This document shows, piece by piece, positions 1-57,266 of a DNA stretch of 57,266 nt (position 1 is the stretch's first letter; each line of letters opens with the position of its first letter). A program made the translations under genes and the position numbers. The notes under the pieces were generated by a model. That model made no database searches. It had not been told where the DNA came from and saw only the letters and a program-made list of their open reading frames with translations. The DNA comes from Prescottella subtropica (GTDB lineage Bacteria; Actinomycetota; Actinomycetes; Mycobacteriales; Mycobacteriaceae): the NCBI RefSeq assembly GCF_005434945.1, contig NZ_SKCH01000024.1, positions 1-57,266 on the forward strand, read 5' to 3'.

Positions 1-92
1 GGTACACCCGCGCGGATCTCAACGACTACTTGGCGCGGCTCCGGCGCCACGAACCGGACGCGCCTGCTCCGGAACTCGGGGAGGCCGCCTGA
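1..92 (+). CDS. C-terminal fragment of an unidentified protein
   Basis: An open frame enters from the left edge in frame 3 and gives 29 residues ending RRHEPDAPAPELGEAA before a TGA at 90-92. The tail is charged and Ala/Pro-rich, as many actinobacterial C-termini are. In M. tuberculosis the gene at this side of the carbonic anhydrase block is disA, but the tail does not resemble the DisA C-terminus as I remember it, so no name is given. Only the tail is visible, and coding status rests on frame and composition. Confidence 0.4.
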   Translation, partial: YTRADLNDYLARLRRHEPDAPAPELGEAA

Positions 93-133
93 CCCCCGAC
101 GAACTAACGCCGACGACCACTAGCGGCGAACCG

Positions 134-802
134 TCAGGCGAAGTTGAACGGTTCCGGCGCGCTGCGGAGCTCACCGATCTGCGCGACGAGCGTGTAGGCG
201 CCCGGCGGAACCTGGTTACGGGTGGTGGTGCACCCGGCGTCGGACGTCTTGCCCGACCACTTGACGGTGAAACGGGCCTGTCCACCGGGCTCGAGGACCT
301 GCACCGCGGGATCGGCGTCCGGGTAGCAGTCGACGTTCGACCACAGCCGCTTGCTGCCGTCGAGGCTGTACACCAGCGCCCGCTGCAGGCCCGAACCCAG
401 ATCGCGTTCGCACGCGGCGGTCCCGATGTTGGTGATCGCGATCGTGAAACTCGGCTCGTCACCGATCCGGTACTGCGGCCGGTCAGGTGTCGCCTTGATC
501 GCGAGGGACTGGTCGGCGCACGGTTCCGCCGCCGCGGCCGTCGTCGACGTCGCCGCCCCGGAGGTGCCGGTCGCGGCCGAGGTTCCCGACGCGTCACCGG
601 TCGACGTGGGCGGCGCGCTCGTCTCGGTGGGCTCCGACGACCGGCCGGCGGCCGCCGACTCCGGAGAGTCACCGGAATCCCCGCCCGCGACCGCGGAGAT
701 GATCCACACCACCAGCGCGATCACCACCACGATCACGCCTGCCGCGAGGATGCGGCGGCGCCAGTAGATCTCCCGGGGCAGAGGTCCGTTCGGTTCAAGC
801 AC
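134..802 (-). CDS. Conserved membrane-anchored exported protein (Rv3587c-like position)
   Basis: The product is 222 residues: a short basic cytoplasmic N-terminus (RRR at about 15-17), one hydrophobic segment at about 18-40, a Ser/Thr/Ala/Pro-rich linker at about 45-95, then a folded extracytoplasmic domain of about 125 residues. That domain has two Cys pairs' worth of cysteines (C95, C111 and two more near 159 and 192), which could form disulfides. No catalytic motif is visible. It lies immediately downstream of the carbonic anhydrase gene on the same strand, the arrangement of M. tuberculosis Rv3588c-Rv3587c. Function is unknown; a single-span anchored protein with a beta-rich domain facing the cell wall is the safest description. 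Confidence 0.75.
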   Translation of the reverse strand: MLEPNGPLPREIYWRRRILAAGVIVVVIALVVWIISAVAGGDSGDSPESAAAGRSSEPTETSAPPTSTGDASGTSAATGTSGAATSTTAAAAEPCADQSLAIKATPDRPQYRIGDEPSFTIAITNIGTAACERDLGSGLQRALVYSLDGSKRLWSNVDCYPDADPAVQVLEPGGQARFTVKWSGKTSDAGCTTTRNQVPPGAYTLVAQIGELRSAPEPFNFA

Positions 803-859
803 GACTCAACCGTAATTCCCTGCGGCCGACTTCGCTTCAGCGGTGTCGGCGTGTCGCCG

Positions 860-893
860 GGTGCGCCGCCCCGGACATCCGCGGCGGCGCACC
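860..893 (-). terminator. Hairpin after the carbonic anhydrase gene
   Basis: An 11-bp perfect GC-rich inverted repeat (860-870 with 883-893, 12-nt loop) lies 14 nt past the canB stop. No U-tract follows, which is common for actinobacterial hairpin terminators. Confidence 0.5.
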
Positions 894-906
894 GGACGGA
901 CGGGTG

Positions 907-1533
907 TCAGGCGACGGTTTCGCCGATGTCGCCGATGACGCCGCGCAGCTTGATGCCGCCGTCGGCCAGCTTGTAGGTGACACCGACGATGGCGCACTTC
1001 CCGGCCTCGACCGCGTCGGCGATGATCCGCGACCGCTGCATCAGCAGTTCCGCGGTCTCCATGACGTGCCGGCCGACGAACTCGTCGACCTCGGTCACAC
1101 CGTCCTGGCGGGCCTTGAGGATCGACGGGGTCACCCGCTCGACGATGTCCCGGATGAAACCACCCGGGATGTTGACGTTGTCGAGGGCGTCGAGGGTCGC
1201 CTTGACCGCGCCGCAGCTGTCGTGGCCGAGCACGACGATCAGCGGCGTGTTCAGCAATTCCACGCCGAACTCGATGGAGCCGAGGGTCGTGGAGTCGACG
1301 ACGTGACCGGCGGTGCGGACGACGAACGAGTCGCCGAGCCCCTGGTCGAAGATGAGTTCGGCGGCGACGCGAGAGTCACCGCACCCGAAGATCACGGCCG
1401 TCGGATGCTGACCGTCGACCAGCTTCGCACGGTCCTCGATCCCCTGGTTCGGGTGGATCGGGGCGTCGTTGAGAAAGCGCTCGTTACCCTCTTTGAGGGC
1501 GTTCCATGCAGAAATCGGATTCGAATTGGGCAT
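907..1533 (-). CDS. canB: Beta-class carbonic anhydrase
   Basis: This zinc enzyme interconverts CO2 and bicarbonate in the cytoplasm. The 208-residue product has the complete beta-class set: Cys51-Gly-Asp53-Ser-Arg55 and His104-x2-Cys107, giving the Cys-His-Cys zinc site and the Asp/Arg dyad. The positions equal those of M. tuberculosis Rv3588c. The ATG at 1533 is chosen because the N-terminus MPNSNP matches the mycobacterial protein; a GTG at 1548 in frame would add five residues. A GAGG lies close upstream of the ATG. The gene is divergent from mutY, and the membrane protein gene follows it. Confidence 0.93.
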   Translation of the reverse strand: MPNSNPISAWNALKEGNERFLNDAPIHPNQGIEDRAKLVDGQHPTAVIFGCGDSRVAAELIFDQGLGDSFVVRTAGHVVDSTTLGSIEFGVELLNTPLIVVLGHDSCGAVKATLDALDNVNIPGGFIRDIVERVTPSILKARQDGVTEVDEFVGRHVMETAELLMQRSRIIADAVEAGKCAIVGVTYKLADGGIKLRGVIGDIGETVA

Positions 1534-1624
1534 GACCTCATTTTGCACCCGGGCGGGTCCACCGGATCGGCGGGACCTGAATCGCCCCCCCTGATCGAAC
1601 GACCCTGTGGGACACGGAGTAAGG

Positions 1625-2527
1625 ATGGAAGTTTCAGTGCCGTCAGATCAACCGGTCGATACCGCCGCTCTGCTGCGGTGGTACGACGAGCAGGCCCGGG
1701 ACCTGCCGTGGCGCCGCGAGAACGTGAGTGCCTGGCACATCCTCATGAGCGAGATCATGCTGCAGCAGACGCCCGTCGTCCGGGTCGCCCCGATCTGGGA
1801 GGAGTGGGTGCAGCGCTGGCCGGTGCCGTCGGCGATGGCGGCGTCGAGCCAGGCGGACGTGCTACGCGCGTGGGGCAAACTCGGCTACCCGCGGCGGGCG
1901 CTGCGCCTGCACGAGTGCGCGGGCGTGCTGGCCGCCGAACACGGCGACGTCGTCCCCGCCGACGTCGACGTCCTGCTGGGCCTGCCCGGCATCGGCGACT
2001 ACACCGCCCGTGCCGTCGCCTGCTTCGCATACGGTCAGCGAGTCCCCGTGGTGGACACCAACGTTCGACGCGTCGTCGCCCGCGTCGTGCACGGCCGCGC
2101 CGACCAGGGCAACCCGTCTGCCAGACGCGACATGGCCGACGTCGACGCACTGCTGCCCCGCACCCGCGACCGTGCCGCCCGGTTCTCCGCGGCCCTGATG
2201 GAACTCGGCGCAACAGTGTGCACGGCCCGCACCCCGGACTGCGACGCGTGCCCGCTGCCGCGCTGCGCGTGGATCGCGGCCGGCCGGCCCGCCACCACTG
2301 GAGAGCCTCGCAAGGTGCAGAAGTTCGCCGGCACCGACCGTCAGGTGCGCGGCAAACTGATGGACGTGCTGCGCGCGAGCACCCGACCCGTCGAACGCGC
2401 CGAACTGGACCTGGTGTGGCTGCGCGATCCGGGGCAACGCGACCGGGCACTGCATTCCCTGCTCGTCGACGGACTCGTCGAACAGACCGACGACGGACTG
2501 TTCGCCCTCGCCGGCGAAGGCTCCTGA
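1625..2527 (+). CDS. mutY: A/G-specific adenine DNA glycosylase MutY
   Basis: MutY removes adenine mispaired with 8-oxoguanine or guanine. The 300 residues show the glycosylase fold: SEIMLQQT near 42-49 with catalytic Glu43, a helix-hairpin-helix LPGIGDYTAR at about 120-129, and VDTNVRRV with catalytic Asp144. A C-terminal four-Cys [4Fe-4S] loop follows at C199, C206, C209 and C214. Spacing is 6-2-4 rather than the textbook 6-2-5. The tail after 220 is short and winged-helix-like, and the full NUDIX-like recognition domain seems reduced, as in mycobacterial MutY. The ATG at 1625 has GGAG five bases upstream; an in-frame GTG at 1607 lacks a comparable site. Confidence 0.93.
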   Translation: MEVSVPSDQPVDTAALLRWYDEQARDLPWRRENVSAWHILMSEIMLQQTPVVRVAPIWEEWVQRWPVPSAMAASSQADVLRAWGKLGYPRRALRLHECAGVLAAEHGDVVPADVDVLLGLPGIGDYTARAVACFAYGQRVPVVDTNVRRVVARVVHGRADQGNPSARRDMADVDALLPRTRDRAARFSAALMELGATVCTARTPDCDACPLPRCAWIAAGRPATTGEPRKVQKFAGTDRQVRGKLMDVLRASTRPVERAELDLVWLRDPGQRDRALHSLLVDGLVEQTDDGLFALAGEGS

Positions 2528-2530
2528 CCT

Positions 2531-2592
2531 GCGTTTTGCGCACTTGTCGCTCGATTTCCCGGCACGCGGACCGCGACAAGTGCGCAAAACGC
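2531..2592. terminator. 20-bp perfect inverted repeat between convergent genes
   Basis: Arms 2531-2550 and 2573-2592 are perfectly complementary, with a 22-nt loop. The repeat starts 4 nt after the mutY stop and ends 15 nt before the hydrolase stop, so it can terminate both transcripts. The arms contain TTTT/AAAA runs rather than a trailing U-tract. Confidence 0.6.
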
Positions 2593-2607
2593 GGGCTACG
2601 GGAGGGG

Positions 2608-3396
2608 TCAGGGCAGGGAGCGGAGGAACCCCTCGACGGCCTCGCGGTACCGCTGCGGCTGATCGTCGTGGACGAGGTGCCCGGCCCGCTCCACCCATAC
2701 GTAGCGGGCGTCGTGGCCGTCGAGCATCCGGCGCATCTGCCCCTCCGGGGTGATCGTGAACTCGCCCTCGATGAGCAGCGCCGGGGCGCGGACGGCGTCC
2801 CACTGCACCCAGAAGTCGCGGGTCCCCCACTCCTCGGAGATGTCCCGGAACGTCGCGACATCCCCGTGCAGATACCAGCCGTCGGGGCGCCGCTCGAACG
2901 AATCGAGGAAGTACCGGCCGGCGACCTCGCCGAAGTAGTCGAGCACCGACGCCTCCGTCGGGAACGGCTGCGGCCACCCGGAAACCATTGTCGCCCAGTC
3001 CTTCGCGGTGCGTCCTCGGAAGTCGGGCGCCATGTCCTCGAGCACCAGCGCACGGACCCGCTCCGGATACGCGGCCGCGAAACACCACGCGTGCAGGGCG
3101 CCCATCGAATGCCCGATCACCGTGAGCGGCTCGTCGATACCACCCAGCGCCGACGCCAGATCCTCGACGAACAACTCCGTCGTCGGCGCCCCGTCGATCG
3201 GACGTCCGTGCCCGGCCGCGTCGAACGTGTAGACGTGCCCGTGCCCGCGCAGCCACGACACGTGCCGCGCCCACGTCCGCGCACTACCCATCAATCCGTG
3301 CAGCAGCAGTATCGGCCGTCCGGTCCCACCCTCGTCGTGCAACACGGCACCGACGGTAGCCCACCGCCGACCGTGCCGGAGTACCGTCGCGCCCAT
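2608..3396 (-). CDS. Alpha/beta-hydrolase (Rv3591c-like)
   Basis: A 262-residue cytoplasmic alpha/beta-hydrolase of unknown substrate. It has an oxyanion-hole LLLHG at about 30-34, a nucleophile elbow GHSMGA with Ser97, and a late RAGHLVHDD carrying the catalytic His. The acid is probably in the LLIEGEFT strand. A position between mutY and mhuD matches M. tuberculosis Rv3591c. The start is uncertain: the ATG at 3396 shares bases with the mhuD start on the other strand and has no visible ribosome-binding site. An in-frame TTG at 3414 or a downstream GTG (residue 19) are alternatives. Family members range from esterases to C-C hydrolases. Confidence 0.85.
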   Translation of the reverse strand: MGATVLRHGRRWATVGAVLHDEGGTGRPILLLHGLMGSARTWARHVSWLRGHGHVYTFDAAGHGRPIDGAPTTELFVEDLASALGGIDEPLTVIGHSMGALHAWCFAAAYPERVRALVLEDMAPDFRGRTAKDWATMVSGWPQPFPTEASVLDYFGEVAGRYFLDSFERRPDGWYLHGDVATFRDISEEWGTRDFWVQWDAVRAPALLIEGEFTITPEGQMRRMLDGHDARYVWVERAGHLVHDDQPQRYREAVEGFLRSLP

Positions 3397-3709
3397 GGCA
3401 GTCGTGAAGATCAACGCAATCGAGATCCCCGAGGGTGCGGGCCCCGAACTGGAGAAGCGGTTCGCCGCCCGTGCGGGCGCGGTGGAGAACTCCCCCGGTT
3501 TCCTCGGATTCCAGTTGCTGCGCCCGGTCCAGGGCGAGAACCGCTACTTCGTGGTGACGCAGTGGGAGTCCGAGGAGGCGTTCGCGGCCTGGCGTGACGG
3601 TGATGCCCGCGCCGCGCACGCCGGCCAGCGCGGCAAGCCGGTCGCGACCGGCGCGTCCCTGCTCGAGTTCGAGGTCGTGCTCGACGTGCCGGCGAAGTCC
3701 GAATCCTGA
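3395..3709 (+). CDS. mhuD: Heme-degrading monooxygenase MhuD
   Basis: A small ABM-fold enzyme that cleaves heme and releases iron without CO, used for heme-iron acquisition in mycolate bacteria. The 104 residues align closely with M. tuberculosis Rv3592 and keep Asn7, Trp66 and the heme ligand His75 at identical positions. Members act as dimers. The gene is divergent from the hydrolase, and the two ATG codons overlap in a CATG at 3394-3397. Its GGAG (3378-3381) therefore lies inside the hydrolase frame, 13 nt upstream, which is longer than ideal. Confidence 0.93.
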   Translation: MAVVKINAIEIPEGAGPELEKRFAARAGAVENSPGFLGFQLLRPVQGENRYFVVTQWESEEAFAAWRDGDARAAHAGQRGKPVATGASLLEFEVVLDVPAKSES

Positions 3710-3729
3710 TCTGTCCCACGACGTTCGGA

Positions 3730-3791
3730 GGAAATCGATAATTTCCGACTTTTCGGGCGCGGTGTCGATCGGCCGATTGACACCGCGCCCG
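3730..3791 (+). terminator. Two consecutive hairpins after mhuD
   Basis: A 6-bp AT-rich stem (3730-3735 with 3741-3746) is followed by TTTT at 3750-3753 and looks like a rho-independent terminator for mhuD. A second, much stronger inverted repeat follows: arms 3754-3766 and 3779-3791 are perfect, and the inner bases also pair except for one wobble, so nearly all 38 nt can fold. It separates mhuD from the cobalamin riboswitch. Confidence 0.55.
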
Positions 3792-3805
3792 ACGGGATGC
3801 CAGAG

Positions 3806-3939
3806 TTCGCTCGACAGAGCGATGGTCGACGGTAATCCGGTGCATCATTCCGGAGCGGTCGCGCCACTGTGTTCGAGGGATCACTTCGAGAGCCAGACAC
3901 CCCGGCCATCGCGACAACCTGGACGGGACGCGAAATCCC
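3806..3939 (+). promoter_or_regulatory. Cobalamin riboswitch controlling cbtB-cbtA
   Basis: The leader carries the cobalamin-box features in order: a GGTAATCCGGTGC segment (about 3831-3843), the GCCACTGT core (about 3863-3870), AGCCAGACACC (about 3891-3901), and a 3' GGGACGCGAAATCCC hairpin (3925-3939) that ends at the Shine-Dalgarno AGGAGG. The last hairpin and the ribosome-binding site touch, which suggests control of translation. cbtAB genes are frequently under B12 riboswitches, so the context agrees. Boundaries are approximate; a covariance-model search was not possible. Confidence 0.82.
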
Positions 3940-3950
3940 AGGAGGCACCG

Positions 3951-4145
3951 ATGGCACTCACCTATTCCCCCGACACGTCGGCCCACTCGGCCGCGGTCGC
4001 CCTCGTCGCCGCAGCCGTGGTGCTGCTCGCGATGCTCGCCCTCTACCTGGTCGGATTCGATCAGGGCGCTATCTCCCGCAGCGGCATGTACATGCACGAA
4101 CTGATGCACGACGGTCGGCACCTGCTGGGCGTGCCGTGCCACTGA
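3951..4145 (+). CDS. cbtB: Cobalt transporter subunit CbtB
   Basis: A 64-residue protein with one membrane span (about 14-36) and the family's C-terminal histidine tail, HELMHDGRHLLGVPCH, which probably binds cobalt at the mouth of the transporter. CbtB is the small partner of CbtA in cobalt uptake for B12 synthesis. The ATG at 3951 has AGGAGG at 3940-3945, directly after the riboswitch hairpin. Longer in-frame upstream reading would run through the riboswitch and is rejected. Its stop overlaps the start of cbtA. Confidence 0.9.
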   Translation: MALTYSPDTSAHSAAVALVAAAVVLLAMLALYLVGFDQGAISRSGMYMHELMHDGRHLLGVPCH

Positions 4146-4939
4146 CCGTCACCACCGACACGTTCAAGACCCTCCTGTTCCGCGGCCTGCTTGCCGGCCT
4201 GATCGCCGGACTCCTGGCAGGCGCCGTCGCGTTCACGCTCGGGGAACCGCACGTACAGGCCGCGATCGAAATCGAAGAGGCAGCCGGGGCCGCCGACGTC
4301 GCGCCGCACGGACACGACGCCGACTCCGCACCCACTGCCTCCGCACCCACTGCAGAGTCGGAGGCACACTCGCACGGCGACGACGCCCTCGTCAGCCGCA
4401 CCGGGCAGCGGTTCGGGCTGTTCCTCGCAACCGGATTCGCCGGACTGGCCCTCGGGGCGATCGTCGCCGTCGTCGTCCACTACGCGCGGCGGTTCACCAC
4501 CCTACCCGGACCGCTGCTCGCAGCCTCGGTCGCCGGAAGCGGTTGGCTCGCAGTCGAAGCCGTCCCGTTCTTCAAATATCCGGCGAACCCGCCCGCCGTC
4601 GGCGATCCGGACACGATCGACGAACGGACCCTGCTGTGGCTCGCCACCGTGGCCCTCGGGCTGGTCGCCGTCGCGGCTGCCGTGTACGTCGGACGGAGAC
4701 TGCTCGGCCAGGGCCTGGTGTCCGTCCGGGTGATCGGGCGGGTCGCCGCGTTCCTCGCGATCGTCGCGATCGGTTACCTCGCGTTGCCGACGATCAACGA
4801 GGTCGGCGACGACTTCCCTGCCACCCTGCTGTGGGAGTTCCGCGTCTCGTCGCTCGCCACGCAGGCCACCCTGTGGCTCGCGCTGGGACTGATGTTCGCG
4901 CTCCTCACCGAACGCGCGCACCGGCCGGTGAACCGCTAG
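4136..4939 (+). CDS. cbtA: Cobalt transporter subunit CbtA
   Basis: A 267-residue polytopic membrane protein. It opens with the family signature FRGLLAGLIAGLLAG (about 14-28), followed by GEP and an EIEEA segment. A His/Asp/Glu-rich linker (about 60-85) may bind metal. Five or so more hydrophobic segments follow. The GTG at 4136 overlaps the end of cbtB by 10 bases, so translation is probably coupled and shares the riboswitch. The stop TAG shares a CTAG with the stop of the convergent frnE-like gene. Confidence 0.87.
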   Translation: MPLTVTTDTFKTLLFRGLLAGLIAGLLAGAVAFTLGEPHVQAAIEIEEAAGAADVAPHGHDADSAPTASAPTAESEAHSHGDDALVSRTGQRFGLFLATGFAGLALGAIVAVVVHYARRFTTLPGPLLAASVAGSGWLAVEAVPFFKYPANPPAVGDPDTIDERTLLWLATVALGLVAVAAAVYVGRRLLGQGLVSVRVIGRVAAFLAIVAIGYLALPTINEVGDDFPATLLWEFRVSSLATQATLWLALGLMFALLTERAHRPVNR

Positions 4940-5700
4940 ATCGCACACCCGTCGACGGTGGCGCCCCCGGCCGTCGTGCCGGGGGCGCCACCGTTCGCGG
5001 CAGTCCCGTCGACGTCCCCGAGTGCCCGGCGCAACAGTTCGGCGAACACCTCGACCGACTGCGCACCCGACACCGCGATCCGCCGGTCCGCGACGAAGAA
5101 CGGCACACCCGACACCCCCAGCCGACGGGCCGCGTCGAGATCGGCCCGCACCAGGTCGGCGGCGGTGTCCCCGTCGAGAGCGGCCGCCACGACGACTGCG
5201 TCCAGGCCGGCCGCAACCGCGATCTCCACCAGCACCGCGCGGTCGTCGATCACCCGACCCTCCGTGAAGTGGGCCCGGAACAGTGCCTCGAGCAGCACAT
5301 CCCGCCGCTCCCCCGCCAGGTGCAGGAGTCGGTGGGCGTCGAACGTGTTGGCCGCGATCACCGTGTCGAAGTCCATCGTGAGACCGTCCCCGGCCGCGGT
5401 GGCCGCGACGTGCGCGAACATGGCTCGCACCTGCTCGGCCGGCATGCCCTTGTGCTCGACGAGGGCCTCGAGCTCACCGCGTCGCGCGCCGACCGGGGTG
5501 TCGGGTGCCAGCTGGTACGACCGCCACACCACCTCGATTCGATCACGCCGGGCGAACGCGTCCAGCGCGGCCGAGAATCGGCGTTTGCCGATGTAGCACC
5601 ACGGGCAGGCGATATCGGACCACACCTCGATCGTGACGACGGGCAGGTCGGTTCCGGACAGGGCAGCATCGTTCTCGTTCGGCACAACGCATTCGAACAC
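4936..5700 (-). CDS. DsbA-family thiol oxidoreductase, FrnE-like
   Basis: A thioredoxin-fold protein of 254 residues, FrnE/2-hydroxychromene-isomerase-like subgroup. It has an N-terminal VWSDIACPWCYIGKRRF with a CxxC at Cys32/Cys35, an alpha-helical insertion, and a late GVSGVPFF with the cis-proline. No signal peptide is seen, so a cytoplasmic role in thiol or redox chemistry is likely. The start is uncertain: GTG 5700 gives 19 residues before the first strand, and a GTG 15 bp downstream is equally possible. The Gly/Ala/Thr-rich C-terminal tail is encoded by a 17-bp inverted repeat at 4955-4994 that may terminate cbtA. It follows the AMP-ligase gene by 36 bp. Confidence 0.82.
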   Translation of the reverse strand: MFECVVPNENDAALSGTDLPVVTIEVWSDIACPWCYIGKRRFSAALDAFARRDRIEVVWRSYQLAPDTPVGARRGELEALVEHKGMPAEQVRAMFAHVAATAAGDGLTMDFDTVIAANTFDAHRLLHLAGERRDVLLEALFRAHFTEGRVIDDRAVLVEIAVAAGLDAVVVAAALDGDTAADLVRADLDAARRLGVSGVPFFVADRRIAVSGAQSVEVFAELLRRALGDVDGTAANGGAPGTTAGGATVDGCAI

Positions 5701-5736
5701 GCGGTGGCACCCGATTGTTCCGGCGGCCCGTGATGT

Positions 5737-7113
5737 TCAGTCGCGACGACCGCGGAGACGCCCGACATACCGCAGGTATTCGTCCTCCGGACCGTCGATC
5801 GTGAACACCTCCCCCGTCGCGAAGAAGCCCGCAGAATCGAACGGATCGCCGTCCCGCGCCGGATTCAGGTAGCCCACGAACACCGTCGGCCCCTTCACGT
5901 GCAGTTCGCCGGGAACACCCGGGATGTCGATCTCACCGGTCCCGTCGAGCCCGACCAGCTTCAGCGCGGTGCCGTCGGCGTACCCGGTCCTCGAGTACAG
6001 CACCGTCTGCGTCCCCAGCGGCGCGCCCGGATCCGACCGCAGCACGACGCCCTCGACCGTGCCGAAGTGGCCGACCAGTTCGATACCGTACTGCTCCTGC
6101 CACCGGCGGGCGGTCGCCGGCTCCAGAGGCCCCGCGCCCACCCCGATCCGGGTGAGCGTCGCCAGCTCCGATCGCCGTGCCTCGAGCGCCGTGAGCATCG
6201 ACGGCCGGGCCACCGTGTAGGTGACCTTCTCGTCGGCGATCCGGAATGCGAGCGCATCCGGATCCGACGGCTCGTGTTGCACGAGAACACATCCCGCGAC
6301 CAGCCACGGAAGCAGCGTGCCGGTGACCCCCGTCGCCGTCGACGACGCCACCGGGTTGAGCATCACGTCATCGGCTGTCAGGGACGCATCGACGACGACG
6401 GACCTGGCGAGCGCGAGGGATTCGTAGTGCGCGTGCGGCACCCCCTTCGGCGGCCCGACGGTTCCCGCCGTCCAGCAGATCGCCACACAGTCGTCCGGGT
6501 CGACGGTGCGTGCGGCCGCGTACGCAGCGACCCTGTCCGCGTCGACCGCGCTCGTCGTGGCCGGATCCGCGCCGGCGCCGTCGAGTCGGACGACCCCGTC
6601 CGGCAGACCGTCACCGAACGCGAGGATCGTGCGCAGGGTCGGGATCCCGGGGCGCAGCGCCGATACCCGGTCCGCGGCGCGCTCGTCCCCGATCCGGGCC
6701 GCCGTGACGAACGCACCCGCGCACGCCTCGTTGCAGGCGTCGAGAACCAGCGGATCGTCCGCCCCGATCGGCAACGGTGCGACGATCGCGCCGATCCGCC
6801 ACGCGGCGAAGAACACGACGATCTGTTCGACGGTGTTGGGCAGTCGGACCGCGACGACGTCCCCCGCACGCACCCCGGCATCGAACAGCGCGACCGCCAC
6901 CCGGTCCACCTCGGAGCCCAGTTCCATCCAGGTCAGGCGGGTCGCCGACACGTCCACGAACGCCGCCTTGTCGACCGGGTCGACCACCGCGAGGTGGGGG
7001 CCGCGTTCCCGGACCCGGTCGGCGAACAGACCCTGGACGGTGTCCCGGGTCCACGACCCCCGGGCCGTGTACTCGGCGACCCGTTCCTGTGGGTGGATCT
7101 TCAGACTCCCCAT
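5737..7113 (-). CDS. AMP-dependent acyl-CoA synthetase/ligase, C-terminal domain missing
   Basis: A 458-residue member of the ANL superfamily, which activates carboxylates as acyl-AMP. The N-terminal domain is recognisable: the P-loop reads CWTAGTVGPPKGVPHAH (consensus TSGTTGxPKG, so slightly degenerate), with an adenine-site GHFGTVEG and a late GELHVKGPTVFVGY. The protein stops right after the hinge motif YLRYVGRLRGRRD. The usual ~100-residue mobile domain with the catalytic lysine is absent, and only 36 bp separate the stop from the next gene. It may catalyse adenylation poorly or only thioesterification-independent chemistry. The ATG at 7113 has AAGGGA upstream. A CRP-like site lies about 50 bp before the start. 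Confidence 0.8.
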   Translation of the reverse strand: MGSLKIHPQERVAEYTARGSWTRDTVQGLFADRVRERGPHLAVVDPVDKAAFVDVSATRLTWMELGSEVDRVAVALFDAGVRAGDVVAVRLPNTVEQIVVFFAAWRIGAIVAPLPIGADDPLVLDACNEACAGAFVTAARIGDERAADRVSALRPGIPTLRTILAFGDGLPDGVVRLDGAGADPATTSAVDADRVAAYAAARTVDPDDCVAICWTAGTVGPPKGVPHAHYESLALARSVVVDASLTADDVMLNPVASSTATGVTGTLLPWLVAGCVLVQHEPSDPDALAFRIADEKVTYTVARPSMLTALEARRSELATLTRIGVGAGPLEPATARRWQEQYGIELVGHFGTVEGVVLRSDPGAPLGTQTVLYSRTGYADGTALKLVGLDGTGEIDIPGVPGELHVKGPTVFVGYLNPARDGDPFDSAGFFATGEVFTIDGPEDEYLRYVGRLRGRRD

Positions 7114-7163
7114 GCGTCGTCCCTTCTGCCCGTCCGACGGCAGCACCCACCACCGGACCGAAA

Positions 7164-7179
7164 TGTGATCTGCATCACC
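7164..7179. promoter_or_regulatory. CRP/GlxR-type binding site upstream of the AMP-ligase gene
   Basis: TGTGA at 7164-7168, six bases, then TCACC at 7175-7179. The inner core GTGAT-CTGC-ATCAC is a perfect palindrome. It matches the actinobacterial CRP/GlxR consensus TGTGA-N6-TCACA except for the last base and lies 51-66 bp before the ATG at 7113. A cAMP-dependent regulator is inferred, not shown. Confidence 0.6.
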
Positions 7180-7218
7180 ATATGTACCACGGTGCGGCCT
7201 ATAGTGACGGCCGGGGTG

Positions 7219-7869
7219 TCACGTCACCAGACCCGCCCGGAACGCCAGCAGTGCCGCCTCCACCCGGTTACGCGCCCCCAGCTTCCCGAAGATCGCCGAC
7301 ACGTGCGACTTCACGGTGGTCTCGCTCAGATACAGCTGCCTACCGATCTCCGCATTGGATTCGCCCCCGGCGAGCACCGTCAGAACGTCCCGCTCCCGCT
7401 CGGTCAGACACCCCAGATCCGGGCCCGACCGTCGCGGCGTGGACACCGCGGCAATGATGCGGCGCAACGACTCCCGGCTGAACAGGGCGTTTCCGGCCGC
7501 AACCGCGCGCACCGACTGATGGAACGTGCCCGGGGACGCGTCCTTGCTCAGGAAACTGTGCGCACCGGCCGCGACCGAACGGACGACCAGATCGTCGACG
7601 TCCATCGACGTCATGGTCACCACCCGCGGCGGATTCGGCAGGCGCATCAACGTCTGGGTCGCCTCGAGCCCACCGACCCGCTGCATCTTCAGATCCATCA
7701 GCACCACGCGGGGACGGCACCGCTCGACCGCCGGCAGCACCTCGTCGCCGTCGGTCGCATCACCGGCGACGACGATGTCGGGGACGGGACGGAAGATGTC
7801 GGCCAGGCCGCGGCGGACGAACGGATCGTCGTCGACGATCAATACGGGAATCACACCGGAATCTGTCAT
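7219..7869 (-). CDS. NarL/LuxR-family response regulator
   Basis: A 216-residue two-component regulator. The receiver domain (about 6-125) has the acidic pocket DDD at 13-15, phospho-acceptor Asp59 in VVLMDLKM, and a conserved Lys in FLSKD. The LuxR-type helix-turn-helix is at about 150-212 (LTERERDVL, AEIGRQLYLSETTVKSHV). It binds DNA as a dimer when phosphorylated. The sensor kinase gene lies 42 bp upstream on the same strand, so the two form an operon. Targets are unknown; the nearby AMP-ligase gene is a candidate by position only. Confidence 0.9.
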   Translation of the reverse strand: MTDSGVIPVLIVDDDPFVRRGLADIFRPVPDIVVAGDATDGDEVLPAVERCRPRVVLMDLKMQRVGGLEATQTLMRLPNPPRVVTMTSMDVDDLVVRSVAAGAHSFLSKDASPGTFHQSVRAVAAGNALFSRESLRRIIAAVSTPRRSGPDLGCLTERERDVLTVLAGGESNAEIGRQLYLSETTVKSHVSAIFGKLGARNRVEAALLAFRAGLVT

Positions 7870-7911
7870 GGTCCGAACAGGATATGTTCCGGCACCGACA
7901 GGTTCACCGGG

Positions 7912-8652
7912 TCAGCCCGACCACGGCACCCAGCAACTCACCACGAATTCGTCGCCCACCAAGCCTGCCTCGAGTGCGCCCCCCACTTCCCGTGCCTGTT
8001 CCCCGAGCCCCTGCAGGCCCATCCGGGAACCCCCGTCGAACCGACTGGGCTCGGCACTGATCGCATTGCGCACATCGATGCGGATGCCGCACTCCGGGGC
8101 GCCGCGGACCACGACCTCGACCACCTGATCGTGCGCATACTTCTGGGCGTTGGTGAGTGCCTCCTGAACCACCCGGAAACAGACGTGCCCGGCCAACGTC
8201 CCGACATCACCCGGCGCGAGATCCGTCGAGAGGGTGCAGTGCAACCCGGCGGCGCGGGCGGACTGCGCCAACTCCGGCACCGCGTCGATCCCCTGGTGCC
8301 CCACCCGCTCCCGTGCCTCCGCGGTTCCGCGCAGGACACCCACAATGCTCTTCAGCTCGTCGAGCGCATCGTGGGCGGCCGCCCGGATCTGCGCCGCCGA
8401 GTTCGCCACCTTCTCCGGAGAATCGTCGGCATTGACCTGCAATGCGCTCGCGAACAACGAGATTCGGCTCAGACCCGCCGCCAGCGTGTCGTGCATGTCG
8501 CGCGCGATCCGGGCCCGCTCCTCGGCCCGGATCATCTCGTCGCGGACGCCGCCGCGCATACGCGCGAGCACCGCGAGAGCCACCACCGCTCCCAACAGGA
8601 CCGCGGCCACCGACCACGGAATCCAGAGCGCCACATCGTACTGTTCCAGCAC
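7912..8652 (-). CDS. Sensor histidine kinase (HisKA_3 type)
   Basis: A short sensor of about 246 residues with a single membrane span at about 8-31. It has the NarL-partner dimerisation helix, ERARIARDMHDTLAAG, with phospho-acceptor His54. The ATPase domain has N-box EALTNAQKYAH and G-box RMGLQGLGEQAREVG. There is no recognisable extracellular sensor domain, so the signal may be membrane-related or come from a partner. The GTG at 8652 is preferred because GAGGGGG lies just upstream; reading can extend to 8778, but that N-terminus is Cys/Arg-rich and implausible. It is co-transcribed with the response regulator. Confidence 0.85.
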   Translation of the reverse strand: MLEQYDVALWIPWSVAAVLLGAVVALAVLARMRGGVRDEMIRAEERARIARDMHDTLAAGLSRISLFASALQVNADDSPEKVANSAAQIRAAAHDALDELKSIVGVLRGTAEARERVGHQGIDAVPELAQSARAAGLHCTLSTDLAPGDVGTLAGHVCFRVVQEALTNAQKYAHDQVVEVVVRGAPECGIRIDVRNAISAEPSRFDGGSRMGLQGLGEQAREVGGALEAGLVGDEFVVSCWVPWSG

Positions 8653-8845
8653 GCCCCCCTCGGGCTTCTGTGCGCGGATCGTGAGAACCGTCCCCTCCCT
8701 CGACGAATGTCCCCGCCGACCCCGCGGCGAGAACCCGATACGGATGCACCGTACGCACCGGCACCGACAAGTCGGCATCCGTCGAACGCAGGAGGCGGCA
8801 TCCGACCGGAGGAGGAGCCGGCGGACCGATCCGCCGAAACGACGA

Positions 8846-8875
8846 GACGCCGTCCTTCTTCCGGAGGACGGCGTC
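8846..8875 (-). terminator. Hairpin after osmC
   Basis: An 11-bp perfect stem (8846-8856 with 8865-8875, 8-nt loop) lies 33 nt past the OsmC stop. The rest of 8653-8845 holds no gene I can support and should contain the histidine-kinase promoter. Confidence 0.6.
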
Positions 8876-8907
8876 GTCGAGAGTCAGAGCTGTGCGCCCG
8901 TCGAATG

Positions 8908-9342
8908 CTAGTCGAGTGCGGCGTCGAGGGTGATCGCGACGCCGGTCAGCGCCTTGCTCACCGGGCACGACTCCTTCGCCGCCTGCGCGACCCGCGCGAA
9001 CCCCTCGGCATCCAGACCGTCGACCTCACCGCGCACCGTGAGCGCGATCCCCGTCAGCTTGAAACCCGGATCGTCCGGGCCGAGCGAGACGTCCGCGCGC
9101 ACCTCGAGGCTCTGCGGGGTGCCGCCGGCCTCGGCGATGAGCGCCGACAACTGCATCGCGAAGCACGACGAGTGCGCGGCCGCGATCATCTCTTCCGGGC
9201 TGGTGGTGCCGCCCGCGTCGTCGGCCGCGCGCTTCGGGAACGACACCTCGTACGTTCCCACCCCGGAACTGGTGAACTCGACCTGGCCCGAACCCTGTTC
9301 GAGCGTCCCGGTCCACGCGGTGCGTGCGGTCCGTGTCGGCAT
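8908..9342 (-). CDS. osmC: OsmC/Ohr-family peroxiredoxin-like protein
   Basis: A 144-residue thiol peroxidase that reduces organic hydroperoxides. It has the two family cysteines, Cys60 in AAHSSCFAM and Cys126 in KESCPVSK, in the OsmC arrangement. The length is normal for the family, which works as an intertwined dimer. The ATG at 9342 is chosen because an AGGAGG lies eight bases upstream and the product starts at the first family strand. A longer upstream frame overlaps the divergent kinase gene and is rejected. The gene stands alone with its own terminator. Confidence 0.9.
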   Translation of the reverse strand: MPTRTARTAWTGTLEQGSGQVEFTSSGVGTYEVSFPKRAADDAGGTTSPEEMIAAAHSSCFAMQLSALIAEAGGTPQSLEVRADVSLGPDDPGFKLTGIALTVRGEVDGLDAEGFARVAQAAKESCPVSKALTGVAITLDAALD

Positions 9343-9466
9343 GACGTCATCCTCCTGGCAGTAGTGGACGGTTCCGACTCCGACCGTACGCGGAAACACC
9401 GTCGGCCGGGGTCCGGTCCACCGGATGCCCGGCGCACACCCGGCGACTGGCATAGTCGTACCGATC

Positions 9467-10060
9467 ATGACCGCCGACACCGATCGGACTCTCCCGACAC
9501 TCGCCGAGAGTGCCGCCCGGATCGTCGCGCTCGCACGCACCGCACATCGACGCCGTCTCAGCCGCCGCGGCCGCGGACCGATCCTGATCGGTATCGACGG
9601 CCCCTCCGGGGGCGGAAAATCGACCCTGGCCGACCGGGTCTCCGCGGCACTCGACGACGCGCCGATCGTCCGGATGGACGACCTGTACCCCGGCTGGGAC
9701 GGGCTGGCCGCGTCGGCGCCACTTCTCACCCGATGGGTTCTCGCCCCCGCCGCGCACGGCCGGATTCCGCGGTACCGGCGCTACGACTGGCATCGCCGCG
9801 CCTACACGGAGTGGCACGCGGTCCGCCGCCACCGCTACCTGATCGTCGAGGGCGCCGGATCGACCTGCGGTCCCGCCCGCAGGTACTACACGGTCCGGGT
9901 GTTCGTCGACGCCTCGGCCGGCGAGCGGATGCGACGTGCCCTACTGCGCGACGGCGACATGTTCCGGCCGCACTGGGATCGCTGGGCCCGGCAGGAGGCG
10001 GCACTGTTCGGGCCCGACCGGACGCGGCGCGCCGCACACCTCACGGTCGCAACGGGATAG
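9467..10060 (+). CDS. P-loop kinase, uridine-kinase-like
   Basis: A 197-residue P-loop protein with Walker A GPSGGGKS at 45-52 and VRMDDLYPGWDGL, where uridine and related kinases bind their nucleoside. A later YLIVEGAGS strand matches Walker B. The basic linker around the P-loop and the short length fit the uridine/cytidine-kinase-like group, but the substrate cannot be assigned. The ATG at 9467 is preferred over 9425 because the latter overlaps the osmC promoter region. No clear Shine-Dalgarno is visible, so the message may be nearly leaderless. Confidence 0.78.
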   Translation: MTADTDRTLPTLAESAARIVALARTAHRRRLSRRGRGPILIGIDGPSGGGKSTLADRVSAALDDAPIVRMDDLYPGWDGLAASAPLLTRWVLAPAAHGRIPRYRRYDWHRRAYTEWHAVRRHRYLIVEGAGSTCGPARRYYTVRVFVDASAGERMRRALLRDGDMFRPHWDRWARQEAALFGPDRTRRAAHLTVATG

Positions 10061-10087
10061 ATCGGCCCGTCGTGTCCGGCTGACGCA

Positions 10088-10127
10088 CGACGACGCCCCG
10101 CACACTGCTGTGTGCGAGGCGTCGTCG
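10088..10127. terminator. Bidirectional hairpin between the kinase gene and clpC
   Basis: An 18-position stem (10088-10105 with 10110-10127) with one C-A mismatch and a TGCT loop sits between two convergent genes and can serve both. Confidence 0.65.
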
Positions 10128-10140
10128 ATGCCCATGGACC

Positions 10141-12678
10141 CTACTCGGAGTCGGCTGCTCCCGACTTCGCCAGGTCGATCGGGACCTCGTCCGGCACGGT
10201 CACCGGCTTGTCCTCACCGCGGAACGTGAACTTCGCGTCCTCGCCGGCACCCTCGCCGTCCCAGCCCTCGACGTCCACGTGGACGATCTGGCCCGGGGTC
10301 AGCTCGTTGAAGAGGATCTTCTCCGACAGCTGGTCCTCGATCTCACGCTGGATGGTGCGACGCAGCGGCCGCGCACCGAGCACCGGATCGAAGCCGCGCT
10401 TGGCGAGCAGGGACTTGCCCTGCTCGGACAGCTCGATGCCCATGTCCTTGTTCTTCAGCTGCGTCGCGACACGGCCGATCATCAGGTCCACCATCTGGAT
10501 GATCTCGTTCTGGGACAGCTGGTGGAAGACGATGATGTCGTCGATACGGTTGAGGAACTCGGGACGGAAATGCTTCTTGAGCTCGTCGTGGACCTTGAGC
10601 TTCATGCGCTCGTAGTTCGACTCGCTGCCCGACCCCTGCGTGAAGCCCAGACCCACGGCCTTCGAGATGTCCGCGGTACCCAGGTTCGACGTGAAGATCA
10701 GCACGGTGTTCTTGAAGTCGACCGTACGACCCTGACCGTCGGTGAGACGGCCGTCCTCGAGGACCTGCAGGAGCGTGTTGTAGATCTCCTGGTGGGCCTT
10801 CTCGATCTCGTCGAACAGGACGACGGAGAACGGCTTGCGACGCACCTTCTCGGTGAGCTGGCCGCCCTCCTCGTAACCGACGTAGCCGGGAGGCGCCCCG
10901 AACAGCCGCGACGCGGTGAACCGGTCGTGGAACTCGCCCATGTCGATCTGGATGAGCGCGTCGTCCTCACCGAACAGGAAGTTCGCGAGCGCCTTCGACA
11001 GCTCGGTCTTACCGACACCGGACGGGCCGGCGAAGATGAACGAGCCCGACGGACGCTTCGGGTCCTTCAGACCGGCGCGGGTACGACGGATCGCCTTGGA
11101 AACCGCCTTGACGGCGTCCTCCTGGCCGATGATCCGCTTGTGCAGCTCCTCCTCCATACGGAGCAGACGCGTGGTCTCTTCCTCGGTGAGCTTGAAGACC
11201 GGGATGCCGGTCCAGTTGCCCAGCACCTCGGCGATCTGCTCGTCGTCGACCTCGGCGATGACGTCCAGGTCGCCGGAGCGCCACTGCTTCTCCCGCTCGG
11301 CCCGCTGCGCGACGAGGGTCTTCTCCTTGTCGCGCAGGTTCGCGGCCTTCTCGAAGTCCTGCGCGTCGATCGCGGACTCCTTCTCGCGGCGCGCGTCGGC
11401 GATCTTGTCGTCGAACTCGCGCAGGTCCGGCGGTGCGGTCATCCGACGGATGCGCATTCGGGCGCCGGCCTCGTCGATGAGGTCGATCGCCTTGTCCGGC
11501 AGGAAGCGGTCGTTGATGTAGCGGTCCGCGAGGGTGGCCGCCGCGACCAGCGCGCCGTCGGTGATCGAGACACGGTGGTGCGCCTCGTAGCGGTCGCGCA
11601 GACCCTTGAGGATCTCGATGGTGTGCTCGACGGTCGGCTCACCGACCTGCACCGGCTGGAACCGGCGCTCGAGGGCGGCGTCCTTCTCGATGTACTTGCG
11701 GTACTCGTCGAGGGTGGTGGCGCCGATGGTCTGCAGCTCGCCGCGGGCCAGCTTCGGCTTGAGGATCGAGGCCGCGTCGATCGCGCCCTCGGCGGCACCG
11801 GCACCGACGAGCGTATGCAGCTCGTCGATGAACAGGATGATGTCGCCGCGGGTGTTGATCTCCTTGAGGACCTTCTTCAGGCGCTCCTCGAAATCACCGC
11901 GGTAGCGGCTACCGGCGACCAGCGAACCCAGGTCGAGGGTGTAGAGCTGCTTGTCCTTGAGGGTCTCGGGCACCTCGCCGTTGACGATGGCCTGCGCGAG
12001 ACCCTCGACGACGGCGGTCTTGCCGACACCCGGCTCACCGATGAGGACCGGGTTGTTCTTGGTGCGGCGGGACAGCACCTGCATGACCCGCTCGATCTCC
12101 TTCGAGCGGCCGATGACCGGGTCCAGCTTGCCTTCCAGGGCAGCCTGGGTGAGGTTGCGGCCGAACTGGTCGAGGACCAGCGACGTCGACGGGGTACCCG
12201 CCTCGCTGCGGCTCGCACCGGCCTCCGCCGGCTCCTTGCCCTGGTAACCCGACAGCAGCTGGATCACCTGCTGACGCACCCGGTTGAGATCGGCACCCAG
12301 CTTGACCAGGACCTGGGCGGCGACGCCCTCGCCCTCACGGATCAGGCCGAGCAGGATGTGCTCGGTGCCGATGTAGTTGTGTCCGAGCTGCAGCGCCTCA
12401 CGCAGGCTGAGCTCGAGGACCTTCTTGGCACGGGGAGTGAAGGGAATGTGACCGGACGGGGCCTGCTGCCCCTGGCCGATGATCTCCTCGACCTGGCTGC
12501 GGACACCTTCGAGGGAGATACCCAACGACTCCAGCGACTTCGCCGCCACACCCTCACCCTCGTGGATGAGGCCGAGCAGGATGTGTTCCGTGCCGATGTA
12601 GTTGTGGTTGAGCATCCTGGCTTCTTCCTGAGCCAGGACGACGACGCGCCGCGCGCGATCGGTGAACCTCTCGAACAT
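10141..12678 (-). CDS. clpC1: ATP-dependent Clp protease ATPase subunit ClpC1
   Basis: An Hsp100 unfoldase that feeds substrates to ClpP1P2. The 845 residues show two Clp-N repeats ([13 protein letters not shown] at about 26 and 101), the first AAA module with Walker A GEPGVGKT at 214-221, and a coiled-coil/UVR middle segment at about 420-460. The second AAA module has Walker A GPSGVGKT and an LGF pore-ClpP loop region near 670. Length and order match M. tuberculosis Rv3596c. The ATG at 12678 has GAGGGAG upstream. The 136 bp before it contain a TAGAGT hexamer that could be a -10 element. ClpC1 is usually essential in this group. Confidence 0.97.
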
Positions 12679-12814
12679 CGCTCTCCCTCACATTTTCCAA
12701 CGGTCCGGGCAGAGCATCGCGTCCCGCGATCTCCTGCCCTTCCGCTGCGTCTCGCTCCGGCACAACAGGCTGACGGCCTCCGGAACCGAAAGTTCCACGA
12801 CCCCACTTCACACT

Positions 12815-14050
12815 CTAGTGGGCGCCCTTCCCGACCGCCGCTTCTCCACCCGGTGAACGAGCGGAGCCGACCTGCACGAATTCATCAACGCCGCAGGTCG
12901 TCGAAACGTTTCCCGGTCGCTGTACGCCTAGGGCGAACATCCCGGCGCGCGGCCCGTCGGGCACGACCCGCAGCAGTGTCCGGTGCAGCGCCCACGCGAC
13001 CGGAATCGAGAACACCGTCGTGACCACGAAGACGCCGACCGTCGACCCCTGGAACGTGCGGTAACCGAGCATGTCGAGGACGAACGCCATCACCACCAGA
13101 TGCACCAGGAACAGCTCGTACGAGATCTCCCCGAGCCACACCATCGGCGTCGACGCGCACAGCCGCCCGAACGGGCCCGGCCGGTCCCCGATCACCAGCG
13201 GCGCCATCAGCGACACCGCGAACAGCAGGAACAGCATCGACTTGACGACCGCATCGGTGGCGTCCAACGGCACGATCGTCGCCTCCCCGGCCAGCGGGGT
13301 GCACGCGAGCAGCAGGAAGTACAGCGCCAGCAGACCCGCGACATACGGATTGCAGTGCCGGATCGTCACGGACGCCAACGCCAACAGCATGCCACCCGCG
13401 AACCAGGCCACGAATCCCGGCAGCCACAGCCGGGCCGTGAACGTGATGTCGGTGTGGTGCGTGATCAGCGTCCACAGCGGCGTGACCGCCACCAGCACCG
13501 ACAGTGCGGCCGCGAGCCGGACCGGATGCCACCGCCGCCGGCACACCCCCACCACGAGCACCCACCCGATCACCGGTAACAGCAGATAGAACGTGACCTC
13601 CACCGCGAGACTCCACGTCTGGGTGAGCCCGTCGTGCAGATGCCCGGGACCGTAGATCTGGGTGAGCGTCATGTTCCGCCAGAACCCGGGCCAGCCGCGG
13701 CCCGTCTCCCCCGCGTCGTCCCGGAACAGGTAGATCACGTACGTCGCGGCGACGACGATCCAGTACGCCGGCAGGATCCGCCGGGCCCGATGCCACAGAT
13801 ACGTCCGCGTCGACGGCAACGCCTGCCCGCCCGCCGCGGCCGCCAGCCACGGCCGGAACAGCAGGAACCCGGACAGGGCGAAGAAGACCGGCACCCCGAT
13901 CTCGAGCCGGGACAGCGCCGTCCCGGCCAGGTCGTTCGTGTAGCGGCCCGTCCAGAACGCGGCGTGCGCGCCGACGACGAGCAGTGCCGCGACCGCGCGC
14001 AGCCCCGTCAGTGCCCGGATGTGGCCGGATACCGCGGCGGGTGCCGTCAC
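12815..14050 (-). CDS. Acyltransferase 3 family membrane protein
   Basis: A 411-residue integral membrane O-acyltransferase of the OafA/YrhL type, which adds acetyl or other acyl groups to envelope sugars. The N-terminal signature RALTGLRAVAALLVVGAHA carries the Arg and catalytic His of the family. About ten hydrophobic segments follow, with a cytoplasmic tail of about 45 residues. The GTG at 14050 overlaps the stop of the upstream polytopic gene (GTGA) and has GAGGAGG inside that gene, so the two are translationally coupled. It ends a three-gene cassette (lipase, polytopic transferase, acyltransferase) between lsr2 and clpC1. The acceptor is unknown. Confidence 0.88.
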   Translation of the reverse strand: MTAPAAVSGHIRALTGLRAVAALLVVGAHAAFWTGRYTNDLAGTALSRLEIGVPVFFALSGFLLFRPWLAAAAGGQALPSTRTYLWHRARRILPAYWIVVAATYVIYLFRDDAGETGRGWPGFWRNMTLTQIYGPGHLHDGLTQTWSLAVEVTFYLLLPVIGWVLVVGVCRRRWHPVRLAAALSVLVAVTPLWTLITHHTDITFTARLWLPGFVAWFAGGMLLALASVTIRHCNPYVAGLLALYFLLLACTPLAGEATIVPLDATDAVVKSMLFLLFAVSLMAPLVIGDRPGPFGRLCASTPMVWLGEISYELFLVHLVVMAFVLDMLGYRTFQGSTVGVFVVTTVFSIPVAWALHRTLLRVVPDGPRAGMFALGVQRPGNVSTTCGVDEFVQVGSARSPGGEAAVGKGAH

Positions 14051-15804
14051 GGGACCTCCTCGGTTGCGGGAACGACGGATCCGACGGGACCGGCACCGAC
14101 ACACACGGCCAGGCCCGGCGTCACCGCCCGCACCCGCACCGCGTCACCCGAGCCGATCAGCCGCACGAACACCTGGTTCAGGCCCGCCCGGACCGGCACC
14201 GACACGGTGTCGCCGCCCCCGTTCAACGACACCTCGACGACGCCGTCGACGCTCGCGAAATAGTTCAGGGCCGCCGTCCACTCCCAGTCGAGCAGCGGAC
14301 CGTCGAGCGGCAGGTCGACCGGATCGGCCTCGCTCCGGTAGCCGCATCCGGGCACCGGTCCCTGACCGATCCGGCGGGTCGGGGTGACCACCGCGGGCAC
14401 CAGGTGCCCGGTGTCGTCGAACAGTTGCAGCCGGCCCGTGGACCGCGCGAACTCGGGACGGTCCCGCAGCGGTCCGAAGATGCGGCTCGTCGTGTTGTGC
14501 GGGTACGCAACCGGCAACAACACGTAGAGCGACACCGCCTGGTCGAGGATCGGGGTGTCCCGGTCCGCGGCCAGTGCCGCCCGGCCGTTCGCGAGATAGT
14601 CGACCGTCGGATTGTCGCGCCACCGTTCGACGAACGCGACTGTCGACCACAGGCTGCTCGCGACGAACGCCGCGACCCCGGCCGCGACGAGCACCGGACG
14701 CGGACTCGGCAGTGGACGTATCCCGGGGCGGGCGGGTGCACGCACGATCAGCGCCCAGCCGATCACGATGACGACGGCACTGTCGGCGACGTACCGGAGC
14801 GTCTGCGCCAGTTCGTACGCGGTGTCGGGCCCGGACCGGGTCAGCACCATCGCGGCCTCGGACGCCGCGACGTAGCCGAGCATCGCCAGCCACACCCCGA
14901 CCGTCCGCTGCCGGTACCGGACCGACCAGGTGGTCGCCGCGGCGACCACGACCCACCCGAGCACGACCAGCACGAGCGGCGGCGTCGCCCACGGCGGGCT
15001 CGGGGGCCAGCGGTCCCACGACCACGGCCCGCCCACCATCGTCGGCACCAGCCCCAGCGACGTGCCGTGGTGTACGAGGCCCGCAGTCTGCGCCGCGGAC
15101 GGCAGCACCAGCCGGGACTGCGTGAAGAACAGGTACGTGCCCGCCCACACCGTGAGGACCGCCGCCAGCGGAATCCACAGCGCCCGCCCCCGCGCCCACG
15201 CCGCCCGGACCGGGCGAGCGATCCCGTCCACCCGGAACATCAGTGCGACGACCGCGAACGCCACGATCGGCACCAGCACCGACTTCTCGAAAAAAGTCAG
15301 CGACACCGCCGCGACCACCGTGCCGGACACCGCGTACCGGATGCGCCCGGTGCGGCACAGCCGGATCGCGTCGCCCGCCACCCACGCCAGGCCGATCTGC
15401 ATGGGCAGCGAGTTCAGTCCCGCCGCCCACCACGCGAACGACGGCAGGGTCAGCGGCGCGAACAGGTAGAACGCCAGCGGCACCAGCAGCAGCGGCCGGT
15501 CCCCGAGCAGCAGACGCAGGACCCGCAGCACCGCGAGCGACGCGAGGACCTGCAACCCGAGCAGCGTCAGCGCCGGCACCAGCCAGTCCAGCGGTGCCAC
15601 CGCCGTCGACAGCCAGGCGACGAGGAACGCCGCGGGCATGAAATGCCCGTCGTGGTCGTAGAGCAGGAACTCCCCCGACAGCGCCGGGTAGTGCCCGGCC
15701 CGGCTGATCAGGATCAGATCGTCCCAGTAGAAGTCACCGGTGAACGCGACCCGTCCGCGGACGAGTACCTGCAGCGCGACGAGTACCGCTGCCGCTACGC
15801 GCAC
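14047..15804 (-). CDS. Polytopic membrane protein, putative GT-C glycosyltransferase
   Basis: A 585-residue protein with about ten to twelve hydrophobic segments. An acidic pair, FYWDDLILISRAG (about 25-37), lies just after the first span, where GT-C enzymes carry catalytic Asp residues in the first external loop. After the last span there is a soluble C-terminal domain of about 170 residues with a beta-rich end, probably external. Lipid-linked sugar transfer for envelope glycans is an inference from this topology and from the neighbouring acyltransferase. No family can be named for certain. The GTG at 15804 has AAGGAG six bases upstream. The lipase gene ends 30 bp before it. Confidence 0.7.
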   Translation of the reverse strand: MRVAAAVLVALQVLVRGRVAFTGDFYWDDLILISRAGHYPALSGEFLLYDHDGHFMPAAFLVAWLSTAVAPLDWLVPALTLLGLQVLASLAVLRVLRLLLGDRPLLLVPLAFYLFAPLTLPSFAWWAAGLNSLPMQIGLAWVAGDAIRLCRTGRIRYAVSGTVVAAVSLTFFEKSVLVPIVAFAVVALMFRVDGIARPVRAAWARGRALWIPLAAVLTVWAGTYLFFTQSRLVLPSAAQTAGLVHHGTSLGLVPTMVGGPWSWDRWPPSPPWATPPLVLVVLGWVVVAAATTWSVRYRQRTVGVWLAMLGYVAASEAAMVLTRSGPDTAYELAQTLRYVADSAVVIVIGWALIVRAPARPGIRPLPSPRPVLVAAGVAAFVASSLWSTVAFVERWRDNPTVDYLANGRAALAADRDTPILDQAVSLYVLLPVAYPHNTTSRIFGPLRDRPEFARSTGRLQLFDDTGHLVPAVVTPTRRIGQGPVPGCGYRSEADPVDLPLDGPLLDWEWTAALNYFASVDGVVEVSLNGGGDTVSVPVRAGLNQVFVRLIGSGDAVRVRAVTPGLAVCVGAGPVGSVVPATEEVP

Positions 15805-15834
15805 GCACCACTCCTTCTCTCGGCCGGCGGGGCG

Positions 15835-16782
15835 TCAGCCGCCCGTGATGGGTGCGACGAACTGGCACGGCACCGGTCGCGGATGCTCCGGGTCCAGCGC
15901 ATTGAGGACATACGCCGCGGCCACCGGTTCCGCCGCGATGGCCGCGTGCTCACCGTAGTTGGTGGCGCAGTCGTCCTGCACGACGACGTTGGTCGTGTCG
16001 GGGGCCTCGACGTACCCGCTGGTGAACGGCACGACCAGTTCGTCGTAGCGGGTCATGATGTTGGTGTAGGTGATCTGCGGCGCGTGGAGACCGCCGGCGC
16101 GCAGGTCGGTCAGGAAATCCGATCCCGTCACCATCTGAGGGCAGGCCGCGCACAGCGCCGCGAGTCCGTCGTCGACGAGCGAACCGGCCCCGAATCCGCG
16201 GACCGCATCGACCAGACCGGCCGCTCCGGCCACGTTCGTCCCGTTCCACAGTGGTGCCAGCGACACGTACCTGTCGACCTTGTCGGCGCCGCCGAGTCGC
16301 TGCACGTAGTACGCCGGCACGATCGTGCCCTGCGAATGCCCGACGAGATCGACCTTCCGCGCGCCCGTCTCCTGCAGAACACGGTCGACGAAATCACGCA
16401 GTTGCTCGGCACTGTCCTCGATGGGTTTCATTCCCCCGATCGCGGAAATCGGCCACGGCAGGTCGTCGAATGCCCCGTAGGTGAGCGCGAAGACGCAATA
16501 TCCCTCGTTCGCGAGAAGCGGAGCGTATGTCGCCCAATTATCCTGACGGTTTCCGCCGGTCCCGTGCACGAGGACGACAGGATTCGGATGTTCCCGCGAC
16601 GGCCGGCAGGACCAGTCGTCGGCACCCGGCGCAGACCCACCCGGATTGCCCAATTCCAGCGGGATTCCCGCAAGAAAGTTGTAGGACACCGGGTGCGCCT
16701 CCTGTGCCGATGCCGGCACGGTCACGCAAAGCAACGACAATATCGATACGGACACGCCTGCGATGAATCGCCTCAGCTGCAC
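15835..16782 (-). CDS. Secreted lipase/esterase (class 2 lipase-like)
   Basis: A 315-residue exported alpha/beta-hydrolase. A signal peptide (basic MQLRR, hydrophobic core, cleavage after Ala26 in PASA-Q) precedes the mature enzyme. The oxyanion motif is VVLVHGTGG at about 69-77 and the nucleophile elbow is VGHSQG with Ser150. Several Cys (59, 96, about 202, 205 and others) suggest disulfides. It resembles the actinobacterial triacylglycerol lipase/esterase group. Start is a GTG. It is the first gene of the cassette and may act on envelope lipids or on scavenged lipids. Confidence 0.85.
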   Translation of the reverse strand: MQLRRFIAGVSVSILSLLCVTVPASAQEAHPVSYNFLAGIPLELGNPGGSAPGADDWSCRPSREHPNPVVLVHGTGGNRQDNWATYAPLLANEGYCVFALTYGAFDDLPWPISAIGGMKPIEDSAEQLRDFVDRVLQETGARKVDLVGHSQGTIVPAYYVQRLGGADKVDRYVSLAPLWNGTNVAGAAGLVDAVRGFGAGSLVDDGLAALCAACPQMVTGSDFLTDLRAGGLHAPQITYTNIMTRYDELVVPFTSGYVEAPDTTNVVVQDDCATNYGEHAAIAAEPVAAAYVLNALDPEHPRPVPCQFVAPITGG

Positions 16783-16857
16783 ACCGCGGACACTAGCAGC
16801 TCGACTTTACGAGGGTCCGTATATCGTCAATCCGGTCGTGTCTCGGTGTGGCCCCGA

Positions 16858-17211
16858 TCAGTGCGCGCTGTTGTACGCCTCGGTGACCTCCGCGGAGATA
16901 CGTCCCCGCGACGACACCGTGTACCCGTTCCGACGTGCCCATTCACGAATCGCCGAGCTCTGCTCGCGATCCACCGTGCCGCGGGCGGACGACGTCGAAC
17001 CCGTCGACGTCACCTTGCCGCCACGCCGGCGGTTGGTCGCCTTCCGCGCATGGGAAACCCACAGATCGAGTTGCTCACGCAGCTTGGCCGCATTATCCGA
17101 CGACAGATCGATCTCGTACAGGACACCGTCCAGGCCGAACTCGACAGTTTCATCGGCGGTGGCGTCCTGATCGACGTCGTCGATGAGTGTGACAGTGACC
17201 TTCTTTGCCAT
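16858..17211 (-). CDS. lsr2: Nucleoid-associated xenogeneic silencer Lsr2
   Basis: An H-NS-like protein that coats and silences AT-rich DNA in mycolate bacteria. The 117 residues have the N-terminal oligomerisation domain ([12 protein letters not shown] onward) and a C-terminal DNA-binding domain with the AT-hook-like RGR at 102-104. The charged linker is a few residues longer than in M. tuberculosis Lsr2 (112 aa). A GGAAGGG sits about ten bases before the ATG. It lies downstream of lysS as in M. tuberculosis (Rv3598c-Rv3597c) but with 130 bp between, which hold a hairpin and a likely own promoter (TAGTAT on the minus strand near 17282). Confidence 0.96.
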
Positions 17212-17289
17212 GGGTCAATTCCCTTCCGAATGACGCGCCGCTACCTGGACCGATTGGTTCCAGACGCTAACTCGAAAGCGATACTACCC

Positions 17290-17315
17290 CCGAATCATCG
17301 ACAATGATGACTCGG
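17290..17315 (-). terminator. Weak hairpin between lysS and lsr2
   Basis: A ten-position stem with one mismatch (17290-17299 with 17306-17315) lies 27 nt past the lysS stop. It could partly terminate lysS transcripts before lsr2. Confidence 0.35.
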
Positions 17316-17341
17316 CAATATTCGGTGAATGAAATCCCCGG

Positions 17342-18853
17342 TCAGCGCGCCGACGGACGGACAATTGGGAACAGGATCGTTTCACGGATTCCCAATCCGG
17401 TGAGCGCCATCAGCAGACGGTCGATTCCCATACCGGTACCCGTTGTCGGCGGCATCCCCTGCTCCATCGCGGCGAGGAACTCCTCGTCGAGAACCATCGC
17501 CTCGTCGTCGCCGGCCGACGCCAGGCGCGCCTGATCGACGAACCTTTCCCGCTGGATGATCGGGTCGACCAGTTCGGAATAGCCGGTCGCGAGTTCGAAT
17601 CCGCGAATGTAGAGGTCCCACTTCTCCGTCACACCCGGCAGATCACGGTGCTGACGTGTCAGCGGCGACGTCTCGACCGGGAAGTTCCGCACGAACGTCG
17701 GCGCGAACAGCTGATCGCCGCACTGGTGCTCCCACAGCTCCTCGACGAGCTTGCCGTGGCCGTAACCCTTGTCCTTCGGAACCTCGAGGCCCACCTTCGC
17801 GGCGAGCGCCAGCAGCTCCTCGACCGACGTGTCCGGGGTCACCGGGACACCGATGGCCTCGGACAGCGACGGATACATCTCCATCGTCTTCCACTCGCCG
17901 CTCAGGTCGTACTCGGTGCCGTCGGCGAGAGTGACGACCTGGGTGCCGAACGCGTTCTGCGCGACCTCCTGGACGAGTTCGCGGATCATCGTCGCCGAAT
18001 CGTCGTACGTGCCGTACGCCTCGTACGTCTCGAGCATCGCGAATTCCGGCGAGTGCGTCGAGTCGACACCCTCGTTGCGGAAGTTGCGATTGATCTCGAA
18101 GACCTTCTCGATACCGCCGACGACGCAACGCTTGAGGAACAGCTCCGGCGCGATCCGCAGGTACAGGTCGATGTCGAGGGCGTTCGAATGCGTCACGAAC
18201 GGGCGCGCGGCCGCGCCACCGTGCAGGGTCTGCAGCATCGGCGTCTCGACCTCGAGGAAGCCGCGGCGCTCGAGTGCGTTGCGCAGCTCGCGCACGACGG
18301 CGACACGCTTACGGGCATTGTCCCGGGCCTCGGGACGCACGATGAGGTCGGCGTACCGCTGCCGGACGCGGGACTCCTCGCTCATCTCCTTGTGCGCGAC
18401 GGGCAGCGGACGCAGCGACTTGGCCGCCATCTGCCACTCGTCGGCCATCACCGACAACTCACCGCGCCGCGAGCTGATCACCTCACCGTGCACGAACACG
18501 AAGTCACCGAGGTCGACGTCGGACTTCCACGCCGCGAGCGCATCCTCGCCTACATTCGCGAGGCTCAGCATCGCCTGCAACTGGGTGCCGTCACCCTCCT
18601 GCAGCGTCGCGAAGCACAACTTGCCGGTGTTGCGGACGAAAATGACACGTCCGGCCACACCCACGACGGTGCCGGTGGCGGTGTCGGGCTCGAGCTCGGG
18701 GTACTGCGCGCGGATCTCCGCGAGGGAATGAGTGCGCGGGACCGACACCGGGTACGGTTCCCGGCCCTCGTCCAGCAGACGCTCCCGCTTCTCGCGGCGG
18801 ATCCGGAGCTGCTCGGGGGTGTCGTCGACAGGCTGAACTGGTGCTTCACTCAC
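17342..18853 (-). CDS. lysS: Lysyl-tRNA synthetase (class II)
   Basis: This enzyme charges tRNA-Lys. The 503 residues have an OB-fold anticodon domain (about 60-160), class II motif 1, motif 2 ([11 protein letters not shown]), and motif 3 near the end ([11 protein letters not shown]). Length is normal. The start is GTG 18853 (MSEAPVQ...), not the longer open frame to 18931, because a TATAGT -10 box sits only ten bases upstream and that frame would cross it. The gene would then have a very short or no leader. Confidence 0.95.
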
Positions 18854-18863
18854 GGGGACCAAG

Positions 18864-18869
18864 ACTATA
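18864..18869 (-). promoter_or_regulatory. -10 element of lysS, near-leaderless
   Basis: TATAGT on the minus strand ends ten bases before the GTG at 18853. Transcription would begin 0-4 nt from the start codon. No good -35 is visible. Confidence 0.5.
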
Positions 18870-18918
18870 GGGCCGTAGCCGGACGATGTGTTCCCGGTGG
18901 CGTGAACCACTCCTCTTC

Positions 18919-18969
18919 GGCCGAATGTCACATGCGTTCAGTCGGACTGAACCGATGTGACATTCGGCC
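18919..18969 (-). terminator. Long hairpin between the rhodanese-like gene and lysS
   Basis: Arms 18919-18942 and 18946-18969 pair over 24 positions with two mismatches and a 3-nt CGG loop. It begins 15 nt after the rhodanese-like stop and should terminate that operon before the lysS promoter. Confidence 0.65.
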
Positions 18970-18983
18970 ACGGAATCGGGGGT

Positions 18984-19394
18984 TCAGTGCGCGGCGACTG
19001 CGGCCAGTTCACGGACGCAGTGCCGCTGGCCGATCAGGACACCGAGCAGACCGGCCGCCTTCAGTGCCCGGTAGCCGCCGGCCAGTCCGCTCGTCCGGTG
19101 CAGTCCGATCCGCCGCAACGACGCGACCGCAGCATCGGACGCCGCCCCGTCGGAGCTCACGATCACCCATTCGACATCGTGGTCGACGGCGAGCGCGAGA
19201 CGCCCGGCACCGGCCGGATCGACACGCTGCTCGAGGACGTCCGACTCGATCGCGAGGGCACCGGGCAGCGTGCCCTCGAGCACCCGCACGGACTGCGGGC
19301 GGATGTCCACGAAGATCGCGCCGCGGCGCACCGTCTCCCCGACCTCGAACACGGTCAGCCGGTCGACACTGGCAGCGAACGTAGCGGTGGTCAT
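18984..19394 (-). CDS. Rhodanese-fold protein without the catalytic cysteine
   Basis: A 136-residue single rhodanese domain: AIFVDIRP at about 26-33, then the active-site loop VIVSSDGAASDAA at about 78-90, then GLAGGYRALKAAGL. In active sulfurtransferases that loop carries a Cys at the position occupied here by Ser80 or Ser81. The only Cys in the protein is near residue 125, outside the loop. It probably binds or senses rather than transfers sulfur. Its ATG overlaps the stop of the dioxygenase-like gene (ATGA), so the two are coupled, a pairing common in actinobacteria. Both members of this pair have lost key residues. Confidence 0.82.
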   Translation of the reverse strand: MTTATFAASVDRLTVFEVGETVRRGAIFVDIRPQSVRVLEGTLPGALAIESDVLEQRVDPAGAGRLALAVDHDVEWVIVSSDGAASDAAVASLRRIGLHRTSGLAGGYRALKAAGLLGVLIGQRHCVRELAAVAAH

Positions 19395-19921
19395 GCGAGG
19401 TCTCCTTCGGGCAGGTCGGTCAGCTCGGTGCGGGTGCGTCGCAGCGACCCGGAATCGGTGACCTCGTAGTAGGACACGGTGGTGAGCGGCCGCGAATACG
19501 CGTGCACGCTCAGCGCGGGCTCGGCGACGGTTCCGGGCGTGCGGACGACGTCGTGCACCCAGCCGGCAGGGAACGCGGCCTGATCACCGGATTCGAGAGT
19601 GCGGTGGCGCAGTTCCCCGTCCACCCAACGGTATTCGGAAAGGCTGCCGCCGAGCACCGTCAGGGCACTGGAAGTGCTTGCGCGGCCGTGCAATTCGATA
19701 CGACGACCGCGGGGGCGACTGACCAGCCAGACATCGACGGCATCATCGCTGCGCAGCCGCACCGACCACAGTTCCCGCACCGGGAACGCTGACGGCAGCA
19801 AGTGGTCGTAGCGGCCGTCGAGAACATCCGACGCACCCTGGTCGGTGATACGCAGCAGATCCGCCGGCCGCAGCGCGGCGGAAGTGGACGCAGATGCGTC
19901 GACAGAAAAAGCAGAAAGCAT
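19391..19921 (-). CDS. Cysteine-dioxygenase-like cupin with an altered iron site
   Basis: A 176-residue cupin. Type I cysteine dioxygenases oxidise cysteine to cysteine sulfinate with Fe(II) held by three His, two in an LHDHG motif. Here the strand reads RRIELHGRAST: His78 is kept but the second ligand is Arg80. The third His is kept at 123 (PAGWVHDVV). The late SVHAYSRPLTTVSYYE matches the family end. Loss of one ligand predicts weak or altered metal binding, although the fold is retained. The ATG at 19921 has GGAG upstream. A Cys-Cys leader peptide and hairpin precede it, so the operon probably still responds to cysteine. Confidence 0.8.
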   Translation of the reverse strand: MLSAFSVDASASTSAALRPADLLRITDQGASDVLDGRYDHLLPSAFPVRELWSVRLRSDDAVDVWLVSRPRGRRIELHGRASTSSALTVLGGSLSEYRWVDGELRHRTLESGDQAAFPAGWVHDVVRTPGTVAEPALSVHAYSRPLTTVSYYEVTDSGSLRRTRTELTDLPEGDLA

Positions 19922-19943
19922 GAGTCGAAACTCCAGGAAAGTG

Positions 19944-19973
19944 AAAATTGATCGAGGCAGCGGTCAGCCTCGA
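19944..19973 (-). promoter_or_regulatory. Attenuator-like hairpin in the dioxygenase leader
   Basis: On the minus strand a 7-bp stem (19967-19973 with 19952-19958, 8-nt loop) overlaps the last codons of the Cys-Cys leader peptide and is followed by TCAATTTTC, so it resembles a small rho-independent terminator. In addition GCATGAGT at the leader ATG (19988-19995) is perfectly complementary to ACTCATGC at the dioxygenase start (19918-19925), so the leader could also mask the downstream start codon. A ribosome paused on the Cys codons would cover the stem. Confidence 0.55.
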
Positions 19974-20005
19974 CAACACTCCTGGGCACTCATGCAACGG
20001 AACAC
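19964..20005 (-). CDS. Cys-Cys leader peptide (cysteine attenuator uORF)
   Basis: A 13-codon frame from GTG at 20005 reads VFRCMSAQECCRG and stops at 19964; an internal ATG at 19993 gives MSAQECCRG. The adjacent Cys codons (TGT TGT) lie three codons before the stop. Short polycysteine uORFs, often leaderless, control sulfur-gene operons in mycobacteria by cysteine-responsive attenuation. This one lies 42 nt before a cysteine-dioxygenase-like gene. A CACTGT hexamer five bases before the GTG could be the -10 of a leaderless start. The frame is too short for statistics; the call rests on the CC motif and context. Confidence 0.62.
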   Translation of the reverse strand: MFRCMSAQECCRG

Positions 20006-20080
20006 GTCGAACAGTGTGCCACACCGAGACCGGCCGCGGAAGTACCCGAACGAATCTCGTTCGACTGCGACGACGCGTCC

Positions 20081-20263
20081 CTACCCGCAGGAATCGCCGC
20101 TACCGTCGCACCCGGATGCGTGCACCGGCCAGGTCTCGTGCCGGTCCGGGTCCACGCCGACGATCCGTAGGGCATGCTTCGACGCCTCCGGCAGGTCGGC
20201 TGCGGTCACGCCGCAGGCCAGTTCCTTCGCCGCTCCGAACGCGACGTCGCTCACGACGAGCAT
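20081..20263 (-). CDS. Small hypothetical protein between coaX and the dioxygenase operon
   Basis: A 60-residue frame (MLVVSDVAFGAAKELACG... ending SGCDGSGDSCG) starts at an ATG with GGGGAAG upstream and uses high-GC third positions like its neighbours. It has three Cys, two in a Gly/Ser/Asp-rich tail. No family is recognised. It begins 45 bp after the coaX stop on the same strand, so it may be the last gene of the pantothenate operon. M. tuberculosis also has a tiny gene (Rv3599c) in this gap. The remaining 75 bp to the leader peptide hold the probable promoter of the dioxygenase operon. Confidence 0.45.
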   Translation of the reverse strand: MLVVSDVAFGAAKELACGVTAADLPEASKHALRIVGVDPDRHETWPVHASGCDGSGDSCG

Positions 20264-20307
20264 CCCGACTTCCCCGAATCGGCGCTTGCCGGTCGCGCTT
20301 CGAGTCT

Positions 20308-21120
20308 TCAGATCTCCGTGCGCCTGGCGCCGCGCCGGGCGAGGTTGCGTTCGTACACCAACCGCAGGCCTTCGAGTGTCAGGTCCGGTTCGTGGTGTTC
20401 GACGGTCTCGCATTCCGGCATGATCAGTGGTGCGCTCTCGCCGGTCGCGATCACGGACACGTCGGATCCGCCGAATGCGGTGAGTTCCCGGCGAACTCGG
20501 TTCACGAGGCCGTCGACGAGGCCGGCGAATCCGAAGACGGCACCGGCCTGCATGCATTCGACGGTGTTCTTGCCGATCACCGATCGCGGCCGGACCAGTT
20601 CCACCATGCGCAGGGCCGCGGACTGCGATGCCAGCGCGTCGGTGGAGATTTCGAGTCCGGGCGCGATGGCGCCGCCGAGGAACTCGCCCTTCGCCGACAC
20701 GACGTCGACGCACGTCGACGTCCCGAAGTCGACGACGATGCATGGGCCTTCGTAGAAGTGGTGCGCGGCAAGGCTGTTGACGATCCGGTCGGCGCCCACT
20801 TCCTTGGGGTTGTCCACGAGCAGCGGCACCCCGGTACGCACTCCGGGTTCCACGACGACGTGCGGGACATGGTCCCAGTAGCGGCCGAGCATCACGCGGA
20901 TCTCCCGCAGCACCGACGGCACCGTCGACAGCGCGGCGACACCGGTGATCTGCTCGACGTGGGCGCCGAGCAGTCCCCGGAAGGTGAGCGCCAGTTCGTC
21001 GGCGGTCATCCGCGCGTCGGTCCGCATGCGCCAGTCCCGCACCAGCTTCGCATGGGAGCCTGCGCCGGTGAAGAGTCCGAGAACGATGTCGGTGTTCCGG
21101 ACGTCGACGGTGAGGAGCAC
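20308..21120 (-). CDS. coaX: Type III pantothenate kinase
   Basis: Catalyses the first step of coenzyme A synthesis, phosphorylating pantothenate, without feedback by CoA. The 270-residue product has the ASKHA phosphate-1 motif as DVRNT at 6-10 (Arg in place of the usual Gly, as I recall for mycobacterial CoaX), GADRIVN, and [10 protein letters not shown] with the second phosphate motif. The GTG start is four bases downstream of the panD stop, so it is in the panC-panD-coaX operon. Confidence 0.92.
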
Positions 21121-21124
21121 CGCT

Positions 21125-21547
21125 CTACACCAGGCTGGAGAGCATCCGCGGCGTGATCAGACCCGACCCCTCGGGGGCGTGTGCCGGATCGGTGCCGAGT
21201 TCGACCGGCTTGTTGTCGCCGTCGACGAACACGACGTTCGGGGCGTACTCGCGGATCTCCGCCTCGTTCATCACGCCGTACGCGATGATGATGACGAGAT
21301 CACCCGGGTTGACGAGATGCGCTGCAGCGCCGTTGATTCCGATGACGCCGGTGCCGCGTTCCCCCGCGATCGCGTACGTCTCGAGGCGGGCACCGTTGTC
21401 GATGTCGACGATCGTGACCTGCTCCCCTTCGAGCAGATCCGCGGCGTCCAGCAGGTCCTGGTCGATCGTCACCGAGCCGACGTAGTGCAGGTCGGCGTGG
21501 GTGACTGTGGCCCGATGAATTTTCGACTTCATCATGGTGCGCAACAT
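21125..21547 (-). CDS. panD: Aspartate 1-decarboxylase proenzyme
   Basis: Makes beta-alanine for pantothenate. The 140-residue proenzyme self-cleaves at Gly24-Ser25 (YVGSVTID) to create the pyruvoyl group; both residues are present at the canonical position. The mature-chain sequence [13 protein letters not shown] and the RxYxxxVxFVD end are conserved. The ATG at 21547 has AAGGAC five bases upstream; a longer upstream reading overlaps panC and is not needed. It is 31 bp downstream of panC. Confidence 0.95.
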
Positions 21548-21578
21548 GTTCGGTCCTTCGGTAGTCGTCGGGAAGAGA

Positions 21579-22523
21579 TCAGAAGATGTCGGGGGCGGTG
21601 GGATCGCCCGCCTGCGTGTCACGTTCGAGGAATCCGGTACCGACCGCGACACCGACGTTGTCGATCAGCCGGGTGGATCCGATGCGGGCGGCGACGAGCA
21701 GACGCCCGTCACCGCGCTCGGGCGCCGGGCCCAGGTCCACACCGCGCACCTCGAGGTAGTCGACCTCGATCGCGGGCACGGTCGCGAGCACCTCACGCGC
21801 GGTCGCGACGATCGCGTCGGCGCCGCCCGCAGCGGCGTGCGCGCCCGCGACGAGCGCCGCGGACAGGGTCGTGGCGAGTCCGCGCTGCTCGGTGTCCAGG
21901 TAGCGGTTGCGTGACGACAGCGCCAGTCCGTCCTGCTCGCGCACGGTCGGGACCCCGAAGATCCGCACGTCGAAGTTCAGGTCGACGACCATCTGCCGGA
22001 TGAGCGTGAGCTGCTGGTAGTCCTTCTCCCCGAAGAACGCGGCGTTCGGTGCGGCGATCTGCAGCAGCTTCGCGACGACGGTGAGCATGCCTGCGAAGTG
22101 CGTCGGCCGGCTCTGCCCTTCGAGTTCGGCGCCGAGCGGGCCCGGCTGCACGGTGGTGCGCGGCCCGGCCGGGTACATCGCGGCCGCGTTCGGCGCGAAC
22201 ACCAACTCGACACCGGCCTCGCGGAGCAGGTCGAGGTCGGCGTCGAGGGTGCGCGGGTAGGCGTCGAGGTCCTCGTTCGCACCGAACTGGAGCGGGTTGA
22301 CGAAGATCGACACGATCACGACGGCACCGGACAGCTTCGCCTGCCGGACCAGTTCCAGGTGCCCCTCGTGCAGTGCGCCCATCGTCGGGACGAGCGCCAC
22401 CTGGCGGCCGACGCCCCGCAGTGCCTTCGACACCCGCGTGAGGATCGCCGGGTCGTGGTGCACGGTCAGTTCGCCGCGCTTGTATCCGCCCTGCAGTGCA
22501 GACGTTTCGGTCACCGTGCTCAT
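21579..22523 (-). CDS. panC: Pantothenate synthetase
   Basis: Condenses pantoate and beta-alanine through a pantoyl-adenylate. The 314 residues carry the HIGH-type motif [15 protein letters not shown], the [10 protein letters not shown] nucleotide loop and the KMSKS-like SSRNRYL. Length is normal with a slightly extended N-terminus. It starts the pan operon, 18 bp after the DUF2520 gene, so pantothenate synthesis is linked to that protein as in M. tuberculosis. Confidence 0.95.
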
Positions 22524-22541
22524 TCCTTGCTCATTTTCTGC

Positions 22542-23480
22542 TCAATCCCGATCTTCGAGAACATCCATCAGTTCCGGCTTCGCCGCGGTGCGCTGCGCGG
22601 TCCGCAGCGACAGGGCCCGGTACCCGGCGGCCAACTGCGGGTCGACGTCCGTGAGGACGTCGAGGTGCTTCGCGACGGCGGCCGCGTCGCCCCGTGCGAC
22701 AGGCCCGGTCAGGCCGGCCTGGCCGCGTCGCAGCGCGTTGTCGAGGGCCGCTGCCAACAGCGGCCGCAGCACGCGCTCCGGCAACCCGTTCGGGTCGTCG
22801 CCGACGAGTTCCTGCCCCAGCAGTTCCTGCCCCTCGAGCGCGACGCGCAGTGCTTCGACGGCGTCGACGACGAGCGTCACCAGATGATTGCTGCCGTGTG
22901 CGAGGGCCGCGTGGTAGAGCGACCGGAGATCTTCCCGGACCCGGACCGGTTCGCCACCGATCTCGAGGACGAGCGACTGGCCGATCGCGTAGCCGATGTC
23001 GTCGGCCGCGGTGATGCCGAAGCACGCGTCCGACAACCGGACGGTGTCCTCGGCGTGACCGGTGAAGGTCATCGCGGGATGGATCGCGAGCGGAACGATG
23101 CCGTGGGAGGTGAGCGGCGCGAGAATGCCGATACCGTTGGCTCCGGACACGTGTACGACGATCGTGCCCGGGCGCACGGACTCGGTAGCGGCCAGGCCCC
23201 TGACCAGACCGGCAAGTTCGTCGTCGGGGACGGCGAGCACGAGCAGTTCGGCGCGGGCCGCGACATCGTCCGCCGGCAGGATCTCGGCGTCGGGAAGACG
23301 CGTCTCGGCGCGGTGGATCGAGGCGTCGGACACCGCGGAGCAGGCGACGACCAGATGGCCGACGCGCTCGAGCGCGGCACCGATCGCTGTCCCGACTCGT
23401 CCCGCCGAGACGATACCGACCGTCAATCGTGCGGGCGCGGGACCGTTGGTGATCCCGAAAGAGGTCCCCAAGGAGGCCAC
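22542..23480 (-). CDS. Rossmann-fold / DUF2520 protein (Rv3603c-like)
   Basis: A 312-residue NAD(P)-binding oxidoreductase-like protein. The N-terminal Rossmann domain has VGIVSAGRVGTAIG at about 21-34, and the second half is the helical DUF2520 domain (HxGSNHLVTL region). The fold recalls ketopantoate reductase, and such proteins often neighbour panC, so a role in pantoate supply is often proposed but not proven here. The GTG at 23480 has GAGAGGA upstream. It begins the pan operon and lies 110 bp after the next gene upstream. Confidence 0.85.
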   Translation of the reverse strand: MASLGTSFGITNGPAPARLTVGIVSAGRVGTAIGAALERVGHLVVACSAVSDASIHRAETRLPDAEILPADDVAARAELLVLAVPDDELAGLVRGLAATESVRPGTIVVHVSGANGIGILAPLTSHGIVPLAIHPAMTFTGHAEDTVRLSDACFGITAADDIGYAIGQSLVLEIGGEPVRVREDLRSLYHAALAHGSNHLVTLVVDAVEALRVALEGQELLGQELVGDDPNGLPERVLRPLLAAALDNALRRGQAGLTGPVARGDAAAVAKHLDVLTDVDPQLAAGYRALSLRTAQRTAAKPELMDVLEDRD

Positions 23481-23590
23481 TGTCGTCCTCTCGTTCGTTC
23501 CAGTCCCGCTCGGCGGGTACCAGACGTCCTGCGGAGAGGATAGCCCCGCACGAAGTCACGTCGCCACGGCCGGTCGACGTGATCTGCAGC

Positions 23591-24529
23591 TCACTCGGCG
23601 CGACGACGCCGCCTCGGCCCCGCGTCCGCGGCCTGCCGCGACTCGAGATTCGCCATGATCTCGGCGACCGAGAGCCCGTTCGCGTGCGCACCGCTGTCGG
23701 GGTCTTCTGCCAGTCGGCGGGAGCGACGGGAACCCGGACGCGGCTCGTCGAACTCGTCCTCCAGTTCGGTCTCGGCCTCGGCCTCGGGTTCGATCTCGAG
23801 TTCCGGTTCCGTCTCGTCGACCGGGGCCACGTCCACGGCAAGCTCCGACTCGACCGCGACCGCGTCCTCGACCACGTCCTGAGACTCGACCACGTCCTCG
23901 GCCTCGATCGGCGGGATCACCGTCGTCTCCGCGGTGACCGGGGCGTCGTACGGGGTGGCGAAACCGGGGCCGCTCGGTGTCGGTGACGCCTCACGATCGG
24001 GGTCCGGCCCCGGACGGCCGGGCACGAACAGGCCCGACGCGGCCGGCTGATAACCGCCGGCCAGTTCCTGCACCCGCGTCGACTCGGCGCGCAGCGCGAC
24101 CCGGTCCTCGGGCAGCCGGCCGTCGAACAGGACCTCCAGGTTGCGGCGCAGTGCGGCCAGTTCGTCCCGCAGCGCCGCCAGTGTCTCGGCCTCGGCGCCG
24201 AGTTCGCCGCGTACCCGCGCCTCGACCCCGAGTTCGTACTCGCGGCGGGCGGTGATCTCCCGTTCGAGCTGCAGTTCGTACACCTTCTGCAGGTCCCGGA
24301 CCTTCGCCTTCTCGAGCGCCGATTCCCGGCGGTACTTCGTCATGGCGAGGGCACCCAACGTCGCCGCCCACAATGCGACGACCAACCCCACTCGGAGCAG
24401 TTGGACACTCTCGCTGAAGATGAGAAAGAGAGATGCCACCACGGCGAGCACCACCAGCCCGGCAACGACCATCTGGCTCGTGCTGCGGCGGTTGCGGCGT
24501 ACTGGCTTGGCGCGACCCGGAACCGTCAT
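23591..24529 (-). CDS. Membrane protein with coiled coil and acidic tail (Rv3604c-like)
   Basis: A 312-residue protein: a basic N-terminus, two membrane spans (about 20-40 and 45-62), a charged helical stretch predicted as coiled coil at about 66-130, a proline-rich linker, then a strongly acidic Glu/Asp/Val segment at about 205-265 and a basic C-terminal end (RRRRRAE). This matches the position and layout of M. tuberculosis Rv3604c. The cytoplasmic tail could be a scaffold. No enzymatic motif is visible. It separates the folate cluster from the pan cluster. Confidence 0.75.
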   Translation of the reverse strand: MTVPGRAKPVRRNRRSTSQMVVAGLVVLAVVASLFLIFSESVQLLRVGLVVALWAATLGALAMTKYRRESALEKAKVRDLQKVYELQLEREITARREYELGVEARVRGELGAEAETLAALRDELAALRRNLEVLFDGRLPEDRVALRAESTRVQELAGGYQPAASGLFVPGRPGPDPDREASPTPSGPGFATPYDAPVTAETTVIPPIEAEDVVESQDVVEDAVAVESELAVDVAPVDETEPELEIEPEAEAETELEDEFDEPRPGSRRSRRLAEDPDSGAHANGLSVAEIMANLESRQAADAGPRRRRRAE

Positions 24530-24587
24530 GTATTTCAGGGTAGCGGCAGATCCGGACGAACCTGATTCGGCGACATTTCGGACACGC

Positions 24588-25055
24588 TCAGTGGGCGGGT
24601 CGATCCGACAGGTCGTCGGGGGTGCGGCAGCAGTGTTCGAGCCACAGGGCCGCCCCCACCAGCACGACTGCCGCGATCAGTCCGATGATGACGCCGGGGC
24701 TGTCGGACACCGCCGCCCGCAGATGCGACCGCTGCGGCCACAGGAAGACGAGGAAACCGGTCCACACCCCGGCGCTCGCGGCCCCCACCAACGCCGACGC
24801 CTTCGCCAGGGCGGCCGCGCGGGCCGCCGTGATCGGATGCAGCTGCCGCGGGCCGGTCCCGATCGCATGATCACGGACCCGCGCCCGGATCACGAACGCC
24901 AGTACCGTCTCGATCACCGCGACCGGGTACAGCGAGGCACCCGCATAGACCGGGATCGGGGGGAGGGACCCGTACGAGACACGGACCAGCAGCCAGGTCG
25001 CGACGGCGGCGAGCAGCGCCAACGACAGCACGTCCCAGATCCGTGTCGGCTTCAT
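24588..25055 (-). CDS. DUF3180-type membrane protein (Rv3605c-like)
   Basis: A 155-residue protein with four membrane spans (about 9-26, 34-56, 77-100 and 112-140), short loops and a Cys-Cys pair near the end. It matches the actinobacterial family always found after folK. Its ATG lies five bases after the folK stop, so it belongs to the folate operon. Function is unknown; the conserved link to pterin genes suggests an accessory role. Confidence 0.8.
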   Translation of the reverse strand: MKPTRIWDVLSLALLAAVATWLLVRVSYGSLPPIPVYAGASLYPVAVIETVLAFVIRARVRDHAIGTGPRQLHPITAARAAALAKASALVGAASAGVWTGFLVFLWPQRSHLRAAVSDSPGVIIGLIAAVVLVGAALWLEHCCRTPDDLSDRPAH

Positions 25056-25060
25056 CCCGG

Positions 25061-25567
25061 CTACCGTAGTTCCAGCGACCGCGGCGTCCGGCGTACTCCG
25101 GCGATGTCGGCCGCATCGAGACCCGTGAGCAGGTCGTCGACCCGCGCCGGACGGCCGTCGACGACGAGGACCGCGTCCGGTTCCACGGCGAGCCACGGCA
25201 CCAGCACGAACGCCCGCTCGTGGGCCCGCGGATGCGGCAACGTCAGTTCCGGGTCGTCGCTGCGGATGTCGTCGCACGTCACCACGTCGACGTCGAGGGT
25301 CCGCGGCCCCCACCGCTGCTCCCGCACCCGGTCGGCCTCCGCCTCCAACCGCTGCCCGCGACGCAACCATTCCCGGCTGTCGGCACCCGGATCGTCGACG
25401 ATCACCGTCGCGTTCAGGAAGTCCTGCTGCTCGACGCCGCCCCACGGCGCCGTCGCGTAGACCGGTGAGACAGCGACGATCCACTCCCGCAGACCGTCCA
25501 CAACCGCCTGCAGGTGCCCGAAACTGTCGCCGATGTTGGAACCGATCGACAGGACCGCGCGGCTCAC
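25061..25567 (-). CDS. folK: 2-amino-4-hydroxy-6-hydroxymethyldihydropteridine pyrophosphokinase
   Basis: Transfers pyrophosphate from ATP to the pterin in folate synthesis. The 168 residues have the N-terminal [10 protein letters not shown], the [13 protein letters not shown] motif (Asp pair binding Mg) and [16 protein letters not shown]. The GTG start overlaps the folB stop (GTGA). It precedes the DUF3180 gene. Confidence 0.95.
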
Positions 25568-25950
25568 CCCGCGTCCCCGGTACCGGTCCGGGACCGGACG
25601 GCGACCACCGCGACATCGGAGAACGTCAACGGGATCGGCGCGGACGGCTTGTGCAGCACCACCTCGACCCGTCGCACCCGCGGATCACGCATGACGTCGT
25701 CGGCGATCTCCGCCGACACCGTTTCGATGAGGTCGCGCACCGGTCCCGCGACGATCGCGGCGGCCCGCTGGGCGAGTTCGCCGTAGTCGAACGTGTCCCG
25801 CAGATCGTCCGACGCGGCCGCCGGCGCCAGATCCATCCACAGGGTCACGTCGACGAGGAAGTCCTGGCCGTCCCGCTTCTCGTGGTCGAACACACCGTGG
25901 TGGCCGCGGACCCGCAGCCCCCGCAACTCGATCCGGTCGAACTCATTCAC
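25564..25950 (-). CDS. folB: Dihydroneopterin aldolase
   Basis: Converts dihydroneopterin to hydroxymethyl-dihydropterin and glycolaldehyde. The 128-residue product contains [19 protein letters not shown] with the catalytic-site Glu/His region, and LHKPSAPIP with the conserved Lys. The ATG overlaps the folP end by eight bases and the stop overlaps the folK start. FolB forms octamers. Confidence 0.95.
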
Positions 25951-26800
25951 CCGGCACCTCCTGGCTGCCCCGTGCCCACGCGCCCGCCACCGCGATCGCG
26001 TCCAGCGACGCCTGCGCGTCGTGTACCCGTACCCCCCACGCGCCGTGTGTCACGGCGAGCGCCGAGATCACCGCGGTCGCCACCTCACGGCCGTCCGGTG
26101 CCCGGACGGTGCCGTCGGCGTCGGCCAGCAGCGACCCGAGGAACCGCTTCCGGGACGCCCCGATCAGCACCGGGAATCCGAGATCGTTCAGTTCCGACAG
26201 CCGGTGCAGCAGCTGCCAGTTGTGGTCCGGATCCTTCACGAAACCCAGTCCCGGATCGAGCACGAGCGCCCGCGGATCCACCCCGGCCGCGACCGCGGCA
26301 TCGACCTGCACCATCAGTTCGTCGCTCACGTCACGGACCACGTCGCCGTAGTGCGCGGACCCGCCCGCGTGCACGAACGCGCCCGCCGGACGCCAGTGCA
26401 TGAGCACCCACGGCACCCCCGCGTCGGCGACGACCCGCGCCATGTCCGCGTCGGCACGGCCACCGGACACGTCGTTGACGATCGACACACCCGCGTCGAT
26501 CGCGGCCTGGGCCACCGACGCACGCATCGTGTCGACGCTGACGGCGATTCCCTCGGCCGCGAGGTCCGCGATCACCGGGGCGACCCGAGCGGCCTCCACG
26601 TCCGGGTCGACGCGGGACGCGCCCGGCCGCGTGGACTCCCCGCCCACATCGACGATGTCGACTCCGAGCCGCTGCAGGTGCAGGCCGTGTTCGACGGCGG
26701 CGTCCCGGTCCAGGTACCGGCCGCCGTCGGAGAACGAATCGGCGGTCACGTTGAGGACACCCATCACGACGGGGCGTCCGGGGCGGGGCAGGGCGATCAC
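25943..26800 (-). CDS. folP: Dihydropteroate synthase
   Basis: Joins the pterin pyrophosphate with p-aminobenzoate; the sulfonamide target. The 285 residues carry [26 protein letters not shown], the VNDVSGG loop and the SRKRFLG end motif. The GTG at 26800 overlaps the folE stop (GTGA), and this start gives a length close to M. tuberculosis FolP1. The longer frame to 27139 is a read-through and is rejected. Confidence 0.95.
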
Positions 26801-27405
26801 TTGCGCAGGATCAGATCCAGCGCCTCGGCGCGGGAAGCGGAGTTCGACTGGAACAGCCCACGCACCGCCGACGTCGTCGTGCTCGCGCCGGGCTTGCGGA
26901 TGCCGCGCATCGCCATGCACAGGTGCTCGGCCTCGACGACCACGATCACGCCGCGCGGATCGAGCTTGCGGACGAGCGCATCCGCGACCTGGCTGGTGAG
27001 CCGCTCCTGCACCTGCGGGCGCTTCGCATACAGGTCCACCAGGCGGGCGAGCTTCGACAGCCCCGTCACCCGGCCGGTCTCGCCGGGAATGTAACCGACG
27101 TGCGCCACACCGTGGAACGACACCAGGTGGTGCTCGCACGTCGAGTACATGGGGATGTCCCGGACCAGGACGAGTTCCTGATGGCCCTCGTCGAACGTCG
27201 TGTTCAGGACGTCGTCCGGGTCTGTGTAGAGCCCTGCGAACACCTCGCGGTAGGCGCGTGCGACACGGGCCGGGGTATCGAGCAGTCCGGGACGATCGGG
27301 ATCCTCACCGACCGCGATCAGCAGTTCCCGCACCGCAGCCTCGGCGCGGTCCTGGTCGAACGGCCTTCCCGTCATGAGCGCGGACTCACTCCCCAACTGA
27401 TTCAC
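26797..27405 (-). CDS. folE: GTP cyclohydrolase I
   Basis: Opens the folate pathway by converting GTP to dihydroneopterin triphosphate. The 202 residues have the zinc-site cysteines in [13 protein letters not shown] and EHLCMAMRG, and end [10 protein letters not shown] exactly like the mycobacterial enzyme. GTG 27405 (MNQLGSES...) aligns with the M. tuberculosis start and gives the same length; an ATG 30 bases downstream is possible. It begins the folE-folP-folB-folK chain, in which each gene overlaps the next. Confidence 0.95.
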
Positions 27406-27441
27406 CGACAACCGACCGTACCTCCAGTATCGGGGCTGAAT

Positions 27442-27470
27442 GCCCTGGCCCACACCGGGTGGGCCAGGGC
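27442..27470 (-). terminator. Hairpin after ftsH
   Basis: A perfect 12-bp GC-rich stem (27442-27453 with 27459-27470, 5-nt loop) lies 19 nt past the ftsH stop and 36 nt before the folE start. It probably separates the two units. Confidence 0.6.
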
Positions 27471-27489
27471 AAGCCTAATTGCGAGCGGA

Positions 27490-29856
27490 CTACTGAGGAC
27501 CGGTCGGCCCCTCCCATGCCTGGGTCGGCGTATCGCCCTCGTGCTGCCCGGGCCGGTCGTCACCGGCCCGCCCGGTCCCCGGATCGCCGGGTGGGCGACC
27601 GGAACCGCTCTGCGGTCCGGCCGGCGGACGCGGCGGCTCCCACTGCGGGTAGTGCTGCCAGTTGCCCTGCGGTTGGCCCTGACCCTGGCCCGGGTCCGCC
27701 GGTTCGCGCGGCGGCCAGCCCGGAGCGGACCAGCCGGCCGGGGCGCCGTAGTCGGGACGGGTGCCCGGTGCCGGCGGCTGCTGCGGCTGCGGCTGCGGCG
27801 CACCCGGATGCGGGGCGGGCCGCCCGAACGGCTCGGGGGCGGTATGTCCGTTGACCGGCGGCGCCGCACGATGCTCCGCGAACGTCGGCTGCGGTGCCGG
27901 CTGGGACACCGGTTCCGGCGGCCACGTCTCGCCGCGCTCGGTCGCCAACTCCCGCGGCGTCTTGATCGGCGGCTTGGTCGACGGCGTCCGGTCGCCGAAC
28001 ACGTTGAACTCGGTGATCCGCGGGCGCTTCACGACCGTCGACAGGATCTGCTCGAGATCCTTGCGGGTGAGCGTCTCGCGTTCGAGCAGTTCGCGGGCGA
28101 GTTCGTCGAGGACGTCCCGGTACTCGTCGAGGATCGACCACGCCTCGGTGTGCGCGGCCTCGATGAGCTTGCGCACCTCCTCGTCGATCTCGCGGGCGAT
28201 CTCGTGCGAGTAGTCGGAGTTCATGCCCATCGACCGGCCCAGGAACGGGTCGCCCTGTTCCTGCCCGTAGCGGACCGCGCCGAGCTTGGCGCTCATGCCG
28301 TACTCGGTCACCATCGCGCGGGCGATCTTGGTGGCCTGGTCGATGTCGGACGACGCACCCGTGGTGGGCTCGTGGAACACCAGTTCCTCGGCGGCACGGC
28401 CACCCATCGCCATGACGAGGCGGGCGATCATCTCCGACCGCGTCATCAGGCCCTTGTCGTCCTCGGGGACGGTCATCGCGTGGCCGCCGGTGCGACCGCG
28501 CGCGAGGATCGTGACCTTGTAGATCGGTTCGATGTCCGGCATCGCCCACGCGGCGAGCGTGTGCCCACCCTCGTGGTATGCGGTGATCTTCTTCTCGTGC
28601 TCGGAGATGATCCGGCTCTTGCGGCGCGGTCCGCCGATCACCCGGTCGACGGACTCCTCGAGCGCCGCCTCGGTGATCACGGCGCCGTTCTCACGGGCGG
28701 TGAGCAGCGCGGCCTCGTTGACGACGTTGGCCAGGTCGGCGCCGGACATGCCGACGGTGCGCTTCGCGAGCCCTTCGAGGTCGGCGTGCTGGTCCAGCGG
28801 CTTGCCCTGCGAATGCACCTTCAGGATCGCGCGGCGACCCGCGAGGTCGGGGTTGCCGACCGGGATCTGCCGGTCGAATCGGCCGGGCCGCAGCAGTGCC
28901 GGGTCGAGGATGTCGGGGCGGTTGGTGGCTGCGATCAGGATGATGCCGGTGCGGTCACCGAAGCCGTCCATCTCGACGAGCAGCTGGTTGAGAGTCTGCT
29001 CGCGCTCGTCGTGGCCGCCGCCGAGGCCGGCGCCACGCTGGCGGCCGACGGCGTCGATCTCGTCGACGAAGATGATGCACGGGCTGTTCTGCTTGGCCTG
29101 TTCGAACAGGTCGCGGACGCGGGAGGCGCCGACACCGACGAACATCTCCACGAAGTCGGAGCCGGAGATCGTGAAGAACGGGACCCCGGCCTCGCCGGCG
29201 ACGGCCCGCGCGAGCAGCGTCTTACCGGTGCCGGGCGGGCCGTACAGCAGCACGCCCTTGGGGATCTTCGCGCCGAGCGCCTGGTAGCGCGACGGGTTCT
29301 GCAGGAAGTCCTTGATCTCGTAGAGTTCCTCGACGGCCTCGTCGGCGCCGGCGACGTCCGCGAACGTCGTCTTCGGCAGATCCTTCGACAGCTGCTTGGC
29401 CTTCGACTTGCCGAAGCCCATCATGCCGCCGCGGCCGCCTCCCTGCATGCGGCTCATCACGAAGTAGAAGATGCCGAGCAGGATGATCATCGGCAGCACG
29501 AACAGCAGGATCGACGTCAGCCAGCTCTCCTGCGTGACGCTGGTGTTGAACTTCTCCGCGCCGGACGCGGCGACCTTGTCGAAGATCTGCTCGGACGCCG
29601 CCGCCGGGTACTTCGCGATGATCTCTTTCTGACCACCGGTCGCGTCGTTGCCGTTGTCGAGCCACAACCGCACCTGCTGTTCGCGGTCGTCGATCTGCGC
29701 CTTGTCGACGTTCTTCGCGTCGAGTTGCGCGATCGCCACCGAGGTGTCGACCGATTTGAAGCCGCGGGTGTCGTTGCCGAAGTAACTGAAGGCGTAGATC
29801 ACCAGCAGGACGCCGGCGACGATCGCCACATTGCGGAACACTGTCTTGCGGTTCAT
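27490..29856 (-). CDS. ftsH: ATP-dependent zinc metalloprotease FtsH
   Basis: A membrane AAA+ protease that degrades misfolded membrane and regulatory proteins as a hexamer. The 788 residues have two spans (about 10-26 and 113-133) flanking a periplasmic-side domain, Walker A GPPGTGKT at 206-213, Walker B VDEID at 264-268, and the zinc site HEGGH at 428-432. A C-terminal extension from about 620 is disordered and rich in Pro, Gln and Gly, as in mycobacteria. The ATG at 29856 (MNRKTVFRN) equals the M. tuberculosis start; the extra 25 codons upstream are rejected. Confidence 0.97.
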
Positions 29857-29988
29857 ACAGGTTCGGCCCGGGTGGCCGGTCCTTTCGGTAGTGCGGGCAA
29901 CTCGGTAGCACGGGCCCGGCAGTCCGGACACCTCAGATTACCGTGACGACGACGCTCGACGCGTGTCCGCGGCCGACCGTCCCCGACG

Positions 29989-30000
29989 GGTGACGTCACC
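29989..30000. promoter_or_regulatory. 12-bp palindrome in the ftsH upstream region
   Basis: GGTGACGTCACC is a perfect palindrome about 130 bp before the ftsH start. The 223-bp gap (29857-30079) holds no gene I can support and should contain the ftsH promoter. A regulator site is only a suggestion. Confidence 0.25.
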
Positions 30001-30079
30001 GTTTTCAACGCACGACGACCCCGGTTCGGTTCCCGCCGCGGCGCGAATCGTGGCCGGGCGGCACTGTTCGTGCCGGATG

Positions 30080-31441
30080 TCACATCGGACAGTGTCGTGG
30101 CCACCGTCGGAGGCGCTCGAGTTCGGCGGCGACGGCGAGGACCGTGGTCTCGCCGCCCGGGGGTGCGACGACCTGCACACCGAGGGGTGTCCGTGAGTGG
30201 GAGTGCATCCCTGCCGGCACGGTCGCGGCGGGCCAGCCGAGGACGTTCCACAGCGCACTGAACGGGGCGTAGCGGACGTTCGCGGCGACGTTGGCCGCCC
30301 ATGATTTCTCGCTCCACGCGAGCGCCGGGATCGGGGGCTGCGCGAGCGACGGTGTCAACACCACATCGAAGTCCGCGAAGAAGTGCAGCATCCGCTGCTG
30401 CAGTCGCCGGACCTGCCCGTCGCGGACCAGTCCGGCGCGTTCGACAGCCCGCCCGATCGCCGCGTGCCGGCGGGTACGCGGCTGCAGTAGCGCCGGGTCG
30501 AGGCCGGCGGCGTCGGACGCGGTGCCCGCCAGCCACCGGGTGAAGGCGACGGCCATCGTCGGCGGGTACGGGATGCGGGTGGCCGTCGTGTGGTGCCCGG
30601 CCTCGGCCAGGGCGCCGGCGGCGTCCCGCGTCCCGTCGGCCCATTCCCGGTCGACGCGGACGATCGGGGACGGGGTCCCCACCGCGACACCGATCCGCAG
30701 CGGACGCGGCGGCGAGGTGCGGGCGAGCCCCGGATCCGCGGCGAGCACGGACAGCATCAGGGCCGTGTCCTCGACGGTCGCGGCGATCGGCCCGTTCTCC
30801 GACAGTCCGAACCACGAGTGCGCGCCCAGTTCGGCGGGGACGAGTCCGCGGCCGGGTTTGAGGCCGACGACACCGCACGCGGCGGACGGGATCCTGATCG
30901 ATCCCATGCCGTCGGCGGCCAACGCGATCGGGACCATGCCGGTGGCGACCGCGGCCGCGGATCCGCCGGACGAGCCGCCCGGCACCAGGTCCGGGTTCCA
31001 CGGGTTGCGGGTGATCACGCCCGGGGAGTCGGCCGACCCCCACACGCACAGTTCCGGGACGGCGGTCAGCCCGACCGGGATCGCACCGGCGGCCCGCAAC
31101 CGGGCGACGGTCGGATGGTCGCGGGCGGACGGGGTCGGGTCGGTGGCGGCGGAGCCGTCGCGCATCGGTTCGCCGCGGACCGGGACGTTGTCCTTGATCG
31201 CGACGGGCACCCCGGCCAGCGGCAGGTCCGCGAGGTCGGCGCGGTCGGTGAGGGCCGCGGCCTCGGCGCGGGCACGGTCGCCGAATACGCGCACGAACGC
31301 CCGGATCGGCGGGTCCCGCTGCTCGATGCGGCGCAGTGCGTCGTCGACGACGTCGACCGGGGACAGCGTTCCGGCCCGGACCCGGGCGGCGATGGCAGTG
31401 GCGGTGAGGTCGTCACCGGCAGTTTTGTCGGGATCTCGCAC
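30080..31441 (-). CDS. Amidase-signature family hydrolase
   Basis: A 453-residue amidase with the Ser-cisSer-Lys triad: Lys83 in VAIKDN, Ser157 in GGSSGGSA, and nucleophile Ser181 in GMGSIRIPSA, 24 residues after the cis-Ser as in other members. The substrate cannot be read from sequence. The GTG at 31441 is chosen; a CATACT hexamer ends six bases before it, so the mRNA may be leaderless. The frame continues far upstream across the divergent kinase gene, and that part is noise. It is divergent from the kinase. Confidence 0.88.
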   Translation of the reverse strand: MRDPDKTAGDDLTATAIAARVRAGTLSPVDVVDDALRRIEQRDPPIRAFVRVFGDRARAEAAALTDRADLADLPLAGVPVAIKDNVPVRGEPMRDGSAATDPTPSARDHPTVARLRAAGAIPVGLTAVPELCVWGSADSPGVITRNPWNPDLVPGGSSGGSAAAVATGMVPIALAADGMGSIRIPSAACGVVGLKPGRGLVPAELGAHSWFGLSENGPIAATVEDTALMLSVLAADPGLARTSPPRPLRIGVAVGTPSPIVRVDREWADGTRDAAGALAEAGHHTTATRIPYPPTMAVAFTRWLAGTASDAAGLDPALLQPRTRRHAAIGRAVERAGLVRDGQVRRLQQRMLHFFADFDVVLTPSLAQPPIPALAWSEKSWAANVAANVRYAPFSALWNVLGWPAATVPAGMHSHSRTPLGVQVVAPPGGETTVLAVAAELERLRRWPRHCPM

Positions 31442-31540
31442 CTGCCGAGTATGCCGCGGCCGGCGATAGTATTTCGAGTAACCCGAGGGGTGAGTCCCGC
31501 CCACCCCACCGCGCTCCCCTTCCCCGGACGGTGACGAGTG

Positions 31541-33799
31541 ATGGACGGTTCTCGCACGGTGTCCTTCCTCGCCGACGTCGTCGCGCGCCTGGCGACCGCG
31601 TGGGACTCGGTCGGCGCCGACGATCCCGGCCCGGATCTGGAGGCGTTCCTGCCGGGTGGGCTGCCCGCCGGGGACGCCTTGCGGCGGGCCGCGCTCGTCG
31701 AACTGGTCAAGGTCGATCTCGAATATCGGCTGCTGCACGCGAACCGGCAGAAGCCGTTGACGGCGTATCGGGACGAATTCCCGGAGTTGACGCCGCTCCC
31801 GCCGGACCTCGTCTACGAGGACATGCACCTGCGCCGACGCGGCGGGCATCCGGTCGACACGGACGCGTTGCTGCGCGAGTTCCCCGAGCACACGGGACTG
31901 ATCGAGGGCGCGGACACCGACACCTACCGCAGCACGCTCGTCGCGCAGCCGGGGGTGCGGCAGACGCTCGACCGGGTGGACGTCGGCGACCGGGTCGACG
32001 AGTTCGATCTGGTGACCGCGCTCGGACGTGGGTCGTTCGCGCGGGTGTTCCTGGCTCGGCAGCGGTCGATGCAGCGGATCGTGGCGGTGAAGATCTCCCA
32101 CGATCACGGCACCGAACCGCAGACCCTCGCCCAACTCGACCACGACTACATCGTGCGGGTCTTCGATCAGCGGCGGCTTCCCGACAGTTCCCTCAAGCTG
32201 CTGTACATGCAGTACGTGCCGGGCGGCACGCTGCTCGACGTCGTCCACCGGCTCCGCGACCTGCACGGCGACGACCGCCCCGACTCGGGCCGGTTCCTGC
32301 TCGAGTCGGTCGATGCGGTGCTCGAACGCAAGGGGGAGCTGCGGCCGAGCGGTTCGAGTGTCCGCGCCGAGGTGGCGGCCCTGTCGTGGCCCGAGACGGT
32401 CGCGTGGCTGGGCCGGCGGCTCGCCTCCGCCCTCGACTACGCCGACGGCCGCGGCGTCCTGCACCGGGACATCAAACCGGCGAACGTGCTGCTCACCGCG
32501 GAGGGGGTGCCCAAGCTCGCCGACTTCAACATCAGTTTCAGCGACCGGGTCGTCGGGACCAGCCCGGTCGCCTACTTCGGGGGTTCGCTGGCGTACATGT
32601 CACCCGAGCAGCTCGAGGCGTGCCATCCGGGTCTTCCGGGTTCGGCCGGGGACCTCGACGTCCGCAGTGACCTGTTCGCGCTCGGGGTGATGCTGTGGGA
32701 ACTGTTGACCGGACGCCGGCCGTTCACGGACGAGCCCGACGCGGGCGAGTCCGCGACGTCGCTCGGGCGGATGCTGGCGCTGCGCCGGCGCCCGGTCGCC
32801 CCGGCGCTGGTCGACGCGTTGCCCGACGACTGCCCGGCGGCGCTGCGCCGGGTCCTGCTCACCTGTCTGGCCCCGGACCCTGCCGACCGCTGGTCGACGG
32901 GCGCCGAGCTGGCCCAGCAGTTCGACCTGTGCCTGGACGCGCGGGCCCGCGACCTCGTCGACCCGCCCCGCGGCAGCTGGCGGTACCGGTTGCGGCCGTG
33001 GATGGTGCCGATCGTCGCGCTCGGGGTGGGCGTCCCGAACACGCTGGCGGCGCTGTACAACTACCACCACAACAAGACGCTGATCATCGACGAGCTGTCG
33101 GCGGAGGCGCAGCAGCGGTTCGGCGAGATCTCGCAGGTGATCAACTCGATCGTGTTCCCGCTCGGGATCGTGGTGTGCCTGTACTTCCTCCGGAACGTCG
33201 TCACGGTGCCCCGTGGTCTGCGGCGCGGCCGCGGCTACGACGCCACCGCCCTGGCCCGGGCCCGCGCCGACACACTGCTGATGGGTGACCGGATCGTCGC
33301 GGTGGTGTTCGCGCTGTGGCTGATCGCCGGTGTCGCGTTCCCGGTGTCCCTGCAGATCGCGGCCGGCGGGCTGCCGCAGGGCGCGTACGTGCATTTCCTC
33401 GGGTCGCAGATCGTGTGCGGCGCCGTCGCGGTCGCGTACCCGTTCTTCCTGGTCACGTTCTACGCGGTGCGCTGCCTGTACCCGTCGCTGCTGCCGCACG
33501 GCATCACCAGCAGCAGCGACGACCGTCGGCTACGCGGCCTGGACCGCCGCAGCACCATGTACCTCGCGGTCGCGGCGTCGGTGCCGCTCGTCGGGGTGGC
33601 CGGGGTGACGTTCCTGTCCCCCGACGAGATCTCCCTCGTCGTGTACGCGGTGCGGGTGCTGTGCGTCGGCGGGGTGGCCGCGTTCGTGTTCGTGTATTGG
33701 CTGTTCCGCCTGCTGGAGGAGGATCTGCGGGCACTCGAACGGGTCGTGTCCGGCAGCGGCTATCCGCCGTACACCTTGGGTTCGAGGGTGCCGATGTAG
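31541..33799 (+). CDS. Membrane-anchored Ser/Thr protein kinase with a DFN motif
   Basis: A 752-residue protein. The N-terminal ~150 residues hold two short repeats-like blocks ([20 protein letters not shown]) of the kind seen before kinase domains in planctomycete and myxobacterial proteins. The kinase domain (about 156-440) has LGRGSF at 161-166, Lys184 in [14 protein letters not shown] at 308-315, and DFN at 328-330 in place of DFG. The C-terminal ~300 residues contain about five or six membrane spans and no PASTA repeats. The ATG at 31541 or the GTG just before it is the start; no clear Shine-Dalgarno. Its 3' end overlaps hpt by 40 bp tail to tail. It is not part of the M. tuberculosis order. 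Confidence 0.85.
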
Positions 33800-34314
33800 G
33801 GCAGGTCGCGGTAGCGCTCGGCGTAGTCGAGGCCGTAGCCGACGACGAACTCGTCGGGGATGTCGAAGCCGACGTGCGCGACCTCGACGTCGACCTTGAC
33901 GGCCTCCGGCTTACGCAGCAGCGTGACGACCTCGAGCGACGCCGGGTTGCGGGTCTTGAGGTTGCGCATCAGCCACGACAGCGTCAGCCCGGAGTCGATG
34001 ATGTCCTCGACGATGAGGACGTGGCGGCCGGCGATGTCCTTGTCGAGGTCCTTGAGGATCCGCACGACACCTGACGACGACGTCGACGATCCGTAGGAGC
34101 TGACCGCCATGAATTCCATCTGGGTGGGGATCGGCAGCGCCCGCGCGAAGTCGGTCATGAAGAAGATCGCGCCCTTGAGGACACCGACGAGCAGCAGATC
34201 GCCCTCGGGTGCTCCGACCGGATAGCGTTCGGCGATCGCCGCGGCCAGTTCGGCCGTCCGCTCCTTGATCTGCTCCTCGGAGATGAGTACCGATGCGATG
34301 TCGCCCTCGTACAC
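33760..34314 (-). CDS. hpt: Hypoxanthine phosphoribosyltransferase
   Basis: Salvages hypoxanthine and guanine with PRPP. The 184 residues have [12 protein letters not shown] (pyrophosphate loop), the flexible SSYG segment and the PRPP-binding [14 protein letters not shown], and KPEAVKVDV with the purine-site Lys. It starts with GTG 12 bp after tilS, the usual actinobacterial tilS-hpt order, and its end lies inside the 3' end of the convergent kinase gene. Confidence 0.96.
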
Positions 34315-34326
34315 GGAGCATTCCTC

Positions 34327-35310
34327 TCAGTCGTTCACGAACCCCGTCGACAGCCTGCCACGCCGACGGGATGCAACCAACCTGACTCCCGGCCGGCCGC
34401 CGCCGACCGCGACCCCGCCCTGCCCGTGCCAGCGGCCGACGAGATCGTCGACAGACCGTAACTGCTTGTCGGTCAAGGCTTTTGCGCCGCAGTCCAGGAG
34501 CCACGACCGTAACACCCGGCGCCGGACCGCGACGGGGATCTCGTGGAGTCGCTCGACCGCGAGTTCGCCGGGGCCACCGTCTCCGACGCGTGCTGCCGCG
34601 TACGCCTGCCCGGCGAGGGCGTCGAGCACGTCGCCGTCCTCGCGGAGTTGCCGGGCCGTGCGCCCCAGCGCGGACGCGACCCCGCCCCCGAGGACGTCCT
34701 CGAGCAGTGGCAGCACCTCGGTGCGCAACCGGACGCGGGTGAACGACGGATCCGCGTTGTGCGGGTCCTCGTGCGGGGCGAGTCCGAGTTCGCGGCACGC
34801 CTGCCGGGTCACCGACCGCCGCACCCCCAGCAGCGGCCGACCCCACGGGGCGGTGTAGTCGGCCATGCCGCGGATCGACCGGCTGCCCGAGCCGCGGGCC
34901 AGTCCCAGCAGCACCGTCTCGGCCTGGTCGTCGAGGGTGTGTCCGAGCAGGACGGGCCGGCCGTCGCGGCCGGTGTCGAGGGCGGCGTACCGGGCGGTGC
35001 GAGCGGCGGCCTCGAGCCCGCCCGTACCGGTGACGTCGACCCCGACCACATCGGCGGCAGCGCAGCCGAGGGCCAGCGCGCGGGCCGCCGCCGCGGCGGC
35101 CACCTCCCCCGATCCGGCCTGGAGTCGGTGGTCGACGACGAGGGCCCGCACCGCAGCAGCCTCGGCGACCGTGGCCGCCGTCAATGCGAGGGAATCGGCG
35201 CCACCGGACAGGGCGACGACGACCGTCCCGGCCGGGGCGTGCCGGGCCAGCCACCCGCGGACTGCGCGGCGCACCTCCAGGATCGCGGGCGTCTCGGGCA
35301 GCAGCGTCAC
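34327..35310 (-). CDS. tilS: tRNA(Ile)-lysidine synthetase
   Basis: Modifies the CAU anticodon of tRNA-Ile to lysidine so that it reads AUA. The 327-residue product has the PP-loop SGGADS at 35-40, a GHTLDDQAETVLLGL motif and the RxxRxGxLP-type loop region at the C-terminal end, shorter than in E. coli. The GTG at 35310 overlaps the stop of the upstream zincin gene (GTGA). The longer frame to 35886 is rejected because it crosses that gene. Confidence 0.94.
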   Translation of the reverse strand: MTLLPETPAILEVRRAVRGWLARHAPAGTVVVALSGGADSLALTAATVAEAAAVRALVVDHRLQAGSGEVAAAAAARALALGCAAADVVGVDVTGTGGLEAAARTARYAALDTGRDGRPVLLGHTLDDQAETVLLGLARGSGSRSIRGMADYTAPWGRPLLGVRRSVTRQACRELGLAPHEDPHNADPSFTRVRLRTEVLPLLEDVLGGGVASALGRTARQLREDGDVLDALAGQAYAAARVGDGGPGELAVERLHEIPVAVRRRVLRSWLLDCGAKALTDKQLRSVDDLVGRWHGQGGVAVGGGRPGVRLVASRRRGRLSTGFVND

Positions 35311-36365
35311 CCGAGGACCCGGGCGATCCAGGCGTCGGGGTATTCGATCTCGTCGAGCGTCGGCAGTGTGTCGGGTCCGGTCCAGATCGTGTTGAACCGC
35401 TCCATGCCCACCCGGTCGACGACGGTGTCGACGAACTTCTTGCCGCGCACGTACTGCGCCATCTTGGCGTCCATGCCGAGCAGGGCCCGCAACAGTCGCT
35501 GCACCGGATTGGTGCGACGCTGCCGGCGGGCGTCGAACGCCGCCCGGATCCGTGTCACCGACGGCACCACGGCCGGGCCGACGGCGTCCATGACGTGGTC
35601 GGCGTGCCCCTCGAGGACGGTGCCGAGCGCAAGCATCCGGTCGAGCGCGTCGCGTTGCGGCGGCGCCTGCGTGGCCCGGATCAGGCCGATGATGCCGCGC
35701 TGGTCGGCGGGCAGATCCTCCCCGCGGCGCCGTTCCCGCAGCGCCCCCGACAGCCGGGAGACGAACTCGGTCATCGGCTCGTCGGTCGCCTCTCCGAGCG
35801 TGGCGACGGATGCGCGCATGTGGTCGCCGATCCAGGGGGCGGACGAGAACTGGACGCGGTGGGTGACCTCGTGCAGGCACACCCACAACCGGAAGTCGGC
35901 GGGCGGCACCTTCAGGGTGCGTTCCACCTGCAGCACGTTGGGGGCGACGAGCAGCAGCGTGCCGTGCTCGCCGGTGAACGGGTCGTACTGTCCGAGGATC
36001 GCCGACGACAGGTACGCGAGCATCGCCCCGGCCTGCACCCCGCCCGGTTTCCCGGACAGCAGTGTGCGCGATGCGGCATCGATGTCGGTGCCGGTCAGGT
36101 GCGCCATGGACTGTGCGGCCGCGTGGATCCAGCCGGCTCGGTCGACGACGCGGGCGGGCGGGATCGGCAGCCCGTCGGCGAGGCCGGTGACGTCCCGGAC
36201 GGGGCCTTCGGCGCGCACCGACGCGTCTTCGAGGGCGGTGACGATCGTCTCCGCCGTGTACCGCGACGTGGCGGGGGCGGCGGGAGCCAGGCGGGCACCG
36301 GTCCGCGCGGCCAGGCGCCAGTCCACCGCGCCGCCGAATCCGCTGTCCGACTCCGACACCGTCAC
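35307..36365 (-). CDS. Zincin-like metallopeptidase-fold protein (Rv3626c-like)
   Basis: A 352-residue member of the actinobacterial zinc-dependent family often labelled 'coenzyme F420 biosynthesis associated'. The motif CLHEVTHRVQF gives HEVTH, the HExxH zinc site, at about 185-189; a Glu/Asp-rich helix later (LEGHADHVMDAV) supplies further ligands. No signal peptide is seen. It sits between dacB and tilS as in M. tuberculosis Rv3627c-Rv3625c. Start is one of two close GTG codons (36365 or 36359); a GTGAGG lies just upstream of the first. Confidence 0.85.
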   Translation of the reverse strand: MTVSESDSGFGGAVDWRLAARTGARLAPAAPATSRYTAETIVTALEDASVRAEGPVRDVTGLADGLPIPPARVVDRAGWIHAAAQSMAHLTGTDIDAASRTLLSGKPGGVQAGAMLAYLSSAILGQYDPFTGEHGTLLLVAPNVLQVERTLKVPPADFRLWVCLHEVTHRVQFSSAPWIGDHMRASVATLGEATDEPMTEFVSRLSGALRERRRGEDLPADQRGIIGLIRATQAPPQRDALDRMLALGTVLEGHADHVMDAVGPAVVPSVTRIRAAFDARRQRRTNPVQRLLRALLGMDAKMAQYVRGKKFVDTVVDRVGMERFNTIWTGPDTLPTLDEIEYPDAWIARVLG

Positions 36366-36371
36366 CTCACT

Positions 36372-37781
36372 TCACCTGCACCCACACAGCCGCAGGGCGC
36401 CGGCGACCGCGTCGAGCGCGGGCCGACTCTCCCCCGGCGGACGGTCGTTGGACATCAATGCGAATGTCAGGACCCGGCCGTCGACGTCGACGACGTACCC
36501 GGTCAGCGCGCTCGCCACCGACAGTGTGCCGGTCTTGGCGCGCACCCAGCCGGCACCGACCCGGTCCCCGGTCGCATACCGGTCGGACAGGGTGCCGGTG
36601 GCGCCCGCGACGGGCAGGTCGTCGAGCATCGGCCGCAACCGCGGCTCCGACTCTCCGGCCGCGGCGGCCAGGACGGCGTCGAGGAGACGGGCCGGGATAC
36701 GTCCGTCGACGGACAGGCCGCTGCCGTCGTGCAGTGTCACCCCGTCGGTCTTGAATCCGGCGTCGTACAGGACCTGCACGACCGCTTCGGTGGCCCCGGC
36801 GAACGAGCGTTCGGCGTTCTTCCCGGCGGCGACCTCGCGGGCGATGGTCTCGGCGAGGATGTTGTCGGAGCGGCGCATCATCACGCCGAGGCGTTCCCGC
36901 AGCGGTGCGGACTGCACGCTCGCGACGCGGTCGGTGTCGGGGGTGGCGGTGCCGAGCGTGACGCGGGCCGGGTCGACGCCGAGAGCCTGGGCGAGCGCGC
37001 GGCCGGCGTCGAGGGCCGGGGTGGCGCTGCGCGGGGGTTCGTCGGCGAGCGGATCGGATCGGGCGCCGTCGAGCATGACAGGTTCGATCGGGGCGATGTA
37101 GCCGGCGGCGACGTCGTCGGGAATCCAGCCCTGCGCCAGCGCCGGCCCGGTGTAGGCGCCGGTGTCGACGACGATGCTGTCGACGGCGGTACCGGAACGA
37201 CGGATCTGGTCGGCGAGGTCCACGATGCGCGGGCCGCCCGGGTAGTAGCCGGGCTGCCCCACGGGTTGCGCGGTGAGGGTGGGGTCGCCGTGGCCGACGA
37301 GGACGAGTTCCCCGGGACGTGACCCCTGCACCACCTCGGTGGTGACGCGGTGGTCCGGCGGCAGGCTCAGCATCGCCGCGGCGGCGGTGAGGATCTTGGT
37401 GGTCGACGCCGGTGTCATGGGGGTGTCGGGGCCTCGGCTCCACAACACGGCACCGGTGCGGGCGTCGGTGACGGATCCGGTGAAGTTGCCGAGCGCCGGG
37501 TTCGCCGCGACCGGGTCGAGTGCCGCGGCCAGCGCCTGCGGTGTGGGGGCGGGGGCGTCCTCGGACAGCGGTGCGACCTGCGGTGTCGCGGTGACGAGCG
37601 CCGGCTGCGGTGGCAGTGTGGCGGCGTCCTGCGCGGCGGTCGCGGTGCCGCGCTGGGTGAGCACGATCGTGGTGCCCGCGCCGGCGACGACTGCGGCCGT
37701 GGCCAGTGCCAGCAGGATCCGGACGTGGCGGCGGCGGCGTCCGGCCAGGATGCCGATCTTCTTCTTTGCCTCGGTCGCCAA
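36372..37781 (-). CDS. dacB: D-alanyl-D-alanine carboxypeptidase/endopeptidase (PBP4 class)
   Basis: A low-molecular-mass penicillin-binding protein that trims peptidoglycan stem peptides. The product has a membrane anchor or signal at about 20-42, then SxxK as S126-T-T-K129, SxN in RRSDNIL, and a KTGTL motif near the end. The TTG at 37781 is preferred because GGAGG lies four bases upstream; the open frame extends to 37829 with a weaker start. Length 469. It is divergent from ppa, as in M. tuberculosis Rv3627c-Rv3628. Confidence 0.88.
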   Translation of the reverse strand: MATEAKKKIGILAGRRRRHVRILLALATAAVVAGAGTTIVLTQRGTATAAQDAATLPPQPALVTATPQVAPLSEDAPAPTPQALAAALDPVAANPALGNFTGSVTDARTGAVLWSRGPDTPMTPASTTKILTAAAAMLSLPPDHRVTTEVVQGSRPGELVLVGHGDPTLTAQPVGQPGYYPGGPRIVDLADQIRRSGTAVDSIVVDTGAYTGPALAQGWIPDDVAAGYIAPIEPVMLDGARSDPLADEPPRSATPALDAGRALAQALGVDPARVTLGTATPDTDRVASVQSAPLRERLGVMMRRSDNILAETIAREVAAGKNAERSFAGATEAVVQVLYDAGFKTDGVTLHDGSGLSVDGRIPARLLDAVLAAAAGESEPRLRPMLDDLPVAGATGTLSDRYATGDRVGAGWVRAKTGTLSVASALTGYVVDVDGRVLTFALMSNDRPPGESRPALDAVAGALRLCGCR

Positions 37782-37938
37782 CGTCCCTCCGAATCCCACC
37801 GAACCGCATCTCACCGAACCGGGCAGCATCCAGCACCCGCATCACACAGTATCGCCGACCCGCTAACCTTTTCCCGAACCGTCTACCCGGGCGGGGCATC
37901 GGCGACAGCCGGAAGACTCAGACAGTGGAGGACACGAC

Positions 37939-38430
37939 GTGGAGTTCGACGTCACCATCGAAATCCCCAAGGGCCAGCGCAACAAGTACGAGGTCGATCA
38001 CGAGACCGGCCGCGTGAAGCTGGACCGCTACCTCTACACCTCGTTCGGGTACCCGGCCGATTACGGCTACATCGAGAACACGCTCGGCGAGGACGGCGAT
38101 CCGCTGGACGCGATGGTGCTGCTGCCCGAGTCGGTGTTCCCCGGTGTCATCGTCGAGGCCCGCCCGGTCGGCATGTTCAAGATGGTCGACGAGGCCGGTG
38201 GCGACGACAAGGTGCTGTGTGTTCCCGCGGGCGACCCGCGCTGGGACCACGTCCAGGATCTCGCGGACGTCTCGCAGTTCGAACTGGACGCGATCAAGCA
38301 CTTCTTCGTGCACTACAAGGATCTCGAGCCGAACAAGCACGTCACCGGTGCAGACTGGGTCGGCCGCGCCGAGGCCGAGAAGGTCATCGCGGAGGCCGTC
38401 GAGCGGCTGAAGACCAACGGCGGTCACTGA
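37939..38430 (+). CDS. ppa: Inorganic pyrophosphatase (family I)
   Basis: Hydrolyses pyrophosphate and pulls biosynthetic reactions forward. The 163 residues carry the family signature around [10 protein letters not shown], with Asp residues for Mg2+, and YPADYGYI. The GTG start has GGAGG eight bases upstream. An 18-19 bp hairpin follows the stop. Confidence 0.97.
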
Positions 38431-38448
38431 GCCGCACGTACTTCCCGA

Positions 38449-38486
38449 GAAAGGGCGGGGCCGACGATCGTCGGCCCCGCCCTTTC
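38449..38486 (+). terminator. Terminator of ppa
   Basis: A perfect 19-bp inverted repeat with no separate loop (38449-38467 with 38468-38486), starting 18 nt after the ppa stop. The strongest part is GC-rich and is flanked by AAA/TTT. Confidence 0.8.
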
Positions 38487-38515
38487 CGTATTTCGGGCGT
38501 GTCGGCGGCCCGCAC

Positions 38516-38521
38516 TACGAT
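38516..38521 (+). promoter_or_regulatory. -10 element of the LexA-like gene, leaderless
   Basis: TACGAT ends seven bases before the GTG at 38529, the spacing expected when transcription starts at the start codon. No Shine-Dalgarno is present. No SOS box is visible in 38487-38528. Confidence 0.5.
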
Positions 38522-38528
38522 TCGCCGG

Positions 38529-39191
38529 GTGACCGGTTACGACGATCTCGAGATGTTCGGTGGCCTCGACGCCAACGCCCTGCCGCCCCGTCAGCAGCGG
38601 ATCCTGCTGGCGATCCGGGACTGGGTGGCAGGGCACGGGTGCCCGCCGAGTACCCGGGAGATCGCGGACGCGGTGGGATTGCGGTCGACGTCGACGGTGT
38701 CGCGGCATCTGCGGAGCCTCGAGGAGCAGGGTTTCCTGCGCCGGGGCACGGCGATGGCCCGCCAGTTGGATGTGCGCCCGTTCCTCGCCGGTTCCGGGGT
38801 GGGCCGGGCGTCGGAGAGTTCGGTGCCGGTGCCGGTGGTCGGCGACATCGCGGCGGGCGCACCGATCCTCGCGGAGGAGCATGCCGACGAGATGTTGGCG
38901 CTGCCGCGGGAGTTCACCGGGTCGGGCACCGTGTTCGCGCTGCGGGTGCGCGGCGAGTCGATGATCGACGCCGCGATCTGTGACGGCGACACCGTGGTGG
39001 TGCGCCGGCAGGACGAGGCGCAGTCCGGGGAGATCGTGGCCGCGATGATCGACGGCGAGGCGACGGTGAAGGTGTTGCGGCGCCGCAGCGGTCACGTGTT
39101 CCTCGAGCCCCGCAACCCGGCCTACGAGGTCATCGACGGCGACAACGCCGTCGTCCTCGGCAAGGTGGTGTCGGTGCTGCGCCGTATCTGA
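38529..39191 (+). CDS. LexA-like self-cleaving transcriptional repressor
   Basis: A 220-residue repressor. The N-terminal winged helix has PPSTREIADAVGLRSTSTVS at about 39-58. The C-terminal S24 peptidase domain has the Ala109-Gly110 cleavage site in GDIAAGAP, Ser144 in RGESMID and Lys181 in GEATVKV, so RecA-stimulated self-cleavage is expected. LexA represses SOS genes, but the context here (between ppa and arcA, without an SOS box upstream) leaves open whether this is the main LexA or a paralogue with other targets. The GTG at 38529 is chosen because of the leaderless promoter. Confidence 0.85.
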   Translation: MTGYDDLEMFGGLDANALPPRQQRILLAIRDWVAGHGCPPSTREIADAVGLRSTSTVSRHLRSLEEQGFLRRGTAMARQLDVRPFLAGSGVGRASESSVPVPVVGDIAAGAPILAEEHADEMLALPREFTGSGTVFALRVRGESMIDAAICDGDTVVVRRQDEAQSGEIVAAMIDGEATVKVLRRRSGHVFLEPRNPAYEVIDGDNAVVLGKVVSVLRRI

Positions 39192-39216
39192 CGGCGCAAC
39201 ACCGACCGCCGGTATC

Positions 39217-40470
39217 TCAGAACTCGACTTCGTCACGCACGATCGGGCAGGTCATGCAGTGTCCGCCGCCGCGGCCGCGGCCGAGTTCGGCGCCGACGAT
39301 GGTGATGACCTCGACGCCCTCCCTGCGCAGCGCCGCGTTGGTGTGGGTGTTGCGGTCGTACGCGAACACCACGCCCGGTTCGGCGGCGACGAGGTTGTTG
39401 CCGCTGTCCCACTGCTGGCGCTCGTTGGCGTAGAAGCCGCCGCCGGTGGGGACGACGCGCAGTTTGTCGAAGTTCAGGGCCTCGGCGACGACGTCGACGA
39501 ACTGCTTGGATTCCTCGGTCACCTCGGGCACGCCCTTGTCGCCGGGGCGCAGCGAGAACGTGTGGATGCCGTCGACGATGTCGGGGAACACGGTGACGAG
39601 GTCGCGGTCGGCGAACGTGAAGACGGTATCCAGGTGCATCGCGGCACGCAGTTTCGGCATGCCGGCGACGATGACGCGTTCGGCGGCGCCGGCGTCGAAC
39701 AGTGACTGCGCCACCTGGGTGACGGCCTGCCGGGAGGTGCGCTCGCTCATGCCGACGAGGACCGCACCGTTGCCGATCGGCATGACGTCGCCGCCCTCGA
39801 ACGTGGCCTGGCCCCAGTCCTGTTCGGGGTCGCCCCACCAGATCTTCGCGCCGGTGAAGTCCGGGTGGAACCGGTAGATCGCCTTCATCAGCAGCGTCTC
39901 GTCGTGCCGGGCCGGCCAGTAGAGCGGGTTGAGGGTGACGCCGCCGTACAGCCAGCACGTGGTGTCGCGGGTGTACAGGGTGTTCGGCAGCGGCGGCATC
40001 AGGTATTCACGGACACCGGTCTGCTCGCGGGCCAGGGAAATGTAGGCGGGTCGGAAGTCGGCGGGCAGGTCCGCGACGGCGAGACCGCCGATCAGGTATT
40101 CGGCGAGGGTGCGGTCGTCGAGTTGGTCGAGGTAGGCGCGCACGTCGTCGACCAGGCCGAGGCCGACTTCGTTGGCGACGATCTTGCGGTCGAGGATCCA
40201 CGCCTTCGCGCCGGGGACGGCGAGGGTTTCGGTGAGGGTTTCGGTGAGCAGGTTGTGCAGTTCGACGACCTCGATGCCGCGGTCCCGCATCTTCGTGACG
40301 AAATCGAAGTGGTCGCGCTTGGCGTTCTGCACCCAGAGCACGTCGTCGAACAGCAGGTCGTCGCAGTTGGACGGGGTGAGCCGCTCGTGCGCGAGACCGG
40401 GCGCGCAGACGAGGACCTTACGCAGGGTGCCCACTTCCGAGTGGACGCCGAAGGTTGCGGGTGCAGACAT
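39217..40470 (-). CDS. arcA: Arginine deiminase
   Basis: Converts arginine to citrulline and ammonia, the first step of arginine fermentation and acid defence. The 417 residues have the guanidino-modifying-enzyme set: [16 protein letters not shown] and the catalytic Cys405 in [10 protein letters not shown]. The ATG at 40470 has AGGAG about ten bases upstream. The antiporter gene lies 13 bp upstream. No ornithine carbamoyltransferase or carbamate kinase is in view, so the rest of the pathway must lie elsewhere or be absent. Confidence 0.95.
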
Positions 40471-40483
40471 CGTTTCGCTACTC

Positions 40484-41929
40484 CTAGATCGTGATGGCAC
40501 CGGTCGCGAGACCGGCGATTCCGGTGATGGCGCCGAGGGTCACGGCCACGAACAGTGCCGCTTCCCAGGGTGAGAACAGGCGCTTGCCCGCCTCGCGTCG
40601 GGTGAGAGCGAACAGGATGGTGCCGGGGGCGTAGACGATGCACGAGAGCAGCAGGAATTCGAGCCCGGCCGCGACGATCATGAATGCGGTGTAAAAGGTG
40701 GCGATCCCGGCGAACACCAGTTCCCGGGTGCGCCGCTCGGGCTGGATGTCGGTGTAGGTTTCGCGGGTCCAACCCAGCTTGAGCGCGTACGCGGCGGCCA
40801 GCAGGTACGGCACCAGTGACAGCGCACTGCACAGCTTGAGCGTGAATGTGAACGCGTCGTCGGAGAACAGTGTCGTGAACAGCACCAGTTGGATGAGGAC
40901 GGTGGTGAACAGCAGGGCGACCACCGGGACGGTGCGGTCGTTGACCCGGGACAGGAACGACGGCATGTCGCGGTCCTTCGCGGCGACGAACAGCACCTCG
41001 GAGGCCATCAGTGTCCACGCCAGGTAGGCGCCGAGGACCGAGACGATCAGACCGATGCTGATGAACCAGGCACCCCAGGTGCCGACGATCGACTCGAACA
41101 CCTGCGACATCGACGGCTGCTGCAGTGCCGCGAGGTCGTCGCGCGGCATGATGCCGTACGCGACCATCGTCACCGACGCGAAAATGGCCAGCACACTGAG
41201 GAATCCGAGCACCGTGGCGCGACCGATGTCCTCGCGTTTGCGGGCGTAGCGGGAGTACACGCTGGCACCCTCGATGCCGAGGAACACGAACACGGTCACC
41301 AGCATCGTGGCACGCACCTGCTCGAACAGCGACTCGGAATAGGCATCGCCGCCCAGGAAGTTGTCGGCGAAGATTCCGGCGTCGAAGAAGAACAGTGCGA
41401 CGACGATGAAGAACAGGATCGGCACCAGTTTCGCGACCGTGACGATCTTGTTGATCGTCGCGGCCTCCTGGACGCCGCGCAGCACCATGAAGTGGAACGC
41501 CCAGATGCAGACGGTCGACAGCAGCACCGCCCAGATCGTGTTGCCGTCCCCGAAGATCGGCAGCACCTGGCCGAGCGTCGACTTGATGAGCACCCAGTAG
41601 CTGACGTTGCCGACGCACGTGCTGGCCCAGTATCCGAATGCCGAGAAGAAGCCGAGGTACTCGCCGAACCCGGCCTTCGCGTAGGCGTAGACACCGGCGT
41701 CGAGGTCGGGTCTACGGACGGCGAGCGACTGGAACACGAACGCCAGCATCAGCATTCCGGTGCCGGCGACGGCCCAGGCGATCAGTGCGCCGAGTCCGCC
41801 GGTGGCCTGGCCGAAGTTGCGGGGCAGCGAGAACACGCCCGCCCCGACCATGGACCCGACCACCATCGCCGACAGCGTCGGCAACGCCATCGTCCGGGTC
41901 GTCTTCTCCGAGTTCTCTGCAGTCGTCAC
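40484..41929 (-). CDS. arcD: Arginine/ornithine antiporter (APC superfamily)
   Basis: Exchanges external arginine for internal ornithine or a similar pair. The 481-residue protein has 12 to 13 membrane spans and the APC signature [12 protein letters not shown] near the start. It is the partner of arcA, 13 bp upstream and on the same strand. The GTG at 41929 has GAGGTGG upstream; the open frame reaches 42025 but adds only a hydrophilic tail. A divergent promoter region of 200 bp (41930-42129) separates it from the small-peptide operon, and no other gene is visible there. Confidence 0.92.
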
Positions 41930-42129
41930 ATCGGCCCCCACCTCGTGATCGTGTGCCGCATTCTGTGGCGGGTGCGATCCTCGCAGCAGTCCACGGCTTG
42001 CGCCCGACGCCACGCCGGACGCCACCGGTTCGATACCGATCGGGATTTTTCGCTCGTTTCACCCCGAACAAGCGTTAGAACCTGTTACAAATCGATCATC
42101 ACCGTTAGCTCGACGAAGAAAGAAGCGGC

Positions 42130-42279
42130 ATGGGATCCCTCACCAACCTGCTCCAGCAGAACGGCGTCACCGACCCGGGCAACCAGATGAAGTTCCTGGT
42201 CCTCAAGCCGTTGCTCGACGCCATCAAGCAACTCGACGGCCTCAGTGCCGGCTCGCTCGGCTCGCTCGGCCTCAGCTGA
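42130..42279 (+). CDS. Small amphipathic peptide 1
   Basis: A 49-residue frame: MGSLTNLLQQNG, a hydrophobic helix FLVLKPLLDAI, then SAGSLGSLGLS. It has no signal peptide and no Cys. A purine-rich AAAGAAG precedes the ATG. It is the first of four short genes of similar style (three begin MGS), all on the plus strand with individual ribosome-binding sites. This size and composition recall the small channel-forming PorA/PorH peptides of the mycolate outer membrane in corynebacteria, but sequence similarity cannot be claimed. Confidence 0.7.
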   Translation: MGSLTNLLQQNGVTDPGNQMKFLVLKPLLDAIKQLDGLSAGSLGSLGLS

Positions 42280-42328
42280 CCCGTCCGCGGTCGACTCTTC
42301 CCACATCACCGACGAAGGAGGCGCCCGG

Positions 42329-42448
42329 ATGGGTTCCGTCGAAAAACTGCTCGAGATGAACAACGCGAACTTCTCACTCGGACTCACGAAGTTGATGCCG
42401 GTCCTCAAGGCGATGCTCGCGCTCGACACCCTCAGCGTCGGCAACTGA
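42329..42448 (+). CDS. Small amphipathic peptide 2
   Basis: A 39-residue frame (MGSVEKLLEMNN, then LTKLMPVLKAMLALDTL) preceded by a strong AAGGAGG seven bases before the ATG. The pattern of Leu/Met every three to four residues predicts one amphipathic helix. No signal peptide. It lies 49 bp after peptide 1. Confidence 0.7.
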   Translation: MGSVEKLLEMNNANFSLGLTKLMPVLKAMLALDTLSVGN

Positions 42449-42512
42449 CGCCGTTCCCCCTCCCGTGCAGCGCGATCCGCGCCGCACCCCCTGTTCGACA
42501 AGGAGAATCCCC

Positions 42513-42635
42513 ATGACCTCGGCCGAGAACCTCACCACGTTCCTCAATGCCCTGCACGCATTCTTCAGCGGCGTGCAGAGCGGTTCGCTGTCCGGCATCA
42601 GCTCGGACGCGCAGAGCTCCAATCCCGGCCAGTAG
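42513..42635 (+). CDS. Small peptide 3
   Basis: A 40-residue frame (MTSAENLTTFLNALHAFFSG, then a Ser/Gly-rich end) with AAGGAGA six bases before the ATG. The first half forms an aromatic-rich amphipathic helix; the second is flexible. It differs from the other three in its start but shares size and position. Confidence 0.68.
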   Translation: MTSAENLTTFLNALHAFFSGVQSGSLSGISSDAQSSNPGQ

Positions 42636-42676
42636 TACCGGACCATCCCCCACCACAACGAAATTCAGGAGTATTC

Positions 42677-42784
42677 ATGGGTTCGCTCTCCGATTCCTTC
42701 GACGTCGTCGAAACGCTGATCCCCGTGATCGGCGATCTGCTGAAGAACGTGCTCGGCGGTTCGATGGTCTGGCCCGAGAACTGA
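42677..42784 (+). CDS. Small amphipathic peptide 4
   Basis: A 35-residue frame (MGSLSDSFDVV, then ETLIPVIGDLLKNVLGG, ending SMVWPEN) with AGGAG five bases before the ATG. The helix resembles that of corynebacterial PorA-type peptides in composition. It is the last gene of the set; a 19-bp terminator follows 11 nt after the stop. Confidence 0.7.
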   Translation: MGSLSDSFDVVETLIPVIGDLLKNVLGGSMVWPEN

Positions 42785-42795
42785 CGCACCGACGA

Positions 42796-42834
42796 GAGCG
42801 CCCTCGACCGAACCGGGTTCGGTCGAGGGCGCTC
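42796..42834 (+). terminator. Strong terminator of the small-peptide operon
   Basis: A perfect 19-bp stem (42796-42814 with 42816-42834) around a single central base, 11 nt past the stop of peptide 4. It also faces the end of the convergent dienoyl-CoA-isomerase-like gene, 19 nt away, and can stop both. Confidence 0.8.
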
Positions 42835-42853
42835 CGCCGTATGGGGAGTCCGG

Positions 42854-43684
42854 TCAGCGCCCCCGGAACTCAGGCGGACGTTTCTGGAAGACGGCGGTGA
42901 TCGCTTCGGTGAGGTCCTCCGACGGCAGGAATGCCGCGTTCCAGGCGGCGACGTAGCGGAGGCTGTCGTGCACCGCGGCGGATCGGCCGTGGTCGAGGAC
43001 GTCCTTGATGCCGTGTACGACGAGCGGCGGGTTGGCCGCGATCTCGGCGGCGGTGGCGTGTGCGGCGGCGAGGACGGCGTCGGCGTCGTCGAACACGTCG
43101 TTGACGAGGCCGATCTTCTCGGCGCGGGCGGCGTCGATGTCCTTGCCGGTGAGGGCGAGTTCCCGCAGGTGCCCGTCGCCGATGATCGCGGGCAGTCGGG
43201 CGAAGCTGCCCATGTCGGCGACGATCGCGACCTTGACCTCGCGGATGCTGAACTTCGCGTCGGTGCTCGCGTAGCGGATGTCGGTGGCCGAGATCAGGTC
43301 GACGCCGCCGCCGATGCACCAGCCCTGGATCGCCGCGACGACGGGTTTGCGGCAGTCGGCGACGGCGTTGACGCCCGCCTGCATCCGCTTGATCAGGTTG
43401 TGGAAGTCGGTGCGCGGACCGGCCTGTGCCTTGTCGGCGAGGACGGCGCCGAACTCGCCGCTCATCGCGGGCAGGTCGAGTCCGAACGAGAAGTGCTTGC
43501 CGGAGCCGGCGAGGACGACGGCCCGCACGTCGGGGTCGGCGTCGAGAGCGGCGAACACCCGGGGAAGTTCCTCCCAGAAGTCCGGGCCCATCGCGTTGCC
43601 CTTGCCGGGGCCGGTCAACGTCACCTGCACGACGTGGTCCTTGCGTTCGACAGCGAACGCCTTCCAGCTCTGCTGCTCCGTCAT
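42854..43684 (-). CDS. Enoyl-CoA hydratase/isomerase, dienoyl-CoA-isomerase-like
   Basis: A 276-residue crotonase-fold enzyme. The active-site helix is GWCIGGGVDLISATDIRYAS, and three acidic residues line up with delta(3,5)-delta(2,4)-dienoyl-CoA isomerase (ECH1): Asp129, Glu149 and Asp157 in VADMGS. This predicts double-bond shifting during breakdown of unsaturated fatty acids rather than plain hydration. The ATG overlaps the TetR stop by one base (TAATG), so both are translationally coupled. The frame upstream of 43684 belongs to TetR. Confidence 0.85.
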   Translation of the reverse strand: MTEQQSWKAFAVERKDHVVQVTLTGPGKGNAMGPDFWEELPRVFAALDADPDVRAVVLAGSGKHFSFGLDLPAMSGEFGAVLADKAQAGPRTDFHNLIKRMQAGVNAVADCRKPVVAAIQGWCIGGGVDLISATDIRYASTDAKFSIREVKVAIVADMGSFARLPAIIGDGHLRELALTGKDIDAARAEKIGLVNDVFDDADAVLAAAHATAAEIAANPPLVVHGIKDVLDHGRSAAVHDSLRYVAAWNAAFLPSEDLTEAITAVFQKRPPEFRGR

Positions 43685-44325
43685 TACCCGAGAGTAGCTT
43701 TCCGCTGCGCCCGTGCGACAGCCCCCGCGAACAGTGCGGTGACCGCCGCTCCCATGGCCTGCTGGTCGACCTGTTCGGGGTCGACGGTGTGCTCGAGCAC
43801 GAGACCCGAGATGAGCGCGGTCAGCGACAGCGCGGTGGTCCGGACGTCGAGGTCGACGTCCCATTCGCGGGCCTTCTCCGCGATGAGTTCGACGAGTTGC
43901 CCACGCAGGTAACGCCGTTCACGCAGGTAGGCCTGTTTGACGACGGGGTCACGCACCGCCTGGACGCCGAACTCGAGGACCAGCAGCGACCATTCGGAGT
44001 CGGCGATGAGCGCGGAGGCGATCGTGGCGCCGCCCTTGCCGACGGCGTCGGCAAGGGCGAGGCCGGCGATCTCGGCGAGGACCCGTCCGGCGAGGTCGAG
44101 GGAGCGCTGCGCGAACAGTTCGGCGAACAGGTCCTGTTTCGACTCGAAGTTGGAGTACACGGCGCCCTTGGTGAAGCCGGCGCGGCGCGCGATCTCCGCG
44201 AGCCGGGCCCCGGCGAATCCCTGTTCGGCGAATTCCTCGGCCGCCGCCTCGAGGAGTCGGGCGCGGACGACGTCCCGTCCCGGACGCACCGACACGGTCA
44301 CTTCGTCTTGACGACTCCCAGTCAC
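43684..44325 (-). CDS. TetR-family transcriptional regulator
   Basis: A 213-residue repressor. The N-terminal helix-turn-helix has LEAAAEEFAEQGFAGARLAEIARRAGFTKGAVY, split here: AEQGFAGARLAEIARRAG at about 36-53 and FTKGAVYSNF after it. The C-terminal ligand domain is helical and would bind an acyl-CoA or hydrophobic ligand, by analogy with fatty-acid regulators and by its coupling to the isomerase gene. The GTG at 44325 lies two bases from a pair of perfect palindromes, probably its own operators. Earlier in-frame ATGs would place the protein across those operators. Confidence 0.9.
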   Translation of the reverse strand: MTGSRQDEVTVSVRPGRDVVRARLLEAAAEEFAEQGFAGARLAEIARRAGFTKGAVYSNFESKQDLFAELFAQRSLDLAGRVLAEIAGLALADAVGKGGATIASALIADSEWSLLVLEFGVQAVRDPVVKQAYLRERRYLRGQLVELIAEKAREWDVDLDVRTTALSLTALISGLVLEHTVDPEQVDQQAMGAAVTALFAGAVARAQRKATLG

Positions 44326-44326
44326 G

Positions 44327-44355
44327 ATACCTACGGTATTCAATACCCGCGGTAT
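44327..44355. promoter_or_regulatory. Tandem palindromic operators, presumably for TetR
   Basis: Two perfect 13-bp palindromes of the form ATACC-N3-GGTAT lie at 44327-44339 and 44343-44355, centres 16 bp apart. They sit between the TetR gene and the divergent membrane gene, touching the TetR start codon. Paired sites of this type usually bind two TetR dimers on the same or adjacent faces. The start-codon overlap predicts autorepression. Confidence 0.75.
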
Positions 44356-44420
44356 CGACAAGATCGGTCGAAACCGCACGACCCCGGACGACATCCACGA
44401 AGACGACATCGAGGACACGC

Positions 44421-45503
44421 GTGACCACGACGACAACCGAGACGGCCCCCACCCCGGCCGCCGCGCAGGCACCCGAGAACCTGGTCGACCGCTACGGCCG
44501 CCGCACAGTGATGGCCGTACTGGTCGCCGGGGTGCTGGCCCTGCAACTCGGGTTCATCCTCAGTTACGTCGCGGCGTTCCATCAGCCGACGCCACGCGAC
44601 ATCGCGGTCGCGGTCGTCGCCGGTCCCGGTGTGCCCGCGACCGTCGCCGAGCAGGCCGTCGACAGGCTCGACACGATCGACGGGCATCCGCTCGACGCCC
44701 GCACCGTGACCGGCACCGCCGAGGTGCGGCAACTGCTGCGGGATCGGGAGATCCAGGGCGCGTACGTGCTCGAGGCGAACGGCACGGACACCCTGTTCAC
44801 CGCGAGTGCGGGCGGCAGTTCCATCGCGTCGGCGCTCGAGGCGGTGTTCACGGAGGTGACCGCGGACCAGGACCGGCAGCTGATCGTGCGGGACGAGATC
44901 CCGGTCGGCGCGCACGACAACCGCGGTCTGTCGGGATTCTACCTGTCGATCGGCTGGGTCGTCGGCGGCTACCTGCTGGCGGCGGCGATCGGCCTGTTCC
45001 TGGGGGCCCCGTCGACGCGTCGGCAGGCGTGGACCCACATCGCGGTGATGTTCGGTTACTCGGCCGTCTCGGGTGCGTTCGGTGCGCTCATCACGACGCA
45101 TCTGCTGGGCACGTTCGCCGGACACTGGTTCCCGCTGTGGCTGCTGGGTACGGGCGTGGTGTTCGCGACCGGCCTGTTCACGATGGGTCTGCGGGCGGCG
45201 GTCGGTGTCGTCGCGGTGCCGCTCGCGATCGCGGTGTTCGTGGTGCTGGGCAACCCGAGTGCCGGTGGCGCGTTCGGCGCGAACGTGATCCCGAGTTTCT
45301 ACGCGGCGATCGGCAAGTGGATCACGCCGGGAGCCGGCACCGAGGGTGTGCGGTCGATCGTGTACTTCCACAACGTGGGGCTCGGCCAGCCGGCGGCGGC
45401 GCTGGCGCTCTACACGGCGATCGGTGCGGCCCTGCTGCTCGGCTGCACGGCCTGGCGGTCCCGGAAGTCGGCTGTCGATACGCCTGTCGTCGACGCGAAC
45501 TAG
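44421..45503 (+). CDS. Membrane protein of the ABC-2/YhgE-Pip-like type
   Basis: A 360-residue protein. A Thr-rich cytoplasmic start (MTTTTTE) is followed by one span at about 30-53, an external domain at about 55-168, then five or six spans. This one-plus-external-plus-five layout is that of ABC-2 permease-like and YhgE/Pip-like proteins, but no ATPase gene is adjacent. It is divergent from tetR with the tandem operators between, so it is probably repressed by that TetR and may export a hydrophobic compound. The GTG at 44421 has GAGGA six bases upstream. Confidence 0.72.
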   Translation: MTTTTTETAPTPAAAQAPENLVDRYGRRTVMAVLVAGVLALQLGFILSYVAAFHQPTPRDIAVAVVAGPGVPATVAEQAVDRLDTIDGHPLDARTVTGTAEVRQLLRDREIQGAYVLEANGTDTLFTASAGGSSIASALEAVFTEVTADQDRQLIVRDEIPVGAHDNRGLSGFYLSIGWVVGGYLLAAAIGLFLGAPSTRRQAWTHIAVMFGYSAVSGAFGALITTHLLGTFAGHWFPLWLLGTGVVFATGLFTMGLRAAVGVVAVPLAIAVFVVLGNPSAGGAFGANVIPSFYAAIGKWITPGAGTEGVRSIVYFHNVGLGQPAAALALYTAIGAALLLGCTAWRSRKSAVDTPVVDAN

Positions 45504-45518
45504 TCCTACTCTGAGTGC

Positions 45519-46022
45519 ATGCCCAGGCTGCTGCATCCCAGTGCGGCGCACGTCGCCGACACGTTGATCGCGCGCGGCCATCACGGGGTGATCGTCAGCC
45601 GGCCGGTGGCACGTAACGCGGCGGAAGTCGCGGCGGCGCTGGGTGTCGACGTGGGGTCCGTCGTCGACGCGCGGGTGTTCCTGCTCGACGACGAACCGGT
45701 GCTGCTGCTGGTGTCCGGGACGCACGCGGTGGACATCGCGGCGACGGGCGAGCGGTTGCAGGGCACGCTGGTGCCGGCGCCGCCCGACGTCGCGGCGGAG
45801 GTGACGGGTCAGCCTCTCGACGCGGTCGCCCCGCTGGGGCATCCCACCAATCTGCCGACGTATCTCGACGAGAAGCTCGCCGAGTTCCCGGATCTGTGGG
45901 CCTCGGCGGGGCATCCCGAGACGGTGTTCCGCACGACGTTTCCGGAGTTGCTGCGGGTCACTGCGGGGCTCGCCGTCGACGTGGGAAAACCCGGTCCGCT
46001 CAGTGAGCACAACCCTGGTTGA
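45519..46022 (+). CDS. YbaK/ProX-type aminoacyl-tRNA deacylase
   Basis: A 167-residue YbaK-fold protein. It has the [19 protein letters not shown] strand region and the late [14 protein letters not shown], which correspond to the GGxSPxG-type substrate loop and the family end. Members hydrolyse mischarged tRNA (Cys-, Ala- or Ser-tRNA-Pro). The usual lysine at the strand after SV is replaced by Arg or Asp here, so activity is not certain. It starts 16 bp after the membrane gene. The -35 element of the next gene overlaps its stop codon. Confidence 0.78.
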
Positions 46023-46044
46023 CCGATGGGCCCGCCCCTATAGT
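46019..46044 (+). promoter_or_regulatory. Promoter of the flavin-reductase-like gene
   Basis: TTGACC at 46019-46024 and TATAGT at 46039-46044 with a 14-bp spacer. The spacer is short, so the -35 may be suboptimal. The -35 overlaps the stop codon of the preceding gene. Confidence 0.5.
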
Positions 46045-46083
46045 GGCGGGCAGCCGCAACCTGGTTCGAATCGGAGAATTGTC

Positions 46084-46635
46084 TTGTCACAGCCTGTCGA
46101 GAACACCCCCGACCTCACCGTCGTCCCCGCCGAGGGCGGGATCGGCAACGACGAGTACAAGGCGGCGATGCGGCGGCATCCGGCCGGTGTCACGATCGTC
46201 ACGCTCGATTCACCGAACGGTCCGGTGGGTTTCACGGCGACGTCGTTCGCGTCGCTGTCGATGAATCCGCCGCTGATCTCGTTCAACATCGCGTTGAACT
46301 CGTCGAGTATCGACGCGCTGCACGCGGCCGACTCGATCGTCGTGCATCTGCTCGGTGAGCACCAGCAGCACCTGTCGCAGCGGTTCTCCCGCACGGCCGC
46401 CGAACGGTTCAGCGACGAATCACTGTGGGCGCGGCTCGAGACGGGTGAGCCGGTGCTGCACGGCACCCCGATCTGGATGCGTGCCACGGTGCACCAGTTG
46501 ATTCCCGCGGGCGATCACACGCTGGTGATCGGTCTGGTCACCCGCCTCCACAACGAGAACGACGACGAAGCCGCGTCGGCGCCGCTGCTCTACCACGAGG
46601 GCGGCTACCACCGGCCGACCCCTCTCGACCGGTAG
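46084..46635 (+). CDS. Flavin reductase domain protein (FMN-binding split barrel)
   Basis: A 183-residue flavin reductase of the kind that supplies reduced FMN/FAD to monooxygenases. The signature [11 protein letters not shown] and [21 protein letters not shown] matches the HpaC/RutF group. The TTG at 46084 is chosen because GGAGAA lies seven bases upstream; the frame to 46003 is a read-through over the promoter. The partner oxygenase is not visible in the window. It ends 8 bp before the convergent desulfurase-like gene. Confidence 0.87.
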
Positions 46636-46643
46636 TCAGCAGG

Positions 46644-47957
46644 TCAGACGCACTCGGCGGCACCGGCGGTGCCGGTGGAGAAGCCGCGGGTCTCGGGGAC
46701 CGGGTTCCACAGGCCGTCGGTCTTGCCGTAGTTCCAGGTGGCCTGGCCGGCGGCGAGCTGCCGGACGGCGGCGATGAGACGTTCGACGTCGTCGGAGCCG
46801 GTGCCGAGGCCGAGGCTGGCGCGGACGGCGCCGCCACCGAGACCGATCCGGTTGAGGACGGGGTGCGCGCAGAAGCGGCCGTCGCGGACACCGATGCCGT
46901 GTTCGGCGGACAGGTAGGCGGCGATCTGGCCGGGCTCGTAGCCGTCGATCGTGAACGTGACGATGCCGACGGTGTCGGGGGCGTCCGCCCACAGCCGCAG
47001 CAGGTGCACGCCGTCGATCTCGGCGAGTCCGTCCGTCAGGCGCGTGGACAGCACCCGCTCGTGCTCGACGACCTGCCCGAAGTCCAACGCGGCCAGCGCA
47101 TCGCATGCGGCGGCGAGCGCGGCGACACCGAGGACGTTGGGGCTGCCGGCCTCGTGCCGGGCCGGGGCCTGCGCCCACACGGTCTCGTCGAGGGTCACCT
47201 CGCGCACCGCGCCGCCACCGGCGAGGTAGGGCTCGGCGGCGTCGAGCCAGTCGCGGCGGCCGACGAGGACACCGGCGCCGAACGGCGCGTACAGCTTGTG
47301 GCCGGAGAAGGCCAGGTAGTCGACGCCGGTCGCGGCGAGGTTCACGCGACGGTGCGGGGTGAGCTGGGCGCCGTCGACGAGGATGCGTGCGCCGTGGCGG
47401 TGCGCGATCTCGGTGAGTTCCGTGATGGGCAGCACCTCGCCGGTGACGTTCGACGCGCCGGTGACCGCGAGCAGGGCGGCGGGGGCGGCGCACAGTTCGG
47501 CGTCGATCCGGGCGATGGTCTCGGCGACGGTGTCCGCGGCCTCGACGACACGGGAGTTCTTCCACGGCAACAGGTTCGCGTGGTGCTCGATGTCCAGGAC
47601 GACGACGTCGCCGGGCACGCAGTTCGCGAGCAGGTTGAGCGAGTCGGTGGTGTTGCGGGTGAAGACGACCACCTGGTCGGTGTCGGTGCCGACGAAACGT
47701 TCGACGGATCCGCGGGCACTCTCGTAGGCGTCGGTGCTCACCCGGGAGGCGTAGCCGGCGCCGCGGTGGACGCTGGCGTAGAACGGCAGCAGTTCCTGGA
47801 GGCGGTCGGTGACCTGCGCGAGGGCGGGGGCGCTGGCCGCGTAGTCGAAGTTCGCGTAGGTGCAGGTGCCGCCGCCGATCAGCGGAACCTGCGTGTCACA
47901 GCCGGACACCCGGGCGAGCGGGGCGGTGGAACAGGTAGCGGCCAGTACAGCGGTCAT
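46644..47957 (-). CDS. Class V aminotransferase, SufS-like cysteine desulfurase
   Basis: A 437-residue PLP enzyme. It has an N-terminal FDYAASAP, the PLP-site His in DIEHHANLLPW, Asp in VDGAQ, and the PLP lysine Lys221 in FSGHKLYAPFG. A late GRFCAHP carries the Cys at the place of the SufS catalytic Cys, so desulfurase activity is plausible. No sufBCD genes are near, so it may act in other sulfur transfer or lyase chemistry. The ATG at 47957 is used; a GTG one codon upstream is possible. It lies behind a SAM-IV riboswitch, which ties it to methionine/SAM metabolism. Confidence 0.87.
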   Translation of the reverse strand: MTAVLAATCSTAPLARVSGCDTQVPLIGGGTCTYANFDYAASAPALAQVTDRLQELLPFYASVHRGAGYASRVSTDAYESARGSVERFVGTDTDQVVVFTRNTTDSLNLLANCVPGDVVVLDIEHHANLLPWKNSRVVEAADTVAETIARIDAELCAAPAALLAVTGASNVTGEVLPITELTEIAHRHGARILVDGAQLTPHRRVNLAATGVDYLAFSGHKLYAPFGAGVLVGRRDWLDAAEPYLAGGGAVREVTLDETVWAQAPARHEAGSPNVLGVAALAAACDALAALDFGQVVEHERVLSTRLTDGLAEIDGVHLLRLWADAPDTVGIVTFTIDGYEPGQIAAYLSAEHGIGVRDGRFCAHPVLNRIGLGGGAVRASLGLGTGSDDVERLIAAVRQLAAGQATWNYGKTDGLWNPVPETRGFSTGTAGAAECV

Positions 47958-48005
47958 CACAACATCCTTCGAGTCCCGGGGCCCGTCGGCTGTGAGACGC
48001 CATCG

Positions 48006-48122
48006 GAGTCCGCGCTTGCCATGTCCTCGTGGACGATGGCCTGGTCGTCACCCGGAGCACCCCACCGCGGTTGGAGGGTTGCCGACCAGCTAGCCGGGGC
48101 TTGACGCTGGTACTCGTGACCT
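48006..48122 (-). promoter_or_regulatory. SAM-IV riboswitch
   Basis: On the minus strand the leader reads, in order, GGTCACGAGTACCAGCG, TCAAGCCCCGGC, TGGTCGGCAACCCTCC, CGCGGTGGGGTGCTCCGGG, TGACGACCAGGCC and finally GGCAAGCGCGGACTC. This is the ordered set of conserved segments of the actinobacterial SAM-IV riboswitch. It begins about 8 nt downstream of a good promoter and ends 48 nt before the desulfurase-like gene. High SAM is expected to lower expression. Boundaries are approximate. Confidence 0.88.
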
Positions 48123-48129
48123 GGCGACG

Positions 48130-48159
48130 AGAATGGCAGAACGTTTCGGGGGCTGTCAA
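48130..48159 (-). promoter_or_regulatory. Promoter of the SAM-IV leader
   Basis: Consensus TTGACA (minus strand, 48154-48159) and CATTCT (48130-48135) with an 18-bp spacer. The predicted transcript start, near 48123, coincides with the first riboswitch base. Confidence 0.65.
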
Positions 48160-48204
48160 CCCGGATACTGGTGACGGGCCCGTTCACCGAACGGCAACCC
48201 GGAG

Positions 48205-51200
48205 ATGAGACAACTGCGCGACAGCAGCATCGATACAGACCAGCAGGACAGGACTTCAGCCGTGCCCCTCCGCTCCGCTTCCGACACGGGCCGACGTTCG
48301 GCGATCCCCGAGGTGTTCCTCCGGTCGCCGCACGCGCCCGCGCCGCGCACGCTCGTCGACATCCTCGAGGCGACAGCCGCGGCGCATCCCGACGCGATCG
48401 CGGTCGACGACGGTGACGCGCCGCTCACCTACCGCGAACTGCTGAGCGAGATCGCTTCCGGTGCAGAACGACTCGCCGCCGCCGGGGTCGGCGCCGGTGA
48501 CCGGGTCGGGGTGCGGATGCCGTCCGGCTCCCGCGAGCTGTACGTCGCGATCCTGTCGGTGCTGGCGGCGGGGGCCGCGTACGTGCCCGTCGACGCCGAC
48601 GACCCGGACGAGCGGGCGGAACTGGTGTTCGGGGAGGCCCGGGTGGCCGCGATCCTCACCGGCGACGGGATTCGACCGGGTACGGCCCCGGCCCGCACCG
48701 GTGCCGCCGAGGTGCGCCGTCCGACACTCGACGACGACGCCTGGATCATCTTCACGTCGGGGTCGACGGGCACCCCGAAGGGGGTGGCGGTCACGCACCG
48801 TAACGCGGCCGCGTTCGTCGATGCCGAGGCGCGAATGTTCCTGCAGGACAGTCCGCTGAGTCCCGGCGATCGGGTGCTGGCCGGGTTGTCGGTGGCGTTC
48901 GACGCGTCGTGCGAGGAGATGTGGCTGGCGTGGCGGCACGGCGCGACGCTGGTGCCCGCGCCGCGCTCGCTGGTACGCAGTGGCATGGATCTCGGTCCGT
49001 GGCTGGTCTCTCGGGACGTCACGGTCGTCTCGACGGTCCCGACCCTCGCGGCGATGTGGCCGGCGGAGGCGCTGGAAGCGGTGCGGCTGTTGATCTTCGG
49101 CGGTGAGGCGTGCCCGCCGGAGCTGGCCGAACGGCTCGCGGTGCCGGGCCGCGAGGTGTGGAACACGTACGGCCCCACGGAAGCCACCGTCGTCGCGTGC
49201 GGCGCCCTGATGGACGGCACCGGTCCGGTGCGGATCGGGTTGCCGCTCGACGGCTGGGATCTCGCGGTGGTGGACGCGTCCGGGGAACCGGTCGCCGAGG
49301 GTGAGGTCGGGGAACTCGTCATCGGCGGTGTCGGCCTGGCGCGATATCTGGATCCGGTGAAGGACGCCGAGAAGTACGCTCCCATGCCGACTCTCGGCTG
49401 GGACCGCGCCTACCGCAGCGGCGACCTGGTCCGCCTCGACACCGCGGGCCTGCTGTTCCAGGGCCGCGCCGACGACCAGGTCAAGATCGGCGGCCGGCGC
49501 ATCGAGCTCGGTGAGGTCGACAACGCGCTGCAGAACCTGCCCGGTGTCGCGGGGGCGGCGGCCGCGGTCCGGCGCACCCCCGCCGGCACCGCGATCCTCG
49601 TCGGCTATCTGGCCAGTACCGACCCGCACTTCGACGTCGACGCCGCCCGGGAGCAGCTGTCCGAACAGCTACCCGCCGCTCTGGTGCCGCGACTTGCGCT
49701 GGTCGACGAGTTGCCCACCCGCACGTCCGGCAAGGTCGACCGCAGCGCGCTGCCGTGGCCGCTGCCGGGCACCGAGCAGGATCCGGAGACGCTGGGCCTG
49801 GACGGCACCGCGGCGTGGGTCGCGGGCCTGTGGTCGTCGATCCTCGGCGCGGCCGTCCGCGGCCCGGACGCCGATTTCTTCGAGATGGGCGGCGGGTCGC
49901 TGTCCGCGGCGCAGCTCGTCACCGCCTTGCGGGAACGCTTCCCGGAGGTGACCGTCGCACAGTTGTACGACCGTCCGCGGTTGGCGTCGCTCGCCGGGTT
50001 CCTCGACGAACTGTCCCCCACCGTGACCTCCGCGCCGCGCCGCGTCGCCCCGGTACCCCGCCGGGCGCAGGCCGCGCAGATCGCGGCGACCGTGCCGCTG
50101 ATGACACTGACCGGCCTGCAGTGGGTGACGTGGCTGGCGATCGCCGGGAACGTGCTGTCGTGGTTCGACGTCGACTGGGCACCCACCCTGTCGTGGTGGT
50201 GGGTGGCGCTCGCCTTCGTCGCGTTCATCACCCCGATCGGCCGCATGACGATCGCGGTCGCCGGGGCCCGACTGCTGCTCCGACGCCTGCAACCGGGCAC
50301 GTACCCGCGCGGCGGGCCGGAGCATCTCCGGTTGTGGGTCGCGCTGCGCCTGGTCGAGGCGAGTGGCGCCGACAACCTGTCCGGGGCGCCGTGGATGCTG
50401 TACTTCGCCCGCGCGCTCGGCGCGAAGGTGGGACGCGGCGTCGACCTGCACACCCTGCCCCCGGTGACGGGCATGCTCGAACTCGGCGACGGCTGCTCCG
50501 TCGAACCCGAAGTGGACCTGTCGGGGCATTGGATCGACGGCGACGTCGTGCACATCGGCGCGATCCGGATCGGTGAGGGTGCCGCGATCGGGGCCCGGTC
50601 GACGCTGCTGCCGGGCGCCCGGATCGGCCGCGGCGCCGAGGTGGCGCCGGGGTCGGCGGTGTTCGGGAAGGTCAAGGCCGGCCAGCACTGGGCCGGCTCC
50701 CCCGCCGTCAAGATCGGCAAGGCGACGCATCCGTGGCCCTCCGAGACACCACCGCGGGCCACGCAGTGGGTGCCGATCTTCGGTGTCACGTCCGTGCTGT
50801 TGGCGGGCATGCCGATCTTCGGTCTGGCTTCCGGTCTCGCCGTGGTCGGGTGGCGGGTGCGCGGCGCCGACGGTCTCGGTGACGCGTTCGGGCGGGCGTT
50901 GACGGTCCTGCCGGCCGCAACCGTGCTGAGCCTGTTCGTGTTCGCGGCGCTGACGGTGATCGCGGTGCGCCTGCTGTCGATCGGGCTCACCGAGGGCTAC
51001 CACCCGGTCCGCAGCCGGGTCGGGTGGCAGGCCTGGGCCACCGAACGGTTGATGGACTCGGCCCGCACGTTCCTGTTCCCGCTGTACGCGAGCCTGCTGA
51101 CACCGCTGTGGCTGAAACTGTTGGGCGCCAAGGTGGGCCGCGGCACCGAGATCTCCACGGCACTGGTGCTGCCGAAGTTCACGACGGTCGCGGACGGCGC

Positions 51201-52182
51201 GTTCCTGGCCGACGACACGATGGTCGCGAGCTACGAACTCGGCGGCGGCTGGATGCGCATCGAACCAGCCAAGATCGGCAAGCGCGCGTTCCTCGGCAAC
51301 TCGGGGATGGCCGGTCCGGGACGACGAGTCCCGAAGAACGGGTTGGTGGCGGTGCTGTCTGCGGCGCCGAGCAAGGCCAAGTCGGGGTCGTCGTGGCTGG
51401 GCAGCCCGCCGGTCCGGTTGCGCCGCGCCGCGAGCGAGTCCGACGCGTCCCGCACGTTCGCCCCGCCGCTGCGGCTGAAGATCGCCCGCGCGGTCGTCGA
51501 GACCTGCCGGCTGATCCCGGTGGCGGTGACGTTCGGGATCGGCCTGTCCGTGCTGTTCGCGCTGGCTCAACTGGTGGCGGTCGGCGGGTTCGAGCTCGCG
51601 GCGGTCGCCTCCGGCCTGGTCCTGATGGTGGCGGGTGCAGTCGCCGGCCTGATCTCGGTGGCCGCGAAGTGGCTCGTCGTCGGCCGGATCGGGGTCGTCG
51701 AACATCCGCTGTGGAGTTCGTTCGTGTGGCGCAACGAGGTGTCCGACGCGTTCGTCGAGACCGTCGCGGCCCCGTGGTTCGCGCGCGGCGCGAACGGCAC
51801 GGCCGTGATGAACGTGTGGCTGCGCGGTCTCGGCGCGACGATCGGCCGCGGCGTCTGGTGCGAGACGTACTGGCTGCCCGAGGCGGACCTGGTGACGCTC
51901 GGGGACGGTGCGACGGTGGAACGGGGATGCGTCGTGCAGACGCATCTGTTCCATGATCGGATCATGTCCATGGACACCGTCACCCTCGGCGCCGGCGCCA
52001 CCCTCGGCCCGCACTGCGTCGCACTGCCCGCGGCCGGACTCGGGGACGGTGCCACCGTGGGTCCGGCGTCCCTCGTCATGCGCGGCGACGTCGTCCCGGC
52101 GTCGACCCGCTGGCAGGGCAATCCCATTGCGCCCTGGAATGATCCGGTGTCGGGGAACACCGCGGACGGCGGTGCCCGATGA
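48205..52182 (+). CDS. Pls/PosA-type non-ribosomal peptide synthetase (poly-amino-acid synthetase-like)
   Basis: A 1325-residue protein with the layout of epsilon-poly-L-lysine synthetase (about 1319 aa). An adenylation domain (about 45-520) has FTSGSTGTPKG and the AFDASCEEMWLA core; a carrier domain has Ser565 in GGGSLSAAQ. Then come about six membrane spans interleaved with three tandem hexapeptide/left-handed-helix-like domains that replace normal condensation domains. Such enzymes link one amino acid into a homopolymer at the membrane. Lys, Orn or a related basic residue is a guess. Start: ATG 48205 has GGAG too close; GTG 48262 is an alternative. The stop overlaps the aminopeptidase ATG. 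Confidence 0.9.
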   Translation: MRQLRDSSIDTDQQDRTSAVPLRSASDTGRRSAIPEVFLRSPHAPAPRTLVDILEATAAAHPDAIAVDDGDAPLTYRELLSEIASGAERLAAAGVGAGDRVGVRMPSGSRELYVAILSVLAAGAAYVPVDADDPDERAELVFGEARVAAILTGDGIRPGTAPARTGAAEVRRPTLDDDAWIIFTSGSTGTPKGVAVTHRNAAAFVDAEARMFLQDSPLSPGDRVLAGLSVAFDASCEEMWLAWRHGATLVPAPRSLVRSGMDLGPWLVSRDVTVVSTVPTLAAMWPAEALEAVRLLIFGGEACPPELAERLAVPGREVWNTYGPTEATVVACGALMDGTGPVRIGLPLDGWDLAVVDASGEPVAEGEVGELVIGGVGLARYLDPVKDAEKYAPMPTLGWDRAYRSGDLVRLDTAGLLFQGRADDQVKIGGRRIELGEVDNALQNLPGVAGAAAAVRRTPAGTAILVGYLASTDPHFDVDAAREQLSEQLPAALVPRLALVDELPTRTSGKVDRSALPWPLPGTEQDPETLGLDGTAAWVAGLWSSILGAAVRGPDADFFEMGGGSLSAAQLVTALRERFPEVTVAQLYDRPRLASLAGFLDELSPTVTSAPRRVAPVPRRAQAAQIAATVPLMTLTGLQWVTWLAIAGNVLSWFDVDWAPTLSWWWVALAFVAFITPIGRMTIAVAGARLLLRRLQPGTYPRGGPEHLRLWVALRLVEASGADNLSGAPWMLYFARALGAKVGRGVDLHTLPPVTGMLELGDGCSVEPEVDLSGHWIDGDVVHIGAIRIGEGAAIGARSTLLPGARIGRGAEVAPGSAVFGKVKAGQHWAGSPAVKIGKATHPWPSETPPRATQWVPIFGVTSVLLAGMPIFGLASGLAVVGWRVRGADGLGDAFGRALTVLPAATVLSLFVFAALTVIAVRLLSIGLTEGYHPVRSRVGWQAWATERLMDSARTFLFPLYASLLTPLWLKLLGAKVGRGTEISTALVLPKFTTVADGAFLADDTMVASYELGGGWMRIEPAKIGKRAFLGNSGMAGPGRRVPKNGLVAVLSAAPSKAKSGSSWLGSPPVRLRRAASESDASRTFAPPLRLKIARAVVETCRLIPVAVTFGIGLSVLFALAQLVAVGGFELAAVASGLVLMVAGAVAGLISVAAKWLVVGRIGVVEHPLWSSFVWRNEVSDAFVETVAAPWFARGANGTAVMNVWLRGLGATIGRGVWCETYWLPEADLVTLGDGATVERGCVVQTHLFHDRIMSMDTVTLGAGATLGPHCVALPAAGLGDGATVGPASLVMRGDVVPASTRWQGNPIAPWNDPVSGNTADGGAR

Positions 52183-53483
52183 AGGTGGACGAGCCGATCG
52201 ACCCGTACCTGCCCGGGTCCGGGAACCGCGGCTACCGGGTGTCCCGCTACGACCTCGAGCTGACGTACAAGGTGCACAGCAACCGGCTTGCCGGGAAGGC
52301 GTCGATCACCGCGACCACCACCGACGTCCGGGGCCGCTTCTCCCTCGACCTCGCACAGACGATGCAGGTGGCGAAGGTGTCGGTGAACGGGCGGCGCGGC
52401 GCGAAGTATGCGCACCGCGACGGCAAGTTGACGATCACCCCACCGCAGAAGATCCCGGCCGGTGGGGCGCTGGCGATCACCGTCCAATACGCGGGCAATC
52501 CGCAGCCGGTGACGAGCATGTGGGGGGAGGTCGGCTGGGAGGAGCTGTCCGAGGGTTCCCTGGTGGCGAGCCAGCCGAACGGGGCGCCGTCGTGGTTCCC
52601 GTGCGACGACCACCCGAGTTGCAAAGCAAGCTACCGGATTTCGATCACCACCGACTCGCCGTACCATGCGGTCGCGAACGGTGAGCTGGTCCGCAAGCAG
52701 ACCAAGGCCAGCCAGACCACGTGGGTGTACGAGCAGTCCGAGCCGATGGCCACGTATCTGGCGACCGTGCAGATCGGCCCGTACGTACGACGACGCCAGG
52801 ACGGCTCCCGGGTCCCGGTGCACGCGCTTCATCCCGCCGAGCTGCGCGAGCCGTTCGACCACGATTTCGCCCGCCAACCGCAGATGATGGATGTCTTCGA
52901 GGAGCTGTTCGGCCCGTACCCGTTCGACGACTATTCGGTGGTCGTCACCGGTGACGAGTTGGAGATTCCGATCGAGGCGCAGGGCCTGTCGATCTTCGGC
53001 GCCAATCATTGCGACGGCCGACGCGGTTCGGAGCGTCTCGTCGCGCACGAACTCGCCCACCAGTGGTTCGGCAACAGTCTCACGCTCGGGACGTGGAAGG
53101 ACATCTGGCTGCACGAGGGCTTCGCGTGTTACGCGGAGTGGTTGTGGTCGGAGCATTCCGGTGGGCCCGATGCCCACACCCACGCCCTGGCGGCGTATCG
53201 CGGGCTGGCCGGAAAACCACAGGACATCGTGCTCGGCGATCCGGGGCCGCGGGACATGTTCGACGACCGCATCTACAAGCGCGGCGCCCTGACCCTGCAC
53301 GTGCTGCGGCGGCGGATCGGCGACGACGCGTTCTTCTCGCTGCTGCGCGACTGGACCACCAGGTACCGGCATGCGACGGTGTCCACCGAGCAATTCACCG
53401 ATCTGGCAGCGCATTTCACCGACGAGCCACTGCGCCCGCTGTGGGACGCGTGGCTGTCGGCGTCGGCGCTACCGCCGCTCTGA
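52179..53483 (+). CDS. M1-family zinc aminopeptidase
   Basis: A 434-residue peptidase of the gluzincin M1 family, without a signal peptide. It has HELAHQWF with His290, Glu291 and His294, and WLHEGFA with Glu313 (H-E-x2-H-x18-E). The ATG overlaps the synthetase stop (ATGA), so both are made together. Half the size of classical M1 enzymes, it lacks the ERAP-like C-terminal domain. Processing or turnover of the homopolymer made by the synthetase is a reasonable inference. Its last 15 bases overlap the convergent MFS gene. Confidence 0.9.
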   Translation: MKVDEPIDPYLPGSGNRGYRVSRYDLELTYKVHSNRLAGKASITATTTDVRGRFSLDLAQTMQVAKVSVNGRRGAKYAHRDGKLTITPPQKIPAGGALAITVQYAGNPQPVTSMWGEVGWEELSEGSLVASQPNGAPSWFPCDDHPSCKASYRISITTDSPYHAVANGELVRKQTKASQTTWVYEQSEPMATYLATVQIGPYVRRRQDGSRVPVHALHPAELREPFDHDFARQPQMMDVFEELFGPYPFDDYSVVVTGDELEIPIEAQGLSIFGANHCDGRRGSERLVAHELAHQWFGNSLTLGTWKDIWLHEGFACYAEWLWSEHSGGPDAHTHALAAYRGLAGKPQDIVLGDPGPRDMFDDRIYKRGALTLHVLRRRIGDDAFFSLLRDWTTRYRHATVSTEQFTDLAAHFTDEPLRPLWDAWLSASALPPL

Positions 53484-54755
53484 CGCAGCCTCGATCGGCT
53501 CCGGCAGGTGCCGACGCCATGCGACGAGCACGAGCAGCAGGCACGCGGCGGCCGCGATCGCCCCGACGACGAACATCGTCGGGTAGGTGAGGGTGGGGTC
53601 GATCTCGACGATCATCGCCATCACCGCGGGCGCGGCGAAGCCGAGGTAGGTGAGCGAGTAGAAGACGGCGGTGAGTCCGGCGAGGTCGTCGGGCCCGGCG
53701 ATCCGCTGGATCTCCTGCAGCCCGGACACCAGGGCCAGGCCGTAGCCGCAACCGAGGACGGCGGACGCCAGGATCGCCATCGGGATCGTCAGGACGTTCG
53801 CGGTGATCGCCGCGATCGTCATCCCCAGCACCAGAACGGCCAGTGCCACCGCGACGGCGCGCGCGTTGCGCGGGGTGTCGATCCGACGTCCGAGCGCCTG
53901 GATCGCGAACCCCGAGCCGAGTCCGACCATGCACAGCAGCGCAGAGAAGGCGACCGGCGCGTCACCGGCGCGGCTGGTCATGAGGGCCGGGACGACGGCG
54001 TACGCGGAGGCCGCCGACCCGAACACCCACGGGGCGACGGGCACGACGACGTACAGGAACCGCCGGTGCCCGGCGGCCGGGATCTTCAGGTCGTCGCGCA
54101 GCGGTTGCCGCCGGGACTTCGGTGTCGCGGACCGGGTCTCCGGAACCCGCAGCAGCGCGACGCCGATCGTGAGCGCCAGCACGGCGTGGATGCCGTACGC
54201 GAGAGCGCTCGGCCACGGCCCCCACTGCGCGAGAACGCCCGCGACGCCGGCGCCGATACCGAATCCGGCGGTCAGGCTCATTGCGGCGCGGCGTGCGCCG
54301 ACTCCCGCACGAGCCGACGGGTCGTATCGGCGTATCGACAGTTCCTTGAGCCAACTGCCCCCGACAGCCATACCGAGTCCGAGGCCCGTCCCGGACAGTA
54401 CCCGCCCGACGGTGAGCCCCAGCGCGGAGTCCGCCCCGACCGCCAGGACGAGCGATCCCGCCGCGGCAACGAACGGGGCCGGCAGCATCAGGGGACGACG
54501 CCCCAGCCGGTCGGACAGCGGGCCTCCGACCAGCAGGGCCGGGACGATACCGAACACGTACGCGAACAGGAACGTGTCGACCACGACCTGGGTGAAACCG
54601 TGGTCGAGTTTGTACATCACCAGCAGCGGCGTGAACTGGTTGCCGCCCCACGCGACCACGAACATGCCGGCCGCGACCAGCATCCAGGGCCGGACGGACG
54701 ACCTCGGTGCGGCGGTGGTGGTCGCGGCGGCGGTGTCGTCGCGGGTCGTGGTCAT
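53469..54755 (-). CDS. MFS transporter
   Basis: A 428-residue major-facilitator protein with 12 membrane spans and the loop-2 motif GGPLSDRLGRRP near 78-89. A Thr/Ala-rich N-terminus precedes the first span, and the central loop is basic. The substrate is unknown; drug or metabolite efflux or uptake is possible. Its ATG overlaps the GntR stop (ATGA), so the regulator probably controls this transporter. Confidence 0.88.
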   Translation of the reverse strand: MTTTRDDTAAATTTAAPRSSVRPWMLVAAGMFVVAWGGNQFTPLLVMYKLDHGFTQVVVDTFLFAYVFGIVPALLVGGPLSDRLGRRPLMLPAPFVAAAGSLVLAVGADSALGLTVGRVLSGTGLGLGMAVGGSWLKELSIRRYDPSARAGVGARRAAMSLTAGFGIGAGVAGVLAQWGPWPSALAYGIHAVLALTIGVALLRVPETRSATPKSRRQPLRDDLKIPAAGHRRFLYVVVPVAPWVFGSAASAYAVVPALMTSRAGDAPVAFSALLCMVGLGSGFAIQALGRRIDTPRNARAVAVALAVLVLGMTIAAITANVLTIPMAILASAVLGCGYGLALVSGLQEIQRIAGPDDLAGLTAVFYSLTYLGFAAPAVMAMIVEIDPTLTYPTMFVVGAIAAAACLLLVLVAWRRHLPEPIEAASERR

Positions 54756-55405
54756 CGCCGGCCTCCCTGCCCGAGTGCATGCACCTCACGCATGTGGGTG
54801 CGGACGGCCGTCGTGAACGCGGTCGTGTCCCCGGCCGCGATGAGGTCGGCGAGACGCGCATGGTCGTCGACGATCTTGGTGATCTGTTCGGGGTCGCGGG
54901 CCAGCGAGTGTGCGGTCATCCGGCGTTGCCGCTCCCGCAGAGTGTCGTAGAACGATTCGAGCAGCGGGTTGCCGCCCGCCCGCACCAGCGTGCGGTGGAA
55001 ATCGGCGTCGAGCAGGCTGAACGCCGCAGCGTCCCCGCCGGCCCCGACGAGTTCCCGCTGCCGGTCGAGGTTCTCCCGCAGGGCCGCGACAAGTGCGTCC
55101 CGGGCACGCGGATCGGCGGCGACGGCCTCGGCGGCATGCGTCTCGACGAGCCGACGCGCGTCGACGACGTGCTCGGCCTCACCCTCGGCGACGGGCACGA
55201 CGAGCGCACCGCGCTTCGGATACAGCCGCATCCACCCTTCGGTTTCGAGTCGGAGGAAGGCTTCGCGTACCGGCGTGCGACTGACGCCCATGCGCGACGC
55301 GATCTCGCCCTCACTGATCAGCTCCCCACCGGGCAGCTCGCCCGAGAGGATCAGTTCCTTCACCTCGCGGTACGTCGACTCCGCCGCGGACAACACCTTA
55401 GACAC
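54752..55405 (-). CDS. GntR-family regulator with FCD domain
   Basis: A 217-residue repressor. It has the winged helix GEIASRMGVSRTPVREAFLRL at its start, cited here in parts: ISEGEIASRMGVSRTPV and REAFLRLETEGW, then the all-helical FCD ligand domain with metal-binding His/Asp residues (DADFHRTLV and late HxxL). Effector is unknown, commonly a sugar acid or dicarboxylate. A short palindrome GTATTTATAC at 55411-55420, just upstream of the start, could be its operator. The GTG at 55405 is the start. Confidence 0.88.
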   Translation of the reverse strand: MSKVLSAAESTYREVKELILSGELPGGELISEGEIASRMGVSRTPVREAFLRLETEGWMRLYPKRGALVVPVAEGEAEHVVDARRLVETHAAEAVAADPRARDALVAALRENLDRQRELVGAGGDAAAFSLLDADFHRTLVRAGGNPLLESFYDTLRERQRRMTAHSLARDPEQITKIVDDHARLADLIAAGDTTAFTTAVRTHMREVHALGQGGRR

Positions 55406-55410
55406 AAGAT

Positions 55411-55420
55411 GTATTTATAC
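55411..55420. promoter_or_regulatory. Candidate GntR operator
   Basis: GTAT-TT-ATAC is a perfect AT-rich palindrome five bases before the GntR start codon, in an otherwise GC-rich region. Such sites are typical of FadR/FCD regulators, but it could equally be a promoter -10. Confidence 0.3.
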
Positions 55421-55456
55421 GCTGCGCGGCCGGTATGTACACGGGTGAGGTTCGTC

Positions 55457-56278
55457 TCACACCTCGGGGTTCGTGGGTGCGGGACGGGACCGCGCCGCAT
55501 ACCGACCGCCGTGGCAGACGATGTCGATCGGGTGATCGAAGCATTCCGTGATGCGTTCGGTGGTGATCACCTCGACCGCCCGCCCCTGCGCGGTGACCCG
55601 CCCGTCCCGCAGCAGTACCGCGTGCGTGGTGGTGGTCGGGATCTCCTCGATGTGGTGGGTGACGAGGATGCTGGCCATCTCCGGATGCTGCGCCCGCATG
55701 TCGTCGAGCGCGGTGAGGAGCTGCTCGCGGGCCGCGAGGTCGAGTCCGGTGGCCGGCTCGTCGAGCAGCAGCACCGGTGGTTGCGGCATGAGGGCCCGCG
55801 CGATGAGTGCCCGTCCCCGCTCTCCCTGGGAGAGCACCGGCCAGCGGGCGTCGATGCGCGACGACATCCCCATCATCGCGATCAGCTCCGCCGCCCGGGC
55901 ACGGTCCGTGTCCGACGGCTGCCACCGCTGCACGAACTCGGGTGTGTTCGTCAGCCCGGTCAGGACCACGTCGCGGACGGTCAACGGACGGTCGATCGCG
56001 TGCCGCGGGTTCACGTGCCCGATGTGTGCCCGCAGCTCACGCATGTCGACCCGCCCGAGACGGTGCCCGAGGACGTGGACCGTACCGCGGGTGGGATGGG
56101 TGACCGCTCCCAGCAATCCCAGCAGCGTGCTCTTGCCGGCGCCGTTGGCGCCGAGCAGCACCCAGTGCTGACCACGCTCGACGCGAATGTCGATGTCGCT
56201 CAGGATTGCTCGCCCGTCCCGCACCAGGTGGACGCCGTCGGTGCGCAATACCGGCGCATCGTCGATCGTGGAGGTCAC
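55457..56278 (-). CDS. ABC transporter ATP-binding protein
   Basis: A 273-residue ATPase with Walker A GANGAGKST at 43-51, signature LSQGERGRAL, Walker B VLLLDEPATGLD and a switch His in LVTHHIEEIP. No permease gene is next to it, so it works with a distant permease or is a stand-alone ModF-like or regulatory ATPase. The GTG overlaps the FadR-like stop (GTGA) and has GGAAGGAG inside that gene, so the two are coupled. Confidence 0.88.
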   Translation of the reverse strand: MTSTIDDAPVLRTDGVHLVRDGRAILSDIDIRVERGQHWVLLGANGAGKSTLLGLLGAVTHPTRGTVHVLGHRLGRVDMRELRAHIGHVNPRHAIDRPLTVRDVVLTGLTNTPEFVQRWQPSDTDRARAAELIAMMGMSSRIDARWPVLSQGERGRALIARALMPQPPVLLLDEPATGLDLAAREQLLTALDDMRAQHPEMASILVTHHIEEIPTTTTHAVLLRDGRVTAQGRAVEVITTERITECFDHPIDIVCHGGRYAARSRPAPTNPEV

Positions 56279-56964
56279 GTGCCTCTCCTTCCGCCGTGCA
56301 ACGACGCAATCATCGGGTCGAGGTTCGCGACGGTCGCCGCCACCGCGGCCGCACCGTCACCGGATTCGAGGGCGTCGACGAGGACGTCGTGGGAATGGCT
56401 GGTGTCCGGGACGTGTGGCTCGCCCACGACCATGTCGACGAGGGCGCTGTGCAATATCGGACGGACGGTGTCGAACAACGCAGTGAGGACGGAGTTGCGG
56501 GCCAGCGCCACCACCGACCGGTGGAAGTCGAGGTCGGCGGTCACGAATGCCTCGGCCCCGGATTCCCGACGCGCATGCCGCTCGGCTACCTGCCGGCGGA
56601 GATCGGCAAGATCCTCCGGTCGCGCCCGTTCGGCCGCCGACCGGGCCGCCTCGACCTCGAGCGCGCGCCGCACCTCCAGCACCTCGAGAAGCCGAGCCCG
56701 CCGCAACGTCCGCTCCAGGGTCGCGTCGTCGAGAGCCTCGACGACGAAGGTCCCGACGCCGTGCCGTACGTCGAGCAGCCCGTCCCGGACGAGCAGTCGC
56801 ACCGCTTCCCGCACCGAGGACCGTCCGACACCCAGCTCGACGGCGAGATCCGTCTCACTGGGCAGGCGATCACCCAGGGCCCAGTCACCCGATTCGATCC
56901 GCCCCCGAAACAGCGCCTCCACCTGCGGAACCAACGGACCCCTCCGCAACCCCGGTTCGATCAT
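56275..56964 (-). CDS. FadR-type GntR-family regulator
   Basis: A 229-residue regulator with the winged helix LPSETDLAVELGVGRSSVR and a helical FCD domain (DLDFHRSVV, then later His). The ATG at 56964 has GGAGGTGAG just upstream; a long read-through toward the 5S gene is rejected because it would cross the operator and the rRNA terminator. It is the first gene of a two-gene operon with the ABC ATPase. A perfect 16-bp palindrome lies 33 bp upstream and probably gives autoregulation. Confidence 0.9.
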   Translation of the reverse strand: MIEPGLRRGPLVPQVEALFRGRIESGDWALGDRLPSETDLAVELGVGRSSVREAVRLLVRDGLLDVRHGVGTFVVEALDDATLERTLRRARLLEVLEVRRALEVEAARSAAERARPEDLADLRRQVAERHARRESGAEAFVTADLDFHRSVVALARNSVLTALFDTVRPILHSALVDMVVGEPHVPDTSHSHDVLVDALESGDGAAAVAATVANLDPMIASLHGGRRGT

Positions 56965-56996
56965 CGAACTCACCTCCACTGTCGAAATTCTACAAT

Positions 56997-57012
56997 CATC
57001 AGACGTCTGATG
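56997..57012. promoter_or_regulatory. Perfect 16-bp palindrome, candidate FadR-type operator
   Basis: CATCAGACGTCTGATG is a perfect palindrome, 33 bp before the regulator start codon. Dimeric FCD/FadR regulators bind sites of this kind, which supports autoregulation. Confidence 0.6.
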
Positions 57013-57099
57013 TCTTGCGATCGGTGTCGATGATGCTGCTTTCTCCGTAGATGCCGCCGGCGGGTTCCGGGCCCACCACAAAAAAAGGGGTACAGAAAG

Positions 57100-57137
57100 C
57101 AGTGAGGGCCCCCACCTATTGGTGGGGGCCCTCACTG
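57100..57137 (-). terminator. rRNA operon terminator
   Basis: A 17-bp perfect stem (57100-57116 with 57121-57137, loop TATT) begins 7 nt after the 5S 3' end on the minus strand. A run of nine A on the plus strand (T in the transcript) lies 13 nt beyond the stem. Confidence 0.85.
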
Positions 57138-57143
57138 AAAAGG

Positions 57144-57262
57144 TGTTCGGCGGTGTCCTACTCTCCCACACCCTGTCGAGTGCAGTACCATCGGCGCTGG
57201 AGGGCTTAGCTTCCGGGTTCGGAATGGGACCGGGCGTTTCCCCTCCGCTATGGCCGCCGTAA
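57144..57262 (-). rRNA. rrf: 5S ribosomal RNA
   Basis: The minus strand reads TTACGGCGGCCATAGCGG at the 5' end, carries CCATTCCGAACCCGGAAG in the middle, and ends GGACACCGCCGAACA. These are the conserved 5' and 3' helices and loop of actinobacterial 5S rRNA, about 119 nt. It is the last gene of an rRNA operon whose 23S and 16S genes lie beyond the right edge. Confidence 0.95.
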
Positions 57263-57266
57263 CTCT

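Follow-up and report, generated by a model that had tools for sequence, protein, structure and literature searches.

A conserved set of four small, signal-less peptide genes in Prescottella subtropica: candidate peptides of the mycolate outer membrane

Four short tandem frames on a 57,266-nt contig of Prescottella subtropica (the whole stretch of DNA that was analysed, hereafter the window) were shown to be real coding genes, conserved as a set in related genomes. Judged by analogy, the encoded peptides, P1 to P4, are most likely similar in kind to PorA and PorH of Corynebacterium glutamicum without being their recognisable kin. We propose, with a probability of roughly 45%, that they are serine-mycoloylated peptides of the mycomembrane that co-assemble, probably as a channel.

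Results

Organization of the locus

The set consists of ATG frames of 49, 39, 40, and 35 codons, arranged in tandem on the + strand, with the following features. G011 is a second genome of the window's genus, and G208 belongs to another genus.

42030..42129, + strand: upstream region on the promoter or leader side, 79% identical to G011
42077-42093: AGAACCTGTTACAAATC, a stretch common to the window and G011, in the upstream region of the operon
42116..42125, + strand: weak Shine-Dalgarno-like stretch of P1, AAGAAAGAAG
42130..42279, + strand: P1, 49 aa, family A (MGSLxxLL...LDGLS...GSLGS tail), 92% identical in G011 and 80% in G208
42314..42321, + strand: Shine-Dalgarno sequence of P2, GAAGGAGG
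42329..42448, + strand: P2, 39 aa, family A, a paralogue of P1 (MGSVEKLL...LDTLS)
42500..42505, + strand: Shine-Dalgarno sequence of P3, AAGGAG
42513..42635, + strand: P3, 40 aa, family B (MTSxENL...GS...)
42667..42671, + strand: Shine-Dalgarno sequence of P4, AGGAG
42677..42784, + strand: P4, 35 aa, family C (MGS...IPVIGDLL...GGS)
42796..42834, no strand assigned: perfect 19-bp inverted repeat with 1 nt between its arms

The first-pass annotation of this DNA had described three peptides starting with MGS and none with a signal peptide. Both points held: P1, P2, and P4 begin with MGS and P3 with MTS, and inspection by eye revealed no signal peptide. It had also credited each frame with a good ribosome-binding site. 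The Shine-Dalgarno sequences of P2, P3, and P4 are indeed strong; that of P1 is weak, so the description was slightly generous. Upstream of the P1 relatives, we found GGGAGG in G208 and GGAGG in the metagenome-assembled genome G101.

In the window, the set is flanked by a divergent amino-acid permease gene, followed by an arginine deiminase gene, and by a convergent enoyl-CoA hydratase gene. P1 to P4 presumably form one co-transcribed operon. The inverted repeat at 42796-42834, which is likely the terminator shared by the convergent operon and enoyl-CoA hydratase gene, is perfect, as previously described; it is without a T-run and does not appear in the list returned by the terminator scan. 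On the other side, the proposed divergent promoter region is divergent by position only, since a scan of 41900-42900 found no sigma-70-like promoter.

Evidence that the frames are coding

The frequency of such chains by chance was modelled with 3000 first-order Markov 900-mers having the composition of the region. No such frame was present in 2501 of them and a single one in 490; nine contained a chain of two, and chains of three or more did not occur. The longest chain on the opposite strand of the window was one. In G011, all four frames are kept in the same order and with the same start sites. Identity between the window and G011 was 90, 79, 86, and 94% for P1 to P4, respectively, versus 51-64% for the spacers and terminator region and 79% for the 100 bases upstream. 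Pooled over the frames, pS was 0.249 and pN was 0.085, with 21, 9, and 31 differences at codon positions 1, 2, and 3, respectively; for P4 alone, the two synonymous changes were too few to show selection. Chance chains and conservation therefore agreed in confirming the four short frames as genes, and P1 to P4 are presumably translated. The first-pass annotation had staked its reading on conservation of the frames and of their Shine-Dalgarno sites in related genomes, and such conservation was found.

Distribution in related genomes

The search for a conserved quartet in relatives, which had been suggested earlier, was successful: in addition to G011, the full quartet was present in two other genera, in G208 and in G101, a metagenome-assembled actinomycete (locus L056). 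A triplet of families A, B, and C was found in Rhodococcus maanshanensis (G074, L054). Genomes of the R. globerulus group, g23 (G185, which is R. globerulus, L055; G105; G092; and G244), carried the triplet together with a different downstream peptide. This peptide, family D (MFGSLSxLGPLLTAL..., 41-48 aa), was observed in L010, L020, L034, L060, and the same stretch of L055, and lies roughly 0.5 kb downstream of the P4 relative in g23 genomes. Upstream of the g23 sets (L010, L020, L034), R. globerulus has a TGTGA-N6-TCACA palindrome, which we take to resemble CRP/GlxR sites; it was less perfect in G105.

The P4-type profile matched 11 of 401 genomes of the taxonomic family, in 5 genera, at an E value of 6e-6 or better, and the P1/P2-type profile clearly matched 9 of the 401. 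Within the window's genus, 2 of 14 genomes carried the set and the rest had no detectable copy. Among 235 order-level genomes, and apart from the copy in the window, the family-C profile gave no match with an E value below 0.02. Several weaker candidates were left out as chance matches: family-C matches at E 0.008-0.047 inside longer frames of G032, G178, G275, and G308; weak order-level matches, likewise inside longer frames, in G178, G496, G544, and G577; a weak family-A match in G093; and early matches at E 0.04-0.09, with the exception of G185, which later proved to be real. A scan of named genomes yielded 3 confirmed loci among 39 pattern matches.

Two decayed copies were also found. G115 (g21) has a P4-type frame interrupted close to the start, and family A gave no match there; G128 (g23) lacks the family A gene and carries a damaged family B frame alongside intact C and D. 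Such decay, together with the patchy occurrence, implies that the set is dispensable. Carriage by plasmids or phages as the cause of the patchy spread was unsupported, because plasmid records gave no match for P1 or for a g23 P4 relative, phage records gave no match for P1, and viral contigs gave no confirmed match for the P1 and P4 types.

Gene neighbourhoods

The flanking genes differed from group to group. They encoded a permease (by reading) and a GDSL hydrolase in G011; metallo-beta-lactamase-fold and luciferase-like proteins in R. maanshanensis; an ABC exporter and a GGDEF protein in g23 (G105); CrcB and a LigT-like protein in G208; and, by reading of the frames, phosphoribosyltransferase-like and phosphomannomutase-like proteins in the metagenome genome G101. 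No neighbour was common to all the groups looked at. Taken together, the unrelated neighbours, patchy spread, and decay indicate a self-sufficient, dispensable set.

The GDSL hydrolase gene that adjoins the set in G011 (L059, 5820-6959) encodes a GSLGSSGSPGSSGSLGSG tail, and an SGNH hydrolase of C. glutamicum is on the list of modified proteins in PMC11066868. GSLGS-type tracts were found in this hydrolase, in two mycoloyltransferases of the P. subtropica genome, and in one further frame of that genome with a signal-like start; as a mark of envelope proteins, the tract was set aside as a hint, its bearers having mostly been examined as envelope proteins or as neighbours.

Three peptide families

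P1 and P2 are paralogues and form family A with their relatives (11 rows), which keeps M1, G2, S3, L7, L8, N11, D36, and S39. Family B (P3; 7 rows, 35-50 aa) keeps M1, T2, S3, N6, L7, G24, and S25, and family C (P4; 8 rows) keeps M1, S3, V10, P16, V17, D20, G27, G28, and S29. Each family had exactly two invariant serine columns, in rows that are not independent of one another and had been retrieved with the profile of their own family: S3, kept in 11/11, 7/7, and 8/8 rows of A, B, and C, respectively; and a second serine, S39 in A (11/11), S25 in B (7/7), and S29 in C (8/8), which presumably sits behind a helical stretch. At thresholds, P1 to P4 matched nothing in Pfam or NCBIfam; a match of P4 to DUF4112 was sub-threshold (E 0.11). 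Families A, B, and C are thus three peptide families absent from the Pfam and NCBIfam copies searched.

The peptides contain no cysteine and have net charges of 0, 0, -2, and -4. They are probably helical, and the first-pass annotation had called all four amphipathic helices. This description suited P4 and P3, whose best hydrophobic moment was reached by 1 and 38 of 2000 shuffles, respectively; P2 was no better than its shuffles (1091 of 2000) and P1 was little better (239). For the C. glutamicum peptides, the corresponding counts (n = 2000) were 261 with PorA and 0 with PorH, so hydrophobic moment does not decide channel function.

An intracellular role, in which the small proteins would serve in regulation, resemble chaperones, or together act as toxins on the cell's own membrane, is the least probable of the readings that we weighed. 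It is compatible with the lack of signal peptides by eye and with the short hydrophobic or amphipathic segments, but it leaves the invariant serines and the co-inheritance of several families unexplained. Moreover, since no neighbour is common to all groups, there is no constant antitoxin or regulator gene, and an Rfam search with the palindrome gave only sub-threshold matches to animal microRNAs.

Tandem, leaderless, amphipathic peptides are typical of leaderless bacteriocins and phenol-soluble modulins. P1 to P4 resemble both (among the bacteriocins, the aureocin A70 type) in being encoded in tandem, short, leaderless, and amphipathic, and secretion as a leaderless multi-peptide bacteriocin or as surfactants resembling phenol-soluble modulins was therefore weighed. 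The amphipathic character of P4 and P3 and the patchy distribution fit this reading, which we nevertheless consider improbable. Leaderless multi-peptide bacteriocins are cationic and have adjacent transporter or immunity genes, and phenol-soluble modulins are secreted amphipathic surfactant peptides with a dedicated exporter. Unlike the bacteriocins, P1 to P4 are neutral to anionic; they also have serine/glycine-rich tails and no recognisable peptide exporter beside the set in the window. Nor was one recognised among the immediate neighbours in G011, G208, R. maanshanensis, and the metagenome genome, although g23 does have an ABC exporter. The order-level sample, which gave no clear family-C match beyond the taxonomic family, also speaks against this reading. 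The toxin-set and surfactant readings, both raised by the first-pass annotation, gained no specific support.

Comparison with PorA, PorH, and ProtX

Small helical mycomembrane channels have been described for Corynebacterium. C. glutamicum PorA, PorH, and ProtX, of 38-57 aa, are described as lacking signals (PMC11927696, PMC12632848, PMC5310785). They are reported to reach the mycomembrane by an unknown route and to be O-mycoloylated on serine by Cmt1/MytC, and a model of PorA with PorH shows a ring on which the modified serines form a belt (PMC5310785, PMC11066868, PMC11927696, PMC12632848).

P1 to P4 share with PorA and PorH a small size (35-49 versus 45/57 aa), the lack of a signal, a presumed helical structure, tandem genes, and conserved serines. 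They differ in their N-terminus (M-G/T/S-S versus MD or ME) and in their number, with three families and four genes here versus two genes in the corynebacterial system. The PorA and PorH genes are placed between groEL2 and ppk2 (PMC3792995), whereas the peptide set had other neighbours in the genomes examined, with neither groEL2 nor ppk2 among those of the window or of the other genomes.

The profile search against the PorA/PorH families that had been recommended did not reveal a relationship. The NCBIfam models of the Corynebacterium PorA/PorH channel are NF033925, NF033937, and NF033938. The PorA/PorH models gave no match for P1 to P4 at an E limit of 10, at which HMMER filters drop most matches above about 0.1; as a control, the C. 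glutamicum PorA and PorH sequences matched. NF033925 and NF033938 had no match in the P. subtropica genome at E 0.01, the C. glutamicum control being positive. In four hhalign comparisons of families A and C with PorA and PorH, probabilities were 0.4-5.3% (nominal P 0.007-0.14) and not significant, versus 70% for PorA against PorH. Unguided, hhalign aligned S39 of P1 with S15 of PorA, again not significantly. Used as a single query, PorH gave one weak match in 121 genomes of the family. The PorA/PorH parallel drawn in the first-pass annotation thus stands as a working analogy, based on size, the lack of a signal by eye, tandem peptides, conserved serines, and a Cmt1-like gene, and it is consistent with the order-level sample, where family C had no clear match beyond the taxonomic family; it fails as family membership, given the NCBIfam result, the non-significant A and C profiles, and the different neighbours.

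On the reverse strand of L057 (G065, g3; Corynebacterium-like by a PorH match over cut-off), tandem porH-porA-porH-porA-like genes form a four-peptide version of the corynebacterial set. On the reverse strand of L062 (G154, g4), a GroEL-like C-terminus precedes four small frames (47-53 aa), and the PorA model matched this stretch weakly (E 0.009) and across internal stops.

Family A keeps [LV]DxxS in 11/11 rows, and among 951 serines of coding-like frames in the window, 4 lie in LDxxS. The motif also occurs in C. glutamicum at PorA S15 and at PorH S56, the latter presumably in the context L-D-N-F-S. Mycoloylated S15 of PorA stands in L-D-V-L-S according to a primer table, and residues 54-57 of PorH are given as NFSS (both PMC5310785). 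This likeness was noticed after the fact; the motif is not kept in any of the four aligned PorH relatives and fails at ProtX S37 (context VTAS), and the authors of PMC5310785 state that the three mapped mycoloylation sites have no consensus.

ProtX (Cg2875; 38 aa, no signal) begins with M-T-S, as does family B (35-50 aa). According to PMC5310785, its C-terminal Ser37 is mycoloylated and it ends in Ser-Ser. The likeness of ProtX to family B, which amounts to a few residues, is a lead only.

Mycoloyltransferases and MspA porins

The P. subtropica genome had twelve matches to the PF00756 esterase family, eleven of them over cut-off. When five of these proteins were compared with solved structures, four listed C. 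glutamicum Cmt1 first and the fifth listed Ag85C. The strongest Cmt1-like protein had Cmt1 as its best PDB match (7.8e-73, versus 2.7e-42 for PS1); of the other Cmt1-first proteins, two were clear and one was barely so (3e-50 versus 3.8e-49). Cmt1 orthologues have been reported in Rhodococcus, and the O-mycoloylation sites described for C. glutamicum are mostly serines, among serine and small residues (PMC11066868). The conserved serine of P1 to P4 mostly lies in a small-residue context.

Two MspA porin genes were identified in the P. subtropica genome, and MspA matches were present in 18 of 19 genomes tested, the exception being G208. R. maanshanensis (G074) had 19 matches to the MspA model, several of which were pieces of one frame, versus 0-3 in the other 18 genomes. 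MspA-type porins (PF09203; PorARc, PorARr, PorBRr) are proteins of about 20 kDa with a signal peptide and are unrelated to P1 to P4, in which no PF09203 domain was matched. MspA-type cell-wall channels have been reported in R. corynebacteroides and R. ruber (PMC9233653). Their coexistence with the peptide set in this genome is a difference from the PorA/PorH system, and with two MspA genes present, permeability does not require a second channel.

This point also favours a reading in which the peptides are mycoloylated and anchored in the envelope without forming a channel. As structural or surface-coating peptides similar to ProtX, they would change surface hydrophobicity or link the mycomembrane to the wall. 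The M-T-S start and length of the P3 family, similar to those of the 38-aa ProtX (PMC5310785), and the report that ProtX and PorH are wall-linked (PMC12632848) are in agreement with such a role. The ProtX resemblance is confined to a few residues, and the co-encoding of three to four distinct peptides points to a hetero-oligomer; we consider a non-channel envelope role somewhat unlikely.

Discussion

Our preferred reading is that the four genes form an operon whose products, small helical peptides without signal sequences, would reside in the mycolate outer membrane, in a taxonomic family that, as a whole, presumably makes mycolic acids. P1 to P4 would be exported by the same signal-independent route, itself unknown, as PorA, PorH, and ProtX. 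A Cmt1/MytC-like transferase would then mycoloylate the conserved serine (S39 in P1, S36 in P2, S25 in P3, and S29 in P4), and the lipidated peptides may co-assemble into a hetero-oligomeric helical channel or an anchored surface complex. Translation, helical structure, export, mycoloylation, mycomembrane location, co-assembly, and channel activity are all inferred.

We commit to mycoloylated, co-assembling mycomembrane peptides because size, lack of a signal, tandem genes, serines, and a Cmt1-like gene are shared with the corynebacterial system. Our odds stay below one half because the LDxxS likeness is post hoc and not universal and because the alignment of S39 with S15 is not significant. 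The reading is further weakened by the lack of a sequence-family link to PorA/PorH, by the dispensability of the set, and by the low amphipathicity of P2, which does not exceed that of shuffles, and of P1, which does so little, although PorA did no better than P1 in that test. It is possible, though doubtful, that the set forms a hitherto unnamed, multi-subunit helical peptide channel built from three families and coexisting with MspA in Rhodococcus-type bacteria; if so, this would be a second porin class outside Corynebacterium. A small channel-forming protein, with a small subunit size, was reportedly obtained from R. erythropolis in 2000. Assuming that R. erythropolis belongs to g23, the g23 set could comprise its genes.

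MspA-type porins have been described for Mycobacterium, Nocardia, Tsukamurella, and Rhodococcus (PMC9233653), and PE/PPE proteins for slow-growing mycobacteria (PMC11927696). Among the open-licence papers listed for this subject, no title or opening of an abstract described such peptides in Rhodococcus; as open-licence papers alone were covered, this is weak evidence of novelty. A conserved signal-less set in genomes of the Rhodococcus type would extend the known range of small helical mycomembrane peptides. The peptides would also provide short test objects for two processes: the crossing of a membrane without a signal, and the modification of serines by Cmt1-like enzymes.
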